Shown one piece after another: positions 1 through 64,000 of a DNA stretch of 64,000 nucleotides. The stretch spans positions 92,501 through 156,500 of the forward strand of contig NZ_CANMDB010000005.1 in assembly GCF_947496515.1 (NCBI RefSeq). The letters run 5' to 3'. Numbering within the stretch: the stretch's first letter is position 1; every line of letters begins with the position of its first letter. Under the pieces are notes generated by a model, which did not search any database, was not told where the DNA came from, and worked only from the letters and a program-made list of their open reading frames with translations. The position numbers and the translations under genes are program-made. This DNA comes from an uncultured Roseobacter sp. (GTDB lineage Bacteria > Pseudomonadota > Alphaproteobacteria > Rhodobacterales > Rhodobacteraceae).

Positions 1-378
1 TAGTGGGGGGGACCCGCAACCCCTTTTTTCGCTTTCCGTCACTTTTTTTATATATTTCCGATTAAGTCATAAAAAACAATGCACTAGGGACCAGATATCT
101 TCTTGCGATGTACGTCCACAGGGGTTTTCGGCGCTGCGCTCGCCACGGAATCGCAGGTGAAATCTCTATATATTGCGTTATCCCCAGAGCTATCCCCAAG
201 TGAGCGCGAGTCTTCCTCTGTCGCTGGTGCAAATCACCCCTCACAGAAGCAGTGAATCACCCGTGATTCATGCCAACGAGTCGCCAGCGCCCGGGAACAC
301 CGCTGCAAAACAGCTGATCAGACCAATCGCGGGCCCTGAGTCGCGTTCACGGACTGCCCGTTTTGCGTGCGTTCCCCG
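1..378. other. Gene-free AT-rich region with DnaA-box-like and GANTC motifs
   Basis: No gene is supported here. Bases 43-57 are an unbroken A/T run. Two near-consensus DnaA boxes lie 12 bp apart on the same strand: TTATCCCCA at 178-186 and CTATCCCCA at 190-198. A perfect 18-bp palindrome at 253-270 (TGAATCAC, CC, GTGATTCA) holds two GANTC sites, the CcrM methylation target in alphaproteobacteria, and a third lies at 148-152. This mix could be a replication origin fragment or a DnaA/CcrM-responsive regulatory region. The window edge cuts off the left context, so neither can be confirmed. Confidence 0.3.
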
Positions 379-1041
379 TCAGACCGCTGCTTTCTTGCGC
401 GCCCCGACAAACCGAAGCCCCAGCAAGCCCAGGATCACGGCGAGATAGGCCGCAGGTTCCACAGCCCATGTCTTGGTGAGCATGACATAATGCACGCCCG
501 CCAGTACCGCCGCCACATACGTAAGTTGGTGGAGCCGCCGCCATGCGAGCGGCCCCAGCCGTCGCACCGACCAGTTGTTTGAGGTCAGCGCCAGCGGCAG
601 AAGCAACACGAACGATGCCATGCCTATGGTGATGTAGGGCCGCTTGAGAATATCGCTCCAGATCTGGCTGAGGATGCCCACGTCCAGCACCAGCCACACC
701 AGTAGGTGCAGCGTGACGTATATAAAGGCGAGCAGCCCGAACATGCGGCGAAACTTGATCAGGTTGACCCCGGCAAACCGGCGCAGCGGCGTGATGCATA
801 GGCCAAAGATCAGAAGCTGCAGCGCGATCTCCCCCAACTCATGCTCCAGCGCCTTGATCGGCTCGCGCCCCAGCCCTCCGGTTTGCGCCAGATACAGCAG
901 CCAGGGTACCGGCAACAGATACAGTATATAGAGAGGCCAGGTCGGCACCTTCCGGACAAAGCCGTTGACACGGTCGGCCCAGGCGGGTTTCGCTTCGGCA
1001 GCTGTGCGCGTCTGCCGCCCGATTTGCCGGAAACTGCTCAT
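379..1041 (-). CDS. msrQ: MsrQ, haem-binding membrane subunit of the MsrPQ methionine sulfoxide reductase
   Basis: A 220-residue polytopic membrane protein of the YedZ/MsrQ family. MsrQ passes electrons from the quinone pool through haem b to periplasmic MsrP, which repairs oxidised methionines in envelope proteins. Visible features are about six hydrophobic helices starting near residue 35 and candidate haem-ligand histidines in the TLHLLVW and HQLTYV..GVHYVML segments, where the family has them. Its partner msrP lies 390 bp away on the same strand, separated by a DUF2306 gene on the opposite strand, so this is not the usual msrP-msrQ operon. The start ATG shares its CAT/ATG palindrome with the divergent gene. 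Confidence 0.93.
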   Translation of the reverse strand: MSSFRQIGRQTRTAAEAKPAWADRVNGFVRKVPTWPLYILYLLPVPWLLYLAQTGGLGREPIKALEHELGEIALQLLIFGLCITPLRRFAGVNLIKFRRMFGLLAFIYVTLHLLVWLVLDVGILSQIWSDILKRPYITIGMASFVLLLPLALTSNNWSVRRLGPLAWRRLHQLTYVAAVLAGVHYVMLTKTWAVEPAAYLAVILGLLGLRFVGARKKAAV

Positions 1042-1438
1042 GTCACTCGCCCCCCTCTTTCAGTCGGGCATCGTCATCATCGCACACGCCTTGGGCGCCT
1101 TCGTGGCGCTGGCGCTCGGGGTCCTCCAACTGTTGCTGCCCAAGGGCAGCCCGACGCACCGGGTCTGCGGCTATATCTGGGTCAGCCTGATGGCACTGGT
1201 CGCACTGTCCAGCTTCTGGATCAACGACATCCGCCATCTCGGTCCCTTCAGTGCCATCCATCTGCTATCGGTCTATACGCTGGCCGGTGTGGTCTCGGGT
1301 GTCCTTGCCGCCCGGCGCGGTGACATTATCGCACACCGCAAAACAATGCGTGAAATCTTCTGGATTGCTCTCATCGGTGCCGGAGCCTTCACCCTGCTGC
1401 CCGGACGTGTGATGCACCAGGTGATCTTCGGTCAGTAA
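1040..1438 (+). CDS. DUF2306-family small membrane protein
   Basis: A 132-residue protein with about four transmembrane segments and the [26 protein letters not shown] and [14 protein letters not shown] segments typical of DUF2306. Its function is unknown. I chose the ATG at 1040 rather than 965, because the extra 25 residues upstream lie wholly inside antisense msrQ sequence and the membrane domain begins just after 1040. It sits between msrQ and msrP on the other strand, overlaps the msrP stop by 7 bp and shares CATG (1039-1042) with the msrQ start. A role with MsrPQ is only suggested by position. Confidence 0.75.
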
Positions 1439-2331
1439 AAGCGTGTGAGATCCATCCCTTCATAGAGGCTGGCAACCTCTTCTTCATATCCGTTGAACAT
1501 CAGCGTCGGCTGGCGTGGTGAGAACAGCCCGCCGCCGATCTTGCGCTCCGTGGCCTGGGACCACCGAGGATGGTCTACCTCCGGGTTCACGTTGGCAAAA
1601 AACCCGTATTCGCTGGCCTGCAGCTGTTTCCAAGTGTTGACGGGCTGCTCGTCGGTCAGGGTGATCTTCACGATCGACTTGATCGACTTGAAGCCGTATT
1701 TCCACGGCACCACCAACCGCAAAGGCGCGCCGTTCTGGTTGGGAATGGGTCGGTCGTAAATGCCCGTCGCCATGATCGTCAGTGGATGCAGAGCCTCGTC
1801 CAGCCGCAAGCCCTCCACGTAAGGCCAGTCGATAAAGCTGGAGTTCTGGCCGCGCATCTCCTCGGGACGGTAGAGCGTCTCGAACCGGACATACCGTGCC
1901 TGGTTCTGCACACCTGCCATGGCCAGCAGGTCGGCCAGCTCGAACCCGTTCCAGGGGATCACCATCGACCAGGCCTCGACACAGCGGAAGCGGTAGATCC
2001 GCTCCTCCACCGTCATCTCCGCCATAATGTCCTTGAAGTCATAGTCGCCGGGCCGGTCCACGAGCCCGTCGATGGTCACGCTCCAGGGCTCCGTGGTCAG
2101 CGCGGAGGCATAGGTGGCAGGATCCTCCTTGCCGGTGCCAAACTCGTAGAAGTTGTTGTACTGTGTGATGTCTTCCCAGCTATTGGGCTCCAGCGCTTCC
2201 TCCGCCCGCGCGGATGTACCGGTCAGCGCGACCCCTGCCGCAGCGCCCATCATCACCTGACGCCTGTTGAAAAAGGCCGCCTCAGGCGTTGCATCGTTGC
2301 GGGTCAGATCGTTTGTCCAGCGATGGGCCAT
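1432..2331 (-). CDS. msrP: MsrP, periplasmic molybdopterin methionine sulfoxide reductase
   Basis: A 299-residue YedY/MsrP catalytic subunit that reduces methionine sulfoxide in periplasmic proteins. Residues 21-44 form a Tat signal ([12 protein letters not shown]...ARA), which fits export of a cofactor-loaded enzyme. The molybdenum-ligating cysteine is visible as Cys117 in [11 protein letters not shown]. The oxidoreductase molybdopterin-binding fold follows, with [19 protein letters not shown] near residue 200. The start at 2331 has a GAGGAG ribosome site 7 bp upstream. The 3' end overlaps the convergent DUF2306 gene by 7 bp. Electrons should come from MsrQ (379-1041). Confidence 0.95.
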
Positions 2332-2613
2332 CGCGTGCTCCTCAGGTCAATGTCACTGCATGATGTAGGAAAGAGCTTTCCAAAGACCAAACCAATTTCC
2401 CTCACGTTGCAGCGACCTGGCTGAAACCTTTGCCATCCGCCCCGATTTCTCTGACATTATTGTGAGTGGAAAATTTGCACACGCGCCGCTTAGGGCAGCT
2501 TCCCCGCACGTCAAACGGATAAAACAGGATTCCGGCCTGATCCAAACAGGGCCCCGCCGCGTTCAATTTCCAATGTCACCAACGACATTCGCAGATAAAC
2601 AAGGAGAGACTTT

Positions 2614-3102
2614 ATGTTTCGTCGTACTTTTATCAGCCTGACCGCTGGCGCCGCCCTTCTGGGAACAACCGCCTTTGCCGGGGACAGCGCCAAGGACATC
2701 GTGGACACCGCGTCTGAAGCGGGCAGCTTCGCAACGCTCCTGACCGCTGCCGAAGCAGCCGGTCTGGTGGACACCCTCAAGAGCGATGGCCCCTTCACCG
2801 TCTTTGCCCCGACGGATGAGGCATTTGCCGCTCTGCCAGAAGGCACGGTGGAAAGCCTGCTGGAGCCCGAAAACAAGGAGCAGCTCGCCGCGATCCTGAC
2901 CTACCACGTCGTACCGGGCAAAGTGATGTCCACGGACCTCAGCGATGGCATGACAGCCACGACAGTGCAGGGCGGGGATCTGACCGTGGACCTCGGTGAC
3001 GGTGTCAAGATCAACGAGGCGTCGGTGACATCCGCCGATATCGAAGCATCCAACGGTGTGATCCACGTTATCGATCAGGTGATTCTCCCGCCGGAGAGCT
3101 GA
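2614..3102 (+). CDS. Secreted fasciclin (FAS1) domain protein
   Basis: A 162-residue protein with a Sec signal peptide (residues 1-22, ending TTAFA) followed by a single FAS1 domain. The two conserved FAS1 blocks are visible: [15 protein letters not shown] near residues 65-79 and LTYHVVPG near 94-101, with the terminal [16 protein letters not shown]1 domains mediate adhesion or protein binding at the cell surface. AAGGAGAG lies upstream of the ATG. About 280 bp of leader precedes it, with no other gene. It is a monocistronic unit ending just before a bidirectional-looking hairpin. Confidence 0.9.
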
Positions 3103-3111
3103 TAGCGATAG

Positions 3112-3145
3112 AAAAAAGGCCCGGTCATGGTGATGACCGGGCCTT
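3112..3145 (-). terminator. Intrinsic terminator of clpB
   Basis: A perfect 11-bp inverted repeat (GGCCCGGTCAT at 3118-3128, complement at 3133-3143) with a 4-nt loop. Read on the minus strand the stem is followed by TTTTTT (complement of the A tract 3112-3117), so it should stop transcription coming from clpB. On the plus strand only two T follow, so it may act weakly for the fasciclin gene too. Confidence 0.85.
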
Positions 3146-3205
3146 GCCCTGTCTGCGCGAACCTGCGCGCGGGCAGCCTACCTTTCCTGACCGTGACAGC
3201 TGCGA

Positions 3206-3227
3206 AAAGGGGTTTCGAAACCCCTTT
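3206..3227. repeat. TTCGAA-centred palindrome, copy 1
   Basis: A perfect 22-bp palindrome with arm AAAGGGGTTTC and its complement, placed between the convergent fasciclin and clpB genes. The same sequence occurs at 53,794-53,815, and relatives with different but still pairing arms occur at 8,776, 8,904, 21,026, 23,103 and 61,965. No T tract follows on either strand, so it is not a classical terminator. Confidence 0.85.
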
Positions 3228-3279
3228 CCCGCGCGGAGCATTATCGTCCCGTGAAACGACGGGGCAGTGCTCAGCAGGA

Positions 3280-5898
<2,619 letters not shown>

Positions 5899-5980
5899 GG
5901 GGATTCTCCTTTTTGACAAGCGTCCCGTTGAATGCTGCGCCCGGCTCGGCGGCACGTCAGCGGTTGAGACCTCGACCTGT

Positions 5981-6009
5981 ATGTGGGTGCCCGGCATGTG
6001 CCCTTCAAG
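5981..6009 (-). promoter_or_regulatory. Candidate heat-shock (sigma-32) promoter of clpB
   Basis: On the minus strand CTTGAAG (6003-6009) is followed after 15 bp by CCCACAT (5981-5987). This is close to the RpoH consensus of CTTGAAA, about 13-15 bp, CCCCATNT. It lies about 85 bp upstream of the clpB start, where a heat-shock promoter is expected. Confidence 0.5.
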
Positions 6010-6075
6010 AGCGCTGCACGCTAGACAGCCACCCGCCCGCCGCCTAAGACAACCTCGCAGGAAAAAGGGGCCATC

Positions 6076-6771
6076 ATGACCGATGACAGACTGATCGTGG
6101 CGCTGGATGTGCCGCATGCGGTGGCGGGCGCGGAGCTCGCCCAGCGGCTGGGCGATAGCGTCGGATTCTACAAGATCGGCCTCGGCATGCTCACGGGGGG
6201 CGGGCTGGCGCTGGCCAATGAGCTCAAGCAGGAGCACGGCAAACGCATCTTTCTGGACATGAAGCTCTTTGACATCAGCGCCACGATCGAAGCCGCCGTG
6301 CGGGGCCTCGCGCAGTTTGATCTCGATTTCCTGACCGTGCACGGCGATCCGCAGGTGGTTGCAGCCGCCAAGGAGGGGGCGGGCGACAGCGGGCTCAAGA
6401 TCCTCGCGGTCACGATCCTGACCTCGCTGGACCGTGCCGACCTCGATGCCTGCCAGATCCGGCCCGGCGATCTGCCCGACCTGGTCGGTGCGCGGGCATC
6501 GGCTGCCTTCGACGCCGGGGCCGATGGCGTCATCGCCTCCCCACAGGAGGCCGCGATGATCCGGGCCCTGTCGCAAGCCACGGACCGACTGATCGTGACA
6601 CCGGGCGTGCGCCCCGCTGGCAGCGATCTGGGCGATCAGAAACGGGTGACAACACCGGCAGCCGCCATCGCCAACGGGGCCAATCACGTGGTGATCGGGC
6701 GTCCGATCTGGCAAGCGCCTAATCCGCAGGCAGCCGCAGAAGCCATCCTGCAGGAGCTGAGCAGCGCCTGA
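6076..6771 (+). CDS. pyrF: Orotidine 5'-phosphate decarboxylase
   Basis: A 231-residue TIM-barrel enzyme that converts OMP to UMP in the last step of de novo pyrimidine synthesis. The catalytic D-x-K-x-x-D set is visible as Asp61, Lys63 and Asp66 in FLDMKLFDI. The phosphate-binding end is present as VTPGVRP near residue 176 and NHVVIGRPIW near 209. A purine-rich GGAAAAAGGGG precedes the ATG. It is divergent from clpB with a 177-bp gap, and a candidate small RNA follows about 130 bp downstream. Confidence 0.97.
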   Translation: MTDDRLIVALDVPHAVAGAELAQRLGDSVGFYKIGLGMLTGGGLALANELKQEHGKRIFLDMKLFDISATIEAAVRGLAQFDLDFLTVHGDPQVVAAAKEGAGDSGLKILAVTILTSLDRADLDACQIRPGDLPDLVGARASAAFDAGADGVIASPQEAAMIRALSQATDRLIVTPGVRPAGSDLGDQKRVTTPAAAIANGANHVVIGRPIWQAPNPQAAAEAILQELSSA

Positions 6772-6900
6772 AGGCTGATCTAACCCTCTTGTTTCACACT
6801 ATTTTCAGGACCTATCCACAGGGCCATATGGTTAACCCCGCCTGCCCGAGTGTGACATTGACACAACAATATGGCGTTCTCCGGGCACATAAGACCTTTG

Positions 6901-7015
6901 GCGCGTAGCTCAGTTCGCCTTTAGGTGGTAAGTTGACCTTAGGTGATACTCCCCGACGAACCGTGTCTTCCTGAGGTTCGTTACCTCCCCCCGCTCACGT
7001 CGGCGGGGGGTTTTT
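6901..7015 (+). ncRNA. Candidate small RNA ending in an intrinsic terminator
   Basis: About 115 nt between pyrF and the NUDIX gene are rich in structure. The stem ACGAACC/GGTTCGT (6956-6962 with 6975-6981) closes a 12-nt loop carrying CTTCCT, an anti-Shine-Dalgarno-like motif also found in loops of trans-acting small RNAs. A strong terminator follows. The first 15 nt resemble a tRNA 5' end (GCGCGTAGCTCAGTT), but no anticodon arm or acceptor partner can be drawn. It could also be only the 3' untranslated end of pyrF. The 5' end given is a guess. Confidence 0.35.
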
Positions 7016-7460
7016 CTTCTCCCTCAAGGTCCGTCAGACAGATCCGAAGCCTGTCCTTGAAATGCGCGATCACCTTTGGGTGGGCGTAAAAGAGCCGCGG
7101 TGTCATTGCGGCCCACCCCTGACCTTCGTCGCCAAAAACAATCTCGCGCAATACGCGCGCCTCGATCCGGGCGGCGAAAAACCAGAACCCCAGACCGTGC
7201 CAGACGAACCGTCGCCCCCAGATCACCACCGCAGGATCCAGTTCCAGCCCCAACTCCTCGCGGGTTTCGCGCAAGGCACAGGCCACCGGGCTCTCCGGCC
7301 CCTCGCGCCCGCCTCCGGGCAGGTCCCAGCACCCGGGATGCGCCAGCCCCGGGTGCTCATCCCGCAACAGCGTCACCAAATGATGCGGGGTCAGCAGGGC
7401 CAGCTTGGCCCCGTGGAAGGGCATGTTCATTTCCGGGCTTCTGGCGTAAGATCTGGTCAT
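6981..7460 (-). CDS. NUDIX hydrolase
   Basis: A 159-residue NUDIX-fold pyrophosphohydrolase. The catalytic Nudix box is complete: GGREGPE, seven residues, then RETREELGL. The substrate (a nucleotide or mRNA cap-like diphosphate) cannot be told from sequence. An upstream ATG at 7517 would run into dinB; the ATG at 7460 has GAGGGA in front and leaves 16 bp to the divergent dinB start, so I prefer it. The C-terminal residues PPADVSGGR are encoded by the terminator hairpin of the opposite strand. Confidence 0.88.
   Translation of the reverse strand: MTRSYARSPEMNMPFHGAKLALLTPHHLVTLLRDEHPGLAHPGCWDLPGGGREGPESPVACALRETREELGLELDPAVVIWGRRFVWHGLGFWFFAARIEARVLREIVFGDEGQGWAAMTPRLFYAHPKVIAHFKDRLRICLTDLEGEEKPPADVSGGR
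6987..7015 (+). terminator. Intrinsic terminator after pyrF / candidate small RNA
   Basis: The perfect 8-bp stem CCCCCCGC (6987-6994) pairs with GCGGGGGG (7003-7010) around an 8-nt loop and is followed by TTTTT. The same bases encode the last residues of the convergent NUDIX protein. Confidence 0.9.
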
Positions 7461-7476
7461 GCGTCCCTCATAGCAG

Positions 7477-8742
7477 ATGCCCGCACCAATGCCCGCCCTT
7501 TGCCGCGATTGCCTCACTCAATTCGACGCCGGATCCCGCTGCCCGGCCTGCGCCAGCCCCCGCGTCAAATCCCACGCGGAGCTTTTCGATCTGTCCATTG
7601 CGCATATGGATTGCGATGCCTTCTACGCCTCGGTTGAAAAGCGCGATAACCCCGGCCTCGACGGCAAACCCGTGATCATCGGCGGCGGGCGGCGCGGTGT
7701 CGTCTCCACCGCCTGCTACGTGGCGCGCATCCGCGGTGTGCGCTCTGCGATGCCGATGTTCAAGGCGCTCAAGATCTGCCCCGAGGCGGTAATCATCAAA
7801 CCGCGCATGGCCGCTTATGTGGAGGCCTCCCGCGCGATCCGCGCCATGATGGAAGAGATGACCCCCGACATCGAACCGCTGTCGCTGGATGAGGCGTTCA
7901 TGGATCTGTCGGGCACCGCCCGGCTGCACGGCGCGCCGCCCGCGGTGATGCTGGCCCGCCTGATCAAGCGCATGCGCGAGGAGCTTGGGCTGACCGGCTC
8001 CATCGGGCTCAGCCACAACAAGTTTCTGGCCAAGGTCGCCTCCGATATCGACAAACCGCATGGCTTCTCGGTCATCGGCAAGGCGGAAACTCACAGCTTC
8101 CTGCGCGACAAGCCGGTACGGCTCATTTGGGGCGTCGGCGCCGCCGGTCAGGCAGCGCTCGACAAGGCAGGGATCCGCACTTTCGCCGATCTCTTGCGGT
8201 GGGACCGGCGCGATCTGCACGCGCGCTTCGGCTCCATGGGCGATCGGCTCTGGCATCTGGCGCGCGGCGAGGACAGGCGCCGCGTCTCCGCGCACCGTCC
8301 GATGAAATCCATCTCGAACGAGACCACCTTTCATGACGATACCAGCGACCCCGACCTGCTCGACGGCCATCTCTGGCGCATGGCCGAGAAAGTCGCCGAC
8401 CGCGCGAAGGCCAAGGGGGTCGCGGGCCGCGTGGTGACGCTCAAGCTCAAGCGCGCCGATCACAGCCTGATCAGCCGCCGCGTCAGCCTGCGGGACGCCA
8501 CGCAGATGGCCGACACGATCTACCGCACCGCCCGCGGGCTCTTTGACCAGGTGCCGGGCAAGGGCCCTTACCGGCTGCTGGGCTGTGGCCTTTCGGATAT
8601 CCACAGCGCCGAGGATGCCGACCGCTCGGGCGATCTGCTCGACCCGCAGGCCGCCCGGCGCGGCCAGGCCGAACGCGCGACCGACAAGATCCGCGCGCGG
8701 TTCGGGCCCGATGCCATCTTCAAGGGGCGTGCACTGCGCTGA
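7477..8742 (+). CDS. dinB: DNA polymerase IV with N-terminal zinc ribbon
   Basis: A 421-residue Y-family translesion polymerase. The active-site carboxylates are visible in AHMDCDAFYASVE (near residue 43-55) and SLDEAFMDL (near 136-144). Ahead of the polymerase core is a short zinc-ribbon-like piece with Cys9, Cys12, Cys22 and Cys25, an extension seen in many alphaproteobacterial DinB proteins. No C-terminal beta-clamp motif stands out by eye. It is divergent from the NUDIX gene. The ATG at 7489 is an alternative start. Two related palindromes follow at 8,776 and 8,904. Confidence 0.95.
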   Translation: MPAPMPALCRDCLTQFDAGSRCPACASPRVKSHAELFDLSIAHMDCDAFYASVEKRDNPGLDGKPVIIGGGRRGVVSTACYVARIRGVRSAMPMFKALKICPEAVIIKPRMAAYVEASRAIRAMMEEMTPDIEPLSLDEAFMDLSGTARLHGAPPAVMLARLIKRMREELGLTGSIGLSHNKFLAKVASDIDKPHGFSVIGKAETHSFLRDKPVRLIWGVGAAGQAALDKAGIRTFADLLRWDRRDLHARFGSMGDRLWHLARGEDRRRVSAHRPMKSISNETTFHDDTSDPDLLDGHLWRMAEKVADRAKAKGVAGRVVTLKLKRADHSLISRRVSLRDATQMADTIYRTARGLFDQVPGKGPYRLLGCGLSDIHSAEDADRSGDLLDPQAARRGQAERATDKIRARFGPDAIFKGRALR

Positions 8743-8775
8743 GCCAGGGACCCTTTGCACCGCTACCGCTGGGCT

Positions 8776-8797
8776 AAGCGCTTTTCGAAAAGCGCTT
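8776..8797. repeat. TTCGAA-centred palindrome, copy 2
   Basis: A perfect 22-bp palindrome with arm AAGCGCTTTTC, 34 bp after the dinB stop. Copy 3, 107 bp downstream, has the same core. The arms differ from copies 1 and 6 but pairing is kept. Confidence 0.85.
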
Positions 8798-8903
8798 CTC
8801 GCCGGTACACCCGCTGCGACGGTGAGCACCGGCGATCCGATGCCGAATAAGAGATCGAGGAGCACGATGGGACATCACGCGACCTGAGCCCACCCAACCC
8901 GCC

Positions 8904-8927
8904 AAAGCGCTTTTCGAAAAGCGCTTT
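8904..8927. repeat. TTCGAA-centred palindrome, copy 3, overlapping a stop codon
   Basis: A perfect 24-bp palindrome with arm AAAGCGCTTTTC. Its last two bases are part of the TAA stop (8926-8928) of the N-formylglutamate amidohydrolase gene on the minus strand. The 106 bp between copies 2 and 3 hold no gene. Confidence 0.85.
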
Positions 8928-9786
8928 ACTCCGCCGCCAAGGGCATCCGCGCCTGGCCAATCTGACAGATCTCCGCGATCACGCCTGTCAGGGCCCGGCG
9001 GACTTCTTCAAACTGATCTGACGGGCGGATCCGCACCTCGTCCATGTAAAGCGCGCGATCAATCTCCACCTGCACCGCGTGCTGACCGCGGGCGGGTCGC
9101 CCGTAGGCCTGCGTCACATAGGCGCCCGCAAAAGGCGCATTCCGCGCCACCGCAAAGCCCGCCGACAGAAATGCCGCCTCCACCCGGTCCACGATCTGCG
9201 CGGACGCTGCCGCACCGAACCGGTCCCCCAACACCACATCAGGGCGTGCCCCGCCCGTGCGCGTCACGTTCTGCACCGCCTCATGGGGCATGGAATGGCA
9301 GTCGATCAACACCGCCTGCCCGGTCTGACGCATCGCCTCATCCAGCAGCGCCTGCAGCCGCGCGTGATAGGGGTACCAGTAGGTATCAAGCCTGCGCTGC
9401 GCCTCCAGCCGGCTGATCTTGCCATTGTAGATCGCCCGCCCGTTGGCCACCACCCGCGGGATCACCCCAAGCCCCGAGGCCACGCGCGGATTGTGCCCGG
9501 GTCGTTTGACCCCTTCGATCAGCGCCGGATCCAGCTCATCGGGGCTGCGGTTGAGATCAACAAAAGCCCGAGGCGCGCCCGCCTTGAGAAACGCGGCACC
9601 ATAGTCAGGCGCCGCCCCGAAAAGTGTATCGACAAAGGCATCCTCCGACGACCGGATCGTGTGCTCATCCAGAACGCTCGCCTGCAACAGCGCCCAAGGA
9701 TACTCCCGCGCACTGTGCGGCGAGGCAAAGACCACACAGGACCGACCCTGCTCCGGGGCTACGACTTCGAACGGTGACTTTGTCAT
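8926..9786 (-). CDS. N-formylglutamate amidohydrolase family protein
   Basis: A 286-residue member of the N-formylglutamate amidohydrolase (HutG-type) family, zinc-dependent deformylases that release formate and glutamate at the end of one histidine degradation route. Family blocks are visible: ASPHSAREYP near residue 22, FVDLNRSPDELDP near 75, a YWYPYHARL segment near 136, and LIDCHSMP near 158, where Asp/His are expected metal or catalytic ligands. No other hut gene is nearby, so the true substrate may differ. The start at 9786 is unopposed. The last codons abut palindrome copy 3. Confidence 0.88.
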   Translation of the reverse strand: MTKSPFEVVAPEQGRSCVVFASPHSAREYPWALLQASVLDEHTIRSSEDAFVDTLFGAAPDYGAAFLKAGAPRAFVDLNRSPDELDPALIEGVKRPGHNPRVASGLGVIPRVVANGRAIYNGKISRLEAQRRLDTYWYPYHARLQALLDEAMRQTGQAVLIDCHSMPHEAVQNVTRTGGARPDVVLGDRFGAAASAQIVDRVEAAFLSAGFAVARNAPFAGAYVTQAYGRPARGQHAVQVEIDRALYMDEVRIRPSDQFEEVRRALTGVIAEICQIGQARMPLAAE

Positions 9787-10025
9787 ACCTCTTCCTTCCG
9801 GCCCCCGCCGCCTCTACGCTGTGCGCACCGGCTCCGGAGCATCGTGCAAGACCGCAGCGCCCCAAAGCCGCCCGCAGGCACCATGCTTTGAGCAGAGCAT
9901 AGCGCAGAAAAGCCCCGGGCCAAAAGCCCTTGATCTTGGATGCGACTCCATTTATGGACCCCAACACCGGCGCGGCAACTCGCGCCCCATTTTATTTTGG
10001 GGCCGGGGTTTTGGGCTGGTAGCAA

Positions 10026-10100
10026 GGGTGATTAGCTCAGCGGTAGAGCACTTCGTTGACATCGAAGGGGTCACTGGTTCGATCCCAGTATCGCCCACCA
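10026..10100 (+). tRNA. tRNA-Val (anticodon GAC)
   Basis: A 75-nt cloverleaf with acceptor stem GGGTGAT/ATCGCCC (one G-U pair), D arm AGCTCAGC-GGTAGAGC, anticodon stem CTTCG/CGAAG with loop TTGACAT (anticodon GAC at 10058-10060), T arm with GGTTCGATCC, and an encoded CCA end at 10098-10100. The 239 bp before it are gene-free. A weak promoter match, TTGATC at 9930 and TATGGA at 9953 with a 17-bp spacer, lies about 70 bp upstream. Confidence 0.97.
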
Positions 10101-10154
10101 TGATATTCGCCCGTCCGGCCCGCCTCCCCGGGGCACCGGATGACCCGTAACCCC

Positions 10155-10172
10155 CGGCGCTGGCCAGCGCCG
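10155..10172. repeat. 18-bp palindrome in the rpmJ leader
   Basis: A perfect palindrome (arm CGGCGCTGG) lies between the tRNA-Val gene and rpmJ, 23 bp upstream of the rpmJ ATG. It may end the tRNA transcript or shape the rpmJ 5' untranslated region. It has no T tract. Confidence 0.6.
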
Positions 10173-10195
10173 ACGAGAAGACAAAGGAGAGGACC

Positions 10196-10321
10196 ATGAA
10201 GGTTCGCAATTCGCTCCGCTCGCTCAAGAACCGGCACCGCGACTGCCGTGTTGTGCGTCGCAAAGGCCGCGTCTACGTGATCAACAAAACCCAGCGTCGG
10301 TTCAAAGCCCGCCAGGGCTGA
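10196..10321 (+). CDS. rpmJ: 50S ribosomal protein L36
   Basis: A 41-residue, very basic protein beginning [17 protein letters not shown] and ending [11 protein letters not shown]. This is the longer, zinc-ligand-poor form of ribosomal protein L36 common in alphaproteobacteria. AAGGAGAGG lies just upstream of the ATG. It stands alone between tRNA-Val and a strong terminator, which is its usual isolated setting in this group. Confidence 0.97.
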
Positions 10322-10346
10322 TCAGACGTCTGAAGCGTTTCAAAAC

Positions 10347-10376
10347 CGCCCTCCGACCTTCGGGGGGCGTTTTTTT
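10347..10376 (+). terminator. Intrinsic terminator of rpmJ
   Basis: A 10-bp stem (CGCCCTCCGA with TCGGGGGGCG, one T-G pair) with a 3-nt loop and a run of seven T at 10370-10376, 25 bp after the rpmJ stop and just before the 3' end of the convergent LysR gene. Confidence 0.93.
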
Positions 10377-10390
10377 GTGCGCTGCCCGGA

Positions 10391-11269
10391 TCATAGCGCG
10401 CGATCCTCGATCAGCTGCGCGATGATCGGATTGGGGAACCGCCGTTTGACCGTGACCGCGTAAAAAGTCTCGGCGATGCTGTCCAGCTGCGCTACCTCCG
10501 CCAGCACCCCGGCCTCCAGTTCATCGCGCACCACGATGGGCGGCAGCACCGCCAGTCCGACGCCCGCACGCGCCAGCAACCGCATCATCGCCATGTCCTC
10601 CACCTCTGCCGCGATCCGCGGGCGCTGGCCCAGCCGCTCGGCCCAGGCGTCGAAACCGATGCGCACGCCGGTCTCCGCGATGGGCAAGATAAAGGGCTGC
10701 GTGGCCAAACGCGCCTCCAGCGTCAGGTCTCTCGAGACAAGATCAGGCACCCCCACCAGGCTGACCGGCTGATCCGACAACCGGTGCGACACGAAGGCCG
10801 TCACCCCGTCCCGCGCGGGCGCCCGGTTGATCAGCACCACGTCGAGGTTCAGCGTCTCCAGCGCCTGCAACAGATCCTCCGTCGTGCCGGAGCGCAGGAC
10901 AATCTCCAGATCCGGCTGGCCCAGCACGGGCGCCAGAAACGCCAGATGAAAGTTCCTCGACAGCGTGGCCAGCGCCCCCACGCGGACCCGCTGACGGTTA
11001 CCACCGGCCTGTTGCAACGTCCCCACCAGCTCGCGTCCTGCGGCAAAGATCGCATCCGCATGATCGAGCGCAATGCGCCCGGCTTCCGTCAGGATCAGCT
11101 GCCGACCGCGCCGCTCAAAAAGCGCGTGTCCCAGCTGCGCTTCCAGCTGCTTGATCTGGATCGAGACCGCCGATTGCGACAGGTTCAACCGCTCCGCTGT
11201 GCGGGTGAGATTGCCGTCATGGGCCACGGCCCAGAAATACCGCAGATGCCGGTAGTTGAACTCACTCAT
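10391..11269 (-). CDS. LysR-family regulator, NhaR-like
   Basis: About 292 residues. The N-terminal winged helix-turn-helix (residues 3-62) begins FNYRHLRYFWAVAHDGNLTRTA, close to NhaR, and is followed by a LysR substrate-binding domain (about 90-290). The effector is unknown. I start at 11269 (MSEFNYRHL); an ATG two codons upstream at 11275 is equally open. It is divergent from the YghU-type GST gene with 163 bp between, the usual arrangement for a LysR protein and its target, although NhaR homologues classically respond to sodium. Confidence 0.88.
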   Translation of the reverse strand: MSEFNYRHLRYFWAVAHDGNLTRTAERLNLSQSAVSIQIKQLEAQLGHALFERRGRQLILTEAGRIALDHADAIFAAGRELVGTLQQAGGNRQRVRVGALATLSRNFHLAFLAPVLGQPDLEIVLRSGTTEDLLQALETLNLDVVLINRAPARDGVTAFVSHRLSDQPVSLVGVPDLVSRDLTLEARLATQPFILPIAETGVRIGFDAWAERLGQRPRIAAEVEDMAMMRLLARAGVGLAVLPPIVVRDELEAGVLAEVAQLDSIAETFYAVTVKRRFPNPIIAQLIEDRAL

Positions 11270-11432
11270 ACCCATTCATAAAACAGAAGGCTCGCGGCAA
11301 AACAATTCATTTTGCGCATTGCTCTGGGCGGGCCCCCTTGCCCCGCGTGATCGCACAGCCCCTGTGCGCCCCTTGCTCCCCGCGGGTGACGGGCCTAGGT
11401 CTTGCGGGCAGTCACAACAAGCGAGAGATCCC

Positions 11433-12287
11433 ATGAGCGAGTATACCCCCCCCGAGGTCTGGACCTGGGAAGCGGAAAGCGGCGGCACCTTTGCCAGCAT
11501 CAACCGCCCCATCGCCGGACCCACCCACGACAAGGATCTGCCCCGGGGCAAGCATCCCCTGCAGCTCTACTCGCTCGCCACACCCAACGGCCAAAAGGTC
11601 ACCATCATGCTCGAAGAGCTGCTGGCCGCCGGTCATACCGAGGCGGAGTACGACGCGTGGCTGATCAAGATCGGCGATGGCGATCAGTTCTCCAGCGGTT
11701 TCGTGGAGGTGAACCCCAACTCCAAGATCCCCGCGCTCTTTGATACCACCAACGACACCCGCGTGTTCGAATCCGGCGCGATCTGCCTCTATCTGGCCGA
11801 GAAGTTCGACAGTGCCTTCCTGCCCACCTCCGGCACCGCACGCACGGAGTGCTTTAACTGGCTTTTCTGGCTGCAGGGCTCGGCGCCTTATCTGGGCGGC
11901 GGTTTCGGGCATTTCTACGCCTATGCGCCGGAAAAGATGGAATACCCCATCAACCGCTTTGCGATGGAAACCAAGCGTCAGCTCGACGTGCTCGACCGGC
12001 ATCTGGCGGACCATGGATATCTGGCAGGCGATGACTATACGATCGCCGATATGGTCACCTGGCCGTGGTACGGGCGCACGGTGCGCGGCGAGAGCTATGA
12101 CGCGGGAAAATTCCTCAGCGTGCATGAATATGAGAACGTGATCCGCTGGGAGAAACAGATCTCGTCCCGCCCGGCGGTGCAGCGCGGCGTGATGGTCAAT
12201 AAGACGAACGGCCCGCCCAATCAGCAGCTACACGAGCGCCACGACGCGAGCGATTTTGAGACGAAGACCCAGGATAAGGTGGGCTAA
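11433..12287 (+). CDS. yghU: YghU-type glutathione S-transferase
   Basis: A 284-residue nu-class GST with disulfide-bond reductase activity in characterised members. The N-terminal extension PPEVWTWE...FASINRPIAGPTHDK is specific to the YghU group. The thioredoxin-like domain has the LYSLATPNGQKVTIMLEEL segment (the TPN binds glutathione), SKIPAL and ESGAICLYLAEK; the all-alpha domain follows (about 140-260). The frame is open upstream, but the ATG at 11433 with GAGAG in front matches the family length. It is divergent from the NhaR-like regulator, which may control it. Confidence 0.93.
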   Translation: MSEYTPPEVWTWEAESGGTFASINRPIAGPTHDKDLPRGKHPLQLYSLATPNGQKVTIMLEELLAAGHTEAEYDAWLIKIGDGDQFSSGFVEVNPNSKIPALFDTTNDTRVFESGAICLYLAEKFDSAFLPTSGTARTECFNWLFWLQGSAPYLGGGFGHFYAYAPEKMEYPINRFAMETKRQLDVLDRHLADHGYLAGDDYTIADMVTWPWYGRTVRGESYDAGKFLSVHEYENVIRWEKQISSRPAVQRGVMVNKTNGPPNQQLHERHDASDFETKTQDKVG

Positions 12288-12367
12288 AGCAGCCATTGCA
12301 AAGTAAGCTGGTTAGTCAGCTTGTCACCCGGGAAGATCAACAGCCAGCTGGCGAAAGGCACCGTCTG

Positions 12368-12416
12368 GCCCGGCGGCAACGCCGGGCAGCCCCCGACCGC
12401 CCCCCCGGGCGGGGGC
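12368..12416. other. Two adjacent GC-rich hairpins between convergent genes
   Basis: The 200 bp between the yghU stop and the permease stop hold no gene. Two hairpins are clear: an 8-bp stem GCCCGGCG/CGCCGGGC with a GCAA (GNRA) loop at 12368-12387, and GCCCCCG/CGGGGGC at 12389-12395 with 12410-12416. Neither has a T tract. They may act as RNA 3'-end stabilisers or Rho-independent pause sites for both genes. Confidence 0.45.
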
Positions 12417-12487
12417 TTCACCCCCACCCGCGGTCGTGGACTGCCCTACATAAGCGGCGGCACGCTCCATTCTATGCTGCAGATGTC

Positions 12488-14158
12488 CTACCGCCGCCCC
12501 ACCTGACGGCAAATCAGGATCACCGGCAGCAACCCGATGGCCACGATCACGAGGCTCGGCACAGCCGCCCCCTCCAGCCGCTCGTCCGAAGCCAGCCGGT
12601 AGGCCTGAACCGCCAGCGTGTCGAAGTTGAAGGGTCGCATGATCAGCGTCGCGGGCAGCTCCTTCATCACATCCACAAAGACGATCAGCAGCGCCGTCAG
12701 CAAACTGGGCGCCAGAATGGGCAGATGCACCCGCCGCAGCGTCCCCCCCGGGCTCTGCCCCAGCGAGCGCGCGGCAGCATCCATATTCGCGGGCACCATC
12801 GCCTGCCCGCCCTCATACGCGCCCAGAGCCGCCGCCAGAAATCGCACCATGTAGGCCGTCACCAGCAGCCAGATCGACCCGGTGATCAGCAGCCCCGTCG
12901 ACACATCGAACCGCGCCCGCATGAAGGCATCGAGCGCATTGTCGAAGGCCGCAAAAGGCACCAGCAACCCCACGGCGATCACCCCGCCCGGCACCGCGTA
13001 GCCCAGCCGCGCCACATAGCCCGTGGCCGCCGACAGCTGCCCTGGCCGCAACCGCTGGAAAAACCCCAGACAGATCGCAGCCCCCACCGTCACCACCGCC
13101 GCCACACTGGCCAGCGTCAGGGAGTTCTGCACAAAGCCCAGATACCGTGGGCTCAGCAGATCCTGCTCGGACCCCAGCCCCATCTCAAAGAGCGCCACCA
13201 CCGGCACCACAGCCCCCAGCAGCACCGGCACCGCACAAAGCACCACCGCCGCCAGCGCGCGCATGCCGACGAGCTGCGCAGGCTCCATGCGCTGGTGCCT
13301 GCGCGAGGCATCCTGATAAGTCGCACGCCCCCGCTGCGCCCGCTCCAGCATCGCCAGAAGCAGCGCAAAGCTCAGCAGACACAAAGCCAACTGCGCCGCC
13401 CCGGCCCGGTCCGCCATGGAAAACCAGCTGGTATAGATACCCGTGGCGAAGGTCTGCACGCCAAAATAGGCAACCGTGCCGAAATCGGCGATCGTCTCCA
13501 TCACCGCCAGCAACACACCGCCCGCAATGGCAGGGCGCGCCAGCGGCAGGCTGACCCGAAAGAAGGCGCCCCAGGCGCTCGACCCGAGCGCGCGGGCCGC
13601 CAGAAAGGTCGTCGCACTTTGTTGCAGAAACGCCGCCCGGGCGAGCAGGTAGACATACGGATAAAGCACGAGGATCAGCATCACCGCCGCCCCGCCGATG
13701 GAACGCACATCGGGAAACCAGTAATCCCGCGGCCCCCAGCCCGTCGCCGCGCGCAGGCTTGTCTGCACGATGCCGGGATGGTCCAGCAGATGGGTATAGG
13801 CGTAGGCCAGCACATAGGCCGGAAAGGCCAGCGGCAGCACAAGCGCGATCTCGAAAAACCGCACGCCCGGAAAGCGGGTCATACTCACCAGCCAGGCCGC
13901 CCCCACCCCAAGCGCAAAGGTCCCCGCCGATACCAGCACCACCAGCCAGAGCGTCGTGGCAGCGTAGCGCGGCAGCACCGTCTCCAGCAGATGGGCCACC
14001 GTCCCGGTCCCGCCGGTCACCGCCGCCAGCGCAACGGCCAGCATCGGCAGAGCACAGACCGCCGCGCACACCAGCGCCACACCCGCCAGCACGCGCGCAC
14101 GCTCCCCGCCGCGGCGGCGAGGGCGGGCACTGGGATCAAGGGCGGGCACATCCGTCAT
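12488..14158 (-). CDS. Fused-domain iron(III)-type ABC transporter permease
   Basis: A 556-residue permease with two BPD_transp_1 domains in one chain (about 12 helices), as in SfuB/FbpB ferric iron transporters. Each half has an EAA-type loop, seen as AARALGSSAWGAFFRVSLPLARPAI near residue 200 and AARSLGQSPGGTLRRVHLPIL near 480. I start at MTDVPALDP (14158), which has AAGGCGG upstream; an ATG at 14182 has no ribosome site. No ATPase or binding protein gene is adjacent, so it must work with partners encoded elsewhere or be an orphan. Confidence 0.87.
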   Translation of the reverse strand: MTDVPALDPSARPRRRGGERARVLAGVALVCAAVCALPMLAVALAAVTGGTGTVAHLLETVLPRYAATTLWLVVLVSAGTFALGVGAAWLVSMTRFPGVRFFEIALVLPLAFPAYVLAYAYTHLLDHPGIVQTSLRAATGWGPRDYWFPDVRSIGGAAVMLILVLYPYVYLLARAAFLQQSATTFLAARALGSSAWGAFFRVSLPLARPAIAGGVLLAVMETIADFGTVAYFGVQTFATGIYTSWFSMADRAGAAQLALCLLSFALLLAMLERAQRGRATYQDASRRHQRMEPAQLVGMRALAAVVLCAVPVLLGAVVPVVALFEMGLGSEQDLLSPRYLGFVQNSLTLASVAAVVTVGAAICLGFFQRLRPGQLSAATGYVARLGYAVPGGVIAVGLLVPFAAFDNALDAFMRARFDVSTGLLITGSIWLLVTAYMVRFLAAALGAYEGGQAMVPANMDAAARSLGQSPGGTLRRVHLPILAPSLLTALLIVFVDVMKELPATLIMRPFNFDTLAVQAYRLASDERLEGAAVPSLVIVAIGLLPVILICRQVGRR

Positions 14159-14225
14159 GCCCGCCTTTTTCGACAAATTCACTCAGAAAGACCAGAGGCC
14201 AGATGACGCGGGCCGGTGCAGCACA

Positions 14226-14621
14226 TCAGGCTGCCGCCGTCGCCTCGATCTCGAACATCAGACCCGGGATCGCCAGACGGGTGACACCGACCAATGTCAT
14301 GGGCGGCGCGACCCCGGCTGCACCGAACCGCTGGCCGAGCACATCGAAGCTCTTGAGGGCGTCGTCCACATCCGTCGCATAGATGACCAACCGGATCACA
14401 TCACCGAGGCCTGCCTCCGCGGCCTTCAACACCGCCTCCAGATTGTCGAGCGCCAAGCCGATCTGGCCGCGCATGTCTCCCACATGCTGCGGGGCGCCAT
14501 TGCCATCCACCGATGTCTGACCGGCACAGATGACCTGCCGCGCGGGCGTCTCGATGACTTCCGCCTGATTGTAGCCCAGCTTAACGGACCAGTCCCAGGG
14601 ATTGATTGCCGTGCGTTGCAT
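14226..14621 (-). CDS. RidA/YjgF-family protein
   Basis: A 131-residue RidA-superfamily protein. RidA enzymes deaminate reactive enamine/imine intermediates; relatives have other or unknown roles. Family segments visible include VICAGQTSVDGNG near residue 29, DMRGQIGLALDNLEAVLKAAEAGL near 48 and MTLVGVTRLAIPGLMFEIEATA at the end. The catalytic arginine of archetypal RidA (in R-x-x-V) is not evident: the equivalent motif reads GVTRLAIPG. AAGGAG precedes the ATG. It is divergent from a WYL-type regulator with 87 bp between, suggesting local control. Confidence 0.9.
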   Translation of the reverse strand: MQRTAINPWDWSVKLGYNQAEVIETPARQVICAGQTSVDGNGAPQHVGDMRGQIGLALDNLEAVLKAAEAGLGDVIRLVIYATDVDDALKSFDVLGQRFGAAGVAPPMTLVGVTRLAIPGLMFEIEATAAA

Positions 14622-14708
14622 GATGAATTCTCCTTGTTTGCGTTGATGATTCCGTTCTAGACACAAACGGTGCCAAATTTTGTCACCAAAAGATGCCACT
14701 GGGAAAAG

Positions 14709-15449
14709 ATGAAACAACGCCTCCGCCATGACGCCATCGTGCGCAGCCTGCGCCGCAACGGAACCCTGCGTGTCGAGGAGCTGGCACAGGACGTGGGCGC
14801 CTCGCGCCGGACAATCCTGCGCGATCTCAGCGCCCTGCGGGACGCGGGGTTCGTGATCCATTCGGAATGCGGGCGCGGGGGCGGGCTGCAGCTTGATCCG
14901 CAGTCCGTGCAGACCACCGCGCGGCTGTCGGTGGCAGAGGTCTTTGCGCTGGTGATCAGCGTCTCGGCCATGCGCGCCGCGCGCAGCCTGCCATTCGCGG
15001 ATCTCGCCGACGCAGGCCTCGCCCGCATCGAACGCGCCCTGCCCCGCGACAAGATCCGCGATCTGCGCCGGTTGCTCGATTGTCTGCATATCGGGCAGCT
15101 GTCCCCGCACCAGGACATCTCCGACATCGGGCAGATGGACGCGGACCTTCTGCCCGCGGTGGAGGCCGGTTTCCTGCACCAGCACCAGCTGCGCTTCGGC
15201 TACCGGGATGCCAAAGGTGTCGTCACACAGCGTCAGGTCGAACCACAGGCCATGCTGATCCTGCCGCCCCTGTGGTATCTGGTGGCCTACGATCCCGCGC
15301 GGGAGGGGTTTCGCCATTTCCGCATGGACCGGATCAGCGCGCCTGACGTGATCCCTGAGACATCCTTCCGCCGCCGCCACGTGCCTTTCGAGGATGACGT
15401 CTGCCCGTTCCGTGATCTGCCCCTTCAGCCGGGCACCGCCTCGAAATAG
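14709..15449 (+). CDS. HTH-WYL transcriptional regulator (YafY/DeoR-type)
   Basis: A 246-residue regulator. Residues 1-60 form a helix-turn-helix (RHDAIVRSLRRNGTLRVEEL, then GASRRTILRDLSALRDAGF). The rest is a WYL-type ligand-sensing domain with LPPLWYLVAYDPAREGFRHFRMDRI near residue 205. I prefer the ATG at 14709, with GGGAAAAG ahead, to 14670, which lacks a ribosome site. It is divergent from the RidA gene and probably controls it. The last 25 bp overlap the 3' end of the convergent hydrolase gene. Confidence 0.87.
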   Translation: MKQRLRHDAIVRSLRRNGTLRVEELAQDVGASRRTILRDLSALRDAGFVIHSECGRGGGLQLDPQSVQTTARLSVAEVFALVISVSAMRAARSLPFADLADAGLARIERALPRDKIRDLRRLLDCLHIGQLSPHQDISDIGQMDADLLPAVEAGFLHQHQLRFGYRDAKGVVTQRQVEPQAMLILPPLWYLVAYDPAREGFRHFRMDRISAPDVIPETSFRRRHVPFEDDVCPFRDLPLQPGTASK

Positions 15450-16261
15450 GCCAGGATGTCCTCAAAGACACGTGGCGCCGTCAGGAAGAGCAAATGCCCC
15501 TGCCCCGCGTAGCTGTGGCGGCGGGGCGCGCCGAACCGGGCGGCTAAAGCTGCCGTCTGTGGGCTGCTGAACACCGGATCCTCCGCACCGACAAAGAACT
15601 GCAACCGGTCCTCCGCCAGCCGCGGGCCAGACGGCAACCGCCAGCGGCGCAGATCCTCCGTATGTGCGGCCAGCAGATCACGATCAGGATAGACCATCTC
15701 CTCCATCCGGGCCGCCACCAGCGCTGTCGCCCGCGCGTCCAGCGCGCTGTCACGGCGCACCCGCCTGCCAAACAGCAATGTCTTGTAGTATTCCAGCCAG
15801 ACGGTCCGCCGACGCACGGAGCGCACCCGCGCCGCCGCCGCAAGCAGATCCGCCGTGGTGCGCCGCGCCGTCGCAATCCCGCCCGCCCGTTCGACAGCGC
15901 TGGACATGGCTGCCACGCGCACATCCGCATCGCCCATCCGCTCGGCGGCGGAGATCGCGATGGGCCCGCCGGTGGAATAGCCTAGCAGCCGGTAGGGTTT
16001 GCCCGGATGCCGCTCCGCGAATTCCGCAATACACGCTGCGGCGGCGTCAATCCGCAATCCGGGTGTCACAGGCCGCCCGTCAAGCCCGGGAAACGGGCAG
16101 GACACCAGCGCGTAACCCCGCGCCCGCCAGTGCTGAACAGGGGCAAAGATCTCCAGCCGCGCCAGCGCACCGGGAATGAGGATCACCAGTTTCGCGGCCC
16201 GCTCAACCTCCGCCGGATCGTAGATCAGACCGTCCACGGCGCCCGAACCATCCGCTGCCAT
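15425..16261 (-). CDS. Alpha/beta hydrolase
   Basis: A 278-residue alpha/beta hydrolase. The nucleophile elbow is GYSTGG (Ser near residue 96); the acid is probably in FVGAEDPVF and the catalytic His in YAGQGHLLFL near 258. The substrate is unknown. It lies 102 bp downstream of the PaaK-like ligase on the same strand and could be a thioesterase or ester hydrolase of that pathway, but this is inference. The stop overlaps the convergent WYL gene by 25 bp. Confidence 0.85.
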   Translation of the reverse strand: MAADGSGAVDGLIYDPAEVERAAKLVILIPGALARLEIFAPVQHWRARGYALVSCPFPGLDGRPVTPGLRIDAAAACIAEFAERHPGKPYRLLGYSTGGPIAISAAERMGDADVRVAAMSSAVERAGGIATARRTTADLLAAAARVRSVRRRTVWLEYYKTLLFGRRVRRDSALDARATALVAARMEEMVYPDRDLLAAHTEDLRRWRLPSGPRLAEDRLQFFVGAEDPVFSSPQTAALAARFGAPRRHSYAGQGHLLFLTAPRVFEDILAYFEAVPG

Positions 16262-16363
16262 CGCCCCCTCCGATCCCTTGGTGCCTCAGCACATCCTTGA
16301 TCGCGGCCCCGCCGGAAAAAGCGGTGGGTGATCCCTCAGATCTCCGCCGGAGCGCCCGAAGCA

Positions 16364-17584
16364 TCAGTCGTAGCTGCGCCGATCCTCGATCACCAGGCCG
16401 TCGCGCGGCAGGCTGCCCGGCGCGTGGATCTCCACAGCACCCGACAGCTTCAGCACATCGCGCACCGTCTCCGACAGCGCCTCGGACGCGCCGCCTTCCG
16501 CCTCCACCTGCACGGTCATGACGTCCTGCGCGCCGTCGCGCGTGGCGATGACCCGCGCGCGGCTGACCTCCGGGTGGCGCGCGACCAGCGCTGCCACCTG
16601 CTCGGGGCGCACGAACATCCCCTTGATCTTGGTGGTCTGATCCGCACGCCCCATCCAGCCCTTGATCCGCATGTTCGTGCGGCCACACGCGCTTTGCCCC
16701 GGCAGCACCGCGCTCAGATCGCCGGTTGCGAAGCGGATCAGCGGGTAATCGGGCGTCAGCGCGGTTACGACGACCTCGCCCACCTCACCGTCCGGCACCG
16801 GATCACCGGTACCGGGGGTCACGATCTCCACGATCACGCCTTCATCGACGATCATCCCCTCGGGCGGGGTGTCCGTACCACCGGCCGCGGGGCTCTCATA
16901 GGCGATGTGACCCACATCCGCCGTGGCGTAGCATTGCAGGCAAGCGATGCCGCGCGCCGCATACCCCTGACGCATCGCGGGAAAGAGCGCGCCACCGCTG
17001 ACCACCGCCTTGGTGATGCCGAGGCGCAGGCCCAGCTCATCGGCCTTGTCGAGGATCACCTGCAGATAATCCGGCGTGCCAGCATAGGCCGTGCTGCCCG
17101 CGGCGACGGCGGCCTGCACCTGCAGTTCCGTCTGACCGGTGCCCGCTGGCAGCACCGTGGCCCCCACGGCCCGCGCACCGTTCTCAAAGATCATTCCAGC
17201 AGGCGTCAGATGATAGCCAAAGCAATTCTGCACCGTATCGTCCGGGCCGATCCCCGCGGCATGCAGAAACCGCCCCAACCGCCACCAGTCATGGGTGATG
17301 CCGCCGGGCTCATAAATGGGCCCTGGCGATTGAAAGACATGCGCCACATTTTGCACCGGTATCCCGCCGAAGGGCGGGATCTCCGCCTGCCACGTGACCA
17401 GATCGGATTTGCGCAAAACCGGCAGCCGCGCCAGATCGCCCAGATCCTGCACCGATCCGTCGGCGATCCGGCACGCCCCCTCGGCACCGGCGACCCGCGC
17501 GATATTGGCCTGAAGCGCCTCCAGCTGGCCCGCCGCCCGGGCATCCGCACTGCGGGTCTCCAGATCGTCGAAATACCGGCTCAT
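16364..17584 (-). CDS. PaaK-like CoA ligase family protein with non-canonical P-loop
   Basis: A 406-residue protein of the phenylacetate-CoA ligase-like ANL family. It has the C-terminal hinge region (YPLIRFATGDLSAVLPGQ and GRADQTTKIKGMFVRP near residue 320-355) and an AYAGTPDYLQ segment. Where canonical PaaK has a Ser/Thr/Gly-rich AMP-binding loop, this protein reads VFQSPGPIYEPGG. It follows the cupin gene with one base between stop and ATG, so the two are probably translationally coupled at the end of the liv operon. A role in activating the imported acid is likely but unproven. Confidence 0.8.
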   Translation of the reverse strand: MSRYFDDLETRSADARAAGQLEALQANIARVAGAEGACRIADGSVQDLGDLARLPVLRKSDLVTWQAEIPPFGGIPVQNVAHVFQSPGPIYEPGGITHDWWRLGRFLHAAGIGPDDTVQNCFGYHLTPAGMIFENGARAVGATVLPAGTGQTELQVQAAVAAGSTAYAGTPDYLQVILDKADELGLRLGITKAVVSGGALFPAMRQGYAARGIACLQCYATADVGHIAYESPAAGGTDTPPEGMIVDEGVIVEIVTPGTGDPVPDGEVGEVVVTALTPDYPLIRFATGDLSAVLPGQSACGRTNMRIKGWMGRADQTTKIKGMFVRPEQVAALVARHPEVSRARVIATRDGAQDVMTVQVEAEGGASEALSETVRDVLKLSGAVEIHAPGSLPRDGLVIEDRRSYD

Positions 17585-17585
17585 G

Positions 17586-17966
17586 TCATTCCGCCGCGAC
17601 GGAGAAGGGTTCATCCGCGCGCACCACATGGGTGGTCACGATCTCGATGGGTGTCTCGCCAAGGTTCGTCACCCCACCGTGCACCTGACCGGCGGGAAAG
17701 AAAATCGGCGTGCCATCGGCAAAGGGCACCTCCTTGCCGTTGGGCATCAGCGCCAGCCCACCCTTGACGATCACCGCGTGCTCATCACCCGGGTGGGTGT
17801 GCAGCGGGATCCGCCCGCCCGGCATCACCGTCAGAGTGGACACACGCACCACCATACCCTCCACCCCGCTCAGCGGAGCCTCGTTCAGCACCTTGCGCTG
17901 CACCAGATCCTCGGCCCAGACCGGCCCGCACAGCATCAGCGCCACAGCACCCACAATCCATCTCAT
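17586..17966 (-). CDS. Secreted single-domain cupin
   Basis: A 126-residue protein with a signal peptide (residues 1-18, ending PVWA) and one cupin barrel. The metal-binding motif is visible as PLHTHPGDEHAVIVKGG near residue 53-69 and the second motif as PAGQVHGGVTN near 90. Periplasmic cupins often bind a ligand or a metal; no substrate can be named. It is placed between livF and the PaaK-like gene with short gaps, so it is probably the penultimate gene of the liv operon and may act on the transported compound. Confidence 0.87.
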   Translation of the reverse strand: MRWIVGAVALMLCGPVWAEDLVQRKVLNEAPLSGVEGMVVRVSTLTVMPGGRIPLHTHPGDEHAVIVKGGLALMPNGKEVPFADGTPIFFPAGQVHGGVTNLGETPIEIVTTHVVRADEPFSVAAE

Positions 17967-17978
17967 CTCACGTCCCCC

Positions 17979-18812
17979 TCAAGACAGCCAGCGCTTGCGC
18001 CGGCGATAACTGCGCACGTCGCGAAAGGATTTCCGCCCCTCCTCCGACATGCCCAGATAGAATTCCTTGACGTCCGGGTTCTCGCGCAGCTCGGCAGCCG
18101 GGCCGTCCATCACCACGCGACCCGACTCCAGAATATAGCCGTAATGCGCGAACCGCAGCGCCACATTGGTGTTCTGCTCGGCCAGCAGGATCGTCACCCC
18201 CTGCTCTTCGTTGATCGACTTCACGATCTCAAAGATCTGCTCCACCAGCTGCGGCGCCAGCCCCATGGAAGGCTCATCCAGCAGGATCGTCTCGGGCTGG
18301 CTCATCAGGGCGCGGCCAATGGCCGTCATCTGCTGCTCGCCACCGCTGGTATAGCCCGCCTGGCTTTTCCGCCGCTCCTTCAGCCGCGGAAAATAGCCGT
18401 AGACCATCTCCAGATCCGCCTGCACCGCCGCCGCCCCATCGCGCCGGGTATAGGCGCCGGTCAGCAGGTTTTCCTCCACCGTCAGATGCTCAAAGCAATG
18501 CCGCCCTTCCATCACCTGCACCACACCACGCTTGACTGTCTCAGCCGGGTCAGCGTGGTGGATCGGATCGCCGTGGTATTTCACCGATCCCTTGGTCACC
18601 TCGCCCCGCTCCGAGGCCAGAAGACCCGAGATCGCCTTGAGCGTCGTGGTCTTGCCCGCGCCATTCCCGCCCAGCAGCGCGGTGATCCCGCCCTTTGGCA
18701 CGTTCAGGCTGACACCCTTGAGCACGAGAATCACGTGGTTGTAGATCACCTCGATATTGTTGACCTCCAGGACCGTCTCGGCCTGTGGTTGCACGGCTTG
18801 AGTTAAAGACAT
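17979..18812 (-). CDS. livF: LivF-type ABC transporter ATP-binding protein
   Basis: A 277-residue ATPase of the branched-chain amino acid/amide (HAAT) importer class. Walker A GGNGAGKTTTLK near residue 48, signature TSGGEQQM near 157 (Thr replaces the usual Leu), Walker B ILLDEPSMGLAP near 180. The C-terminus is an arginine-rich tail, RSYRRRKRWLS. The start codon directly abuts the TAG of the upstream VPLPA-CTERM gene, so its ribosome site (GGAAAGAA) lies inside that gene's last codons. It pairs with LivG (25643-26461). Confidence 0.93.
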   Translation of the reverse strand: MSLTQAVQPQAETVLEVNNIEVIYNHVILVLKGVSLNVPKGGITALLGGNGAGKTTTLKAISGLLASERGEVTKGSVKYHGDPIHHADPAETVKRGVVQVMEGRHCFEHLTVEENLLTGAYTRRDGAAAVQADLEMVYGYFPRLKERRKSQAGYTSGGEQQMTAIGRALMSQPETILLDEPSMGLAPQLVEQIFEIVKSINEEQGVTILLAEQNTNVALRFAHYGYILESGRVVMDGPAAELRENPDVKEFYLGMSEEGRKSFRDVRSYRRRKRWLS

Positions 18813-19595
18813 CTAAGCGGGTTCTTTCCGTTTGCTGGCGACACCGCCCAAGGCTGCCAGTGAACACAGCAGCATCCATCCCGCCGCAGGCAGCGGCACC
18901 GGCGTTACCGGAGCGGGGTCCAGAGGACGCGGCCCGCTGCTCGACCAGTAATCAACGCCGACCGAGGCGACGAACTCATTCGCGCCCGTCCCCGACGCCC
19001 CATCCATCCGTTCGCCCAGCGAAATGGCCACGAATAACTTGCGGAACTGCCCCGGGTCCAGGGTATCAAACCGGATAGGACGGCCAAAGAGCCCGGTGCT
19101 CACCCCGCCGATCTCGAATTTGGCCGTCGCGCTGGTAAAGTCCCGCTCCACCCCGCCGATGGTGATCGCCACGGGAGCGGGCGCCAAATCATCCGCCTTG
19201 AGAGCGTCCGACAGATCGTTGTCCGCCACCGCGATGGTCAGTTCGGAGGCGAAAAGCGCGCCGTTGTTGCTGATGTCAAAGGTGCTGCCCGTGGTTCCCT
19301 GGTCGCTGTCAATGCTGGACCATCCAGCAATGGTCCCGTTCAGATCCACCGTGACAGAGCTTTCCACGCCGCGGGCAAAAATGCTTTCGGGCAGCGGGTC
19401 AAGATCGTCGAAACCGTCTTCGTAGATCAGGGTTCCGGAAATTCGGTCAAAGTTTCCGATGCCAAAATCCAGCGATCCGCCCTGCCGGGACGGGCCGCCC
19501 GCCACCGTGCCGGACCAGAAAATGGTGATCGGGGCCGCCCGAGCTTCGGAGACGACAAAGCTGGCCGCGATCGCAATCATGGCAATGTATTTCAT
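18813..19595 (-). CDS. VPLPA-CTERM sorting-signal surface protein
   Basis: A 260-residue exported protein with signal peptide MKYIAMIAIAASFVVSEARA. The C-terminus has the VPLPA-CTERM signature: VPLPAAGWMLL, a hydrophobic stretch and a KRKEPA basic tail, recognised by an exosortase-type system in Rhodobacteraceae. The middle is beta-rich and Gly/Asp-rich with no recognised domain. I chose 19595 (GGGAGAA ahead) over an ATG 11 codons upstream. It sits between the binding protein gene and livF of the ABC transporter, an unusual place for a sorted surface protein. No exosortase gene is in the window. Confidence 0.85.
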   Translation of the reverse strand: MKYIAMIAIAASFVVSEARAAPITIFWSGTVAGGPSRQGGSLDFGIGNFDRISGTLIYEDGFDDLDPLPESIFARGVESSVTVDLNGTIAGWSSIDSDQGTTGSTFDISNNGALFASELTIAVADNDLSDALKADDLAPAPVAITIGGVERDFTSATAKFEIGGVSTGLFGRPIRFDTLDPGQFRKLFVAISLGERMDGASGTGANEFVASVGVDYWSSSGPRPLDPAPVTPVPLPAAGWMLLCSLAALGGVASKRKEPA

Positions 19596-19678
19596 CGGAC
19601 TGTTCTCCCGTGGATCAAATGCCGCCACCGTAGCACGAAAACCCGGCGGCAGACCGTGCCGCCACCGGGGGTCTCACA

Positions 19679-20962
19679 TCAGTTGCAGTTGCTCTCGATG
19701 TTGTTCTCCGCCGCGTATGCCGCGCTGTCCTCGTCAATGAGAGGCTGGATCACCTCCATATCCGTGGGCGCAAAGTCGGAGATCGTAACGAACTCGCCCG
19801 CACTCGCGTCCCACTGGGTGACGGCCACAAGCCCTTCACCGCCGTGGTTCTCGCAGGAGACGCTGAAGGTCGGGCCGAAGCCAGGCAGCCCCAGCTCGGT
19901 CATCAACTCATCGGTGATCACCAGGTTCTCCATCCCGTCGCGCATCTGACCGGAGGTGATGTCATCCACCCCGTGCATCTTTTGCGCGACTTTCACCGCC
20001 TCTGCCGCCAGCATCGCCGCATAGATCCCGCGGTTGTAGGGCACCGTGCCCAGCTGATCGCCAGCCCCCGCGGCCTTGCCCGCCTCGACCACATATTGCC
20101 GCAGATCATCGTAAAGCGGGAAGTCGTCGCCCACCGCGGACATGGACAGCGCCTTGTAGCCATCCGCCTTGTCACCCGCTGGTTCCACGTCGATCTCCGC
20201 ACCGGACCACCAGATGCCGATGAAATTCTCCATCGGGAAGCGGATGTTGGCCGCCTCCTGGATGGCCACCTGGTTCATCACGCCCCAGCCGTACATGATC
20301 ACATTATCGGGCCGCTCGCGCCGGATCTGCAGCCATTGGCTCTTCTGCTCCTGGCCCGGATGATCGACCGCCAGCAACACCAGCTCGAACCCGTGCTTCT
20401 CGGCGAGCTTCTCCAGCGTGCGGATCGGCTCCTTGCCATAGGCGGAGTTGTGATAGACCAGCGCGATCTTCTTGCCCGAGATATCGCCGCCGTTCACCTC
20501 CAGGATGTGGTTGATGGCACCCGAGGCGCCATTCCAGTAATTGGCGGGATAGTTGAACACATGGCTGAACACATCGCCATTGGCCGCAGAGGTGCGACCG
20601 TAGCCCATGGAGTGGATCGGGATGTCATCCGCCGTGGCCTTGGGGATCAGCTGATAGGTGATGCCGGTGGAAAGCGGCTGGTAGACCAGCGCACCCTCGC
20701 CCTTGGTGCTCTCGTAGCACTCGACCCCTTTCTCGGTGTTGTAGCCCGTCTCGCACTCCAGCACCCGCGCCATCACACCGCCGATACCCCCGTCACGCTC
20801 ATTCAACAGCGTGAAGTAATCCGCATAGCCGTCGGCAAAGGGGATGCCCCCCGCCGCATAAGGTCCCGTGCGGTAGCTCAAGCTTGGAAAGACAAGATCC
20901 GCCGCAACGGGGCTTGCCGCCATCAGGCCCGCTATGGCCCATGTTCCCAGTTTCAATGTCAT
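19679..20962 (-). CDS. Liv-type periplasmic substrate-binding protein
   Basis: A 427-residue ABC substrate-binding protein (Periplasmic binding protein type I/LivK-like) with signal peptide MTLKLGTWAIAGLMAASPVAA. Segments typical of the acyl/aromatic-acid subgroup include FPSLSYRTGPYAAGGIPFADGY, ERDGGIGG and VYHNSAYGKEPI. Given the AMP ligase and PaaK-like genes in the cluster, the ligand is more likely a carboxylic or aromatic acid than an amino acid. The frame is open far upstream; AAGGGAGG places the start at 20962. It is followed by the VPLPA-CTERM gene after 83 bp. Confidence 0.92.
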   Translation of the reverse strand: MTLKLGTWAIAGLMAASPVAADLVFPSLSYRTGPYAAGGIPFADGYADYFTLLNERDGGIGGVMARVLECETGYNTEKGVECYESTKGEGALVYQPLSTGITYQLIPKATADDIPIHSMGYGRTSAANGDVFSHVFNYPANYWNGASGAINHILEVNGGDISGKKIALVYHNSAYGKEPIRTLEKLAEKHGFELVLLAVDHPGQEQKSQWLQIRRERPDNVIMYGWGVMNQVAIQEAANIRFPMENFIGIWWSGAEIDVEPAGDKADGYKALSMSAVGDDFPLYDDLRQYVVEAGKAAGAGDQLGTVPYNRGIYAAMLAAEAVKVAQKMHGVDDITSGQMRDGMENLVITDELMTELGLPGFGPTFSVSCENHGGEGLVAVTQWDASAGEFVTISDFAPTDMEVIQPLIDEDSAAYAAENNIESNCN

Positions 20963-21025
20963 CGGTGATACCTCCCTTGGTTTTTTCCCGATATGCCGAT
21001 TTTCCGGCGTTTTGGTTTCTCGCGC

Positions 21026-21049
21026 CCAAGGGGCTTGCAAGCCCCTTGG
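21026..21049. repeat. TTGCAA-centred palindrome, copy 4
   Basis: A perfect 24-bp palindrome with arm CCAAGGGGCTTG between livM and the binding-protein gene. It resembles the TTCGAA family but has a TTGCAA centre. It may stabilise or segment the operon mRNA so that the binding protein is made in excess. Confidence 0.8.
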
Positions 21050-21063
21050 AGACATCTTCAACG

Positions 21064-22140
21064 TCAGTGTGGAAAAGGCCAGAGCCGCAGCTTTTCCTTG
21101 GCCACACGCCACAGCTGCGCCAGCCCGTGCGGCTCCGCGATCAGAAAGACGACGATCAGACCGCCCACGATCACCAGATTGAGATGCGCCACAATATCCG
21201 TGGGCCAGCCCAGCCAGTCCACCCCGATGATCTTGAGCAGGACCGGCAGCAGGACGAGAAACGCCGCCCCCGCAAAGCTGCCAAAGATCGAGCCGAGCCC
21301 GCCGATGATGATCATGAAGAGCACGAGAAAGGATTTGGTGATGCCAAAGGCCTCGCCCACCTCCACCGCCCCCAGATAGACCGCAAAGAAGAGCGCGCCG
21401 GAGATGCCCACGAAAAACGAACTCACCGCAAAGGCCGTCAGCTTGGCGCGCAGCGGGTTCACCCCGATGATCTCGGCGGCAATGTCCATATCGCGAATGG
21501 CCATCCACTGCCGCCCCACGGACCCCCGCGTCAGGTTCCGCGCCACCACGGCAGAGAATATGGTGAAAATGAGGCAAAAGAGGTAAGTCGCCCAGGCTTC
21601 GGTATTGGGCCCGGTGATCAGAATGCCAAAGGTATCGCGCTCGGGTGCGTTGATCTGACCGGAGGCGGAGTAGTTATAGAACCAGCTCACCTTGTTGAAC
21701 ATCCACACCAGAAAGAACTGCGCGGCCAGCGTCGCCACCGCCAGATAGAACCCCTTGATCCGCAAGCTGGGCAGCCCAAAGAGCACGCCGACCATGGCCG
21801 TGATCCCCCCCGCCAGCAACACATGGATGAACATGCTCACCTCCGGAAAGGCCGTCATCAGCTTGTAGCAGGCATAGGCCCCCACCGCCATGAAACCGCC
21901 TGTGCCAAGGCTCACCTGACCGCAATATCCCACTAGGATATTCAGCCCGATCGCCGCGATCGCATAGATCAGAAACGGCATAAAGATGGAGTTGACCCAG
22001 TAGTCATTGATCATAAAGGGAATGACAAAGATCGCCACGAACAGCACCGCATAGTACCGCCAACGGTCAAACCGGATCGGAAAGGTCTGACTGTCCTGAG
22101 GGTAAGTGGTGCTGAAATCGCCTGCTTCGCGGTAGAACAT
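21064..22140 (-). CDS. livM: LivM-type ABC permease
   Basis: A 358-residue HAAT-family permease with about 9-10 helices. Family segments GLNILVGYCGQVSLGTGGFMAVGAYA near residue 64 and MAIRDMDIAAEIIGVNPLRAKLTAFAVSS near 215 (the cytoplasmic coupling region) are clear. Its ATG overlaps the TGA of the upstream secreted-protein gene by one base (TGATG), so translation is probably coupled. It partners with LivH (23165-24154). Confidence 0.95.
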   Translation of the reverse strand: MFYREAGDFSTTYPQDSQTFPIRFDRWRYYAVLFVAIFVIPFMINDYWVNSIFMPFLIYAIAAIGLNILVGYCGQVSLGTGGFMAVGAYACYKLMTAFPEVSMFIHVLLAGGITAMVGVLFGLPSLRIKGFYLAVATLAAQFFLVWMFNKVSWFYNYSASGQINAPERDTFGILITGPNTEAWATYLFCLIFTIFSAVVARNLTRGSVGRQWMAIRDMDIAAEIIGVNPLRAKLTAFAVSSFFVGISGALFFAVYLGAVEVGEAFGITKSFLVLFMIIIGGLGSIFGSFAGAAFLVLLPVLLKIIGVDWLGWPTDIVAHLNLVIVGGLIVVFLIAEPHGLAQLWRVAKEKLRLWPFPH

Positions 22141-22568
22141 CAGTAGAGCAGCTCCTTGATGTCATTGAAATCGTCAGTGTAGTTGAAGTTGATCATGCGA
22201 AAGCTGTCGCCACGCACTTCGCGCGAGACAGTCCAGTAGAGGATCCGCTGACCATCGTCGGTCGTGAACAGCTCCGAGATGAAACCGGCATTTTGACGGA
22301 TCCGCCGGATCGTGATGCACGTCATGTCATCGCCCGGCAGCACCGCTTCCAACCCTTCGGCCAGTTGCTGCTTGCTGGCATCCGAAATCTCGAACCCCTC
22401 GAACGCGGTGGCGAAATCGCCCGTGCGAATGTGCTCTTTTACCGCCTCCAGCCCGACGCTGGCGGGCGGATCATCAAAGCCTGAGCACGCCGCGGCCACA
22501 GCACCGCTCCACAGGGCGAGACCGAATATCCCGGCGGCCCCAAACCGCACAGCGTCAGACGCATCCAT
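22140..22568 (-). CDS. Secreted protein of unknown function, coupled to livM
   Basis: About 142 residues, not recognised. The N-terminus has a hydrophobic stretch (FGAAGIFGLALWSGAVAAA) that looks like a signal peptide or lipoprotein-like leader ending ACSGFDDPPAS. The mature part is hydrophilic with TGDFATAFEGFEISDASKQQL and ends FNDIKELLY. The stop shares a base with the livM start. An ATG at 22583 is an alternative start. Position suggests a helper of the ABC transporter, but nothing in the sequence states a function. Confidence 0.65.
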   Translation of the reverse strand: MDASDAVRFGAAGIFGLALWSGAVAAACSGFDDPPASVGLEAVKEHIRTGDFATAFEGFEISDASKQQLAEGLEAVLPGDDMTCITIRRIRQNAGFISELFTTDDGQRILYWTVSREVRGDSFRMINFNYTDDFNDIKELLY

Positions 22569-22705
22569 GGCGCAGCCCCCCATCCCCCCGACCGACCGGT
22601 CCGGACCACAGGCACCCGTTAACCACGCCTGATTGTTTTACCGAATTCCTAATTTTTGCCCCATTTGCCGGGCATTCCTCTTTCCCGGGGGCAGGAGTGG
22701 ATAAT

Positions 22706-23050
22706 ATGACCGCGATCCTGCATGAGTTGCGCAGTCTCGACGAAAAGCTCGCACGTGGTGACATCACCGACGTGGAGTACATGGCCCGCAAGGCCCGGCT
22801 CATCGACAGCGTCGATGTGGTCGAGCCTGAGGTGGTGGCGGACGCGGCACCGCGGGAACAGCCCGAACCGCCAGAAGAGTTGCCGGGCGCCATGACCTGG
22901 GGCTTTGGCATCGTGCTGTGCCTCGGTGTGCTGGGCATCTGCCTGTGCCTTGCCGTGCTGGTCATCGGCGATGTGAACCTGGCTCTGACCCTTGGCGTCA
23001 CCGTCCTCGCCGCGCTCTCTGTCGCGCTCTTCCGCAATCTGGAGGAATAG
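22706..23050 (+). CDS. Small membrane protein with SHOCT-like N-terminus
   Basis: A 114-residue protein on the strand opposite to the liv genes. Residues 4-30 (LHELRSLDEKLARGDITDVEYMARKARLID) resemble a SHOCT-like helical motif. An acidic/proline linker follows, then two hydrophobic helices (about 62-108). A GTG nine bases upstream is possible, but CAGGAG is spaced 8 bp from the ATG at 22706. Its presence splits the liv cluster into two transcription blocks. The function is unknown. Confidence 0.6.
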   Translation: MTAILHELRSLDEKLARGDITDVEYMARKARLIDSVDVVEPEVVADAAPREQPEPPEELPGAMTWGFGIVLCLGVLGICLCLAVLVIGDVNLALTLGVTVLAALSVALFRNLEE

Positions 23051-23102
23051 GGCCGCGCGGCACACGCCCACTGCCATCCCCGCACGACCTCGCCGCGGGG
23101 CA

Positions 23103-23121
23103 AAGGCTGTTCAACAGCCTT
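23103..23121. repeat. Palindrome, copy 5
   Basis: A perfect 9-bp inverted repeat (AAGGCTGTT, one C, complement) between the small membrane gene and the livH stop. The outer AAGG/CCTT frame is shared with the other palindromes, but the centre reads TTCAA rather than TTCGAA. Confidence 0.65.
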
Positions 23122-23164
23122 CCCCGCGCCCGGCGGCACCGAAGCGCCTAACCTCAGAGGCCTG

Positions 23165-24154
23165 TCACACGCGCTCAATGATCTTCTCCCCAAAGAGCCC
23201 CTGTGGCCGGAACACCAGAAAAATCAGCGCCAGCATATAGGCAAACCAGTTCTCCGTCGCCCCGCCCAGATAGGGCTGCCCGATCAGGAACTCGAAAAGC
23301 TTCTCCCCCACGCCGATGATCAGCCCGCCGATGATCGCCCCGGGAATGGAAGTGAACCCCCCCAGCATCAGCACCGGCAGCGCCTTGAGCGCGATCAGCG
23401 AGAGCGAGAACTGCACCCCCGATTTCGCGCCCCACATGATCCCCGCGACCAGGGCCACGAAGCCGGCGAGCGACCACACGAGGATCCAGATGAAATTCAG
23501 CGAGACGCCCACAGACAGCGCCGCCTGATGGTCATCGGCCACCGCCCGCATGGCGCGGCCCTGCTTGGTGTACTGCGAGAACGCCACCAGTGCCGCCACC
23601 AGCACGATGGCCACGATGCTCGCCACGATGTCCAGATTGTCGATAAAGAACCCGTAGCCGAACCAGCCGAAGGTGACCTCGTCGATGGTCTCGTTGATCC
23701 CCTGCGGCAGCCCCACCTCCAGCGTCTTGATGTCCGACCCCCACATCAGATCGCCGACCCCTTCGAGGAAATAGGCAAGCCCGATGGTGGCCATGAAAAG
23801 GATGATGGGCTCCTGCCCCACCAGATGTCGAAAGATGAACCGCTGCACCATCCACGCCAGCAGCACCATCACCACCACCGTCAGCAGAATGGCCGCCAGC
23901 GCCGGCACCTCCCAGCCGAAGTAATGGATCTCCGTGCCGAAAATCGCGTTGATCAGATGCGCAAATGGCACCTGACCGTTCATGATCCCGTAAAGGGTCA
24001 TGGCCGCAAACAGCGCCATGACCCCTTGGGCAAAGTTGAAAATGCCGCTCGCCTTGTAGATCAGCACGAAGCCCAGCGCCACCAGCGCATACAGCACCCC
24101 GGCCATCAGCCCGTTGAGAAAGACCTCGATCGTAAAGGCAAGCTGTTCAGGCAT
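23165..24154 (-). CDS. livH: LivH-type ABC permease
   Basis: A 329-residue HAAT permease with about 8-9 helices. Visible blocks are LNGLMAGVLYALVALGFVLIYKASGIFNFAQGVMALFAA at the N-terminus, AMRAVADDHQAALSVGVSL near residue 205 (cytoplasmic coupling loop) and VLMLGGFTSIPGAIIGGLIIGVGE near 270. One base separates its ATG from the stop of the upstream secreted-protein gene. It should form the membrane pore with LivM. Confidence 0.95.
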   Translation of the reverse strand: MPEQLAFTIEVFLNGLMAGVLYALVALGFVLIYKASGIFNFAQGVMALFAAMTLYGIMNGQVPFAHLINAIFGTEIHYFGWEVPALAAILLTVVVMVLLAWMVQRFIFRHLVGQEPIILFMATIGLAYFLEGVGDLMWGSDIKTLEVGLPQGINETIDEVTFGWFGYGFFIDNLDIVASIVAIVLVAALVAFSQYTKQGRAMRAVADDHQAALSVGVSLNFIWILVWSLAGFVALVAGIMWGAKSGVQFSLSLIALKALPVLMLGGFTSIPGAIIGGLIIGVGEKLFEFLIGQPYLGGATENWFAYMLALIFLVFRPQGLFGEKIIERV

Positions 24155-24155
24155 C

Positions 24156-24758
24156 TCAGGGCATCTCCCTTTGGAACATGGCGCGGGTATGCTCGCGCTC
24201 GGGCTGGTAGGAAACCTTGAGCCGGGTCAGACCCGCCTCGCTCAGGTTCCAGTTCAACGTGATCTCCGTCACCCGGCCATCCTCGCGCGGGGCAGCCAGG
24301 AAAACGGCGGCATAAGCGCGCGACATATCCGCGTGCGACACAGGCTCGAACGGTGCCGTGGCCGCGAACTGCGCGCCCTCACCCTCGCGCCAGTCGCGGT
24401 AGGCGATCAGCAGATCCGAATACTGCATGCCCGTCAGCAGCAGTTCGCAGGACGGGTACTCGTCCCCGTAGACCACCGCCACCTTCGGATTGGCCGTCGT
24501 GCGGTAACCCAGCGTGACCTGCGTCAGCTCACTGGCCGCAAACCGCGCCCGCGCCCCGCTGGGAATTTCGTGCAAGGTCGAGCGATCCAGCGAGGCCGGA
24601 TCGTCCAGATATGCCGCACAATAGGATTGATAGACCTCGCAGGTGTCGGCCAGCGCCGCGGTCGGTTCCGCGCAGAAACGCGGCTCCGCCACGGCGCCAT
24701 GCTGAAAAAACCCAAGACTGGCAAACGCCGCGGCGCCCGCCTTCATCCAACTATTCAT
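24156..24758 (-). CDS. Secreted protein of unknown function, coupled to livH
   Basis: A 200-residue exported protein with a signal peptide (about residues 1-24, ending HGAVA). The mature part has five cysteines, three near the N-terminus (FCAEP...DTCEVYQSYCAAY), and a beta-rich C-terminal half ending ITLNWNLSEAGLTRLKVSYQPE. I do not recognise the family. GGAGGG precedes the ATG at 24758; a longer frame upstream lacks support. The stop is one base from the livH start, so expression is probably linked to the transporter. The 268 bp upstream hold no gene. Confidence 0.65.
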   Translation of the reverse strand: MNSWMKAGAAAFASLGFFQHGAVAEPRFCAEPTAALADTCEVYQSYCAAYLDDPASLDRSTLHEIPSGARARFAASELTQVTLGYRTTANPKVAVVYGDEYPSCELLLTGMQYSDLLIAYRDWREGEGAQFAATAPFEPVSHADMSRAYAAVFLAAPREDGRVTEITLNWNLSEAGLTRLKVSYQPEREHTRAMFQREMP

Positions 24759-25026
24759 ATGTACCCTCCAAACGGTAACAAATCCGTCTGCACTCTTAAT
24801 CCGACCTCGACGGGTCGGTGCTGTAACAGGAGACAGGGCCACCGGCAGACCTAGCATGCGCCAGCCTCCGGCATTGTCCCTAGCATGGAAACAACCGGAA
24901 GTTGGTTAACCGATTGTTCAAGTTTTGTAACAGGAGTGGCGTATTCGTGACCGTATGGTCGGGCTGCACATAGACTTGCGCAGACCTCTGAGCACCGTGT
25001 TCTGAAGAGAACCAAACGCCGCCACA

Positions 25027-25650
25027 TCACTCGTATGGCCTTGTATCGTAGGCACCAAAGCCGACTTCGCTATCGCTCCAGGCAACACCGTCCAGCATCA
25101 AGGTGACTTCCAGCGCCTGATGTCTCCATGTCGTACTATACCATGTACTACCGTCAGCATGATCTGGCGCATAAAGATCCAATGCATACACATCGCGCAT
25201 CCAGCCCTTTGCCTTGCTGACTGACACTTGGGTCGGCTCGGTGTCGAAAATCGCGCAGTTGCCCTCGGAAAGATACATGTACCATGTGGCATCCGCGGGA
25301 ACGTATTTCGACAGCCCGCTCACCTCTAGCAACTGCGGGTTTGCGACCTCTACCGTTTGCAAGTTGTCAACAATCGGTGCCTCGAAAGCCTCCAACGGCG
25401 CCAAACATCTCGTTTGGAATTCGTCCCAGGCATCTGCAGATAAGGATGAGGCCATCAGTGCCATAAAGACAGCCGAGAGTAATCGCTGCAGTCCAACCGA
25501 CGTTCGCACAGTAAAGCGGGTCGCCAGTCTCTGTTTCGTCAATTTTGTTCGTAAATCATCCCTGAAAGTACCGACCGCCACGCACCGACGTAATACCGAC
25601 GCGATACCGACGTGATACCGACAGCGCACCGACGGGGCAAAATCAGTCAT
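25027..25650 (-). CDS. Secreted protein of unknown function downstream of livG
   Basis: Up to 207 residues, not recognised. The ATG at 25650 overlaps the livG stop (ATGACTGA) with GGGGGTGG ahead, but the first 50 codons run through the 11-bp iteron array, are unlike a signal peptide and are strongly basic. The export signal GLQRLLSAVFMALMASSLSA begins near residue 53, so a TTG at 25542 or GTG at 25509 may be the real start. The mature part (DAWDEFQTRC...) has two cysteines and is rich in Trp and Tyr. It is one of several secreted unknowns in the liv cluster. Confidence 0.55.
   Translation of the reverse strand: MTDFAPSVRCRYHVGIASVLRRCVAVGTFRDDLRTKLTKQRLATRFTVRTSVGLQRLLSAVFMALMASSLSADAWDEFQTRCLAPLEAFEAPIVDNLQTVEVANPQLLEVSGLSKYVPADATWYMYLSEGNCAIFDTEPTQVSVSKAKGWMRDVYALDLYAPDHADGSTWYSTTWRHQALEVTLMLDGVAWSDSEVGFGAYDTRPYE
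25576..25635. repeat. 60-bp element of 11-bp tandem units, copy A
   Basis: Five consecutive 11-bp units plus GACGG: CGCCACGCACC, GACGTAATACC, GACGCGATACC, GACGTGATACC, GACAGCGCACC. Copy B at 37,100-37,159 has the same length and 52 of 60 bases identical. Eleven bp is close to one helical turn, so bound proteins would sit on one face. It lies between livG and the next minus-strand gene. Confidence 0.8.
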
Positions 25651-26461
25651 GCGCCACCCCCAGATAAGCGTCGATCACCGCCTGATTGCCGCGCACGTCA
25701 CCGGGAGTGCCGTCGCCGATCTTCTTGCCGTAATCCATCACCACGACCCGGTCCGACAGATCCATCACCACCCCCATGTCATGCTCAATGAGCGCAATGG
25801 TCGTGCCGAACTCGTCGTTCACATCGAGGATAAAGCGGCTCATGTCCTCCTTTTCCTCCACGTTCATCCCCGCCATGGGCTCGTCCAGCAGCAACAGCGA
25901 CGGCTCCGCCGCCAACGCCCGCGCCAGCTCCACACGTTTCTTGAGCCCGTAGGGCAGCCGCGACACCGGCGTCTTGCGAATGGCCTGGATCTCTAGGAAA
26001 TCGATAATCTTCTCAGCGACTTCACGGTTTTCCGTCTCCTCCGCCTGTGCCTTTCCAGCCCAGATGGACTGCGCGAAAAGCCCAGTCTTCATATGCGTCA
26101 GCCGCCCCGTCATCACATTGTCCAGGACGCTCATCCCCTCAAAAAGCGCAATGTTCTGAAAGGTCCGCGCAATCCCCTGCCGCGCCACCTGATAGGGCTT
26201 CATGGGCGGGCGCGGGCTGCCCTTGTACCAGACCTCCCCCTCCTGCGGCACATAAAACCCCGAGATCACATTGAGCATCGAGGATTTGCCCGCCCCATTG
26301 GGCCCGATGATCGCCCGGATCTCCCCCTCGCGAATGTCAAAGGAGATGTCCTTAATCGCCTCAACCCCGCCAAATCGCAGGGTAATATTGCGCATCTCCA
26401 TGACCACACCGCCGATCTTGCGACCGTCCTCGGTGGTGTATCCTTCCGCCTGATCAAGCAT
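25643..26461 (-). CDS. livG: LivG-type ABC transporter ATP-binding protein
   Basis: A 272-residue HAAT ATPase. Walker A GPNGAGKSSMLN near residue 52, LivG-specific QVARQGIARTFQNIALFEGM near 92, signature region RLPYGLKKRVELARALA near 167 (in place of LSGGQ, as in many LivG proteins), Walker B LLLLDEPMAGMN near 190. The frame is open upstream, but GGGGGAGG fixes the start at 26461. It heads the liv block and is preceded by a CtrA-like half site. It should pair with LivF. Confidence 0.94.
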   Translation of the reverse strand: MLDQAEGYTTEDGRKIGGVVMEMRNITLRFGGVEAIKDISFDIREGEIRAIIGPNGAGKSSMLNVISGFYVPQEGEVWYKGSPRPPMKPYQVARQGIARTFQNIALFEGMSVLDNVMTGRLTHMKTGLFAQSIWAGKAQAEETENREVAEKIIDFLEIQAIRKTPVSRLPYGLKKRVELARALAAEPSLLLLDEPMAGMNVEEKEDMSRFILDVNDEFGTTIALIEHDMGVVMDLSDRVVVMDYGKKIGDGTPGDVRGNQAVIDAYLGVAHD

Positions 26462-26496
26462 GCGCGACCTCCCCCGTTCGCGGTCTCCGCGATATG

Positions 26497-26504
26497 TTAA
26501 CCAT
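26497..26504 (+). promoter_or_regulatory. CtrA-like half site TTAACCAT
   Basis: The 8-mer TTAACCAT, known as a CtrA half-box in Caulobacter, lies 36 bp upstream of livG and 43 bp upstream of the opposite-strand small gene. Two more copies occur between genes in this window (6,828-6,835 on the minus strand and 31,531-31,538). Confidence 0.25.
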
Positions 26505-26546
26505 TGTGTGCTTAAGCTGGAGCGAGCAGCAAAAAGGATCCTCCTC

Positions 26547-26726
26547 ATGCGCAGCGACTGGGAACGCACCTGCCTGATCTCCATGGCCGCCAAACGCAAG
26601 TCCCGCGGTCTCACCCGGGCCGAAGCCATCCGCGACATCGACGCGGCCCTGCACGGCTTCTCCACGAAATTCCACATCAGCCGCGCGGTAAACGCCGCCT
26701 ATACAAAGAAAACCACGACCCTCTAG
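26547..26726 (+). CDS. Small hypothetical protein
   Basis: A 59-residue basic protein, not recognised, in the gap between livG and the preceding membrane gene on the other strand. The sequence MRSDWERTCLISMAAKRKSR then LTRAEAIRDIDAALHGF looks like two amphipathic helices. AAAAGGA is 8 bp before the ATG. The frame is open a further 29 codons upstream without a good start. Codon third positions are G/C-rich, but no family supports it, so it remains tentative. Confidence 0.4.
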   Translation: MRSDWERTCLISMAAKRKSRGLTRAEAIRDIDAALHGFSTKFHISRAVNAAYTKKTTTL

Positions 26727-26838
26727 GGCTCTGCCATCCGTTGCCCTACCGACCACAGGCGTCGCTGAAATGCCGATCATCAGCGCCCCTCGCCAATCGC
26801 ACGCCCGTCAAGGGCCAGGTATGGATCGGTCCGCACCA

Positions 26839-27222
26839 TCACAATGGCATGCCCCCGCCCGCAAAACCGTAAGTGCGCAGCAGTGCCAGACACACATAGC
26901 CAACGAAGGGCGCCGCCGCGATACTGACAAGCCCAAGCTGCCGCGTGCCGTCCTTGTCTTCACCGCTTGGCACGTCGAATGGATTAAGGCGTTCCGGTCT
27001 ACGGATCGCAGATTGCGCCAGGTCCAGCACGCCAAACACCAGAATGAATGAAAATGGCAGCCACGGGGCAGCCTGAAACCACGCCAGAACCGCACCCAAC
27101 CCAAGACCCACACGCAGGCAAGCTGTCACGCCAAAGCGGCTGACACCCCCGGTGAAAAAGTCATAAGCCGCTGTACATAAACATAAAAAACGCCAAACGA
27201 CGTAAGAGACCAACCACATCAT
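26839..27222 (-). CDS. Hypothetical small membrane protein
   Basis: A 127-residue protein with about three hydrophobic segments (WLVSYVVWRFLCLCTAAYDFF, VGLGLGAVLAWFQAAPWLPFSFILVFGVLDL, SIAAAPFVGYVCLALL) and a charged loop SAIRRPERLNPFDVPSGED. I do not recognise it. An in-frame start at 27360 would put a Gly-rich leader in front and overlap the ligase stop and a repeat element, so I prefer the tandem ATGs at 27222/27219. It lies downstream of the acyl-CoA ligase on the same strand. Confidence 0.55.
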   Translation of the reverse strand: MMWLVSYVVWRFLCLCTAAYDFFTGGVSRFGVTACLRVGLGLGAVLAWFQAAPWLPFSFILVFGVLDLAQSAIRRPERLNPFDVPSGEDKDGTRQLGLVSIAAAPFVGYVCLALLRTYGFAGGGMPL

Positions 27223-27296
27223 CACACCGCCATCCCGGATCCGGCGCTCCGGGCCGACCGACAACACCGCCCCCCCGAAGCCCCCGGCACCACCCC

Positions 27297-27342
27297 GGCA
27301 AAGCTCTCTCACTTTGCCCGATAAACTCCCGCCGGAGGCTCC
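27297..27342. repeat. Double-hairpin intergenic element, copy 1
   Basis: First hairpin GGCAAAG (27297-27303), loop CTCTCTCA, CTTTGCC (27312-27318). Second hairpin CTCC-CGCC-GGAG (27326-27337) within ACTCCCGCCGGAGGCTCCC. A near copy lies at 63,221-63,265. It sits just after the ligase stop (27357, minus strand), so it may be an mRNA 3'-end element. Confidence 0.75.
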
Positions 27343-27356
27343 CGCACTCACCACGC

Positions 27357-29357
27357 TCACTCCGCCGCCATCTTCGCACCAACCGCCCGAACCGCCGCCG
27401 CGCGCACCTCCAGCGTCGCTGAAATCGACCCTTTGCGCCCGTCTTCATAGGTCACTTCCGTCACCGTGCTCACCGACGTCGACCCATCGTAAAGCGCCGC
27501 AATGATATCGGCGTATTTCTCCTCGATGATCCGGCGGCGCACCTTGCGTGTGCGCGTCAGCTCCCCGTCATCGGCATCGAGCTCCTTGTGCAGCACCACG
27601 AAGCGGTGCACCTGACAGCCCGACAGCATCTCGTCCTCGGCCACCGACCGGTTCACCTCCTCCACATGGCTCTGAATGGTGTCCATGACCTGCGGATGCC
27701 GCGCCAGCTCCTGATAAGAGGCATAGCCGATGTTGTTGCGCTCTGCCCAATTACCCACCGCGGTGAGGTCAATGTTGATAAAGGCCGTGCATTCCTCGCG
27801 CCCGTTGCCAAAGACCACCGCCTCCAGAATGTTCGGGAAAAACTTCAGCTTGTTCTCCACATATTTCGGCGCAAAAAGCGCACCGTCCGCCATCTGACCC
27901 ACATCCTTGGCCCGGTCGATGATCCGCAGATGCCCGCTCTCCTCTTCAACGAACCCGGCATCCCCGGTGGCCACCCAGCCTTCCGCGTCCTTGGTGTCCG
28001 CCGTGCTCTCGGCGTTCTTGTAATACTCCACGAACACACCCGGCGAGCGATAGAAGACCTCGCCATTTTCGGCGATCCGCAACTCGACCCCGGGGCAGCA
28101 AACCCCCACGGTATCGCTGCGCACCTCGCCATCGGGCTGTGCCGTGATGAAAACCGTGGCCTCGGTCTGGCCGTAGAGCTGTTTGAGGTTGATCCCCAGA
28201 GACCGGTAGAAATCAAAGATTTCCGGCCCGATTGCCTCACCGGCCGTGTAGCCCACCCGCACGCGGCTGAACCCCAGGGTGTTCTTCAACGGGCCATAAA
28301 TCAGCAATTCGCCCAGGTTATACTTGAAGCGATCCAACTGGCTCACCGGCTGACCGTCCAGAATGGCCGGGCCAACCTTGCGCGCATGGGCCATGCAGCG
28401 GTCAAACAGCCATTTCTTGAACCGTCCGGCATCCTCCATCCGGATCATGACGGAGGTCAGCTGCATCTCGAACACCCGGGGCGGGGCAAAGTAATAGGTG
28501 GGCCCGATCTCGCGCAGATCCACGTGCATCGTGTCCGCGCTCTCGGGGCAGTTGGTGCAGAACCCGGTCCACATGGCCTGCCCCACGGAGAAGATGAAAT
28601 CCCCCACCCAGGCCATCGGCAGATAGGCCAGAATGTCATCGGTCTGCCGCAGATCATCGAACTCCGACGAGGACTTCGACGTCTCGATCACATTGCGGTT
28701 GCTCAGGACCACGCCTTTCGGCTTACCCGTCGTGCCAGAGGTATAGAGCATCACGCAGGTGCTGTCGTAATCGAGCTTGGCCTGCCGCGCTTCCAGCTCG
28801 CCCAGCATCTCGTCCCGCTTGGCCCGGCCCACGTCCTGCACGTGGGCGTATTCATGCAATTTGCTGTGATCGTATTTCCGCAAGCCCCGCGGATCGAGAT
28901 AGATCATCTGCTCGAACTGGGGCAGCTCGCCCCGGATCTCGATGACCTTATCCACCTGCTCCTGATCGCCGACGATGGCGAAACGCGCACCACAATGCCC
29001 CATCACATAGGCCATCTCTTCGGCCACCGCGTCCTGATAGAGCGGCACAGGGACCGCACCGCACATCTGCGCTGCCACCATCGACCAGTAGAGCCGCGGC
29101 CGGTTGCGGCCGATAATGGCCACGAAATCACCCTCGGCCACGCCCAGATCCAGGAGCCCGATCGCCAGTGCCTCGATCTCCTCGCGGGTCTCGGCCCAGG
29201 TCCAGCTCTGCCAGATACCGTATTCCTTTTCGCGGAACGCGGGCGCGTCAGCGAAGCGGGTCGCGTTGCGATGCAACAGCGCCGGGACGGACCGCAGCCC
29301 GTCTGTGCCCTCGATAGAGCGTGTCACGTATTGTCCTCCCAGACCTTGTCTTGCCAT
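27357..29357 (-). CDS. AMP-forming acyl-CoA ligase (FadD-like)
   Basis: About 666 residues. ANL-superfamily ligase that activates a carboxylic acid to its CoA thioester. The P-loop YTSGTTGKPKG is near residue 205, LKQLYGQTEAT near 395 and the hinge region TGDAGFVEEESGHLRIIDRAKD near 490. Starts at 29357 (MARQGLGG) and 29453 (MSLTRQNG) are both open and neither has a clear ribosome site. It lies upstream of livG, the usual roseobacter arrangement for an acid-uptake cluster, so its substrate is probably the transported acid (fatty or aromatic; not decidable). Confidence 0.9.
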   Translation of the reverse strand: MARQGLGGQYVTRSIEGTDGLRSVPALLHRNATRFADAPAFREKEYGIWQSWTWAETREEIEALAIGLLDLGVAEGDFVAIIGRNRPRLYWSMVAAQMCGAVPVPLYQDAVAEEMAYVMGHCGARFAIVGDQEQVDKVIEIRGELPQFEQMIYLDPRGLRKYDHSKLHEYAHVQDVGRAKRDEMLGELEARQAKLDYDSTCVMLYTSGTTGKPKGVVLSNRNVIETSKSSSEFDDLRQTDDILAYLPMAWVGDFIFSVGQAMWTGFCTNCPESADTMHVDLREIGPTYYFAPPRVFEMQLTSVMIRMEDAGRFKKWLFDRCMAHARKVGPAILDGQPVSQLDRFKYNLGELLIYGPLKNTLGFSRVRVGYTAGEAIGPEIFDFYRSLGINLKQLYGQTEATVFITAQPDGEVRSDTVGVCCPGVELRIAENGEVFYRSPGVFVEYYKNAESTADTKDAEGWVATGDAGFVEEESGHLRIIDRAKDVGQMADGALFAPKYVENKLKFFPNILEAVVFGNGREECTAFINIDLTAVGNWAERNNIGYASYQELARHPQVMDTIQSHVEEVNRSVAEDEMLSGCQVHRFVVLHKELDADDGELTRTRKVRRRIIEEKYADIIAALYDGSTSVSTVTEVTYEDGRKGSISATLEVRAAAVRAVGAKMAAE

Positions 29358-29551
29358 AGACAAGCGCGGCTTCCTCGCCGTCTCTCCCTCCACAATGTGG
29401 GTTTTGCGCGCGCCGTCAACGCTTTCATCACCATTTTGCCGGGTCAACGACATGTTGCCGAGGGTGGCCCCCAGGATCAGCGGCGCTTTGCATGGCGGCC
29501 TGCTGCTGTCAGCCTTCGCGGCAGCGGCGCCGCGGGGGCAGGTGCGGTGCC

Positions 29552-30481
29552 TCAGCCATCGCCCGGATAGAAGGGGTTCAGCCAAGCACGCCCGCCCGCC
29601 CGGTCGATCAGCGTCACCCGCAGCCACTCCGGCGTGCCGAACCGCGCCAGCGGCACCTCCGCCCGGGTCAGGGAGCTGCCATGGACCGCCACCGCCGCCG
29701 AACCCGCGCCCTGTACGATCACCGAAACCACGGCGCTGCTCTCCACCACGACGGCGTCGGACGACCAGTGCACCGCGCGAAACTCGGGGCCGGTGGAGGC
29801 GTAATACCGACCCGCCTTGAGCGCCTCCAACAGCAATTCGGGCTCATTCGCTGCCGCCTTCACCATCACCCAGCCGCCAAAGTGATCCGGCTCAGAAAAA
29901 TGCGCATCATCGGTCGCGCAAAGCATCAGCCGCTGCCCCGCGCTGAGCAACTGATCCAGCGTGTAAAACCCGTGCGGTCGGTCGCAGCCCGTGGCACAGC
30001 CGTGGTTGTACACCTCCACCGCGTGTGCCGCGTCGATGCTGCGCGCATCCGCCGTTGTCAGCCCGGACCATTCGGGATGCGCAATGGCCACGAAAGCACC
30101 CGCTTCTCGCGCCCGGCGCGCGAGGGCGGGCCCGCTCTCCTGTCCGTCCACGGGCCGGAAATCCGGCGCGTGGGCAGGCGCGAAATCTGAGGGCAACCCC
30201 ACGGCCAGGATATGCCACAGCTCGCCATTCTCCATCGCGCCCGAATGCAGCTCCGCCCCCAGCAGCGTGGTGAACCCCGGCACCCGAAACGGCGTCGTAT
30301 CGTTGATGGGATAGTCATAGCGCCCGATCATATGGTCTGTCAGCGCGATGAAATCATACCCCTCCGCCCGGTAGCGGCGGCACACCTCGGCAGGGTCAAG
30401 CACCCCGTCCGACCGGGTAGAATGGGTGTGCAGGTTGCCGCGGTAGAACCTGCCCGGTGCCGCAAAGATATCTGTTGTCAT
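29552..30481 (-). CDS. CehA/McbA-type PHP metallohydrolase
   Basis: A 309-residue PHP-domain phosphoesterase. The first metal-binding motif is GNLHTHSTRSDG near residue 14-25. ALTDHM near 48, AIAHPEWS near 132 and LCATDDAHFSEPDH near 193 complete the expected His/Asp set. The C-terminal part is beta-rich. Members include the carbaryl hydrolase CehA and phosphoesterases; the substrate here is unknown. AAGGAGAG puts the start at 30481. It is on the same strand upstream of the acyl-CoA ligase and divergent from a TPR gene. Confidence 0.85.
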   Translation of the reverse strand: MTTDIFAAPGRFYRGNLHTHSTRSDGVLDPAEVCRRYRAEGYDFIALTDHMIGRYDYPINDTTPFRVPGFTTLLGAELHSGAMENGELWHILAVGLPSDFAPAHAPDFRPVDGQESGPALARRAREAGAFVAIAHPEWSGLTTADARSIDAAHAVEVYNHGCATGCDRPHGFYTLDQLLSAGQRLMLCATDDAHFSEPDHFGGWVMVKAAANEPELLLEALKAGRYYASTGPEFRAVHWSSDAVVVESSAVVSVIVQGAGSAAVAVHGSSLTRAEVPLARFGTPEWLRVTLIDRAGGRAWLNPFYPGDG

Positions 30482-30548
30482 GGCGCTCTCCTTGCGGTGA
30501 TCCTTGTCATGCACCCGCCGTGTAACGGCAAGATGAAAGGAGGGGCGC

Positions 30549-31130
30549 ATGGTGGATCTCGCGACATTGCCCGCGCTGCTGGCCGCGCAGGACTGGCCCC
30601 GGGCGGAGAAGCTGTTGCGGCGCGCGGCGCAAAAGCGCGATGCCCCGGCGGAGGTTTTCTACAATCTCGCCAAGGTGCTGGAGGCGCTGGACAAGCCTGA
30701 GCAATCGCGCCGCTGGCTCAAACGCGCGGTAACACAGCGGCCCGGCTACGCCTCTGCCTGGTTCGAGCTTGGGCGCGCGGCGCTGGCCAGCCGTGATCTG
30801 CCCGCGGCGCGGGATGCCTTCGCGCGGGCGGCGAGGCTGGATCCGGCGGATGCCGACGCCCGGCGCAGCCTGGGTCGCGTGGCACTGCGGCTTTGTGACT
30901 GGGATCTGGCGGCGCAGTGCTTTGAAGGAGGCGAAGACACCGAGGCGCGGCACGCCCGCTACCGCATCGCGGCGGAAACGGGTCAGGCGCAGGCCGCCGA
31001 CCGTGCCGCCCTGTGGTCAGACGGCTCCGCGCGGGCGCTGACCCTGCGCACCCTGACCCGCGTTGCCAGAGGCACCCTGCCGTTGCGGCTCAGGGCTTTG
31101 GATGGCACCGCGTCGGAACCCCTGCCATAG
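30549..31130 (+). CDS. TPR-repeat protein
   Basis: A 193-residue cytoplasmic protein with about three TPR-like helix pairs (APAEVFYNLAKVLEALDKPEQ near residue 33, ASAWFELGRAALASRDLPAARDAF near 68, ADARRSLGRVALRLCDWDLAAQCF near 102). The C-terminus is arginine-rich. Such proteins act as scaffolds; no partner is evident. AAAGGAGGGG precedes the ATG. Divergent from the PHP gene with a 67-bp gap. Confidence 0.8.
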   Translation: MVDLATLPALLAAQDWPRAEKLLRRAAQKRDAPAEVFYNLAKVLEALDKPEQSRRWLKRAVTQRPGYASAWFELGRAALASRDLPAARDAFARAARLDPADADARRSLGRVALRLCDWDLAAQCFEGGEDTEARHARYRIAAETGQAQAADRAALWSDGSARALTLRTLTRVARGTLPLRLRALDGTASEPLP

Positions 31131-31231
31131 GGCAGGCTGCGCGCGCGCCAGCCCCAATTCCAACGGTTAGGGCGGCGCGGTGCAACCGCGTTGCAACGCG
31201 GTTGGGCACCCGGGCCAACCCGACCGAGCCA

Positions 31232-31516
31232 TTACTGGCGGCGCACCCGGCTGTTGGCGGCTTGGCGCGAGACATCCGCGAGATAGAGCGTGCAGGCCCG
31301 GCGCTGCAGGTCGCTGTCATACCCAGTGCGTTGGGCGCGGATGCATTTGAACAGGAATGGCGAGGGCAGCGCGAACTGCGCGGTGCAGGCGGTCTCCTCC
31401 AGCCCGGAAGGGTAGCCCCCCAACATCCAGCCCAGACAGATATTGCGGCGCGTGTCCTCCGCGTCAGCCAGCGCCGACACAGGCCAGAGCAGCATTGCCA
31501 GCACGAGGAATTTCAT
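31232..31516 (-). CDS. Small secreted cysteine-containing protein
   Basis: A 94-residue protein with a signal peptide (MKFLVLAMLLWPVSALA) and a mature part with four cysteines, spaced so that two disulfides are possible (NICLGWMLGG, ETACTAQF, LFKCIRAQ, RRACTLYL). Not recognised. An ATG four codons upstream (31528) is also open. A palindromic pair of CtrA-like half sites lies directly upstream of the start codon. Confidence 0.55.
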   Translation of the reverse strand: MKFLVLAMLLWPVSALADAEDTRRNICLGWMLGGYPSGLEETACTAQFALPSPFLFKCIRAQRTGYDSDLQRRACTLYLADVSRQAANSRVRRQ

Positions 31517-31538
31517 GGTTAGCGCCATCGTTAACCAT
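31515..31538. promoter_or_regulatory. Inverted pair of CtrA-like half sites at a start codon
   Basis: ATGGTTA at 31515-31521 and TTAACCAT at 31531-31538 form an imperfect 24-bp inverted repeat, with inner arms GGTTAGCG/CGTTAACC differing at one base. It lies at the start codon and immediate upstream region of the small secreted protein gene. The rest of the 195-bp gap to the next gene holds no supported feature. Confidence 0.3.
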
Positions 31539-31711
31539 TATCACGCACCGCTTACGAAATCCCTAACGCTTTGGCGCAGGAAGAGGATGCAAGAAACAAG
31601 CTCAACGATCACGGGGGAAATGGTGGATAGAACGAACGGCACCGCAGACCCTGCGCCGATCCCAGCACCGCGTGACTGGCCTCCGCGGCCTCATCCACCG
31701 GCGGCACACGC

Positions 31712-32398
31712 TCAGCGGCGATACTCCTTGCGGTAGGTGCCCGGTGCCGCGGCCAGCGTCTCCTGCAGATCGGTGCTGGCGGAGACTTCCGCCGCCGACA
31801 TCTCTCCCACCTCCAGCGCCACGTCCTTTTGGACCGGGATCACCTGCGCCACCGGCGTACCGCGCTCAATGACACCCTCGAAAGCCGCGTCCAACTGGCT
31901 GGGAAAGTGGATGTAGCCATCGCCGAAAAGATCCGTATCCACCACGCCCGGCAGCGTCCGGAAGGGCAAGTCCGGATGGCCGACAGGGTGCATCACCAGC
32001 AGGGACCACCCCGGCTCGGTCCGCAACGTCCAGTAGTTGATGAACTTGACGATCAGCGTCTCGGCGGCAAAGGGGCTGCCCTCTGCCTGCTCTGGCACAT
32101 GCACGCCCACCGGCGCGCGGCTGATCAATGTCTCCGGCGCCGGGGGTGGGTCCCACTCCCAATGCACCTCGCCATCCGAGACCACCAGATCCACTGGATT
32201 GAGGATCAGCACCCCGAGCCGCAGCGCGTCGATCATCGGCGCGCAATGCTTCAACGTGCGGATCTGCTCACCCCCCAGAACCTCCGACACCGCCGCCTCC
32301 GGCATCTCGCGCAGCCAGCCGGGCAACCCCCGCGCCGCGGGCACGGGATCCGGCAGCAAGGGCCGCAGGGCGGGATGGCAACGGGCGGTGATCTTCAT
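31712..32398 (-). CDS. Conserved hypothetical protein (DUF6065-like)
   Basis: A 228-residue cytoplasmic protein, no signal or membrane segment. Segments GLPGWLREMP near residue 24, RTLKHCAPMIDALRLGVLIL near 47, VKFINYWTLRTEPGWSLLVMHPV near 118 and GVVDTDLFGDGYIHFPSQ near 150 resemble a widespread uncharacterised family also found in phages (DUF6065). I am moderately sure of the family and have no function. It lies 9 bp downstream of the second permease gene and is probably the last gene of that operon. Confidence 0.6.
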   Translation of the reverse strand: MKITARCHPALRPLLPDPVPAARGLPGWLREMPEAAVSEVLGGEQIRTLKHCAPMIDALRLGVLILNPVDLVVSDGEVHWEWDPPPAPETLISRAPVGVHVPEQAEGSPFAAETLIVKFINYWTLRTEPGWSLLVMHPVGHPDLPFRTLPGVVDTDLFGDGYIHFPSQLDAAFEGVIERGTPVAQVIPVQKDVALEVGEMSAAEVSASTDLQETLAAAPGTYRKEYRR

Positions 32399-32407
32399 CC
32401 GCGCAGC

Positions 32408-33244
32408 CTAGCGCATCTCGCGCCGGGTGAGCAGCGAATGTGTGACCGCTGCCGCCACCGTCAGCAGAATGATCACTGTCCCCACCGCGTTGATCACCGG
32501 CGGGTGGCCATTGGGGTTGCGGCTCATGGCGCCGATCTCGGTGGCGAAGGTGCAGGCCCCGCCTTTGGCAAACATCGTGGTATTGTAATTCTCCATCGAC
32601 GCCAGAAAGGCGATCACCGCAGCCGAGGCCAGCGCGGGCAAGAGGTACGGCAAGGTGATCCGCCGGAACACCCGGAACGGCGACGCCCCGAGGTCGAGCG
32701 CTGCCTCTTCCAGCTCCACTGGCTGGCGCTGCAACCGCGCCATGAGGATCAGCAGCGGATAGCCCGCAATGAAGGTCACCTGCGCCATCATGATGGTGAA
32801 CATCCCAGCACCGATGCCCAGACGCCCCCAGAAGACCAGCGCCGACAGCCCCAGAATGACCCCGGGTGCCAGCATCGGGCTGAGCAGCACCCACCATAGG
32901 ATGCCGTTGGCCCGGCTGCGCCAGCGGGTCAGAAACACCGCCCCCGCGAGCCCCAGCAGCAGCGACAGCGGCACCACCACCACCGAGACCTGAAGCGAGT
33001 TGCCGAAACAATTGATGAACCGGTCCCGGTCCAGCGTGCGCAGCACCGCATCGGCCCGGATCTGCGCCTCCGGCATCCAGAAGAAACTGTACCACTTGGT
33101 GGTGAACCCGCCCCATTCGGTCACTGAGGGCGGCGAGGTGTCATTGACGCTGGAGATGATCATCAGCACCAGCGGCGCGAACATGAAGATCAAAAAACCC
33201 CAGGTATAAGCGCTCAGCACACCGTTGGCCGTCACACGCCGCAT
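32408..33244 (-). CDS. PotC-type ABC permease
   Basis: A 278-residue permease with six helices. The EAA loop is EEAALDLGASPFRVFRRITLPYLLPAL near residue 175-201. An external loop between helices 1 and 2 carries TEWGGFTTKWYSFFW. It partners with the PotB-type subunit, whose stop directly abuts this start (33244/33245). The class imports polyamines or related cations; the exact ligand is unknown. Confidence 0.93.
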   Translation of the reverse strand: MRRVTANGVLSAYTWGFLIFMFAPLVLMIISSVNDTSPPSVTEWGGFTTKWYSFFWMPEAQIRADAVLRTLDRDRFINCFGNSLQVSVVVVPLSLLLGLAGAVFLTRWRSRANGILWWVLLSPMLAPGVILGLSALVFWGRLGIGAGMFTIMMAQVTFIAGYPLLILMARLQRQPVELEEAALDLGASPFRVFRRITLPYLLPALASAAVIAFLASMENYNTTMFAKGGACTFATEIGAMSRNPNGHPPVINAVGTVIILLTVAAAVTHSLLTRREMR

Positions 33245-34639
33245 CTACCTGACCCTCGCAAAGTCTTTGAGCCGGGTGCGCATGATCCACATGAACACCG
33301 CAACGATCAGGAAGCACACCAGCGTGTAGGCAAAGGAATAGGCCGCCCCGATGTTGGAATTCTCCGATTCAAAGAACTTGTTGTAGATCGTCTGGCTGAA
33401 CCATTCCGCCTGCAGACCCCGGCTGATGATCCGCGGCACCGAAAACGCGCCCGCCGCCAGCATGAAGGTGGCGATGCAGCCCACCGCGATGCCCGGTTTG
33501 GAATGCGGAATGATCACCCGCCAGTGCAGCCGCGGCGTGCTCGCCCCCAGATCCCGCGCCGCCTCGATCTGGTTGCGGTCGAGCGTGCTCATCACGTTGA
33601 AAATCGGGAAAACCATGAACAGCACGTAGGTATAGACGATCACCACAAAGACTGTCAGGGCGGAGCGTTTGAACTGCACCGGCGCATCGATCACGCCCGC
33701 CCAGAGCATCAGCTGATTGAGCAGCCCCCGGTTGTCGATGATCGACGTCCAGGCGTAGATGCGCATCAACTCCACGATGGCGTAGGGGATGATCAGCCCC
33801 AGAAACAGCCACACGGCCCGTTCGGGCGGGGTGGCCAGTGCCACCTTGTAGGCAATGGGATAGCACACGACCAGGGCCAGCGCCGTTGCCGCCACCGCAA
33901 AGACCAGCGTGCGCATCAGCGTGATCATCCCGATCCGCTCGAAGACCCCGTCTTCGGTCTCGAACCGAAGACCTATCAGCCCCAGGATCTGGTTGGACAG
34001 CTGGGCGTTCTCCGCCGCCTTCCCGGCCTCCGACAGCGGGATCAGCACAGGCTGTGTCAGCGCCGCGAAGTTCCCCAGACTCAATTGTGAGGCCCGCGCC
34101 TCGGTGGCGAGCAGCTCCTGCGTCAGAACGCCTGCCATGGTTGCAATCGCCCGCGCAGTTTCGATCTGGGCCTCGATGGGGTCGTCTTCGCTGACCGACA
34201 ATAGCGGCAGGTCATAGAGATCGTTGAGCCAGACCTCCTCGCCCGCGCCGCGCACCATGCGCAGGCGGGTCGTGGCCCGGTCACACTGCAGGATATAGGG
34301 GCGCGCCTGCGTCCCCCCGCCCCCCGAAATCGACGGGACCGCCATGCCCGAAGCGGACGGCACCGACATGCCCGAGATGGACGGGACCGCCATCCCACCG
34401 CTCTGCGGCGCGGGCGCCTCGGCGCGGCTCAGATGCCCTTCGAGGATGTTGATGCAGGTAAAGGCGTCGCGCTCAAGCTGGGCGGTTATGGAACTGTCCA
34501 GCTGCCGTTTCGGCGTGGTCAGCGCCCGCTCCAGCATCGCCAGCTGCGGCAGGATGATCAGCACCAGCCCCCATGCCAGCACCGCCGCCGCGAAAAGCGC
34601 CACGAGCCCGCGACCGTATCCCCGGATAAGATCCGTCAT
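33245..34639 (-). CDS. PotB-type ABC permease with large periplasmic insert
   Basis: A 464-residue permease, against about 280 in PotB. After helix 1 (residues 9-31) an insert of roughly 200 residues precedes the membrane core. It holds three tandem 8-residue repeats (G-M-A/S-V-P-S-I/A-S, residues 82-105) and a mixed alpha/beta stretch (RPYILQCDRATTRLRMV...). The core (about 240-460) has the EAA loop EAARDLGASTPRLHWRVIIPHS near 375. Similar long first loops occur in some alphaproteobacterial polyamine-type permeases. Its ATG overlaps the ATPase stop by 4 bp. Confidence 0.92.
   Translation of the reverse strand: MTDLIRGYGRGLVALFAAAVLAWGLVLIILPQLAMLERALTTPKRQLDSSITAQLERDAFTCINILEGHLSRAEAPAPQSGGMAVPSISGMSVPSASGMAVPSISGGGGTQARPYILQCDRATTRLRMVRGAGEEVWLNDLYDLPLLSVSEDDPIEAQIETARAIATMAGVLTQELLATEARASQLSLGNFAALTQPVLIPLSEAGKAAENAQLSNQILGLIGLRFETEDGVFERIGMITLMRTLVFAVAATALALVVCYPIAYKVALATPPERAVWLFLGLIIPYAIVELMRIYAWTSIIDNRGLLNQLMLWAGVIDAPVQFKRSALTVFVVIVYTYVLFMVFPIFNVMSTLDRNQIEAARDLGASTPRLHWRVIIPHSKPGIAVGCIATFMLAAGAFSVPRIISRGLQAEWFSQTIYNKFFESENSNIGAAYSFAYTLVCFLIVAVFMWIMRTRLKDFARVR
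34325..34396. repeat. Three tandem 24-bp coding repeats
   Basis: Three adjacent 24-bp units (34325-34348, 34349-34372, 34373-34396) inside the PotB-type gene encode G-M-A-V-P-S-I-S, G-M-S-V-P-S-A-S and G-M-A-V-P-S-I-S. They are in frame, so copy number can change without frameshift. Confidence 0.85.
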
Positions 34640-35739
34640 TGCGCCGCGATGTCCGCACCGGTGCGCGCCACCGGTCCTGCGGGCAGAACCACCGCCTGCT
34701 CGGGCTCGAACCCAACGGACACATCGCCCTCCGCCCCGATATCCACCGCGCCGGTGTTGGGCACATGCAGCGCGATCTGCGCACCGCTCCGGGTGGCCAG
34801 ATAGAGGTTCACGAACGGCCCCTCCAGGTCGCGCCGCTGCAGGCGTGCCGTCAGGCTGTTGCGCCCGGCACCCGCGCCTGTGTGTTCCGGGCGCACGAAA
34901 AGGATCGCCTCGCTGCCCACCTCCAGCCCCGTGGGGTTACGGCCCAGAAACGATCCATGCGCCGTCTCGATCTGGGCAAGCGCACCGTCCTGCGCCGTGA
35001 CGCGACCCGCAAACTGGTTGGCCTCGCCCACAAAGGACGCGGCAAAGGCCGACACCGGGTTGGAGTAGACATCATCCGCGCTGCCGATCTGCTCGATCCG
35101 CCCGGCGTTCATCACCGCGATGCGGTCCGACATGGTCAGCGCCTCGCCCTGATCGTGGGTGATGTAGATGAAGGTGACGCCGGTCTTGCGCTGGATCGCC
35201 CGCAATTCCGCCCGCATGTGCTGGCGCAGCTTCAGATCCAGCGCCGACAGCGGCTCGTCCAGCAGCAGCACCGCCGGATCCACCGCCAGCGCGCGCGCAA
35301 TAGCGACCCGCTGACGTTGCCCGCCCGACAGCTCACCGGGCAGTTTATCGGCCTGATCGGCCAGCGCCACGAGTGCGAGCAGCTCCTCGGCCCGCGCCCG
35401 GCGCGCGCGCTTTGCCACGCCCCGCGCCTCCAGCCCGAAGGCCACATTCTCCCACACCGGCATCAGCGGAAAGAGCGCGAGGTTCTGAAAGATCAGCGCC
35501 GTGGGCCGCGCGTTGGGGCCAAGCCCCGTCTGATCCTCTCCACCGATGCGCACCGCCCCGCGCGATGGCGCCACAAAGCCCGACACCGCCCGCAGGATCG
35601 TCGTCTTGCCACAGCCCGACGGCCCCAGGATGGAGAAGAACTCCCCCGCCTCGACGGTCAGATCGGTCTGGTGAACGGCGGTAAACCCATTGGGATAGGT
35701 GATCTCCACCCCGTCGAGGACAACGTCCTTGCCACGCAT
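34636..35739 (-). CDS. PotA-type ABC transporter ATP-binding protein
   Basis: A 367-residue importer ATPase. Walker A GPSGCGKTTILR near residue 38, signature LSGGQRQRVAIARAL near 135, Walker B LLLDEPLSALD near 158, then a C-terminal TOBE-type regulatory domain (about 285-355). It belongs to the spermidine/putrescine/iron class. It is second in the operon after the binding protein gene (78-bp gap) and overlaps the first permease by 4 bp (ATGA). Confidence 0.95.
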   Translation of the reverse strand: MRGKDVVLDGVEITYPNGFTAVHQTDLTVEAGEFFSILGPSGCGKTTILRAVSGFVAPSRGAVRIGGEDQTGLGPNARPTALIFQNLALFPLMPVWENVAFGLEARGVAKRARRARAEELLALVALADQADKLPGELSGGQRQRVAIARALAVDPAVLLLDEPLSALDLKLRQHMRAELRAIQRKTGVTFIYITHDQGEALTMSDRIAVMNAGRIEQIGSADDVYSNPVSAFAASFVGEANQFAGRVTAQDGALAQIETAHGSFLGRNPTGLEVGSEAILFVRPEHTGAGAGRNSLTARLQRRDLEGPFVNLYLATRSGAQIALHVPNTGAVDIGAEGDVSVGFEPEQAVVLPAGPVARTGADIAAQ

Positions 35740-35817
35740 GATGATGTTCCCCGCCTCGCGTCAAAAGGGCAGCCCCCCGCCGGGGGGACCGCCGTATCTC
35801 ATACCAGTCCCGAAGGA

Positions 35818-36936
35818 TCAGGCGTTGGTGATGATTTCCGAGAACTCGTTCTGCAACGGTCCAAAGAATGGCGTATCGGCCTGCCACCACCACATGTTGC
35901 CCAGCACCTCCGCGGTGTAGACCTCATTGAACTGCGCCTTGAACTCGTCGGAGGCGTAATCGGCAGCACCCAGAACAGCGGAGTTGTAGCCGGTGTTGTT
36001 GGAGAACATCCCGCCCGTTTCAGGCTTGAGCATGAAGTTCATGAAGGCCACGGCCTGATCCACATTCTCCGCCCCTTTCAGGATGCCGAAGCTGTCGAGC
36101 CAGGTGATGATGCCTTCGGAGGGCGCCCGGTAGAGGAAATCACCGTTCTCCCGGTTCAGCAGCAGCCCGGTCGTGTCCCAGGTCTGGCCGATGATGGCAC
36201 CTGCGTCCTTGAACGCCGATGTCGCCTCTGTCGCGTTGTTCCAGAAGGCGCCAAAGTTGTCCTTGCGCTCCAGGATCCACTTGGTGATCTCGCCGAACAC
36301 CCGGCGGGCGTCCTGCTCGGATTTGTAGACATCCAGCATACGGTTCGATGGCACGTCGCCGATGGCGTCGAGGTAGAGGCCCGTGCCCATCAGCACCGAC
36401 TTTTGCCGGAACGCGGCCTTGCCATCCGCTGCATCGGCCCAGAGGTCGCCATAGGAAACCTGCCCGTCGATGGGCATCGCCGCGGCGTTATAGGTTACAC
36501 CTTCTGTGCCCCAGTCGAATGGCAGCACGATCTGCTCGCCCTTGAACACACCGCCCAAAGCCGCGCTGTCGCGCACGAAGGAGGGGATGATCGCATCGAC
36601 GTTCACGCCCGCCGGGATCGGTGCAAAAAAGCTCTCGCCATTGTCGTCGATATAGCCGGGTGTGTTGGTGATCGACGGGAACACCACGTCAAATCCCTTG
36701 CCGCCCGCAGCGCTCACGGTGGATTCCGCCTCGTCGTTGGAGCCGAAGGTGGTCAGGTCTAGCGTGATGCCGGTTTCTGCCTCGAAGGCCTCGGCGATAT
36801 TGGGCTGGATGTAGTCCTGCCAGGCAAAGACCTTGACCGTGCCCGAGGACGCCAGCGCGTCGTTGGCTTTCAAAAGCGCGGGTGCGGCAACCGCTGCCCC
36901 GGTGACTTGCAATGCGGAACGTCGTGTGAATTTCAT
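35818..36936 (-). CDS. PotD/PotF-type periplasmic substrate-binding protein
   Basis: A 372-residue binding protein with a Tat-like signal (TRRSALQVTGAAVAAPALLKANDALA). The mature part has the polyamine-binding-protein pattern VKVFAWQDYIQPNIAEAFEAETG and LPFDWGTEGVTYN near residue 135. The ligand is probably a polyamine or another cationic compound. AAGGGG precedes the ATG. It is first in the operon; the 238-bp upstream gap to the tetR gene contains an 11-bp iteron array about 165 bp before the start. Confidence 0.93.
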   Translation of the reverse strand: MKFTRRSALQVTGAAVAAPALLKANDALASSGTVKVFAWQDYIQPNIAEAFEAETGITLDLTTFGSNDEAESTVSAAGGKGFDVVFPSITNTPGYIDDNGESFFAPIPAGVNVDAIIPSFVRDSAALGGVFKGEQIVLPFDWGTEGVTYNAAAMPIDGQVSYGDLWADAADGKAAFRQKSVLMGTGLYLDAIGDVPSNRMLDVYKSEQDARRVFGEITKWILERKDNFGAFWNNATEATSAFKDAGAIIGQTWDTTGLLLNRENGDFLYRAPSEGIITWLDSFGILKGAENVDQAVAFMNFMLKPETGGMFSNNTGYNSAVLGAADYASDEFKAQFNEVYTAEVLGNMWWWQADTPFFGPLQNEFSEIITNA

Positions 36937-37099
36937 GTGTATCCCCTTGGTGTTTGTGTCGCGTGGCGCCTGCCTCCAAAGGCTGCGCCACCGCTCCCTG
37001 TCCGCATAGAAATGCTCGGAGACACCTTTGTAAACAATTTATGAAGATTATGTGACAGCGCTGCGGACCCGGGCGTAACCGTTCCGTCAATCCACCGCG

Positions 37100-37159
37100 C
37101 GCGACGCACCGACGTTATACCGACGTGATACCGACAGGATAACGACGTCGCACCGACGG
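37100..37159. repeat. 60-bp element of 11-bp tandem units, copy B
   Basis: Units CGCGACGCACC, GACGTTATACC, GACGTGATACC, GACAGGATAAC, GACGTCGCACC, then GACGG. It matches copy A (25,576-25,635) unit by unit, 52 of 60 bases. It ends 15 bp before the tetR stop and lies upstream of the binding-protein gene in the same orientation as copy A relative to the next gene. Confidence 0.8.
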
Positions 37160-37174
37160 TGTTTAAGGGGTGGA

Positions 37175-37804
37175 TCAGGGGGCCCGCCGCACCCCGTAGC
37201 GCGCTATGAAAGTGGTCACCGCACCGGTCACCACCCGCTCGATCTCCGCCGGTTCCACACTCTGGATCATGCCAAAAATGAGCCGGGGCCAGATGTCTGC
37301 TTTGCACAGCTCACCGAACTGATCGGCGGCCAGCGGATAGTCATCCATGACCAGCTCGCCCCGGGCCACGGCCTGCTCGAAATAGGCCACCATTTCCGCC
37401 CGCATCACCGCCGGGCCGGAGTTGTAGAACTGCCGCCCAAGCTCGGGAAAGCGCTCCTTTTCGGCCACGCAGATGCGAAAGATCTGCTGCCCGAACTGCG
37501 AGGTGATAAAGCCCAGAAAATGCCGCCCTGTCTGCATCAGAACCTCTTCGGGCGCGGCCTGCATGTCGATGCTGTCAAGCGCATCGCGCGCCTGCCGCTG
37601 ACACTCGGTGCTGGCCACTTCCATAAAGAGCAGCCGCTTGTCCGGGAAATAGCTGTAGAGCGTCGCCTTGGAGACAGCCGCCACCCGCGCGATCTCATCC
37701 ACACTGGCACCTTCGAACCCGTCAGCCATAAAGACGCGCCGCGCACCATCGAGCACTTGGTCATATTTGCGCCCTTTGCGGATCATCTCGGCTGTGCTGG
37801 TCAT
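37175..37804 (-). CDS. TetR/AcrR-family regulator
   Basis: A 209-residue regulator. The N-terminal helix-turn-helix is at residues 12-58 (ILDGARRVF-type helix 1, EIARVAAVSKATLYSYFPDKRLLF). The C-terminal ligand domain resembles the AefR/TetR_C group (GQQIFRICVAEKERFPELGRQFY). GGGGGA sets the ATG at 37804; a TTG one codon earlier is open. It lies upstream of the polyamine-type operon on the same strand. A short palindrome in its own promoter region suggests autoregulation. Confidence 0.9.
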   Translation of the reverse strand: MTSTAEMIRKGRKYDQVLDGARRVFMADGFEGASVDEIARVAAVSKATLYSYFPDKRLLFMEVASTECQRQARDALDSIDMQAAPEEVLMQTGRHFLGFITSQFGQQIFRICVAEKERFPELGRQFYNSGPAVMRAEMVAYFEQAVARGELVMDDYPLAADQFGELCKADIWPRLIFGMIQSVEPAEIERVVTGAVTTFIARYGVRRAP

Positions 37805-37839
37805 CAAAGTCCCCCGGGGTTGACCGGCACAACCCTATA

Positions 37840-37851
37840 AACCGGGCGGTT
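37840..37851. promoter_or_regulatory. Candidate operator in the tetR promoter
   Basis: AACCG-GG-CGGTT lies 36 bp upstream of the tetR start. On the minus strand it falls between a TTGGAA (-35-like) and a TATAGG (-10-like) sequence, where a bound repressor would block RNA polymerase. The rest of the 305-bp gap to the AEC gene shows no gene and no other clear site. Confidence 0.35.
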
Positions 37852-38109
37852 CACTTCCAAGCGAAATCCCCGCAGACTTTACGTAACCTTCGGCAGAAAC
37901 ATGCGCAATCTCACGAGCAGGCAGGATTTTTTACACTTCATATCAACGATCTATCGGGACACCCCGACCATCCAGACCTGTTGTGACGCATAGACCAAGC
38001 CGGCTGAGGATTCATCGCGACATCACCCGGCAGCCTCAGCGTGAAAGTGATTCCACCCACCCGGCGCGGCGGTTGCAGCAGTGCAAGACAGCGGCTATGA
38101 CCCTGCCAT

Positions 38110-39039
38110 ATGATTGAGATTTTCCTCAAGACCCTGCCCTTTTTCGCGCTGATCGGTCTGGGGTACTGGGCAGGTTACACGCGGTTTTTCAGTGAAGAGG
38201 CCACGGCCTACCTGACCAAATTCGTCTTCTACTTCGCGTTGACGGCCATGCTGTTTCGCTTCTCCGCGAACCTGTCGCTGCAGGATGTCTGGGACACCAA
38301 CCTCGTCGCAGGTTATCTGGCAGGCACCATGGCGGTTTATCTGATCGCGACCCTGGTGGGCTATCTGCGCAAACTGGACGTCGCCACAACGGCCGTCGAG
38401 GCGCAATGCGCCGCCATCGGCAACGTGGGGTTTCTGGGCGTGCCCATGCTTACCCTCCTGCTGGGAGAGGCGGCCATCGGCCCCATCATGATGGCACTGG
38501 CCGTTGATCTGATCGTGTTTTCGAGCCTGATCGTCATCCTGATCACCGGCTCCCGTGACGGGCGCGTCAGCTGGGGGGTCTTTCGCACCGTGGGGCTGGG
38601 GCTGGTGCGCAACCCGATGATCGTGGCGATTGTGGTGGGTCTGGCCTGGTCGTTCTTCGATCTGCCCATTCCCGCGCCCGCCAATGAATTCCTCGCCATC
38701 CTCGGTGGTGCCGCGACGCCCGGCGCGCTTTTTGCCATCGGCGCGTCGCTGGCCACGAAATCCGCCGAAAAGCTGCGCATCGCGGGCTGGCTGAGCTTTT
38801 GCAAGCTGGGGCTGCATCCGCTCTTTGTTGCCATCGGGGTGCTCTACCTCTTCCCCGCCGATCCCTATATGGCGGCCGTGATCATCGCCGCCTCCGCCCT
38901 GCCGGTGGCGGGCAACGTCTATATCCTCGCACAGCACTACGGCGTTGCACCGCATCGCGTCTCGGCGGCCATCCTCGTCTCCACGGCCATCAGCATCGTC
39001 ACCGTCAGCGGCATCATCGCCGTGCTGGCCCCGGGCTGA
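38110..39039 (+). CDS. AEC-family transporter (auxin efflux carrier type)
   Basis: A 309-residue membrane protein with about ten helices in two five-helix halves. Family blocks are LPFFALIGLGYWAGYTRFFS at the N-terminus, AAIGNVGFLGVPMLTLLLGE near residue 102 and GAATPGALFAIGASL near 200, with ASALPVAGNVYILAQHY near 264. AEC proteins export or import small organic anions; the substrate is unknown. It is 66 bp upstream of the S-formylglutathione hydrolase gene on the same strand, and may or may not be co-transcribed. Confidence 0.92.
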   Translation: MIEIFLKTLPFFALIGLGYWAGYTRFFSEEATAYLTKFVFYFALTAMLFRFSANLSLQDVWDTNLVAGYLAGTMAVYLIATLVGYLRKLDVATTAVEAQCAAIGNVGFLGVPMLTLLLGEAAIGPIMMALAVDLIVFSSLIVILITGSRDGRVSWGVFRTVGLGLVRNPMIVAIVVGLAWSFFDLPIPAPANEFLAILGGAATPGALFAIGASLATKSAEKLRIAGWLSFCKLGLHPLFVAIGVLYLFPADPYMAAVIIAASALPVAGNVYILAQHYGVAPHRVSAAILVSTAISIVTVSGIIAVLAPG

Positions 39040-39105
39040 GCGCACCCTTGCCCGGCGGCCCACGGCACGGTAGCCATGGTCAACCAAACGTCAGGGAGAG
39101 ACGCC

Positions 39106-39936
39106 ATGCAGACCATTTCAGAGAACGCCTGTTTCGGCGGCACCCAAGGCGTCTACAGCCATACATCCGAGGTGTGCGCCTGCGACATGACCTTTGCCGT
39201 CTTCCTCCCGCACGAGGCGCGTGACGGCCCGGTGCCCGTACTCTGGTATCTGTCGGGGCTGACCTGCACCCATGAGAACGCCATGACCAAGGCCGGTGCG
39301 CAGGCCTGGGCCGCCGAGCACGGCATCGCACTGATCTTTCCCGACACCTCTCCCCGCGGGGACGATGTGGCAGACGACGACGCCTATGATCTGGGCAAAG
39401 GGGCGGGTTTCTACATCAACGCCACTCAGGACCCCTGGGCCAAACACTTTCGAATGTGGGACTACGTCAGCGCGGAACTGCCCGCGCTGGTCGCGGAGAA
39501 TTTCGCGCTCGACATGGACCGGCAGGCCATCACCGGCCATTCCATGGGCGGGCACGGTGCGCTGACACTGGCGATGTCCCTGCCGGGGCGGTTTCGCTCG
39601 GTCTCTGCCTTCTCGCCCATCTGCAATCCGACGGGAGGCGACTGGGGGCGCAAGCAGTTCTCGGCCTATCTGGGCGAGGCCGAAGACAGCTGGGCCGCCC
39701 ATGACGCCAGCCTGCTGATGGCGGAACGCGGATTTGACGGCCCGCTGCTGGTGGACACCGGCACGGCGGATCAGTTCATCGACCTTCTGCGCCCCGAAGC
39801 ACTGGCCGAAGCCGTGGCCAGGCGTCGCCAGCCCGCCACCATCCGGCTGCAACCGGGCTATGATCACAGCTATTTCTTCGTTTCCAGCTTCATGGAAGAA
39901 CACGTGGCCTTTCACGCCGACGCGCTCTACGGATGA
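39106..39936 (+). CDS. fghA: S-formylglutathione hydrolase
   Basis: A 276-residue esterase-D-type serine hydrolase that splits S-formylglutathione to formate and glutathione in formaldehyde detoxification. Family signatures are [14 protein letters not shown] near residue 47, the nucleophile in [10 protein letters not shown] (Ser146), Asp in TGTADQF near 222, and the catalytic His in PGYDHSYFF near 256. GGGAGAG precedes the ATG at 39106; an earlier start at 39076 is less likely. No adhI gene is adjacent. The stop overlaps the next gene by 4 bp. Confidence 0.96.
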
Positions 39937-40385
39937 CAGCGCTCTACGTCGATGCAGATGCCTGTCCGGTAAAGGCAGAAGCGGAGCGCGTCGCCACCCG
40001 GCACGGCGCGCGGATGTTCGTGGTGTCCAACGGCGGGCTGCGGCCCTCGCAAAATCCACTGGTGGAGACGATCATCGTCCCCGACGGCCCGGACGTGGCC
40101 GATATGTGGATCGCGGAGCGATGCGGCATGGGCGATGTGGTGGTGACCGGGGACATCCCGCTGGCCGCAAAATGCGTCGCGGCAGGGGCGCAGGTGCTCA
40201 AGCACAATGGCGAAGCGCTCACCGCGGCGAACATCGGCAACGTCCTGGCAACCCGCGACCTGATGACCGATCTGCGCGCGGCAGACCCCTTTCGGCAAGG
40301 CGGCGGCCCGGGGTTCACCAAGGCGGATAGATCCCGGTTTCTCGACGCGCTGGAACGGGCGATGCGCACGGCACAGCGCCCGTAA
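39933..40385 (+). CDS. UPF0178 (YaiI/YqxD) family protein
   Basis: A 150-residue conserved protein of the DUF188/UPF0178 family with a PIN-like nuclease fold. Typical segments: [18 protein letters not shown] at the N-terminus, [20 protein letters not shown] near residue 70 and [19 protein letters not shown] near the C-terminus. The biological role is unknown. It overlaps fghA by 4 bp (ATGA) and precedes the HAD gene by 12 bp, so it is part of a compact operon. Confidence 0.92.
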
Positions 40386-40397
40386 GGAGAGCAAGAC

Positions 40398-41018
40398 GTG
40401 CAGCCCAAAGCGGTGATTTTCGACATCGGCAATGTGTTGATCGAATGGAACCCGGAGCGGTTCTACGATGCCGAGATAGGGGCCGCTCGGCGGCGCAGGC
40501 TCTTTGCCGACGTGGATCTGCACGCGATGAACGAGCGGATCGACCTGGGCGCGGATTTCCGCGATACCATCTACGCCGAGGCCGAGAGGCATCCGGGCTG
40601 GCGCGATGAGATCCGCCTGTGGCACGACCGCTGGATCGAGATGACGCAACCGGCGATCGCTCATTCGGTCCGGCTCATGCAAGCGTTGCGGGCGGTGGGC
40701 GTGCCGGTGTTCTCGCTGACCAATTTCGGGGTGGGCAGCTACGATCACGCCGCGACCCACTACCCCTTTCTGCGTCAGTTCGACCGCGATTTTATCTCCG
40801 GCCATCTGCGGATGATGAAACCCGATCCGAGGATCTATGAGACGCTGGAGGAGGCAAGCGGTCTGTCGGGCGCCGAGTTGATCTTTACCGATGACCGGAC
40901 CGACAATGTCGCGGCGGCCGCGGCCCTTGGCTGGCGGACGCATCTTTTCGACGGGCCCAGCGGCTGGGCGGAAAGGCTGGTCTCCGAGGGTCTGCTGAGC
41001 GCGGAGCAGGCGCGATGA
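40398..41018 (+). CDS. HAD-family hydrolase
   Basis: A 206-residue haloacid-dehalogenase-superfamily hydrolase of the YihX-like group. Motif I is FDIGNVLIEW, with the nucleophilic Asp10 and Asn in place of the usual second Asp, a change seen in this group; motif II is FSLTNFG near residue 109; motif III Lys is in MMKPDP near 140; motif IV is FTDDRTDN near 163. It starts with GTG at 40398, with AAGGAGAG 6 bp upstream. It ends in a 4-bp overlap with the next gene. The substrate is unknown. Confidence 0.9.
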   Translation: MQPKAVIFDIGNVLIEWNPERFYDAEIGAARRRRLFADVDLHAMNERIDLGADFRDTIYAEAERHPGWRDEIRLWHDRWIEMTQPAIAHSVRLMQALRAVGVPVFSLTNFGVGSYDHAATHYPFLRQFDRDFISGHLRMMKPDPRIYETLEEASGLSGAELIFTDDRTDNVAAAAALGWRTHLFDGPSGWAERLVSEGLLSAEQAR

Positions 41019-41926
41019 GCCCCCGCGTCATTCCCTTTGCCGAGTGTGACGCGCTGCTTGACTGGATCGCGCTGACCGATGCGCTGGCCGCCGGGCACCT
41101 GCTGCCCCGTGCCGAGATCGCCGATACGTTTCTCTACCGTGATCCCGATACGCTGCTGAACCGCGCCGCCTGGATCGACGGTCTGGGCCTCGCGGTCAAA
41201 TCCGCCACGATCTTTCCCGGTAATGCGGCGGCAGGCGCGCCGACAGTCAACGGCGGCGTCATGCTCTTTTCCGACCGTGGCGGCACGCTGGAGGCGATTG
41301 TCGATTTCCACCTTGTGACCAAATGGAAGACCGCCGGGGATAGCCTGCTTGCCGCGCGGCGCCTCGCCCGGCCCGACAGCCGCCGAATCCTCATCGTCGG
41401 CGCAGGCACCCAGGCGCGGGGGCTGCACGCCGCCTACAGCGCTGCCTTTCCGGGCGCTCAGTTCACCGTCTGGAACCGCAGCCCCGCGGCGGCGGAGACC
41501 TTTGCCGCCAGCCATCCCGGCACGCATGTGGCGACCGATCTGGAGGCCGCCGTGCGCGCCGCAGAGATCATCACCTGTGCCACCATGGCGACAGCACCGC
41601 TGATCCGGGGCGCGTGGTTGCAACCGGGCCAGCACGTGGATCTGGTAGGCGCCTACCGCCCCGACATGCGCGAGGCGGATGACGCGGCACTCTCCCGCGC
41701 CCGGGTCTTCGTGGACAGTCTGGAAACCACCGTCGCGCATATCGGCGAGCTGAAGATCCCCATCGCGGCGGGCGCCTTCCGCGCCGATGACATCGTGGCG
41801 GACTACTATGCACCGGACGCCTTCACCCGGCAGAGCGCCGAGGAGATAACGCTTTTCAAGAATGGCGGTGGTGCGCATCTCGACCTGATGACGGGCCGCT
41901 ACATCCTCGACCGTTGGACGGCGTGA
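41015..41926 (+). CDS. Ornithine cyclodeaminase/mu-crystallin family protein
   Basis: A 303-residue NAD(P)-dependent enzyme of the OCD/mu-crystallin family. Visible are the substrate-side lysine in LAVKSATIFPGN near residue 61, LVTKWKTAGDSLLAARRLA near 95 and the Rossmann loop ILIVGAGTQARGLHAAY near 126-142. Members are ornithine cyclodeaminase, ketimine reductase, or alanine or proline-forming enzymes; which one applies cannot be decided. It overlaps both neighbours by 4 bp (ATGA before, GTGA after), implying coupled translation. Confidence 0.92.
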   Translation: MSPRVIPFAECDALLDWIALTDALAAGHLLPRAEIADTFLYRDPDTLLNRAAWIDGLGLAVKSATIFPGNAAAGAPTVNGGVMLFSDRGGTLEAIVDFHLVTKWKTAGDSLLAARRLARPDSRRILIVGAGTQARGLHAAYSAAFPGAQFTVWNRSPAAAETFAASHPGTHVATDLEAAVRAAEIITCATMATAPLIRGAWLQPGQHVDLVGAYRPDMREADDAALSRARVFVDSLETTVAHIGELKIPIAAGAFRADDIVADYYAPDAFTRQSAEEITLFKNGGGAHLDLMTGRYILDRWTA

Positions 41927-42840
41927 TCTGGCTGGCACTGCTGGCGGCGCTGATCACCGCGCCGCTGCTGGTGGAGGCCATGCGCAAACCCATGGGCTGC
42001 ACGGCGCGCGCCAGCGCCCCGGGGCAATGCGTCGCGCTATCGCAGGGTACCACGCATTTTCGGTGGGTCGGGCCGCCGCAGGGTCCAGTGATCCTGTGCA
42101 TCCACGGGCTGACAACGCCGTCTTTTGTCTGGGGCGCGCTGGCCGCGGGCCTGTCGCAGGCGGGGTTTCGCGTGCTGACATATGACCTCTACGGGCGCGG
42201 CTTCTCCGACCGTCCGGCCGGGCCGCAGGACGCCGCTTTCTTCCTGCGCCAAGTGGACGATTTGCTGGTGGATCAGGACATCACGGCGCCCGTCACGCTC
42301 ATCGGCTACTCCATGGGCGGCGCCATCGCCGCCGCCTTCGCGGCCCGGCACCCGGCGCGCGTGCGCCGCCTCTTGCTGCTTGCCCCCGCGGGGATGCTGC
42401 CGGTTACGGGCGGCGCGCTCGAGCGTCTGGCGCGGCTGCCGCTTTTCGGCGGCTGGCTCATGCTGGCGCTTTACCCCGCCATCCTGCGCCGAGGCCTTGC
42501 AGCCGAGCGAGGGCAACCTGACAGCGTGCCGGAGATCAACCGGCAGCAACGGCGGGAGCTGCGCTGGCGCGGCTTTGTCCCCGCCGTCCGCGCGAGCCTG
42601 CTGGGGCTTTTGTCGGAGGTTCTGAGAAACACGCATGGGATCCTTGCGCAATCAGAGCTGCCGGTGCTGGCGCTCTGGGGGCAGGAAGATGCGGTGATCC
42701 CGCTACGGGCCGCCGACACGCTGCAGCGCTGGAACCCGGCCTCGCAGTCGGTCGTGGTGCCCGGCGCGGGGCACGGCCTGCCCTACACGCACAGCGACGC
42801 GGTGCTCGCCCACATCCTGCGGTTTTTGCGCGGCGACTGA
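41923..42840 (+). CDS. Alpha/beta hydrolase with N-terminal membrane anchor
   Basis: About 305 residues. A short N-terminal hydrophobic helix (VIWLALLAALITAPLLV) precedes an alpha/beta hydrolase domain. Oxyanion region CIHGLTTP, nucleophile GYSMGG near residue 133, Asp in WGQEDAVIPL near 254, His in PGAGHGLPY near 281. I chose the GTG at 41923, which overlaps the OCD stop as GTGA like the other junctions of this operon; a TTG at 41914 is also open. Last gene of the fghA-UPF0178-HAD-OCD run. The substrate is unknown. Confidence 0.85.
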   Translation: MIWLALLAALITAPLLVEAMRKPMGCTARASAPGQCVALSQGTTHFRWVGPPQGPVILCIHGLTTPSFVWGALAAGLSQAGFRVLTYDLYGRGFSDRPAGPQDAAFFLRQVDDLLVDQDITAPVTLIGYSMGGAIAAAFAARHPARVRRLLLLAPAGMLPVTGGALERLARLPLFGGWLMLALYPAILRRGLAAERGQPDSVPEINRQQRRELRWRGFVPAVRASLLGLLSEVLRNTHGILAQSELPVLALWGQEDAVIPLRAADTLQRWNPASQSVVVPGAGHGLPYTHSDAVLAHILRFLRGD

Positions 42841-42843
42841 CGG

Positions 42844-44085
42844 TCAGGCGATCCGCAGCCCCTCCAGCCGCCGCTCCCGGATCGGCAGGTGGATGATCGC
42901 GCTGAACGCACCCACGGCAACGCCGATCCACCACACCAGCGTGTAATCACCGTAGACATCGTACATCCGCCCGCCGAGCCACGCACCCATGAAGCTGCCG
43001 AGCTGGTGGCTGAAAAACACGATACCGTAGAGCGTGCCCATGTAGCGCAACCCGTAGATATGCGCGATGAGCCCCGACGTCAGCGGGATCGTCGCGAGCC
43101 ACAGGCTGCCCATGACGATGGAAAACACGATGACGCTGGTCGGGGTGATCGGCACCAGGATAAAGGCGGCAGAGGCCACCGTGCGCCCGACATAGATCGC
43201 CGCCAGCAGGTATTTCTTGGTATAGCGCTTGCCGAGCCAGCCCGCCAAGAGGGTACCGCCGATGTTGGCCACGCCGATCAGGGACAGCGCCAGTGCTCCA
43301 AGGGCAGAGGTCGTGCTGACACCCACGCTGTCCAGCATGCCGCCCGGCGCAATGGGGCCGCACAGCTCTACGATAAAGGCAGGGAAATGCGCGGTGATGA
43401 ATGCAAGCTGATAGCCGCAGGAGAAAAAGCCCAGAAAGATGAAAGTGTAGGAGGGATCGCGGAACGCCTTCACCAGGATCTCGCCCATGCTTTCATCCAG
43501 CTCTGACCGGGTCGCCATCTGTGGCGCGCGCATCATGGGCAAAAGCAATAGCACCAACATGATGGTGAGCGCGAAGAGCAGAAAGATGCTCTGCCATGGC
43601 ATGAAACCCAGCAGCCATTCGGCCACGGGCGGGCCGAAAATCTGCCCCCCGCTGCCCGCCGCCGAGACGACGGCCAGGGCCATGGAGCGGTTTTCATCCG
43701 ACGCGGCACGGCCCACCACGGCCAGGATGACACCAAAGCCGGTACCGGCAATGCCGAAACCCACCAGCCAGGCATAAAGCTGGTGCCCCAGCGGCGTCGT
43801 GGCCTGCGCCGACAGCACGAGCCCGAGGGCATAGATGATCGCGCCAAGGATGATGGATTTCCGGTCCCCGATCTTTTCGGCCAGCGCGCCAAAAAAGGGC
43901 TGACCAATCCCCCAGGCCAGGTTCTGGATTGCAATGGCCAGCGAGAACTCCGCCCTCAGCCAGCCGAACTCCTCCGCAATGGGGATCTGGAAGATCCCGA
44001 AGGTGGAGCGGATGGCAAAGCTGACCACAATGATCACGCAGCCAACGATCAGAACAGGGGTAAATAGGGGCGCGCGTGCTGGCAT
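42844..44085 (-). CDS. MFS transporter (monocarboxylate/oxalate-antiporter-like)
   Basis: A 413-residue major facilitator with about 12 helices. The N-terminal half has LAWGIGQPFFGALAEKIGDRKSIILG (motif A region near residue 57-82) and the C-terminal half GGTLLAGWLGKRYTKKYLL near 277. The overall pattern resembles the OFA/monocarboxylate group; the substrate is unknown. Three bases separate its stop from the convergent hydrolase stop. Divergent from zapE. Confidence 0.9.
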   Translation of the reverse strand: MPARAPLFTPVLIVGCVIIVVSFAIRSTFGIFQIPIAEEFGWLRAEFSLAIAIQNLAWGIGQPFFGALAEKIGDRKSIILGAIIYALGLVLSAQATTPLGHQLYAWLVGFGIAGTGFGVILAVVGRAASDENRSMALAVVSAAGSGGQIFGPPVAEWLLGFMPWQSIFLLFALTIMLVLLLLPMMRAPQMATRSELDESMGEILVKAFRDPSYTFIFLGFFSCGYQLAFITAHFPAFIVELCGPIAPGGMLDSVGVSTTSALGALALSLIGVANIGGTLLAGWLGKRYTKKYLLAAIYVGRTVASAAFILVPITPTSVIVFSIVMGSLWLATIPLTSGLIAHIYGLRYMGTLYGIVFFSHQLGSFMGAWLGGRMYDVYGDYTLVWWIGVAVGAFSAIIHLPIRERRLEGLRIA

Positions 44086-44218
44086 CTGAGCTTCTCCGGT
44101 CAGATCACCCTACCCCACGCACCATGGCGGTCAATTCAGCATTTTTTGCCAACGCTTCACATATTCTGATGTGACCGCCCACTTCCGTTGAACCGCCCCG
44201 CGCGCTATTGCGAACGGG

Positions 44219-45277
44219 ATGCGGAGCTTTGACGCCATATACCGCGGGCTGATCGAAGAGGGCGGCCTGCGCCCGGATCCGGCCCAGCAAGCGCTGTTGC
44301 CGGAGTTTGAACGCCTGCGCGAGGCGCTGGCAGAGCCCGTGCGCAAAAAGCTCTTTCGCAAGACCCCTGAGCCGCCCAAGGGTCTCTATCTCTGGGGCGG
44401 GGTCGGGCGCGGGAAATCCATGCTGATGGATTTGCTCGTGGAGCATCTGGGCGACATCCCGGCGCGACGCGTCCATTTCCATGCCTTCATGCAGGAGATC
44501 CACGCAAAGATGCACGCCGTCCGCAAGACGGGGGCGGAGGATGCCATCGCACCGGTCGCGGCAGAGGTCGCAGCTTCCGTCCGGCTGCTCGCCTTTGACG
44601 AGATGCAGATCACCGACATCACCGACGCCATGATCGTGGGTCGGCTCTTTCAAGGGCTCTTCGAGGATGGCGTGAGCGTGGTGGCGACCTCGAACAGGGT
44701 GCCGCAGGATCTTTACAAGGACGGGCTCAACCGCGATCTTTTTCTGCCGTTCATCGCGCTGATCGAGGACCGGATGAAGGTCATCGAACTGGCCAGCCCC
44801 ACCGACTACCGGCAGGACCGGCTGGGCGGACAGCAAGTCTATTTCACCCCGGCCAATGCCCAGGCCCGCCGCGAGATGAACGCCGTCTGGGAGGATCTCG
44901 CTGGCGGTCCCGGCGCGCCGCTGGTGCTGCGTGTCAAGGGCCGCGATGTGGAATTGCCCGCCTTCCGCAACGGCGTGGCGCGGACGAGCTTTCACGACCT
45001 TTGCGGCAAACCCTTGGGCGCCGGTGACTATCTGGCGCTGGCCGAAGCGGTCAAGGTGCTGCTGCTGGACGACATCCCCAGCCTGTCACGCGATAATTTC
45101 AATCAGGCGAAACGCTTCGTGACGCTCATCGACGCGCTTTACGAAGCGCGCGTGCGGCTGATCTGCTCGGCGGCTGCCAAGCCCGAGATGCTTTATCTCG
45201 AAGGCGAAGGCAGTTTCGAGTTCGAGCGCACCGCCTCGCGCCTGCGCGAAATGCAGTCGGACGGTTGGGGGCAGTGA
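44219..45277 (+). CDS. zapE: ZapE/AFG1-type cell division ATPase
   Basis: A 352-residue AAA+ ATPase of the AFG1/ZapE family; in E. coli ZapE acts at the Z ring. Walker A GGVGRGKSMLMD near residue 60, HFHAFMQEIHAKMH near 86, Walker B LLAFDEMQITDITDA near 124, and SNRVPQDLYKDGLNRDLFLPFI near 158, all family hallmarks. It is monocistronic, followed by an alphaproteobacterial palindromic repeat and the convergent folC. Confidence 0.95.
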   Translation: MRSFDAIYRGLIEEGGLRPDPAQQALLPEFERLREALAEPVRKKLFRKTPEPPKGLYLWGGVGRGKSMLMDLLVEHLGDIPARRVHFHAFMQEIHAKMHAVRKTGAEDAIAPVAAEVAASVRLLAFDEMQITDITDAMIVGRLFQGLFEDGVSVVATSNRVPQDLYKDGLNRDLFLPFIALIEDRMKVIELASPTDYRQDRLGGQQVYFTPANAQARREMNAVWEDLAGGPGAPLVLRVKGRDVELPAFRNGVARTSFHDLCGKPLGAGDYLALAEAVKVLLLDDIPSLSRDNFNQAKRFVTLIDALYEARVRLICSAAAKPEMLYLEGEGSFEFERTASRLREMQSDGWGQ

Positions 45278-45326
45278 GGAGGCCGTAGATCATGCAGAAC
45301 CGCGCCTCGCAGTCTGTTACGCTGGC

Positions 45327-45384
45327 ATCCCGGACTTGATCCGGGATCTCGTGGCCGGGAGATCCTCGGGTCAAGCCCGAGGAT
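45327..45384. repeat. Alphaproteobacterial double palindromic unit
   Basis: Hairpin 1: ATCCCGGA (45327-45334), loop CTTGA, TCCGGGAT (45340-45347). Hairpin 2: ATCCTCGGG (45362-45370), loop TCAAG, CCCGAGGAT (45376-45384). This ...CCCGGACTTGATCCGGG... pattern is a well-known dispersed intergenic element in alphaproteobacteria. It lies between the convergent zapE and folC genes. Confidence 0.9.
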
Positions 45385-45447
45385 GACATCGCGAGAGGTG
45401 GCAGGTCGGCCAAAGACCACAGGCCGGGTAACCCGCGGCGTTGGCCG

Positions 45448-46722
45448 CTAGCCGTTCTCCCGCAAAACCGTCCCTGCCAGATAGAGCGATCCGCAAATCA
45501 GGATCCGGGCCTGCGGCGCCTCCGCGATGACGTCGCGCACGGCCTCCGCCACGCTCTCCGCTTGTCCGTCCGCCATGCCGACCGCACGCGCCGCCTCCGC
45601 GGTATCAGCCGCGGGCAGCGTGTTGGCCTCCCCGGGGATCGACACGGCTGTGAGACCCTGCACAGCCTGCGACAGCGGACGCAGGTAGCCCGCGATATCC
45701 TTGGTGTTGAGCATCCCGCAGATCAGATAGGTGGGCCGTACCGGCAAAGAACCCAGATGCGCGGCCAGCGCCTCGCCTGCAGCCGGATTGTGCCCGCCGT
45801 CGAGCCACAGCTCGGCCAGCGGTGCGGCCTCAACCAGCGGTCCGCTGCGCAGCCTCTGCATCCGGGCAGGCCAGTCGGCGCGGGTCACCGCTGCCTCGCA
45901 ACCCGCTTCGCCGACGCGCAGATGGCGCAGCGCGGCCAAGGCCGTGCCTGCATTCATCACCTGGTGATCGCCCGGCAGGTTCGGGCGTGGCAGGTCGAGC
46001 AGACCCGCCTCATCCTGATAAATCATGCCATCACGCTCCCGCGCCACGTGCCAGTGCTGACCGTTGGCCAACAAAGGCGCGCCCAGTCGCTCGGCCCGCG
46101 CCTCAATCACCTCTTGCCCCGCAGGCTCCTGACGCGCCACCACACAGGGTACACCCCGCTTGAGGATACCCGCCTTTTCACCAGCAATCTCCGCCAGCGT
46201 CTCGCCCAGAAACTGCTGGTGGTCGAGCGAGACCGGCGTGATTGCGGTCAGCACCGGCTTGGCGATGACATTGGTGGCATCCAACCGACCGCCAAGGCCC
46301 ACCTCCAGCAGCGTGTAGTCCGCAGGCATCCGCGCAAAGGCCAGCAATGCCGCACACGTGGTGATCTCGAAATATGTGATGGGTATGTCGCCGTTGGCCT
46401 GCGCACATTCATCCAGCACCGAGGTCAGATCCGCCTCCGAGATGAGCGTGCCCGCAACCCGGATGCGCTCGTGAAACCGTGCCAGATGCGGGCTGGTATA
46501 GACATGAACCGATTTGCCCTCTGCCTCCAGCCCCGCGCGGATCATGGCTAGGGTCGAGCCCTTTCCGTTGGTGCCTGCCACATGGATCACCGGCGGCAGC
46601 GTCTCCTGCGGGTTGCCCAGGGCGCCCAGCAGCCGCCACATGCGGTCCAAGGTCAGATCAATGATCTTGGGGTGCAACGCCATCATCCGCGCCAGGATGG
46701 CGTCCGATGTGGGCTGGCTCAT
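45448..46722 (-). CDS. folC: Bifunctional dihydrofolate/folylpolyglutamate synthase
   Basis: A 424-residue Mur-ligase-family enzyme that adds glutamate to dihydropteroate and to folates. The ATP-binding loop VAGTNGKGSTLAMI is near residue 48-61. Further markers are TSPHLARFHERIRVAG near 77, EVGLGGRLDATN near 142 and the C-terminal domain with LDGGHNPAAGEAL near 308. Its ATG overlaps the accD stop by 4 bp, the common accD-folC pairing in alphaproteobacteria. Confidence 0.96.
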   Translation of the reverse strand: MSQPTSDAILARMMALHPKIIDLTLDRMWRLLGALGNPQETLPPVIHVAGTNGKGSTLAMIRAGLEAEGKSVHVYTSPHLARFHERIRVAGTLISEADLTSVLDECAQANGDIPITYFEITTCAALLAFARMPADYTLLEVGLGGRLDATNVIAKPVLTAITPVSLDHQQFLGETLAEIAGEKAGILKRGVPCVVARQEPAGQEVIEARAERLGAPLLANGQHWHVARERDGMIYQDEAGLLDLPRPNLPGDHQVMNAGTALAALRHLRVGEAGCEAAVTRADWPARMQRLRSGPLVEAAPLAELWLDGGHNPAAGEALAAHLGSLPVRPTYLICGMLNTKDIAGYLRPLSQAVQGLTAVSIPGEANTLPAADTAEAARAVGMADGQAESVAEAVRDVIAEAPQARILICGSLYLAGTVLRENG

Positions 46723-47672
46723 GTCGTCTTGGTCTTGGCCGGCGGCTCGGGCGCGTCACCGGACAGCGCATGGGGCAGATCGGCGGGCGGTTCCGGCGGG
46801 GGCAGATCGCCCCGAACGGCGGGCGGCAATCCCAACAGCATCCGCGTGATGGTGATCAACTCATCCCGCATCTGACCGCGCGGCGTCACCCGGTCAAGCA
46901 TCCCGTGATCGAGCAGATACTCCGCCCGCTGGAACCCTTCGGGCAACTTTTCCCGAATGGTCTGCTCAATCACGCGCGGTCCGGCAAAGCAGATAAGCGC
47001 GTTGGGCTCGGCAATATGCACATCGCCCAGCATCGCGTAGCTCGCCGTCACACCACCCGTCGTCGGATGGGTCAGCACGACGATATAGGGCAGCCCGGCC
47101 TCCTTCAGCATCTGCACGGCCACGGTGGTGCGCGGCATTTGCATCAGGCTCAGGATCCCTTCCTGCATGCGCGCGCCACCGGCGGCGGAAAAGAGGATCA
47201 GCGGACGCTTGAGCTTCACCGCTTCCTGTGCTGCAGCAATGATGGCGTTGCCCACATACATGCCCATGGACCCGGCCATAAAGGAAAAATCCTGTGCCGC
47301 TGCAACGATGGGGGTCCGCCCGATCTCACCATGGGCGACCAGCATCGCCTCCGGCTCAGCGGTCTGACGCTGGGCAGCGCGCAGCCGGTCCGGGTACCGT
47401 TTCTGGTCCCGGAAGTGCAGCGGGTCGGGTTTGGGCGCATCGACCTCCACGCGGGTAAATACGCCGCCATCAAAGAGGGCTGTAAACCGGTCGCGCGGGC
47501 TGATGTACATATGGTGGTTGCAGTTGGTGCAGACATTCAGGTTGTCCGACACCTCGCGATGAAACAGCATGGTCCCGCATTCGGGGCACTTGGTCCACAG
47601 ATTGTCCGGCGTCTCGCGGCGCGAGAAGATCGAGTTGATCCGGGGGCGGACATAGTTGGTGATCCAGTTCAT
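46719..47672 (-). CDS. accD: Acetyl-CoA carboxylase carboxyltransferase beta subunit
   Basis: A 317-residue subunit that transfers CO2 from carboxybiotin to acetyl-CoA in fatty-acid synthesis, together with AccA. The N-terminal zinc ribbon is visible (CPECGTMLF then CTNCNHHM, near residue 29-55), then the carboxyltransferase fold with SMGMYVGNAI near 133 and GARMQEGILSLMQM near 170. AAGGATG places the start at 47672. Followed by folC with a 4-bp overlap. Confidence 0.97.
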   Translation of the reverse strand: MNWITNYVRPRINSIFSRRETPDNLWTKCPECGTMLFHREVSDNLNVCTNCNHHMYISPRDRFTALFDGGVFTRVEVDAPKPDPLHFRDQKRYPDRLRAAQRQTAEPEAMLVAHGEIGRTPIVAAAQDFSFMAGSMGMYVGNAIIAAAQEAVKLKRPLILFSAAGGARMQEGILSLMQMPRTTVAVQMLKEAGLPYIVVLTHPTTGGVTASYAMLGDVHIAEPNALICFAGPRVIEQTIREKLPEGFQRAEYLLDHGMLDRVTPRGQMRDELITITRMLLGLPPAVRGDLPPPEPPADLPHALSGDAPEPPAKTKTT

Positions 47673-47729
47673 CGTGCATCCTTTGGCATGGCTGCTCAAC
47701 TAGGTAATGGGACCGTGCCGAAAGTGCAA

Positions 47730-48629
47730 TCAGCGGCGGATCGCAAGCCGTGCGGCAAGCCAGCTGACCAGCATGAAGCCGAAATCCACCGGCAGCCATG
47801 CGCGCACCGCCGCTTCATCGCCGAGCGCAAAGGGGCTGTGGTAGAGCGCCAGCCCAGAGAGCTGGTCCGGCACAGAGATCAGGACGATGGCGGTGACATT
47901 GTTGGCAAAATGCACCGCGATGGCCGGTCCGATCGTGCCAGACCGCGCCGTCAGATCGGCCATCAGCAACCCGAAAACCGTGGCCCAGAGCGCAATGAGG
48001 CCTGCGTTGCTGCCGACCTCGGCGGGCATGTAGTGCCCCGCGCCAAAAAGCGCGGCAGGCACGATCATCCAGATCAGGGGCGAGCGGAACCGCGCGGCCA
48101 GTTGCTGCTGGATGTAGCCGCGAAAGAGCACTTCCTCGGTCGAGACCTGCACCAGAACCGCCAGCAACGAGAGCGGCAGCAGCAAGGCCCACAGACCCGG
48201 CGCGAGGTTCGGCTCCAACGGCGCGCCCATGCCCCAGGGCGGCAGCGCGAAAATCACCAGATTGACGACCACGAGGACGATCAGCACATCGCGGAACTGC
48301 GACACGCAGAGCGACAGGTCACCGAACACGCCGCCCAGCCCCCGGTGATGCGCCACCCGCAAGGCCACCGCAACGCCGACCACCATGAACCCGAAGCTGA
48401 ACAGCAAAAGATACATCGCCACCGGCGTGTCACCGCGCAGCAGAGCACCGGCCAGATCCGCCGCGCCATCGCCCTGCCAGCTCAGCAGCGTCTCGTAAAA
48501 CACCTGGTTGCACAGCAACGCCACACCCGCGACCAGAACAAGCCCGATGAGCAGGCGCCATATCTCCGCCTTCTCCCGGGCCGGGTCACTCAGGGCGCGG
48601 TGCGCCCGGTAGGCAGGTGGTGGCCACAT
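47730..48629 (-). CDS. CPBP-family intramembrane metalloprotease
   Basis: A 299-residue membrane protein with about eight helices and the CPBP (Abi/CaaX protease-like) motifs: STEEVLFRGYIQ near residue 165-176 (EExxxR), FGAGHYMP near 197 (FxxxH) and VHFANN near 242. Members cleave prenylated or other membrane peptides, or confer self-immunity to bacteriocins; no substrate is known here. It starts two bases after the stop of the large ABC/cNMP gene and may be translated with it. Confidence 0.88.
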   Translation of the reverse strand: MWPPPAYRAHRALSDPAREKAEIWRLLIGLVLVAGVALLCNQVFYETLLSWQGDGAADLAGALLRGDTPVAMYLLLFSFGFMVVGVAVALRVAHHRGLGGVFGDLSLCVSQFRDVLIVLVVVNLVIFALPPWGMGAPLEPNLAPGLWALLLPLSLLAVLVQVSTEEVLFRGYIQQQLAARFRSPLIWMIVPAALFGAGHYMPAEVGSNAGLIALWATVFGLLMADLTARSGTIGPAIAVHFANNVTAIVLISVPDQLSGLALYHSPFALGDEAAVRAWLPVDFGFMLVSWLAARLAIRR

Positions 48630-48631
48630 GG

Positions 48632-51600
48632 TCAGGACGCGCGCGCGCTGTCGGAGGGCTCGGGCGGCCCGTTTTCAACCGCTTCCTCGGGCACATCCAC
48701 CCGCGCCTCGCGCAGCAATTCGGCGGCGCCAGTCAAATGGCCCGCCACCGTACGCAGCAGGATCTGAAGCGCATTGAGATCGGTCTCGATCACGGAGCGG
48801 AATTCCTCCGCACCGATCCGCAGGAACTTGGTGTCCTCTTCGGCCACCAGATCAAGCTGCCGCGGCTCGTCGAGAATGACCGCCAGATCCCCGATCAGGC
48901 GCCCGGGCTCCACCGCGGTGATGTTGTGCCAGTGATTGTCATCGTCGAAATAGCCCATCATAGCGCGGCCCTTGAGACAGAGATACGCCGCATCGGGCCG
49001 GTCATGCTGGGCAAAGATGCGCGTGCCCTTCTTCGCAGTGTACCACTGCGCCGAGAATGCCAGCAGCCGCTGGGAACGCTGGTCCAGCTTCTCGAAAAGA
49101 TCGGTGCGCGAGATGGCCCGGATCTTGCGGCGCAGATCATCGGAACCGCTGTCGCCGGTATCAATGGTCTCCGGCTGCTCGTCGCCTTTGATTCGCCCGT
49201 TCTCGATCTCCACGAACATATCGTAGGCCTGCGGGTTCTCGAACTTGTCTTCCAGAAAAATCATCGTCGCCTTGGGCAAGAGATCCTGCAGCTTGGCCCG
49301 GGCGCGCTTGCGGCGTTCGGCATCGTGACTTTCCAGCACCGTATCCAGGATCAGCACGTCGGGCCGCTTGATGCCCGCGCGGCTGAAGGCGACGCGTTCC
49401 TGATAGATATCGGCGATATTCGCCCCGCCCAGTCCCAGCTTGTTGTCCATGATGGTCTCGGCCACGGCGCGTTTGAGCCCGTGTTTGGTGACGATATCCG
49501 CGACCAGATCCTCGATCACCTCCTTGCGCGCGCCCGCAAAAGCGGAGATCCGGCCATAAAGCGCATTCTCCAGCAAGGTCAGCCGCGGTAGATAGTTCTC
49601 GGGCGCGATCGGCACGAAAAGATCGCTCATCCGTTCGCGCATCTCCTTGCCCTTTTCGGCACGGATCTTGACGATCTCGGTCTTGAAGCTCTCGGGGAAC
49701 CCGGGCCCGATCTGCTCTGCCGTAAAGGCGAAGGGCACCGTCAGCAGCAACGTGAACTCCTCCTGCGTCAGGGCCTGATCGCCTTTTTCGCTGCGGCGCA
49801 GGGCAATATCCACGAGCCGCTCGTAAAGCTCCTCCTCAATCTCCAAGGCAGTAAAAAGAGGATGGTTTGTCCCGTCGCGGCCAAAGGTCTGGTTGAGTGT
49901 CTCTATCAGCGTCTGCGAGATGGCAATCGCCTGTTCGGTGACGCCAAGCTCGTTGATCAGGGCCACCAGCCCGCTGCCCGCCGCCAGCCCGCGCTGCGAG
50001 ATCTGGCGCTTGGGCGCGGCGAACATCAGGTTACCACCCAGCGGGATTGATGGATTGAAGGCCTCAGGGTCAAAGCGATTGACGTAGTCTTCCAGCTCCG
50101 CCTCCTTCAGCGCCTCGTAGACCTCGTCGCGCAGGGACACGATGGCATCGGCAAGCTGCATGTTGCCTTCCATATAGGTGCCAGAGCGCAACATCCCGCG
50201 GAACATCAACTCGTCCAGACCCATGGCTTCGACCAGCTGGAACCACCAGCCATTGATCTCTTCGACCGAATTCAGCCCGGCAAGTTCGGGATCCATCCAG
50301 TCCGCGGCGATACTGTCGGGGCTGTTGCCCGCCCGGCGTGCCTCCCAGTTCTTGCGGTCCTTGCGCGACGGATCCCACAGGACCGTCTTGGGGCTGGTCC
50401 GCAGCGGCATCAGCAGATTGTCCCGCAAGGTCCCTTCAAAGAGATGGGGCCGAGAATGGGCATACCCGATCCGCGCGGCAATCACCGCCTGATGCAACTC
50501 TGACAGATCATGACCCGCGATTGTCACGCTGCCGCGGGCGGCCAGCACCTCGCGGGTCAGTAATTCGGCCAAGGCAGTGCGCTCTGTCTGGCTGGTGGAC
50601 TGGACGGCCACCCGGGCACCTGCAGGGATCTCAAGATTGATATTCTCCAGAAGCGCGTTGCCATCGGCGTTGCGCACTGTGACATCCTTGATGGAGATCA
50701 CGCCGTCCAGACGTGGCACCGTCTCAGGCTCGCCTTCAAAAAGGCTCTCATCGATCATGCCCTTGGGCGCAAAACGCTCTGTCACGATCTCCCACCGCAA
50801 AGACATGTCCTGAACCTGATTGTAGTAGGTCAGCAGTTCCTTCCACGGCGAGCTGAGATCCTTGTAGGCCGCCAGTGCAGCCACCAGCGCGCCGACCGTG
50901 ATCTCCCCCTTGATCGCCAGATAGCCCCCGACCGCGTAAAAGAAAAACGGCGTCAGCTGGGTGATGAAGTTGTTGAGAAACTTCATGAAGAATTTCTTCT
51001 GGTAGATCTGGAAGCGGATGTCGAAGAGCCGCCCCAGCCGGTCCGTGAACACAGCCAGCCGGTACCGCAGCCCGCCGTTGGTGCGCAGATCGCCGATGCC
51101 TGCCGCGGTCTCGCCAATCTCGGAAGCGAAACCGCGCACCTCCACGATGCGTTTTTTGTTCAGCTGGTTGATCTGGCGCTGCAACATCGGGATGAGCCAC
51201 GCTTGTAGCGGAATGAGCGCGACGCCGGCCAGCCCGAACCAGACGCTCTGCATGAACAGAAAGATCACGATGATCAGCATCTGCCCTGCCTGAAATACCG
51301 GTTGTGCCACGGCATCGCCCATCAGACCACCCATGGGCTCGGCCTCCGAGGTCACCATGGAGACAAGCTCGCCCTGGCTGGTCTTGCGGAAGTAGGCACT
51401 GGGAAACCGGGTCATCCGGTTGATCAGCGTGTAGCGAAAGCGCCGCAGCATGCGTTCGGCCAACACACCTTTCATGGTGTTGAGCCGCATTTTCATCAGC
51501 CCGTGGACCAGGACCGCACCGAGATAGCCGAAACACAGCACCATCAGGAACTGTGTTTGCGTCATGGTTTGGCCGAACACGGTCACCGTGCTGGAGGCCG

Positions 51601-51742
51601 CGCCGATCGCATCGTTGATGATGCGCTTGGGCAGTTCCAGCGTGGCGTAGAGGAACGGGAAGGTGAACACCGTAAAGAACAGCAAGAACAGCTGATCCCG
51701 TTTGGAATGCTTCCAAATGAAGGCGAAGAGTGAGCGATCCAT
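48632..51742 (-). CDS. ABC-exporter-like protein with degenerate ATPase domain and cNMP-binding domain
   Basis: 1,036 residues. Residues 15-310 are an ABC exporter transmembrane domain (six helices; [21 protein letters not shown] near 115). From about 348 a nucleotide-binding domain begins ([14 protein letters not shown]), but the Walker A position reads [12 protein letters not shown] (380-391) without the lysine, the Walker B end reads [12 protein letters not shown] (795-806) without the glutamate, the signature reads LGGANIAD and the H-loop has no histidine. About 270 residues (450-715) are inserted. Residues 885-1005 form a cyclic-nucleotide-binding domain. Start MDRSLFAF at 51742; upstream in-frame ATGs are less likely. 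Divergent from ilvD. Confidence 0.85.
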
Positions 51743-51950
51743 GCAGTGGCTTTCGATCATGGGCTGTGGAAGCAGCCGCGGCGTGCAACCGCAGGTATAC
51801 ACGCATGTCAGTCTTAGCAAAATAAGACCATCCAGCCTCAATGCAAGGACCGATAAAGCGCAAAAGCTGTGCGCAGACAAACCCATCTGCCTTGCAGGGG
51901 CAGAAGCTGCCCGCTATGCGTTGGCGACGTTTTTGAAGGGGAGACAGCCC

Positions 51951-53714
51951 ATGACCAGCCAGCGCTTCGACAAATCCAGACTGCCCAGCCGTCACGTGAC
52001 CGAAGGGCCCGCGCGCGCGCCACACCGGTCCTACTACTACGCCATGGGCATGACGGAGGAGGAGATTCACCAGCCGCTCGTGGGTGTGGCCACCTGCTGG
52101 AACGAGGCCGCCCCCTGTAACATCGCGCTGAACAGGCAGGCGCAGGCGGTCAAGATGGGGGTCAAGCGCGAGGACGGCACACCGCGCGAATTCACCACCA
52201 TCACCGTCACCGACGGCATCGCCATGGGGCATGAGGGCATGCGCTCCTCGCTGGCCTCGCGCGAGGCCATCGCCGACACCGTCGAGCTGACCATGCGCGG
52301 GCACTGCTATGATGCGCTGGTGGGGCTTGCGGGCTGCGACAAGAGCCTGCCGGGCATGATGATGGCGATGATCCGGCTGAACGTGCCGTCGGTGTTCCTC
52401 TATGGCGGGTCGATCCTGCCGGGCCGCGCGACCGCCGGGGCGCAGGTGCCGGAGGACTTTGCAAACCGCGATCTGACCGTACAGGATATGTTCGAAGCCG
52501 TGGGCCGCCAGCAAAGCGGTACCTTGACGGAGGCAGAGCTTGAGGTTCTGGAACGCGTGGCCTGCCCCTCTGCCGGGGCGTGCGGGGGTCAGTTCACGGC
52601 CAATACCATGGCCTGTGTCTCCGAGGCGATTGGTCTGGCCCTGCCCAACTCCGCCGGGGCGCCAGCACCTTACGAGAGCCGCGATGCCTACGCGGAAGCC
52701 TCCGGTGCCGCGGTCATGACCCTGATTGAGAAGAACATCCGCGCCCGCGACATCTGCACCCGGCAGGCCTTTGAGAATGCAGCGCGCATCGTCGCCTGTA
52801 CAGGTGGCTCCACCAACGCAGGTCTGCACCTGCCTGCCATGGCGCATGAGGCCGGGATCGATTTCTTCCTCGAAGATGTCTGTGAGATCTTCCGCGATAC
52901 GCCCTATTTCGTCGATCTGAAACCGGGTGGGCAATATGTGGCCAAGGATCTCTACGAGGTCGGCGGCGTGCCCGTGGTGATGAAAGAGCTGCGCAAGGCC
53001 GGGCTGATCCACGAAGACTGCATGACCGTGACGGGTTATTCCATCGGAGAGGAGCTCGACAAGGTCAGCCTCAACGCGGACGGTCGCGTGATCTATCCGG
53101 TGGAGACACCGCTGAGCAAGACCGGCGGTGTCGTCGGGCTCAAGGGAAACCTCGCCCCAGAAGGGGCCATCGTCAAGATCGCCGGGATGGAGCCTCAGCA
53201 CCTGCTCTTCACCGGGCCCGCGCGCGTCTTTGAGTGTGAGCAGGACGCCTTTGAGGCCGTGCAGACCCGCGCCTACAATGAAGGCGACGTCTTCGTGATC
53301 CGCAACGAAGGCCCGTCGGGTGGGCCGGGTATGCGCGAGATGCTAGCCACGACGGCGGCGCTTTCCGGTCAGGGCATGGGCAAGAAGGTGGCGCTGATCA
53401 CCGACGGTCGGTTCTCCGGCGCGACCCGCGGTTTCTGCGTGGGCCATGTGGGGCCGGAGGCGGCACACGGCGGCCCCATCGCCCTGCTGAAAGACGGTGA
53501 CATGATCACGCTGAACGCCATCGAAGGCACGATCTCGGTTGCCATCACGGACGAGGAGATGGCCGAACGCAGGGCCAGTTGGACCGGACCACGCCAGACG
53601 ATCTACGGTGCAGGTGCGCTTTGGAAATACGCCAAGCTGGTCGGACCAACCTATCTCGGCGCCGTAACGCACCCCGGTGCGAAGGACGAAGGCCACGAAT
53701 ACATGGCCCTATGA
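51951..53714 (+). CDS. ilvD: Dihydroxy-acid dehydratase
   Basis: A 587-residue IlvD/Edd-family Fe-S dehydratase of branched-chain amino acid synthesis. Cluster and active-site segments are visible: [15 protein letters not shown] near residue 127, [16 protein letters not shown] near 205, [17 protein letters not shown] near 285, and [18 protein letters not shown] near 483 with the catalytic Ser. The frame is open 83 codons upstream, but AAGGGGAG places the start at 51951, the family length. Sugar-acid dehydratases of the family are an alternative; the sequence fits IlvD best. Confidence 0.93.
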
Positions 53715-53792
53715 CCTCGCGACACATGCGCTTTGTGAACGGTATGCTCGGCGGCACAGTCTGATCCGGTCAAAACCCACCCGCTGAGCGGT

Positions 53793-53816
53793 GAAAGGGG
53801 TTTCGAAACCCCTTTC
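53793..53816. repeat. TTCGAA-centred palindrome, copy 6
   Basis: A perfect 24-bp palindrome with arm GAAAGGGGTTTC; the inner 22 bp are identical to copy 1 at 3,206-3,227. It lies 79 bp after the ilvD stop. Confidence 0.85.
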
Positions 53817-53819
53817 CAG

Positions 53820-54095
53820 CGACGCACCACCGGAGCGCTGACTGTTTGACAGTGGGCGCAGGGCCACGAGTGCCCGAAGGCGGCATTATCCGGCTTCGGC
53901 AGGGTCGGGCCACTCCGCATCGGATGCCGCCGCGACAGCCGTGAGATGACAAGCCAGTCGGTAGCAGCGATCCCGTCCGGCCCCTTGGGGCTGGACAGCC
54001 CCGGATCCTCCTCGATGGAGGTGACGGGGCTCCCCGCTACCCGATCTTGATACGTCCGTGATCGCTGGATTTTCGATGATGTGTCATCACCGCCA
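53820..54095 (-). other. Structured or formerly coding stretch without a usable start
   Basis: No intact gene. The minus-strand frame from about 54090 to 53820 is open, has mostly G/C third codon positions and would read ...VAGSPVTSIEEDPGLSS... and ...AATDWLVISRLSRR..., but has no good start or known family, so a gene remnant is possible. The same bases can fold as a three-way junction: GGTAGC (53960-53965)/GCTACC (54036-54041) enclosing a 10-bp hairpin (53975-53996) and an AGCCCCG/CGGGGCT hairpin with inner CCTCC/GGAGG (53997-54031). Confidence 0.3.
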
Positions 54096-54097
54096 AG

Positions 54098-54132
54098 AAA
54101 AACCCCGCTACCGGCTATCCGGAGCGGGGTTT
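54098..54132 (-). terminator. Intrinsic terminator of the gpmI-envC-ctpA operon
   Basis: AACCCCGCT (54101-54109) pairs with AGCGGGGTT (54123-54131). On the minus strand the stem is followed by TTTTT, 20 bp after the ctpA stop. Confidence 0.9.
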
Positions 54133-54151
54133 GACAACGGTGTGGGAGCGA

Positions 54152-55489
54152 TTACTCCGCTGGCACCAGCGCGCTGAGACCTTTGAGGATGTCGATGGCA
54201 TAGGCCAGCTGATAGTCCTCTTCACGCAGCGCAGCGGCCGCTTCGGCCTTTGCGCGGTCCGCCTCGATCTGCTCGATTTCATCGTCGCTGAGGCTGTCAT
54301 TGTTCAGGCTGCCGCGCAGGTCGGCTTCCGAACGAGAGGTTCGGGAGGGTGTCTCGTCCTCTTCCTCGGCATTCGGATCGCGCCGCGGCTGTTCGACCAC
54401 GATATCGGGCGACACGCCCAGCGACTGGATAGACCGGCCCGATGGCGTGTAGTACCGCGCCGTGGTCAGCCGCATGGCCCCCTCGCCGCGCAATGGCATC
54501 ACCGTCTGAACCGATCCCTTGCCAAAGCTCTTGGTGCCCACGACAATCGCCCGGCGGTGATCCTGCAGCGCGCCCGCGACAATCTCGGACGCCGAGGCAG
54601 AGCCGCCGTTGATCAGCACGACGATGGGCTTGCCCTCGACCAGATCGCCTTCGGTGGCGTTGAACCGCTCACCATCCTGCACCTGACGGCCGCGCGTGCT
54701 GACGATCTCTCCGCCGTCCAGAAACGCATCCGACACCCGGATCGCCTGGTTGAGCAGCCCGCCGGGGTTGTTGCGCAGATCAATCACCAGACCGTTGATA
54801 TTATCCATCCCGCCCGCTTCCTCTATCTGCTCGGCGAGGCCGGATTCGAGGTTGGTATAGGTTTGATCGTTGAAGGTCGTGACCCGCAGAACCACCGTGT
54901 CGCCCTCGGTGCGCGTCCGGACCGCTGTGAGCTTGATGGTGTCCCGGATGATCGACACATCGAATGGTTCCACCTCTCCCTCGCGCACCACCGTGATCAG
55001 GATCTCCGACCCGACCGGGCCGCGCATCATGTCCACCGCCTCGTCCAGCGTCAGCCCCAGCACCGATTCGCCGTCCACATGGGTAATGAAATCACCCGCC
55101 TCGACGCCGGCCTCATCCGCAGGGGTCCCGTCGATGGGCGAGACGACCTTGACGAAGCCCTCTTCCTGCGTGACCTCAATGCCCAATCCGCCGAACTCGC
55201 CCCGCGTCTGCACGCGCATGGCCGCCGCATCATCGGGCGAAAGGTAGCTCGAATGGGGATCCAGCGAGGTCAGCATGCCGTTGATCGCCGCCTCGATCAG
55301 CTCCTTGCTTTCCACATCCTCGACATACTGGGCGCGGATGCGCTCGAAGATGTCCCCGAACAGATCCAACTGTTCGTAGACGTCGGCGGAGCGTTCACTG
55401 TCCTGGGCCAGAAGAGGCCCGACCACTTGCGTCGTGGCGATGATACCGGCGAGGGTGCCGCCCAGAGCCGCCATGGCAAATTTTTTCAT
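54152..55489 (-). CDS. ctpA: Carboxy-terminal processing protease (S41)
   Basis: A 445-residue periplasmic serine protease with an N-terminal signal/anchor (MKKFAMAALGGTLAG...). A PDZ domain follows (GGLGIEVTQEEGFVKVV near residue 90), then the S41 catalytic core with the Ser in NGGSASASEIVAGALQ near 305 and the Lys in GTKSFGKGSVQT near 330. The C-terminus is acidic and ends ALVPAE. I use the ATG at 55489, four bases after the envC stop; 55501 is also open. Third gene of gpmI-envC-ctpA, linked to cell wall maturation. Confidence 0.94.
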   Translation of the reverse strand: MKKFAMAALGGTLAGIIATTQVVGPLLAQDSERSADVYEQLDLFGDIFERIRAQYVEDVESKELIEAAINGMLTSLDPHSSYLSPDDAAAMRVQTRGEFGGLGIEVTQEEGFVKVVSPIDGTPADEAGVEAGDFITHVDGESVLGLTLDEAVDMMRGPVGSEILITVVREGEVEPFDVSIIRDTIKLTAVRTRTEGDTVVLRVTTFNDQTYTNLESGLAEQIEEAGGMDNINGLVIDLRNNPGGLLNQAIRVSDAFLDGGEIVSTRGRQVQDGERFNATEGDLVEGKPIVVLINGGSASASEIVAGALQDHRRAIVVGTKSFGKGSVQTVMPLRGEGAMRLTTARYYTPSGRSIQSLGVSPDIVVEQPRRDPNAEEEDETPSRTSRSEADLRGSLNNDSLSDDEIEQIEADRAKAEAAAALREEDYQLAYAIDILKGLSALVPAE

Positions 55490-55493
55490 TGTT

Positions 55494-56624
55494 CTATCCA
55501 TTCTTGTCGGTTCGGAACCAGAGGCTCGGATCCTCGGGCGCATTCTTATGTCTGACCTCTATATAAAGCGTTTCCGACCGCCCGCTGCCAGTGCCATCAC
55601 CAGCACGTGACAATTGGACCGCCTCCTGCGCTCCTCTCTCCCCCATAAGACCCAATGGAGCCCCTGCGTCAATGATCTCGCCTGCGGAGCCGTAAACAAC
55701 GTCCAAACCTGCCAGAATGAAGAGAACATCCGCCTGCGGCTCCATGATCACCACCTGACCAAGGTCAAGCAGGGGTCCGGTATAGCGGATCGTGGCCGCC
55801 ACGGGGCTGGTGACGATGGCCTGCGGGCGGGTCGCGAGCAACAGCCCGGGCCGGGTGATTCCGGCGGCATCGGGCTGGCCCGCGCGGCGCAGCACCACGC
55901 CTTGGGCAGGCAGCGGCAGCGTCCCTTTCCGGACGGTCACATCAGGCAGCGCGGCATCCGTGATGTCGGTAGGAACCCGGTCGAGCCCGCGGGCAAAGCT
56001 TTCCAGCGTGTCAGCGGAGGCCAGCAGGATCGCCTCGCGTACCGGATCCTGGGTAAAGCGCATGGGCAGGGGCGCCCGCTCCGCAATGGCGGTGTTGAGG
56101 GCCGAGCGCGCGGCCCGCAGATCGGTGAGCGCACCCTGCAGTTGCCCGCTCGCGTCATCCTGCACCGCGCGCAATGCGACCAGATCCTCCATATCGCGCC
56201 TCAACCCGACCGCGCGGGCACTCAGCGCCGGCGTGATCTCCGCCAGCAACATATTCGCCCGCGCCGCCCCCAGCAGCCCGCCGGGATGCAAGAGCGGCAG
56301 AGGCGCATCCCCCGCGCCGGTCCGCTGCAACACCGCCAGCAGGGCGGCAACCTCCGCATCGCGCGCCTGCAGCGCGGCGCTCAACTGCGCTTCGCGGATG
56401 GCCGCCTGCCGCAGTCCACCGCGCATGGCGGCCAATCCCTCTTCAAAGGCCTGGATCGTGCGGGTCAGCGCGCGCACCCGGTCCCGGGCGCTCTGCGCTG
56501 CGTCCAGCTGCATTCTCGCCTCATCCAGCATCCCGATCGCAGCACGGGCCTGCGCGGCGGCGGGATGCTGGGCGGTCGCGGGCAGCGGCAGCGCCAGCAG
56601 CAAACTCAGCAGCAGCGCCCTCAT
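55494..56624 (-). CDS. envC: EnvC-like murein hydrolase activator
   Basis: A 376-residue exported protein with signal peptide MRALLLSLLLALPLPATA, long coiled-coil region (about 25-210) and a C-terminal LytM/M23 domain (about 250-370). In EnvC this domain does not cleave peptidoglycan but activates amidases at the septum. Here the zinc-binding histidines of active M23 enzymes are also absent (the segment reads VVIMEPQADVLFILAGLDVV). It lies between gpmI (12-bp gap) and ctpA (4-bp gap), the common order in alphaproteobacteria. Confidence 0.88.
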   Translation of the reverse strand: MRALLLSLLLALPLPATAQHPAAAQARAAIGMLDEARMQLDAAQSARDRVRALTRTIQAFEEGLAAMRGGLRQAAIREAQLSAALQARDAEVAALLAVLQRTGAGDAPLPLLHPGGLLGAARANMLLAEITPALSARAVGLRRDMEDLVALRAVQDDASGQLQGALTDLRAARSALNTAIAERAPLPMRFTQDPVREAILLASADTLESFARGLDRVPTDITDAALPDVTVRKGTLPLPAQGVVLRRAGQPDAAGITRPGLLLATRPQAIVTSPVAATIRYTGPLLDLGQVVIMEPQADVLFILAGLDVVYGSAGEIIDAGAPLGLMGERGAQEAVQLSRAGDGTGSGRSETLYIEVRHKNAPEDPSLWFRTDKNG

Positions 56625-56636
56625 GTCAGTGAACTC

Positions 56637-58154
56637 TCATGTCAGCAGCGACCTGCCGGTCATCTCGGGCGGTGGGTCGAGCGCGATCAGCTGCAATACC
56701 GTGGGTGCCAGATCGGCCAGCCGTCCGTTCCGAACAGACGCGCCCGCCTCGGCGCCCACGACGATCACCGGCACGAGGTTGAGCGTATGGGCGGTATGGG
56801 CGCCCCCTGTCTCGGGGTCGATCATCATGTCGCAGTTGCCGTGATCCGCCGTGACGATCATCGCACCACCCGCCGCCTTGAGCGCACCGACCGCCCGGCC
56901 AAGCCCCGCATCCACCGCCTCGCAGGCGGCAATGGCCGCCTCCAGGTCGCCCGTGTGACCAACCATATCGGGGTTGGCATAGTTGACCACGATCAGGTCG
57001 TAGCCGTCCTCGATGGCACCCACCAGCGCGTCCGTCACCTCAGCGGCGGACATCTCGGGCTGCAGATCATAGGTGGCCACGTCCGGAGACTTCGGCATCT
57101 TGCGGTCTTCCCCAGCAAAGGACACCTCTTCGCCACCATTGAGAAAAAACGTCACATGCGGGTACTTCTCCGTCTCCGACAGCCGGAACTGCCGCAACCC
57201 GTGCTGCGCCACCCAGGCCCCCAGCGTGTTGTCGATCTGCGGTTTGGGATACATGACCGAAAGGTAGGCGTTATGCGCCTCCGAATAGGGCGCCATACCC
57301 ATCAGCGCCGCCCAGTCGGGCCTGCCACTGGCATCGAAGGCATCGAAGTCCGGCGCCCCAATCGCCGCCATGATCTCGCGCGCGCGGTCGGCCCGGAAGT
57401 TGAGGCAAAAGAGCCCGTCGCCATCCGCCGCACCCGCGTAGTCACCGATGACTGTCGGCTCGATAAACTCGTCGGTCTTGTCCTGCGCCCGGCCCTTCTC
57501 GATGGCCTCTGCCGCCGTGTTAGCGGCAACGCCCTTCGCGAGGATGATGGTCGCAAAGGCTTTCTCCACGCGGTTCCAGCGATTGTCGCGGTCCATGGCA
57601 AAGTAGCGCCCCGTGACGGTCGCCACCCGCGCGCTATCGGGCAGCGCGGCCTCCAATGTCTCCATAAACCCTTCGGCCGAGGTCGGCGCCACGTCGCGAC
57701 CGTCTGTCAGCGCGTGGATCAGCACCTCCAGCCCTGCGTCCACAAGCGCCCGTACCGCGGCGATCATATGCGAGATATGTCCATGCACCCCGCCATCGGA
57801 CACCACACCCATCACATGCGCCCGCCCGCCGCTTTCCTTCAGCTTGGCGATGAAGTCCTGCAATTGGTCATTCCGGGCAAAGCTGCCCTCCTCGATGGCC
57901 AGATCGATCTGACCCAAATCCATCGCGACCACCCGGCCTGCTCCGATATTGGTGTGACCCACTTCGGAATTGCCCATCTGGCCTTGGGGCAGTCCCACGT
58001 CGGGGCCAAAGGTGGTCAGCGTCGCGTTGGGGCACTCGGCCATCAGCTGGTCCATCACAGGGGTGCGGGCCAGCAGCGGTGCATTGCCCTCGCGCAGGTC
58101 GCTCAGCCCCCAGCCGTCCAGAATACATAGTACGACCGGTTTCTTGGCGCTCAT
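56637..58154 (-). CDS. gpmI: 2,3-bisphosphoglycerate-independent phosphoglycerate mutase
   Basis: A 505-residue glycolytic/gluconeogenic enzyme of the alkaline phosphatase superfamily that interconverts 3- and 2-phosphoglycerate using two manganese ions. Markers: CILDGWGLSD near residue 10, MGNSEVGHTNIGAGRVV near 61 with the catalytic Ser, DGRDVAPTSAEGF near 152, VVNYANPDMVGHTGD near 397 and VTADHGNCDMMID near 436. AAGGAG supports the ATG at 58154 (a GTG precedes it). First gene of the operon with envC and ctpA. Confidence 0.97.
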   Translation of the reverse strand: MSAKKPVVLCILDGWGLSDLREGNAPLLARTPVMDQLMAECPNATLTTFGPDVGLPQGQMGNSEVGHTNIGAGRVVAMDLGQIDLAIEEGSFARNDQLQDFIAKLKESGGRAHVMGVVSDGGVHGHISHMIAAVRALVDAGLEVLIHALTDGRDVAPTSAEGFMETLEAALPDSARVATVTGRYFAMDRDNRWNRVEKAFATIILAKGVAANTAAEAIEKGRAQDKTDEFIEPTVIGDYAGAADGDGLFCLNFRADRAREIMAAIGAPDFDAFDASGRPDWAALMGMAPYSEAHNAYLSVMYPKPQIDNTLGAWVAQHGLRQFRLSETEKYPHVTFFLNGGEEVSFAGEDRKMPKSPDVATYDLQPEMSAAEVTDALVGAIEDGYDLIVVNYANPDMVGHTGDLEAAIAACEAVDAGLGRAVGALKAAGGAMIVTADHGNCDMMIDPETGGAHTAHTLNLVPVIVVGAEAGASVRNGRLADLAPTVLQLIALDPPPEMTGRSLLT

Positions 58155-58333
58155 CACTTGGGCTCCTTGGTTGGGGTTCCGGGCTGGTCTAGCGCGATGT
58201 GCTGCCGAATTGAAGCATCCTCTGCGACGCCTTTGCAGCGCGGCAACAGGCGGGCCGCAAAGGCGCGCGCAATCTCTTGCTCCCCGGGGTTGCTTTGGCC
58301 ATAAGGTGATGTCACAGCCAAAGGACCGCCGCC

Positions 58334-58516
58334 ATGCAACAGCCCCCCGAGACCAAGATCGTCACAAGCTTTCGGATTGCCTGCGACGGGGGAGAGGGCG
58401 CCCTGGGGCATCCGCGTGTCTGGCTGCAGATCCCCAAAGACACAGGCTGGGTCGAATGCGGCTATTGCGACTGCAAATACATTCATCAGGACTACGCTGA
58501 CAAGGCCGCCGGCTAA
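58334..58516 (+). CDS. zf-CHCC zinc-finger protein
   Basis: A 60-residue protein with the CHCC zinc site: Cys17, His26, Cys42, Cys45 ([29 protein letters not shown]). The family includes the mitochondrial complex I subunit NDUFS6 and bacterial homologues of uncertain role. It is common as a lone small gene in alphaproteobacteria. Its stop directly abuts the stop of the convergent secreted-protein gene. Confidence 0.92.
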
Positions 58517-58993
58517 CTAGCTGACCGGTATGACCTGATCGCCGCAGGTCAGCTTGCCGTCCACCGATCCTTCGCGGTCCATCAGGAACTGCCGGATGTT
58601 ATGGCCTGACCAGATCTCCAGCAGCTTGCCATCCGCGGTATAGCCCCGGCCCGTGGCCGTCCCTGTCTGCATGTCCTGATACTGCATCGTCGCCACGCCG
58701 GCGGTCCCGTCATCGCATTCGAAGGCCGCGTGCCCCTCACCGGTCAGCGCGCTGATCTCCCAGCCGCCCACGCAGATTACCCCCGCCCGGGTCTGACCGT
58801 CGAGCGTGCCCTCGTTCCAGCCGAGCGCGCGCCCGGTGAAGTAATCGCCATCGTTCCCGATGCACCCCACCATCGGCACACAGCTGCTGGGCGACCCGGG
58901 CTCTGCTGCGCAGTCCATGTCCACCTTCGGCGTCGCCCATCCAGGACCTGCGCAAAGGGCGATTGCAGCCACGCTCACGATACGGGATAACAT
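58517..58993 (-). CDS. Secreted cysteine-containing hypothetical protein
   Basis: A 158-residue protein with a signal peptide (MLSRIVSVAAIALCAGPGWA) and six cysteines in the mature part, probably paired in the periplasm. Gly/Asp-rich and beta-like: GRALGWNEGTLDGQTRAGVICVGGWE and GTATGRGYTADGKLLEIWSGHN. I do not recognise a family. CGGAG precedes the ATG at 58993; upstream in-frame ATGs would overlap the polA leader. It is divergent from polA with 40 bp between. Confidence 0.7.
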   Translation of the reverse strand: MLSRIVSVAAIALCAGPGWATPKVDMDCAAEPGSPSSCVPMVGCIGNDGDYFTGRALGWNEGTLDGQTRAGVICVGGWEISALTGEGHAAFECDDGTAGVATMQYQDMQTGTATGRGYTADGKLLEIWSGHNIRQFLMDREGSVDGKLTCGDQVIPVS

Positions 58994-59033
58994 CGGCGAA
59001 CTCCGTTCCAGCGACATCGAGGGGCAGCCTACC

Positions 59034-61835
59034 ATGAGCACATCTTTCGGCAAAGGCCACCACCTGCATCTGATCGACGGATCGGCGTTTATTTTCCGAG
59101 CCTACCACGCGCTGCCACCGCTCACGCGCAAATCAGACGGTCTGCCGATCGGGGCGGTCTCGGGCTTTTGCAACATGCTGCAACGCTATGTGGAAACCAA
59201 CACCGGCGACGATGCGCCTACCCATGTGGCAGTGATCTTCGACAAGGGCAGCCACACCTTTCGCAATGACATCTATGATCAGTACAAGGCCAACCGCGAC
59301 GCGATGCCCGAGGATCTGCGCCCGCAGATCCCGCTCACACGCCGCGCGACGGAAGCCTTCAACATCGCGTGCAAGGAAAAGGAAGGCTTCGAGGCCGACG
59401 ACATCATCGCAACCCTGGCCGTTCAGGCGCGCGCCGCCGGAGGCCGCTGCACGATTATCTCATCGGACAAGGACCTGATGCAGCTTGTGGGGGACGGTGT
59501 CGAGATGCTGGACGCCATGAAGAATAAGCGCATCGACCGCGACGGCGTCTTCGAGAAATTCGGCGTCTACCCGGACCGCGTTGTCGATGTGCAGGCGCTG
59601 GCGGGGGATTCCGTCGATAACGTCCCCGGCGCGCCCGGCATCGGGATCAAGACGGCGGCGCTGCTCATCAACGAATACGGCGATCTCGACGCGCTGCTGG
59701 AACGCGCCGAAGAGATCAAGCAACCCAAACGCCGCGAAACGCTGGTCACACACGCCGAGCAGATCCGCCTCAGCCGCCGCCTCGTGCTGCTCGATGAGAA
59801 CACACCGCTCGACTTTACTCTCGACGATCTGGAGGTGCGCACGCCCGACCCCGATGCGCTCATGCCCTTCCTGGCGGAAATGGAATTCCGCACGCTGACC
59901 AAACGCATTGCCGACAAGCTCGACGTCGAGGCCCCCGAGATCGACGACACCCCCGCCGATGCGCCTGAGGCACCGGATATCGAGGACATCCCCTTTGACC
60001 GCGCAGGCTATACCGCGGTGGGCACGGCAGAGGATCTGCAAATCTGGATCGACCGGATCTATGAGCGCGGCTATGTGGCCGTCGATACGGAGACCACTGG
60101 CCTCAATGAGATGACCGCGGATCTCGTGGGCATCTCCCTCTGTGTGGAACCCGGACAGGCCTGCTACATCCCGCTCATTCACAAGAAAAGCGGCAGCGAC
60201 GATCTCTTCGGCTCCGACGATCTGGCCGAAGGGCAGATGGCGCTGGATGAGGCGCTTGAGATGCTGAAACCGGTGCTTGAGGATGCCTCAATCCTCAAGA
60301 TCGGGCAGAACATGAAATACGACCTGAAGATCTTTGCCCAGATCGGGATTGCCGTCGCGCCGCTAGATGACACCATGCTGATGTCCTACGCAATGCACGG
60401 CGGGCTGCACGGTCACGGGATGGATCAGCTTTCCGAGCGCTACCTCACTCACACCCCGATCCCCATCAAACCGCTGCTGGGCACCGGCAAATCCGCGATC
60501 ACCTTCGACAAGGTACCGCTGGAAGACGCGGTGCCTTACGCCGCCGAGGATGCGGACATCACGCTGCGGCTATGGCAGCGGTTCAAACCGTCGCTGCACC
60601 GCACCCAGGTCACGCGCGTCTACGAGACGCTCGAACGCCCGCTGGTCCCCGTTCTGGCGCAGATGGAACGCACGGGGATCAAAGTGGACCGCGACACGCT
60701 CAGCCGCATGTCCAACGCCTTCAGCCAAAGCATGGCGGGGCTGGAGGCGGAGATCCACGAGCTTGCCGGGCGCAGCTTCAACGTCGGTAGCCCCAAGCAG
60801 CTTGGCGAAATCCTCTTTGACGAGATGTCCCTGCCCGGCGGCAAGAAGGGCAAGACCGGGGCCTATGCCACCGGTGCCGACGTGCTCGAAGACCTCGCGA
60901 CGGAACACGAACTGCCTGCCCGCGTGCTCGACTGGCGACAACTCAGCAAGCTGAAATCCACCTACACTGACGCGCTGCAAGACCATATCAACGCCGACAC
61001 AGGTCGTGTGCATACCTCCTACTCCATCGCGGGGGCGTCCACGGGGCGGCTCGCCTCGACCGACCCCAACCTGCAGAACATCCCCATCCGCACCGAGGAA
61101 GGCCGCCGCATCCGCGAGGCTTTCGTGGCCGAGGAAGGCAAGACGCTGGTCGCCCTCGACTACAGCCAGATCGAACTGCGGATCCTTGCGCATATCGCTG
61201 ATATCCCGGCGCTGAAAGAAGCCTTCAAGCGCGGCGATGACATCCACGCCATGACCGCATCCGAGATGTTCGACGTACCGATGGAGGAGATGACACCCGA
61301 AATCCGCCGCCGGGCCAAGGCGATCAACTTCGGCGTGATCTACGGCATCTCGGGCTTCGGTCTCGCGCGCAACCTGCGCATCCCGCGGTCCGAGGCGCAG
61401 GGCTTCATCGACCGCTACTTCGAGCGCTTTCCCGGCATCAAGGACTACATGACCGAGACCAAGGCCTTCGCCAAGGAAAACGGCTATGTGCAGACGCTCT
61501 TTGGCAGACGGATCCACACACCAAACATCGGCGCCAAGGGCCCACAGGCGGGCTTCGCCGCGCGCGCGGCGATCAACGCCCCCATTCAGGGCACGGCGGC
61601 GGATGTGATCCGGCGGGCCATGGTGCGCATGCCCGCGGCGATCGAGGCTCTGCCCGCCAGGATGCTGCTGCAAGTTCATGACGAGCTGCTTTTCGAGGTG
61701 GAGACCGACGCGGAGCAGGATCTCATCGACGCCGCACGCCAGGTGATGGAAGCGGCCTGCGATCCGGTCGTGCACCTCGACGTGCAGCTCAGCGTCGACG
61801 CCGGTCAGGGTGCAAACTGGGCGGTGGCGCATTAG
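59034..61835 (+). CDS. polA: DNA polymerase I
   Basis: A 933-residue three-domain polymerase. 5' nuclease domain (about 8-290), 3'-5' exonuclease domain with the catalytic DTETTG near residue 349 intact, so proofreading should be active, and the polymerase domain with motif A DYSQIELR near 708, motif B RRAKAINFGVIYG near 755-768 and motif C QVHDELLFEV near 880. GAGGGG precedes the ATG at 59034. It is monocistronic, divergent from a secreted-protein gene. Confidence 0.98.
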   Translation: MSTSFGKGHHLHLIDGSAFIFRAYHALPPLTRKSDGLPIGAVSGFCNMLQRYVETNTGDDAPTHVAVIFDKGSHTFRNDIYDQYKANRDAMPEDLRPQIPLTRRATEAFNIACKEKEGFEADDIIATLAVQARAAGGRCTIISSDKDLMQLVGDGVEMLDAMKNKRIDRDGVFEKFGVYPDRVVDVQALAGDSVDNVPGAPGIGIKTAALLINEYGDLDALLERAEEIKQPKRRETLVTHAEQIRLSRRLVLLDENTPLDFTLDDLEVRTPDPDALMPFLAEMEFRTLTKRIADKLDVEAPEIDDTPADAPEAPDIEDIPFDRAGYTAVGTAEDLQIWIDRIYERGYVAVDTETTGLNEMTADLVGISLCVEPGQACYIPLIHKKSGSDDLFGSDDLAEGQMALDEALEMLKPVLEDASILKIGQNMKYDLKIFAQIGIAVAPLDDTMLMSYAMHGGLHGHGMDQLSERYLTHTPIPIKPLLGTGKSAITFDKVPLEDAVPYAAEDADITLRLWQRFKPSLHRTQVTRVYETLERPLVPVLAQMERTGIKVDRDTLSRMSNAFSQSMAGLEAEIHELAGRSFNVGSPKQLGEILFDEMSLPGGKKGKTGAYATGADVLEDLATEHELPARVLDWRQLSKLKSTYTDALQDHINADTGRVHTSYSIAGASTGRLASTDPNLQNIPIRTEEGRRIREAFVAEEGKTLVALDYSQIELRILAHIADIPALKEAFKRGDDIHAMTASEMFDVPMEEMTPEIRRRAKAINFGVIYGISGFGLARNLRIPRSEAQGFIDRYFERFPGIKDYMTETKAFAKENGYVQTLFGRRIHTPNIGAKGPQAGFAARAAINAPIQGTAADVIRRAMVRMPAAIEALPARMLLQVHDELLFEVETDAEQDLIDAARQVMEAACDPVVHLDVQLSVDAGQGANWAVAH

Positions 61836-62137
61836 GCGACACATGGCCGGTCTCGCACAATCTGCGGACGGGCGGTTTTCCGAGTGCACGTCGCCCGGGC
61901 TCAAGAAGTCTGCCAGGACGACAGAGCACCCAAGGATCCCCTCGCGCGGCGGGTGCCACGGGCGAAAGGCCTTCGAAGGCCTTTGCGGCGCGGTTTCGCT
62001 CCGCTCGCCCTGTCGGAGATGCGTGGCAAACCTCTGCGCTAAAAGCCCGTTGAGCTCGTCCGCTGCACCGGGATACCGTCAATATCAGCGGAAAAGCCCC
62101 GAAAGACGCAAAGGGCCGCTGCAGGTGGCCAGGCGGA
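61836..62137. other. Gene-free gap after polA
   Basis: About 300 bp between the polA stop and the convergent DUF2798 gene. No coding frame is convincing. It contains palindrome copy 7 (61,965-61,984) and otherwise nothing I can name. Confidence 0.6.
61965..61984. repeat. TTCGAA-centred palindrome, copy 7
   Basis: A perfect 20-bp palindrome with arm AAAGGCCTTC, between convergent polA and the DUF2798 gene. Outer AAAG/CTTT and inner TTCGAA are shared with other copies, while the GGCC/GGCC middle differs and still pairs. Confidence 0.85.
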
Positions 62138-62386
62138 TCAGCTGCGGTCGCTCGCACGGCGTTCCGGCCGCACCAGACGCCCAACGATCCGCCGTGTGAC
62201 AGGCGCCACGACCAGCACCGCCGGAAAGGCCACGGCCCAGCTCGACAGCCAGTTGCTCAGCCAGAGGGCCGCAAACCCATCGATCCAGCCAACGGTACGC
62301 AGGGTCGTGATCCCCGATACGAGCAGTGACATCAGCCCCGACAGCACCAGGCCAAAGACAATCTGTTGGTAGCGGGCGGGAATCAC
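62138..62386 (-). CDS. DUF2798-family small membrane protein
   Basis: An 82-residue protein with two transmembrane helices: IVFGLVLSGLMSLLVSGITTLRTVG and WLSNWLSSWAVAFPAVLVVAPVTRRIV. This is the DUF2798 pattern, including the ARYQQIVFGL start and the W-x-x-x-W spacing. Function unknown. No ATG fits; tandem GTG codons at 62389 and 62386 follow AAGGAG at good spacing, so I infer a GTG start. An open frame further upstream runs through unrelated sequence. Confidence 0.8.
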   Translation of the reverse strand: MIPARYQQIVFGLVLSGLMSLLVSGITTLRTVGWIDGFAALWLSNWLSSWAVAFPAVLVVAPVTRRIVGRLVRPERRASDRS

Positions 62387-62447
62387 CACGGTTCTCCTTG
62401 CGAGACCGGTGCAGATATACCGGAATGCCGGCTCAATGACAGCCTGC

Positions 62448-63170
62448 TCAGCCGCGCAGACGGTCCAGCAAAGCGCGGTGGTGATCCGGCGTTTCTGCCG
62501 GATCTGCCCCGATCCCGACCCAACCGTCATACCCCAAGCCCCGCAGCACGGCGATGATCTCCCCTGACCCGGAAGGGCGACCGAGATGTACATGCCGGAC
62601 AAGCGACCCATGGCGGCTCAGAACCGCGTCCGCGGCGCCTGTCATCCCACCCGTCTCCACCAGCAGCCCCAGGTTCGGCGCCCCGATCTCCTGCAAGATC
62701 TCCGCAGCCATATCGTAGCTGTCCAGAAACGCATCGGGCCGCCGCACCCCATCGCCCGGGCAGAGCGTCAGCAACGTACGGGCGGGCGTCGTGGCCACCG
62801 CTACCCGCAGGTTCGCCACCAGCGTCGCGCGCGCCTCCGGCCCGTTTGCCGCGCCGGTCAGCAAATGAAGCACCGGCGTCCGCAACGCCTCACAATACCG
62901 CAACGACCGGCGCAGATCATAGCGAAAGCGGTCTTCCGCCCCCGGCACCGCCGCAAACCCCCGCGCGCCACCGGCGTAGTTGGGGGGCGGCGCCGCCATC
63001 CGCACCATACCGAGCCCGGTGCTCAGAAGCGCCCGCTGCGTGTCCTTCGCCGGTATCTCGTAGGGAAACAGCACCTCGACGCCCTCGAACCCCGCCTCCG
63101 CAGCAGCATCGAAGCGGTCAAGATAGGGAAGGTCCGGCCACAGCACGCTCAGATTGGCCGCAAATCGCAT
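62448..63170 (-). CDS. Hydroxypyruvate isomerase-like TIM-barrel protein
   Basis: A 240-residue AP-endonuclease-2-like TIM barrel most similar to hydroxypyruvate isomerase (Hyi). The N-terminal half is typical: RFAANLSVLWPDLPYLDRF and GFEGVEVLFPYEIPA, then RMAAPPPNYAGGARGFAAVPG. The C-terminal active-site strands are altered: the usual Glu-bearing strand reads LLTLCPGDG, the Asp/His strand reads GLLVETGGMTG and the last Glu strand reads VGIGADP. It may have a different metal site or no isomerase activity. It is separated from DUF1285 by a double-hairpin repeat. Confidence 0.75.
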   Translation of the reverse strand: MRFAANLSVLWPDLPYLDRFDAAAEAGFEGVEVLFPYEIPAKDTQRALLSTGLGMVRMAAPPPNYAGGARGFAAVPGAEDRFRYDLRRSLRYCEALRTPVLHLLTGAANGPEARATLVANLRVAVATTPARTLLTLCPGDGVRRPDAFLDSYDMAAEILQEIGAPNLGLLVETGGMTGAADAVLSRHGSLVRHVHLGRPSGSGEIIAVLRGLGYDGWVGIGADPAETPDHHRALLDRLRG

Positions 63171-63220
63171 CGTCTCATCCGGTCATTCTCCCAAACGACC
63201 CCAAAAGGCGCCATCTCACC

Positions 63221-63265
63221 GCGAAAGCTCTTTCACTTTGCCAAGAAAACTCCCGCCGGAGGCTC
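63221..63265. repeat. Double-hairpin intergenic element, copy 2
   Basis: GCGAAAG, loop CTCTTTCA, CTTTGCC, then AAACTCCCGCCGGAGGCTCC. It matches copy 1 (27,297-27,342) over nearly its whole length in the same orientation, again between a minus-strand gene end and the next minus-strand gene start. Confidence 0.75.
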
Positions 63266-63316
63266 CCTCAACTCTATCACACGCACCGTCCCCACCCCTT
63301 TCAGCGCCCTGAAACG

Positions 63317-63904
63317 TCACGGCAACTCGTCGCTGGCAATGATGCGAAAGAACACCCCCGCTGACCACACACCGAACCAGCCATCGTGATGCGCCCCAAG
63401 ATCCACCAGCCGGTAAAAACTCTTGCGGTCGATCAGCGCCTCGAGATTGGCGCGCACCCGCACGTAGGGCGACGGCTCGCCCGTGCCCGCGTCGCGCGCC
63501 ACCCGCAGAGGCAGATCGGCGCTGGCCACGGCGCGGTCGCCCACCTGCGTCTCAAAGGTCAAAACCTGATCCTCCCCCCTGCCCGACACCTCGAAATCCA
63601 CCGCAACAAAAGGCGCGTCGTCCACGGTGATTCCCACTTTCTCCACTGGCGTGACAAGGAAATACCTGCCCTCCTCCTTCTTCAGGATCGACGAGAACAG
63701 CTTCACTAGTCCGGGCCGCCCGATGGGCGTGCCTTCGTAGAACCAGGTGCCATCCCGCCCGATCCGCATGTCGAGATCGCCGCAGAACGGTGGGTTCCAC
63801 AGATGAACGGGCGGCAAACCGCGCGTTTTTGCGGCAGTGATCGAGGCCGCAAGGTTTTCCGCCGACGGTGTCACGGTTTTTTGTCCACTCATTGCTTTTG
63901 CCAT
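63317..63904 (-). CDS. DUF1285-family protein
   Basis: A 195-residue conserved cytoplasmic protein of unknown function. DUF1285 features: GLPPVHLWNPPFCGDLDMRI near residue 29, GTWFYEGTPIGRPGLVKLFSSIL near 51, and YRLVDLGAHHDGWFGVWSAGVFFRI at the C-terminus. Starts at 63904 and 63892 are both possible (GGGGGAA just upstream of the former). It is divergent from the next gene by 56 bp, a pairing with a MoxR-type ATPase common in this bacterial group. Confidence 0.87.
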   Translation of the reverse strand: MAKAMSGQKTVTPSAENLAASITAAKTRGLPPVHLWNPPFCGDLDMRIGRDGTWFYEGTPIGRPGLVKLFSSILKKEEGRYFLVTPVEKVGITVDDAPFVAVDFEVSGRGEDQVLTFETQVGDRAVASADLPLRVARDAGTGEPSPYVRVRANLEALIDRKSFYRLVDLGAHHDGWFGVWSAGVFFRIIASDELP

Positions 63905-63960
63905 TTCCCCCGAGCGCGATACACTTACATTCAACATATAATCCAACGGAGCAGGTTGTC

Positions 63961-64000
63961 ATGAGTGATGCAGAAGACATGGTCGCCGAAATCGAAGCCC
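63961..64000 (+). CDS. Probable MoxR-type AAA ATPase, 5' end only
   Basis: Only 13 codons are in the window (MSDAEDMVAEIEA), cut off by the right edge. An ATG with GGAG 9 bp upstream begins the frame. The acidic, helical start and the divergent DUF1285 neighbour match the moxR locus of related bacteria. The name rests mainly on context. Confidence 0.5.
   Translation, partial: MSDAEDMVAEIEA

Follow-up and report, generated by a model that had tools for sequence, protein, structure and literature searches.

The window analysed here, a stretch of 64,000 nucleotides from an uncultured Roseobacter sp., carries a real and selected gene for a protein derived from an ABC exporter. Its nucleotide-binding domain (NBD) has the fold but not the motifs of an ATPase, contains extra copies of one of its own modules and is followed by a cyclic nucleotide-binding (cNMP) domain. 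Relatives of this gene co-occur with one glycosyltransferase cluster, an association newly found here. The reading that we favour, tentatively, is that the protein is a transporter or flippase for the product of that cluster, not driven by ATP and probably regulated by a ligand. The features involved are collected in Table 1.

Table 1. Position of the window gene, its parts and its neighbour, and of two relatives that have no NBD (L-prefixed coordinates refer to the loci of those relatives)
Feature	Position	Strand	Basis or remark
Whole gene, ABC-exporter-derived protein with pseudo-NBD and cNMP domain	48632..51742	-	1036 aa
Membrane domain, residues 1-330 (PF00664 match 54-290)	50753..51742	-	most conserved part
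Walker A position, residues 376-395, degenerate STSQTERT	50558..50617	-	alignment
Repeat 1, Q-loop position and following 13-residue element, residues 424-447	50402..50473	-	profile comparison
Insert, residues 448-707: rest of module 1, module 2, start of module 3	49622..50401	-	
Repeat 2 core, residues 550-577	50012..50095	-	hhalign
Repeat 3 core, residues 705-733, then canonical helical subdomain	49544..49630	-	profile comparison
Signature position, residues 771-783, LSGGQ replaced by IADIY (776-780)	49394..49432	-	alignment
Walker B position, residues 796-801, VLILDT	49340..49357	-	alignment
H-loop position, residue 832, His replaced by Asp	49247..49249	-	alignment
cNMP-binding domain, residues 904-988	48779..49033	-	PF00027
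Phosphate-binding cassette, residues 947-964	48851-48904	-	
CPBP (Rce1-like) protease gene	47730..48629	-	2 bases downstream; lineage-specific neighbour
NBD-less relative	L207:5540-6781	-	413 aa
NBD-less relative	L211:5056-6294	-	412 aa

The reading frame is open from position 51886. A methionine aligns with the chosen start (51742) in 68/68 sequences, partly by construction, as the nearest methionine within 12 residues was picked. The first-pass annotation had read an exporter-type membrane domain followed by an NBD, and both Pfam and structure prediction agree. Pfam matches ABC_membrane (67.7 bits) and the first half only of ABC_tran (residues 365-463, 30.3 bits). In the AF2 model (68 sequences, mean pLDDT 80.6, pTM 0.67) residues 1-854 align with type IV exporters, including the membrane domain fold, and residues 343-853 align with the ComA NBD (220 aligned, rmsd 2.4). 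Confidence is below 50 at residues 148-175, around 288-297, at 854-865 and in the tail, and the first two of these stretches, in the membrane domain, take in the conserved charges K294 and D295. The two folds on which the annotation depended are both there, the NBD in the ComA match and the cNMP domain in a PF00027 match of 46.5 bits (cut-off 27.5). Among NCBIfam models MsbA scores highest (133.2 bits, with 39-443 as its best stretch), well short of the cut-off of 602; an NHLM ABC1 model matches the N-terminal half (124.8 bits) and a PglK model the last part of the NBD (39.1 bits).

A scan of named genomes gave 322 relatives, the best 80 of which are 54-83% identical and come mostly from the Roseobacter group, plus Moritella and Granulosicoccaceae. 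Identity to the window protein, averaged over 67 relatives, is highest in the membrane domain (79.5%), followed by the first NBD part (63.3%), the cNMP domain (57.3%), the insert (54.9%) and the second NBD part (54.3%). In each of these five regions dN falls below dS wherever dS was obtained (11 comparisons; two values for L019 excepted). The genome from which the window comes has one full copy of the gene, and ordinary ABC exporters as well. In the plasmid records listed, the relatives bear only labels of the type 'ABC transporter transmembrane domain-containing protein' and 'cyclic nucleotide-binding domain-containing protein'.

It is clear from alignment with ordinary exporters, by which the motif positions were read, that the four losses first reported (Walker A lysine, Walker B glutamate, LSGGQ and H-loop histidine) are real. 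At Walker A (GxxGxGK[ST] in ordinary exporters) the lysine is Arg388 and the glycines are gone. The Q-loop glutamine is Ser430, and Walker B retains Asp800 with Thr801 in place of the catalytic glutamate. These losses are shared. In a set of 87 sequences, consisting of the window protein, the best 80 of the 322 relatives and six further copies, the Walker A lysine, Q-loop glutamine, catalytic glutamate and H-loop histidine are each found in 0/87, and the Walker B aspartate in 52/87. A sequencing or assembly error as the source of the motif loss is rejected, the same losses being found across these 87 sequences. The proposal that the protein derives from an ABC exporter and is no ordinary ATP pump is thus borne out by a loss that close relatives conserve, and we infer that the NBD of the window's lineage no longer hydrolyses ATP.

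The annotation had also asked whether homologues with an intact Walker A exist. None does among the 87, but 3 of 63 sequences in a wider comparison, whose distant members are about 30-36% identical, have GK[ST] (L168, L158, L141). Over these 63 rows, which were also placed in a tree by a quick method, the Walker A lysine is present in 26, the Q-loop glutamine in 6, the Walker B aspartate in 15, the catalytic glutamate in 18 and the H-loop histidine in 13. L141 has a nearly complete site (GDGNSGKT, LSGAQ, LDEAT and the histidine). Beyond a long branch (1.08) lie 19 fused rows, including the window protein, and the Walker A lysine is found in 0/19. Because distant relatives retain more of the ATP site, its decay is graded and lineage-specific.

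The large insert is an internal duplication of the Q-loop/helical module, newly recognised here. Two Q-loop-like stretches had been claimed, and the one at about 720 is real; however, there are three (434-446, ~558-575 and ~713-730), since the 13-residue NBD element that follows the Q-loop recurs at the latter two places. In relatives whose gene is split, the last two repeats read roughly FDxxxYNxxATLxENLLFG. Profile windows 550 and 705 match with a score of 48.3, against a maximum of 10.4 among 217,558 control pairs touching the membrane domain. By hhalign, module 2 (520-675) matches module 3 (676-795) with Prob 98.6 and E 5.9e-16 (98.4 in the split set), and module 1 matches modules 2 and 3 with Prob 71-92, whereas membrane-domain controls reach at most 1. 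These matches imply that module 1 is the canonical start of the NBD and module 3 its canonical end, additional module material lying between the two. When residues 445-720 were compared with PDB chains by phmmer, a single match appeared (E 0.64), and module 2 folded alone gave no convincing structural match.

The C-terminal cNMP domain is likewise real, although its bounds, first given as 885-1005, shrink to those of the Pfam match, with AF2 strands at 899-977. The assignment rests on PF00027, on solved chains (5d1i_A is nearest, at 48.9 bits, and PKA-type chains are also matched) and on the predicted strands; structure comparison barely probed this part. One idea was that the protein is gated by cAMP or cGMP, which made the phosphate-binding residues of interest. 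The cassette arginine (Arg961) is kept in 87/87 close relatives, but the glutamate is an aspartate (Asp952) in 84/87, and R[ST]A is RQL in the window protein. Separately encoded cNMP proteins of the family retain both features (GE in 24/24, R[ST]A in 23/24). This tells against cAMP/cGMP gating as first proposed, and the ligand in the window's branch may be other than cAMP. Among 12 other fused proteins, five have the aspartate as in the window (L023, L044, L066, L081, L083) and seven the glutamate, four of them (L152, L153, L162, L168) together with R[ST]A.

How did the domain come to be attached? A match to the window protein (E <= 1e-40) is found in 96/289 genomes of the class, and many of these matches cross one stop codon because a gene of its own, downstream, encodes the cNMP domain. 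This split arrangement, likewise new here, is present in 24 of 40 class loci that were read: the NBD chain ends and a cNMP gene of 147-181 codons with a canonical cassette follows, at a gap of -4 to 188 bases. NBD decay is milder in such loci. In the 63-row tree the 24 fused rows occupy one side of a single branch (support 99), and the fused/split history fits one event. Taken along the tree, the motif and cassette counts indicate that ATP site and cNMP cassette are both altered towards the window's branch. A stand-alone cNMP gene (L203:6311-6772(-), 49% identical to the split cNMP gene at L185:10633-11091) adjoins a glycosyltransferase cluster in genome G394, whose fused copy is on another contig. 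A cyclase gene cluster lies near the pseudo-ABC gene in 4/53 loci (L162, L166, L177, L180); PF00211 was confirmed in three of these (L162:11648-12988(-), L166:11796-12692(+) and L180:16873-18213(+)).

In many genomes of the class the gene, or split pair, faces a divergent glycosyltransferase cluster that has no specific family name in the profile libraries used. Its members are c4 (GT28-like), c1 and c6 (GT4), c5 (histidine phosphatase), c3 (a second GT28/MurG-like protein), c7 (weakly DUF2334-like), c13 (a small protein) and c2 (a peptide-importer ATPase). c4 was found in 94/289 class genomes (E <= 1e-25). Both genes are present in 91 of these 289, the pseudo-ABC gene only in 5, c4 only in 3 and neither in 190, and the two lie within 2 kb of each other in 63/90. 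In the window's family (198 genomes) the corresponding counts are 39, 1, 10 (5 of them weak) and 148, so that c4 accompanies the pseudo-ABC gene in 39/40 genomes vs 10/158 without it. The sole exception, G623, owes its match to an NBD-less relative. Linkage does not explain this co-occurrence, since only 12/39 family genomes have a copy and the cluster on one contig at a distance of 100 kb or less. Fisher values are ~1e-64 (class) and ~9e-31 (family), both of which ignore phylogeny. The window's own genome has c4-c1-c6-c5-c3-c7 in order at L195:8912-14935, away from the window. A peptide-type importer adjoins several clusters, so other transporters are near. Large MscS-type channel genes were seen beside one cluster (L197:5918-8266(-)) and next to one fused gene (L088:3667-5955(+)). 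A small PF12692 methyltransferase-like gene stands next to the cNMP gene or cluster in two places (L179:11653-12147(+), L197:14824-15300(+)), and the PF12692-like cluster c9 is present in 10/53 loci.

Six relatives (L082, L207-L211), also newly recognised here, have no NBD. They are short open reading frames, 37-42% identical to the window's membrane domain. Cupredoxin and multicopper-oxidase-like stretches lie near five of the six (partial in L082 and L210), and none was found on the 3186-base contig of the sixth; L211, L207, L082, L209 and L210 apparently form a copper-related branch. Four residues are missing from the coupling-helix-1 region in 6/6 of the NBD-less relatives, and 3-6 residues from coupling-helix region 2, whereas both regions (108-124 and 210-228) are ungapped in 63/63 pseudo-NBD members. 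Since the coupling helices are kept wherever the pseudo-NBD is kept, motion is probably still passed between pseudo-NBD and membrane domain, in one direction or the other. The charges K39, K84, K294, D295 and E302 are family-specific, conserved and common to both groups, position 295 being N or E in two NBD-less relatives. Conserved glutamates of the membrane domain, of interest in view of the glutamate ladder of SbmA/BacA, are E96, E125, E133, E135 and E302. At L176:5048-11006 the window's own genome encodes, in a row, an ordinary ABC exporter, an AMP-binding enzyme and a distant relative that has the membrane domain only (25% identical to that of the window protein).

A mechanism can be proposed along the following lines. 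The window protein, probably a homodimer, would work with the conserved glycosyltransferase pathway, most likely by flipping or exporting the glycan or glycolipid of that pathway at the inner membrane. The NBD, without hydrolysing ATP, would stay mechanically joined to the membrane domain, since the coupling helices are intact, and it may form a regulatory lever with the cNMP-type domain and the duplicated helical modules. A small cytoplasmic ligand or partner would change the NBD-like region, and the membrane domain would then open or lock. Transport could draw on the substrate gradient or on proton motive force, as in SbmA. The broader notion of a transporter class midway between primary and secondary transport, in which an ATP motor was rebuilt into a ligand-controlled lever by triplication of the Q-loop/helical module and addition of a cNMP-type sensor, with the membrane domain powered otherwise and a sister branch lacking the NBD, is more speculative, and we hold it as a possibility on the doubtful side. 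Against the transporter reading stand the altered cNMP cassette of the window protein, the peptide-type importer beside several clusters and the low model confidence in two stretches of the membrane domain. The glycan role is suggested by genomic association, in which phylogeny was ignored.

The same genomic pattern is also predicted by the most serious rival, a regulator or scaffold: a ligand sensor that arranges the glycosyltransferases at the membrane, or controls them, while no substrate crosses. Loss of the ATPase, the sensor domain, the large insert, co-occurrence with glycosyltransferase enzymes and the stand-alone cNMP gene of L203, beside a cluster with the fused copy elsewhere, would all suit it. 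However, conservation peaks in the membrane domain (79.5% vs 54-63% elsewhere) and its five conserved charges are largely common to NBD-less relatives, which together suggest a working permeation path. The transporter or flippase reading is therefore favoured, and a pure regulator is considered unlikely. Less likely again is that the protein is the degenerate half of a heterodimeric exporter such as TM287/288 or TAP, with an intact partner hydrolysing ATP. Heterodimers of this kind are among the structural matches and ordinary exporters are encoded in the same genome, but no half-exporter was found among the recurrent neighbours scanned, although a partner may be encoded farther away. Moreover, a single chain has lost every motif, signature and H-loop among them, and close relatives share this, whereas the degenerate halves of known heterodimers are usually still able to bind ATP.

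Could nucleotide still be bound by residues outside the classical motifs, in a slow or ATP-binding-only exporter? The graded decay leaves some room for this, with the Walker A lysine in 26/63 rows and a near-complete site in L141. In the window's branch, however, the Walker A glycines and lysine, the signature, the catalytic glutamate and the histidine are all gone, and we regard such an exporter as improbable, a little more so than the heterodimer half. The first-pass annotation had finally suggested a channel. A cAMP/cGMP-gated channel has the cNMP fold in its favour, but it must contend with the changed glutamate and lost R[ST]A of the cassette, Pfam gives no channel family for the membrane part, and the PDB matches listed are ABC proteins. 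This reading is very improbable.

Against this background the transporter or flippase reading can be set beside known systems. MsbA and PglK, flippases of lipid-linked glycans, share with the window protein the NCBIfam matches and a glycan context, but they are unlike it in that the window protein is without ATPase motifs and has an insert and a cNMP domain. CFTR and SUR are ABC exporters turned to gating or regulation, and the fold matches include SUR2; both still bind nucleotide, however, and are not known to have a cNMP domain. TM287/288, TmrAB and TAP have the fold in common with the window protein and degenerate motifs in one half. Unlike them, the window protein has no intact partner among the recurrent neighbours scanned, and its helical module is duplicated. 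NHLM-type peptide exporters, to which its N-terminal half is matched, carry a cNMP domain on an ABC exporter but are taken to be ATP-driven, with another order and context. PF00027 proteins (5d1i_A) share the fold and the cassette arginine; in the window's branch, by contrast, the glutamate is an aspartate, R[ST]A is lost and the domain is fused to a pseudo-ABC chain.

SbmA/BacA, proton-driven peptide transporters of the SLiPT type whose ABC cousin is YddA, may offer a further analogy, as an exporter-type membrane domain not run on ATP. SLiPTs are proposed to run on protons and to derive from full ABC transporters by loss of the NBD and coupling helices (PMC13316013). The NBD-less relatives found here resemble this end state. 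The window protein differs in that the NBD fold and coupling helices are kept and a cNMP domain is present. The family looks like a parallel case to the origin of SLiPTs, with intermediates. One conserved membrane domain offers a natural series from near-intact NBD to dead NBD to no NBD, on which the conversion of an ABC pump into a secondary transporter or a regulator can be tested directly. The family also links a glycosyltransferase cluster with a membrane protein and a cNMP-type signal domain.

The CPBP protease gene was correctly placed two bases downstream, but its membership of the same system does not hold. It lies immediately downstream in 61/80 loci of the best 80 relatives and in only 2/40 other loci, both of the window's own branch, and in 0/16 loci of the other paralogue clade. 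It is a neighbour in this lineage, not a core component. Of the paralogues, the one in the window is that next to accD, and many genomes of the family carry a second copy.
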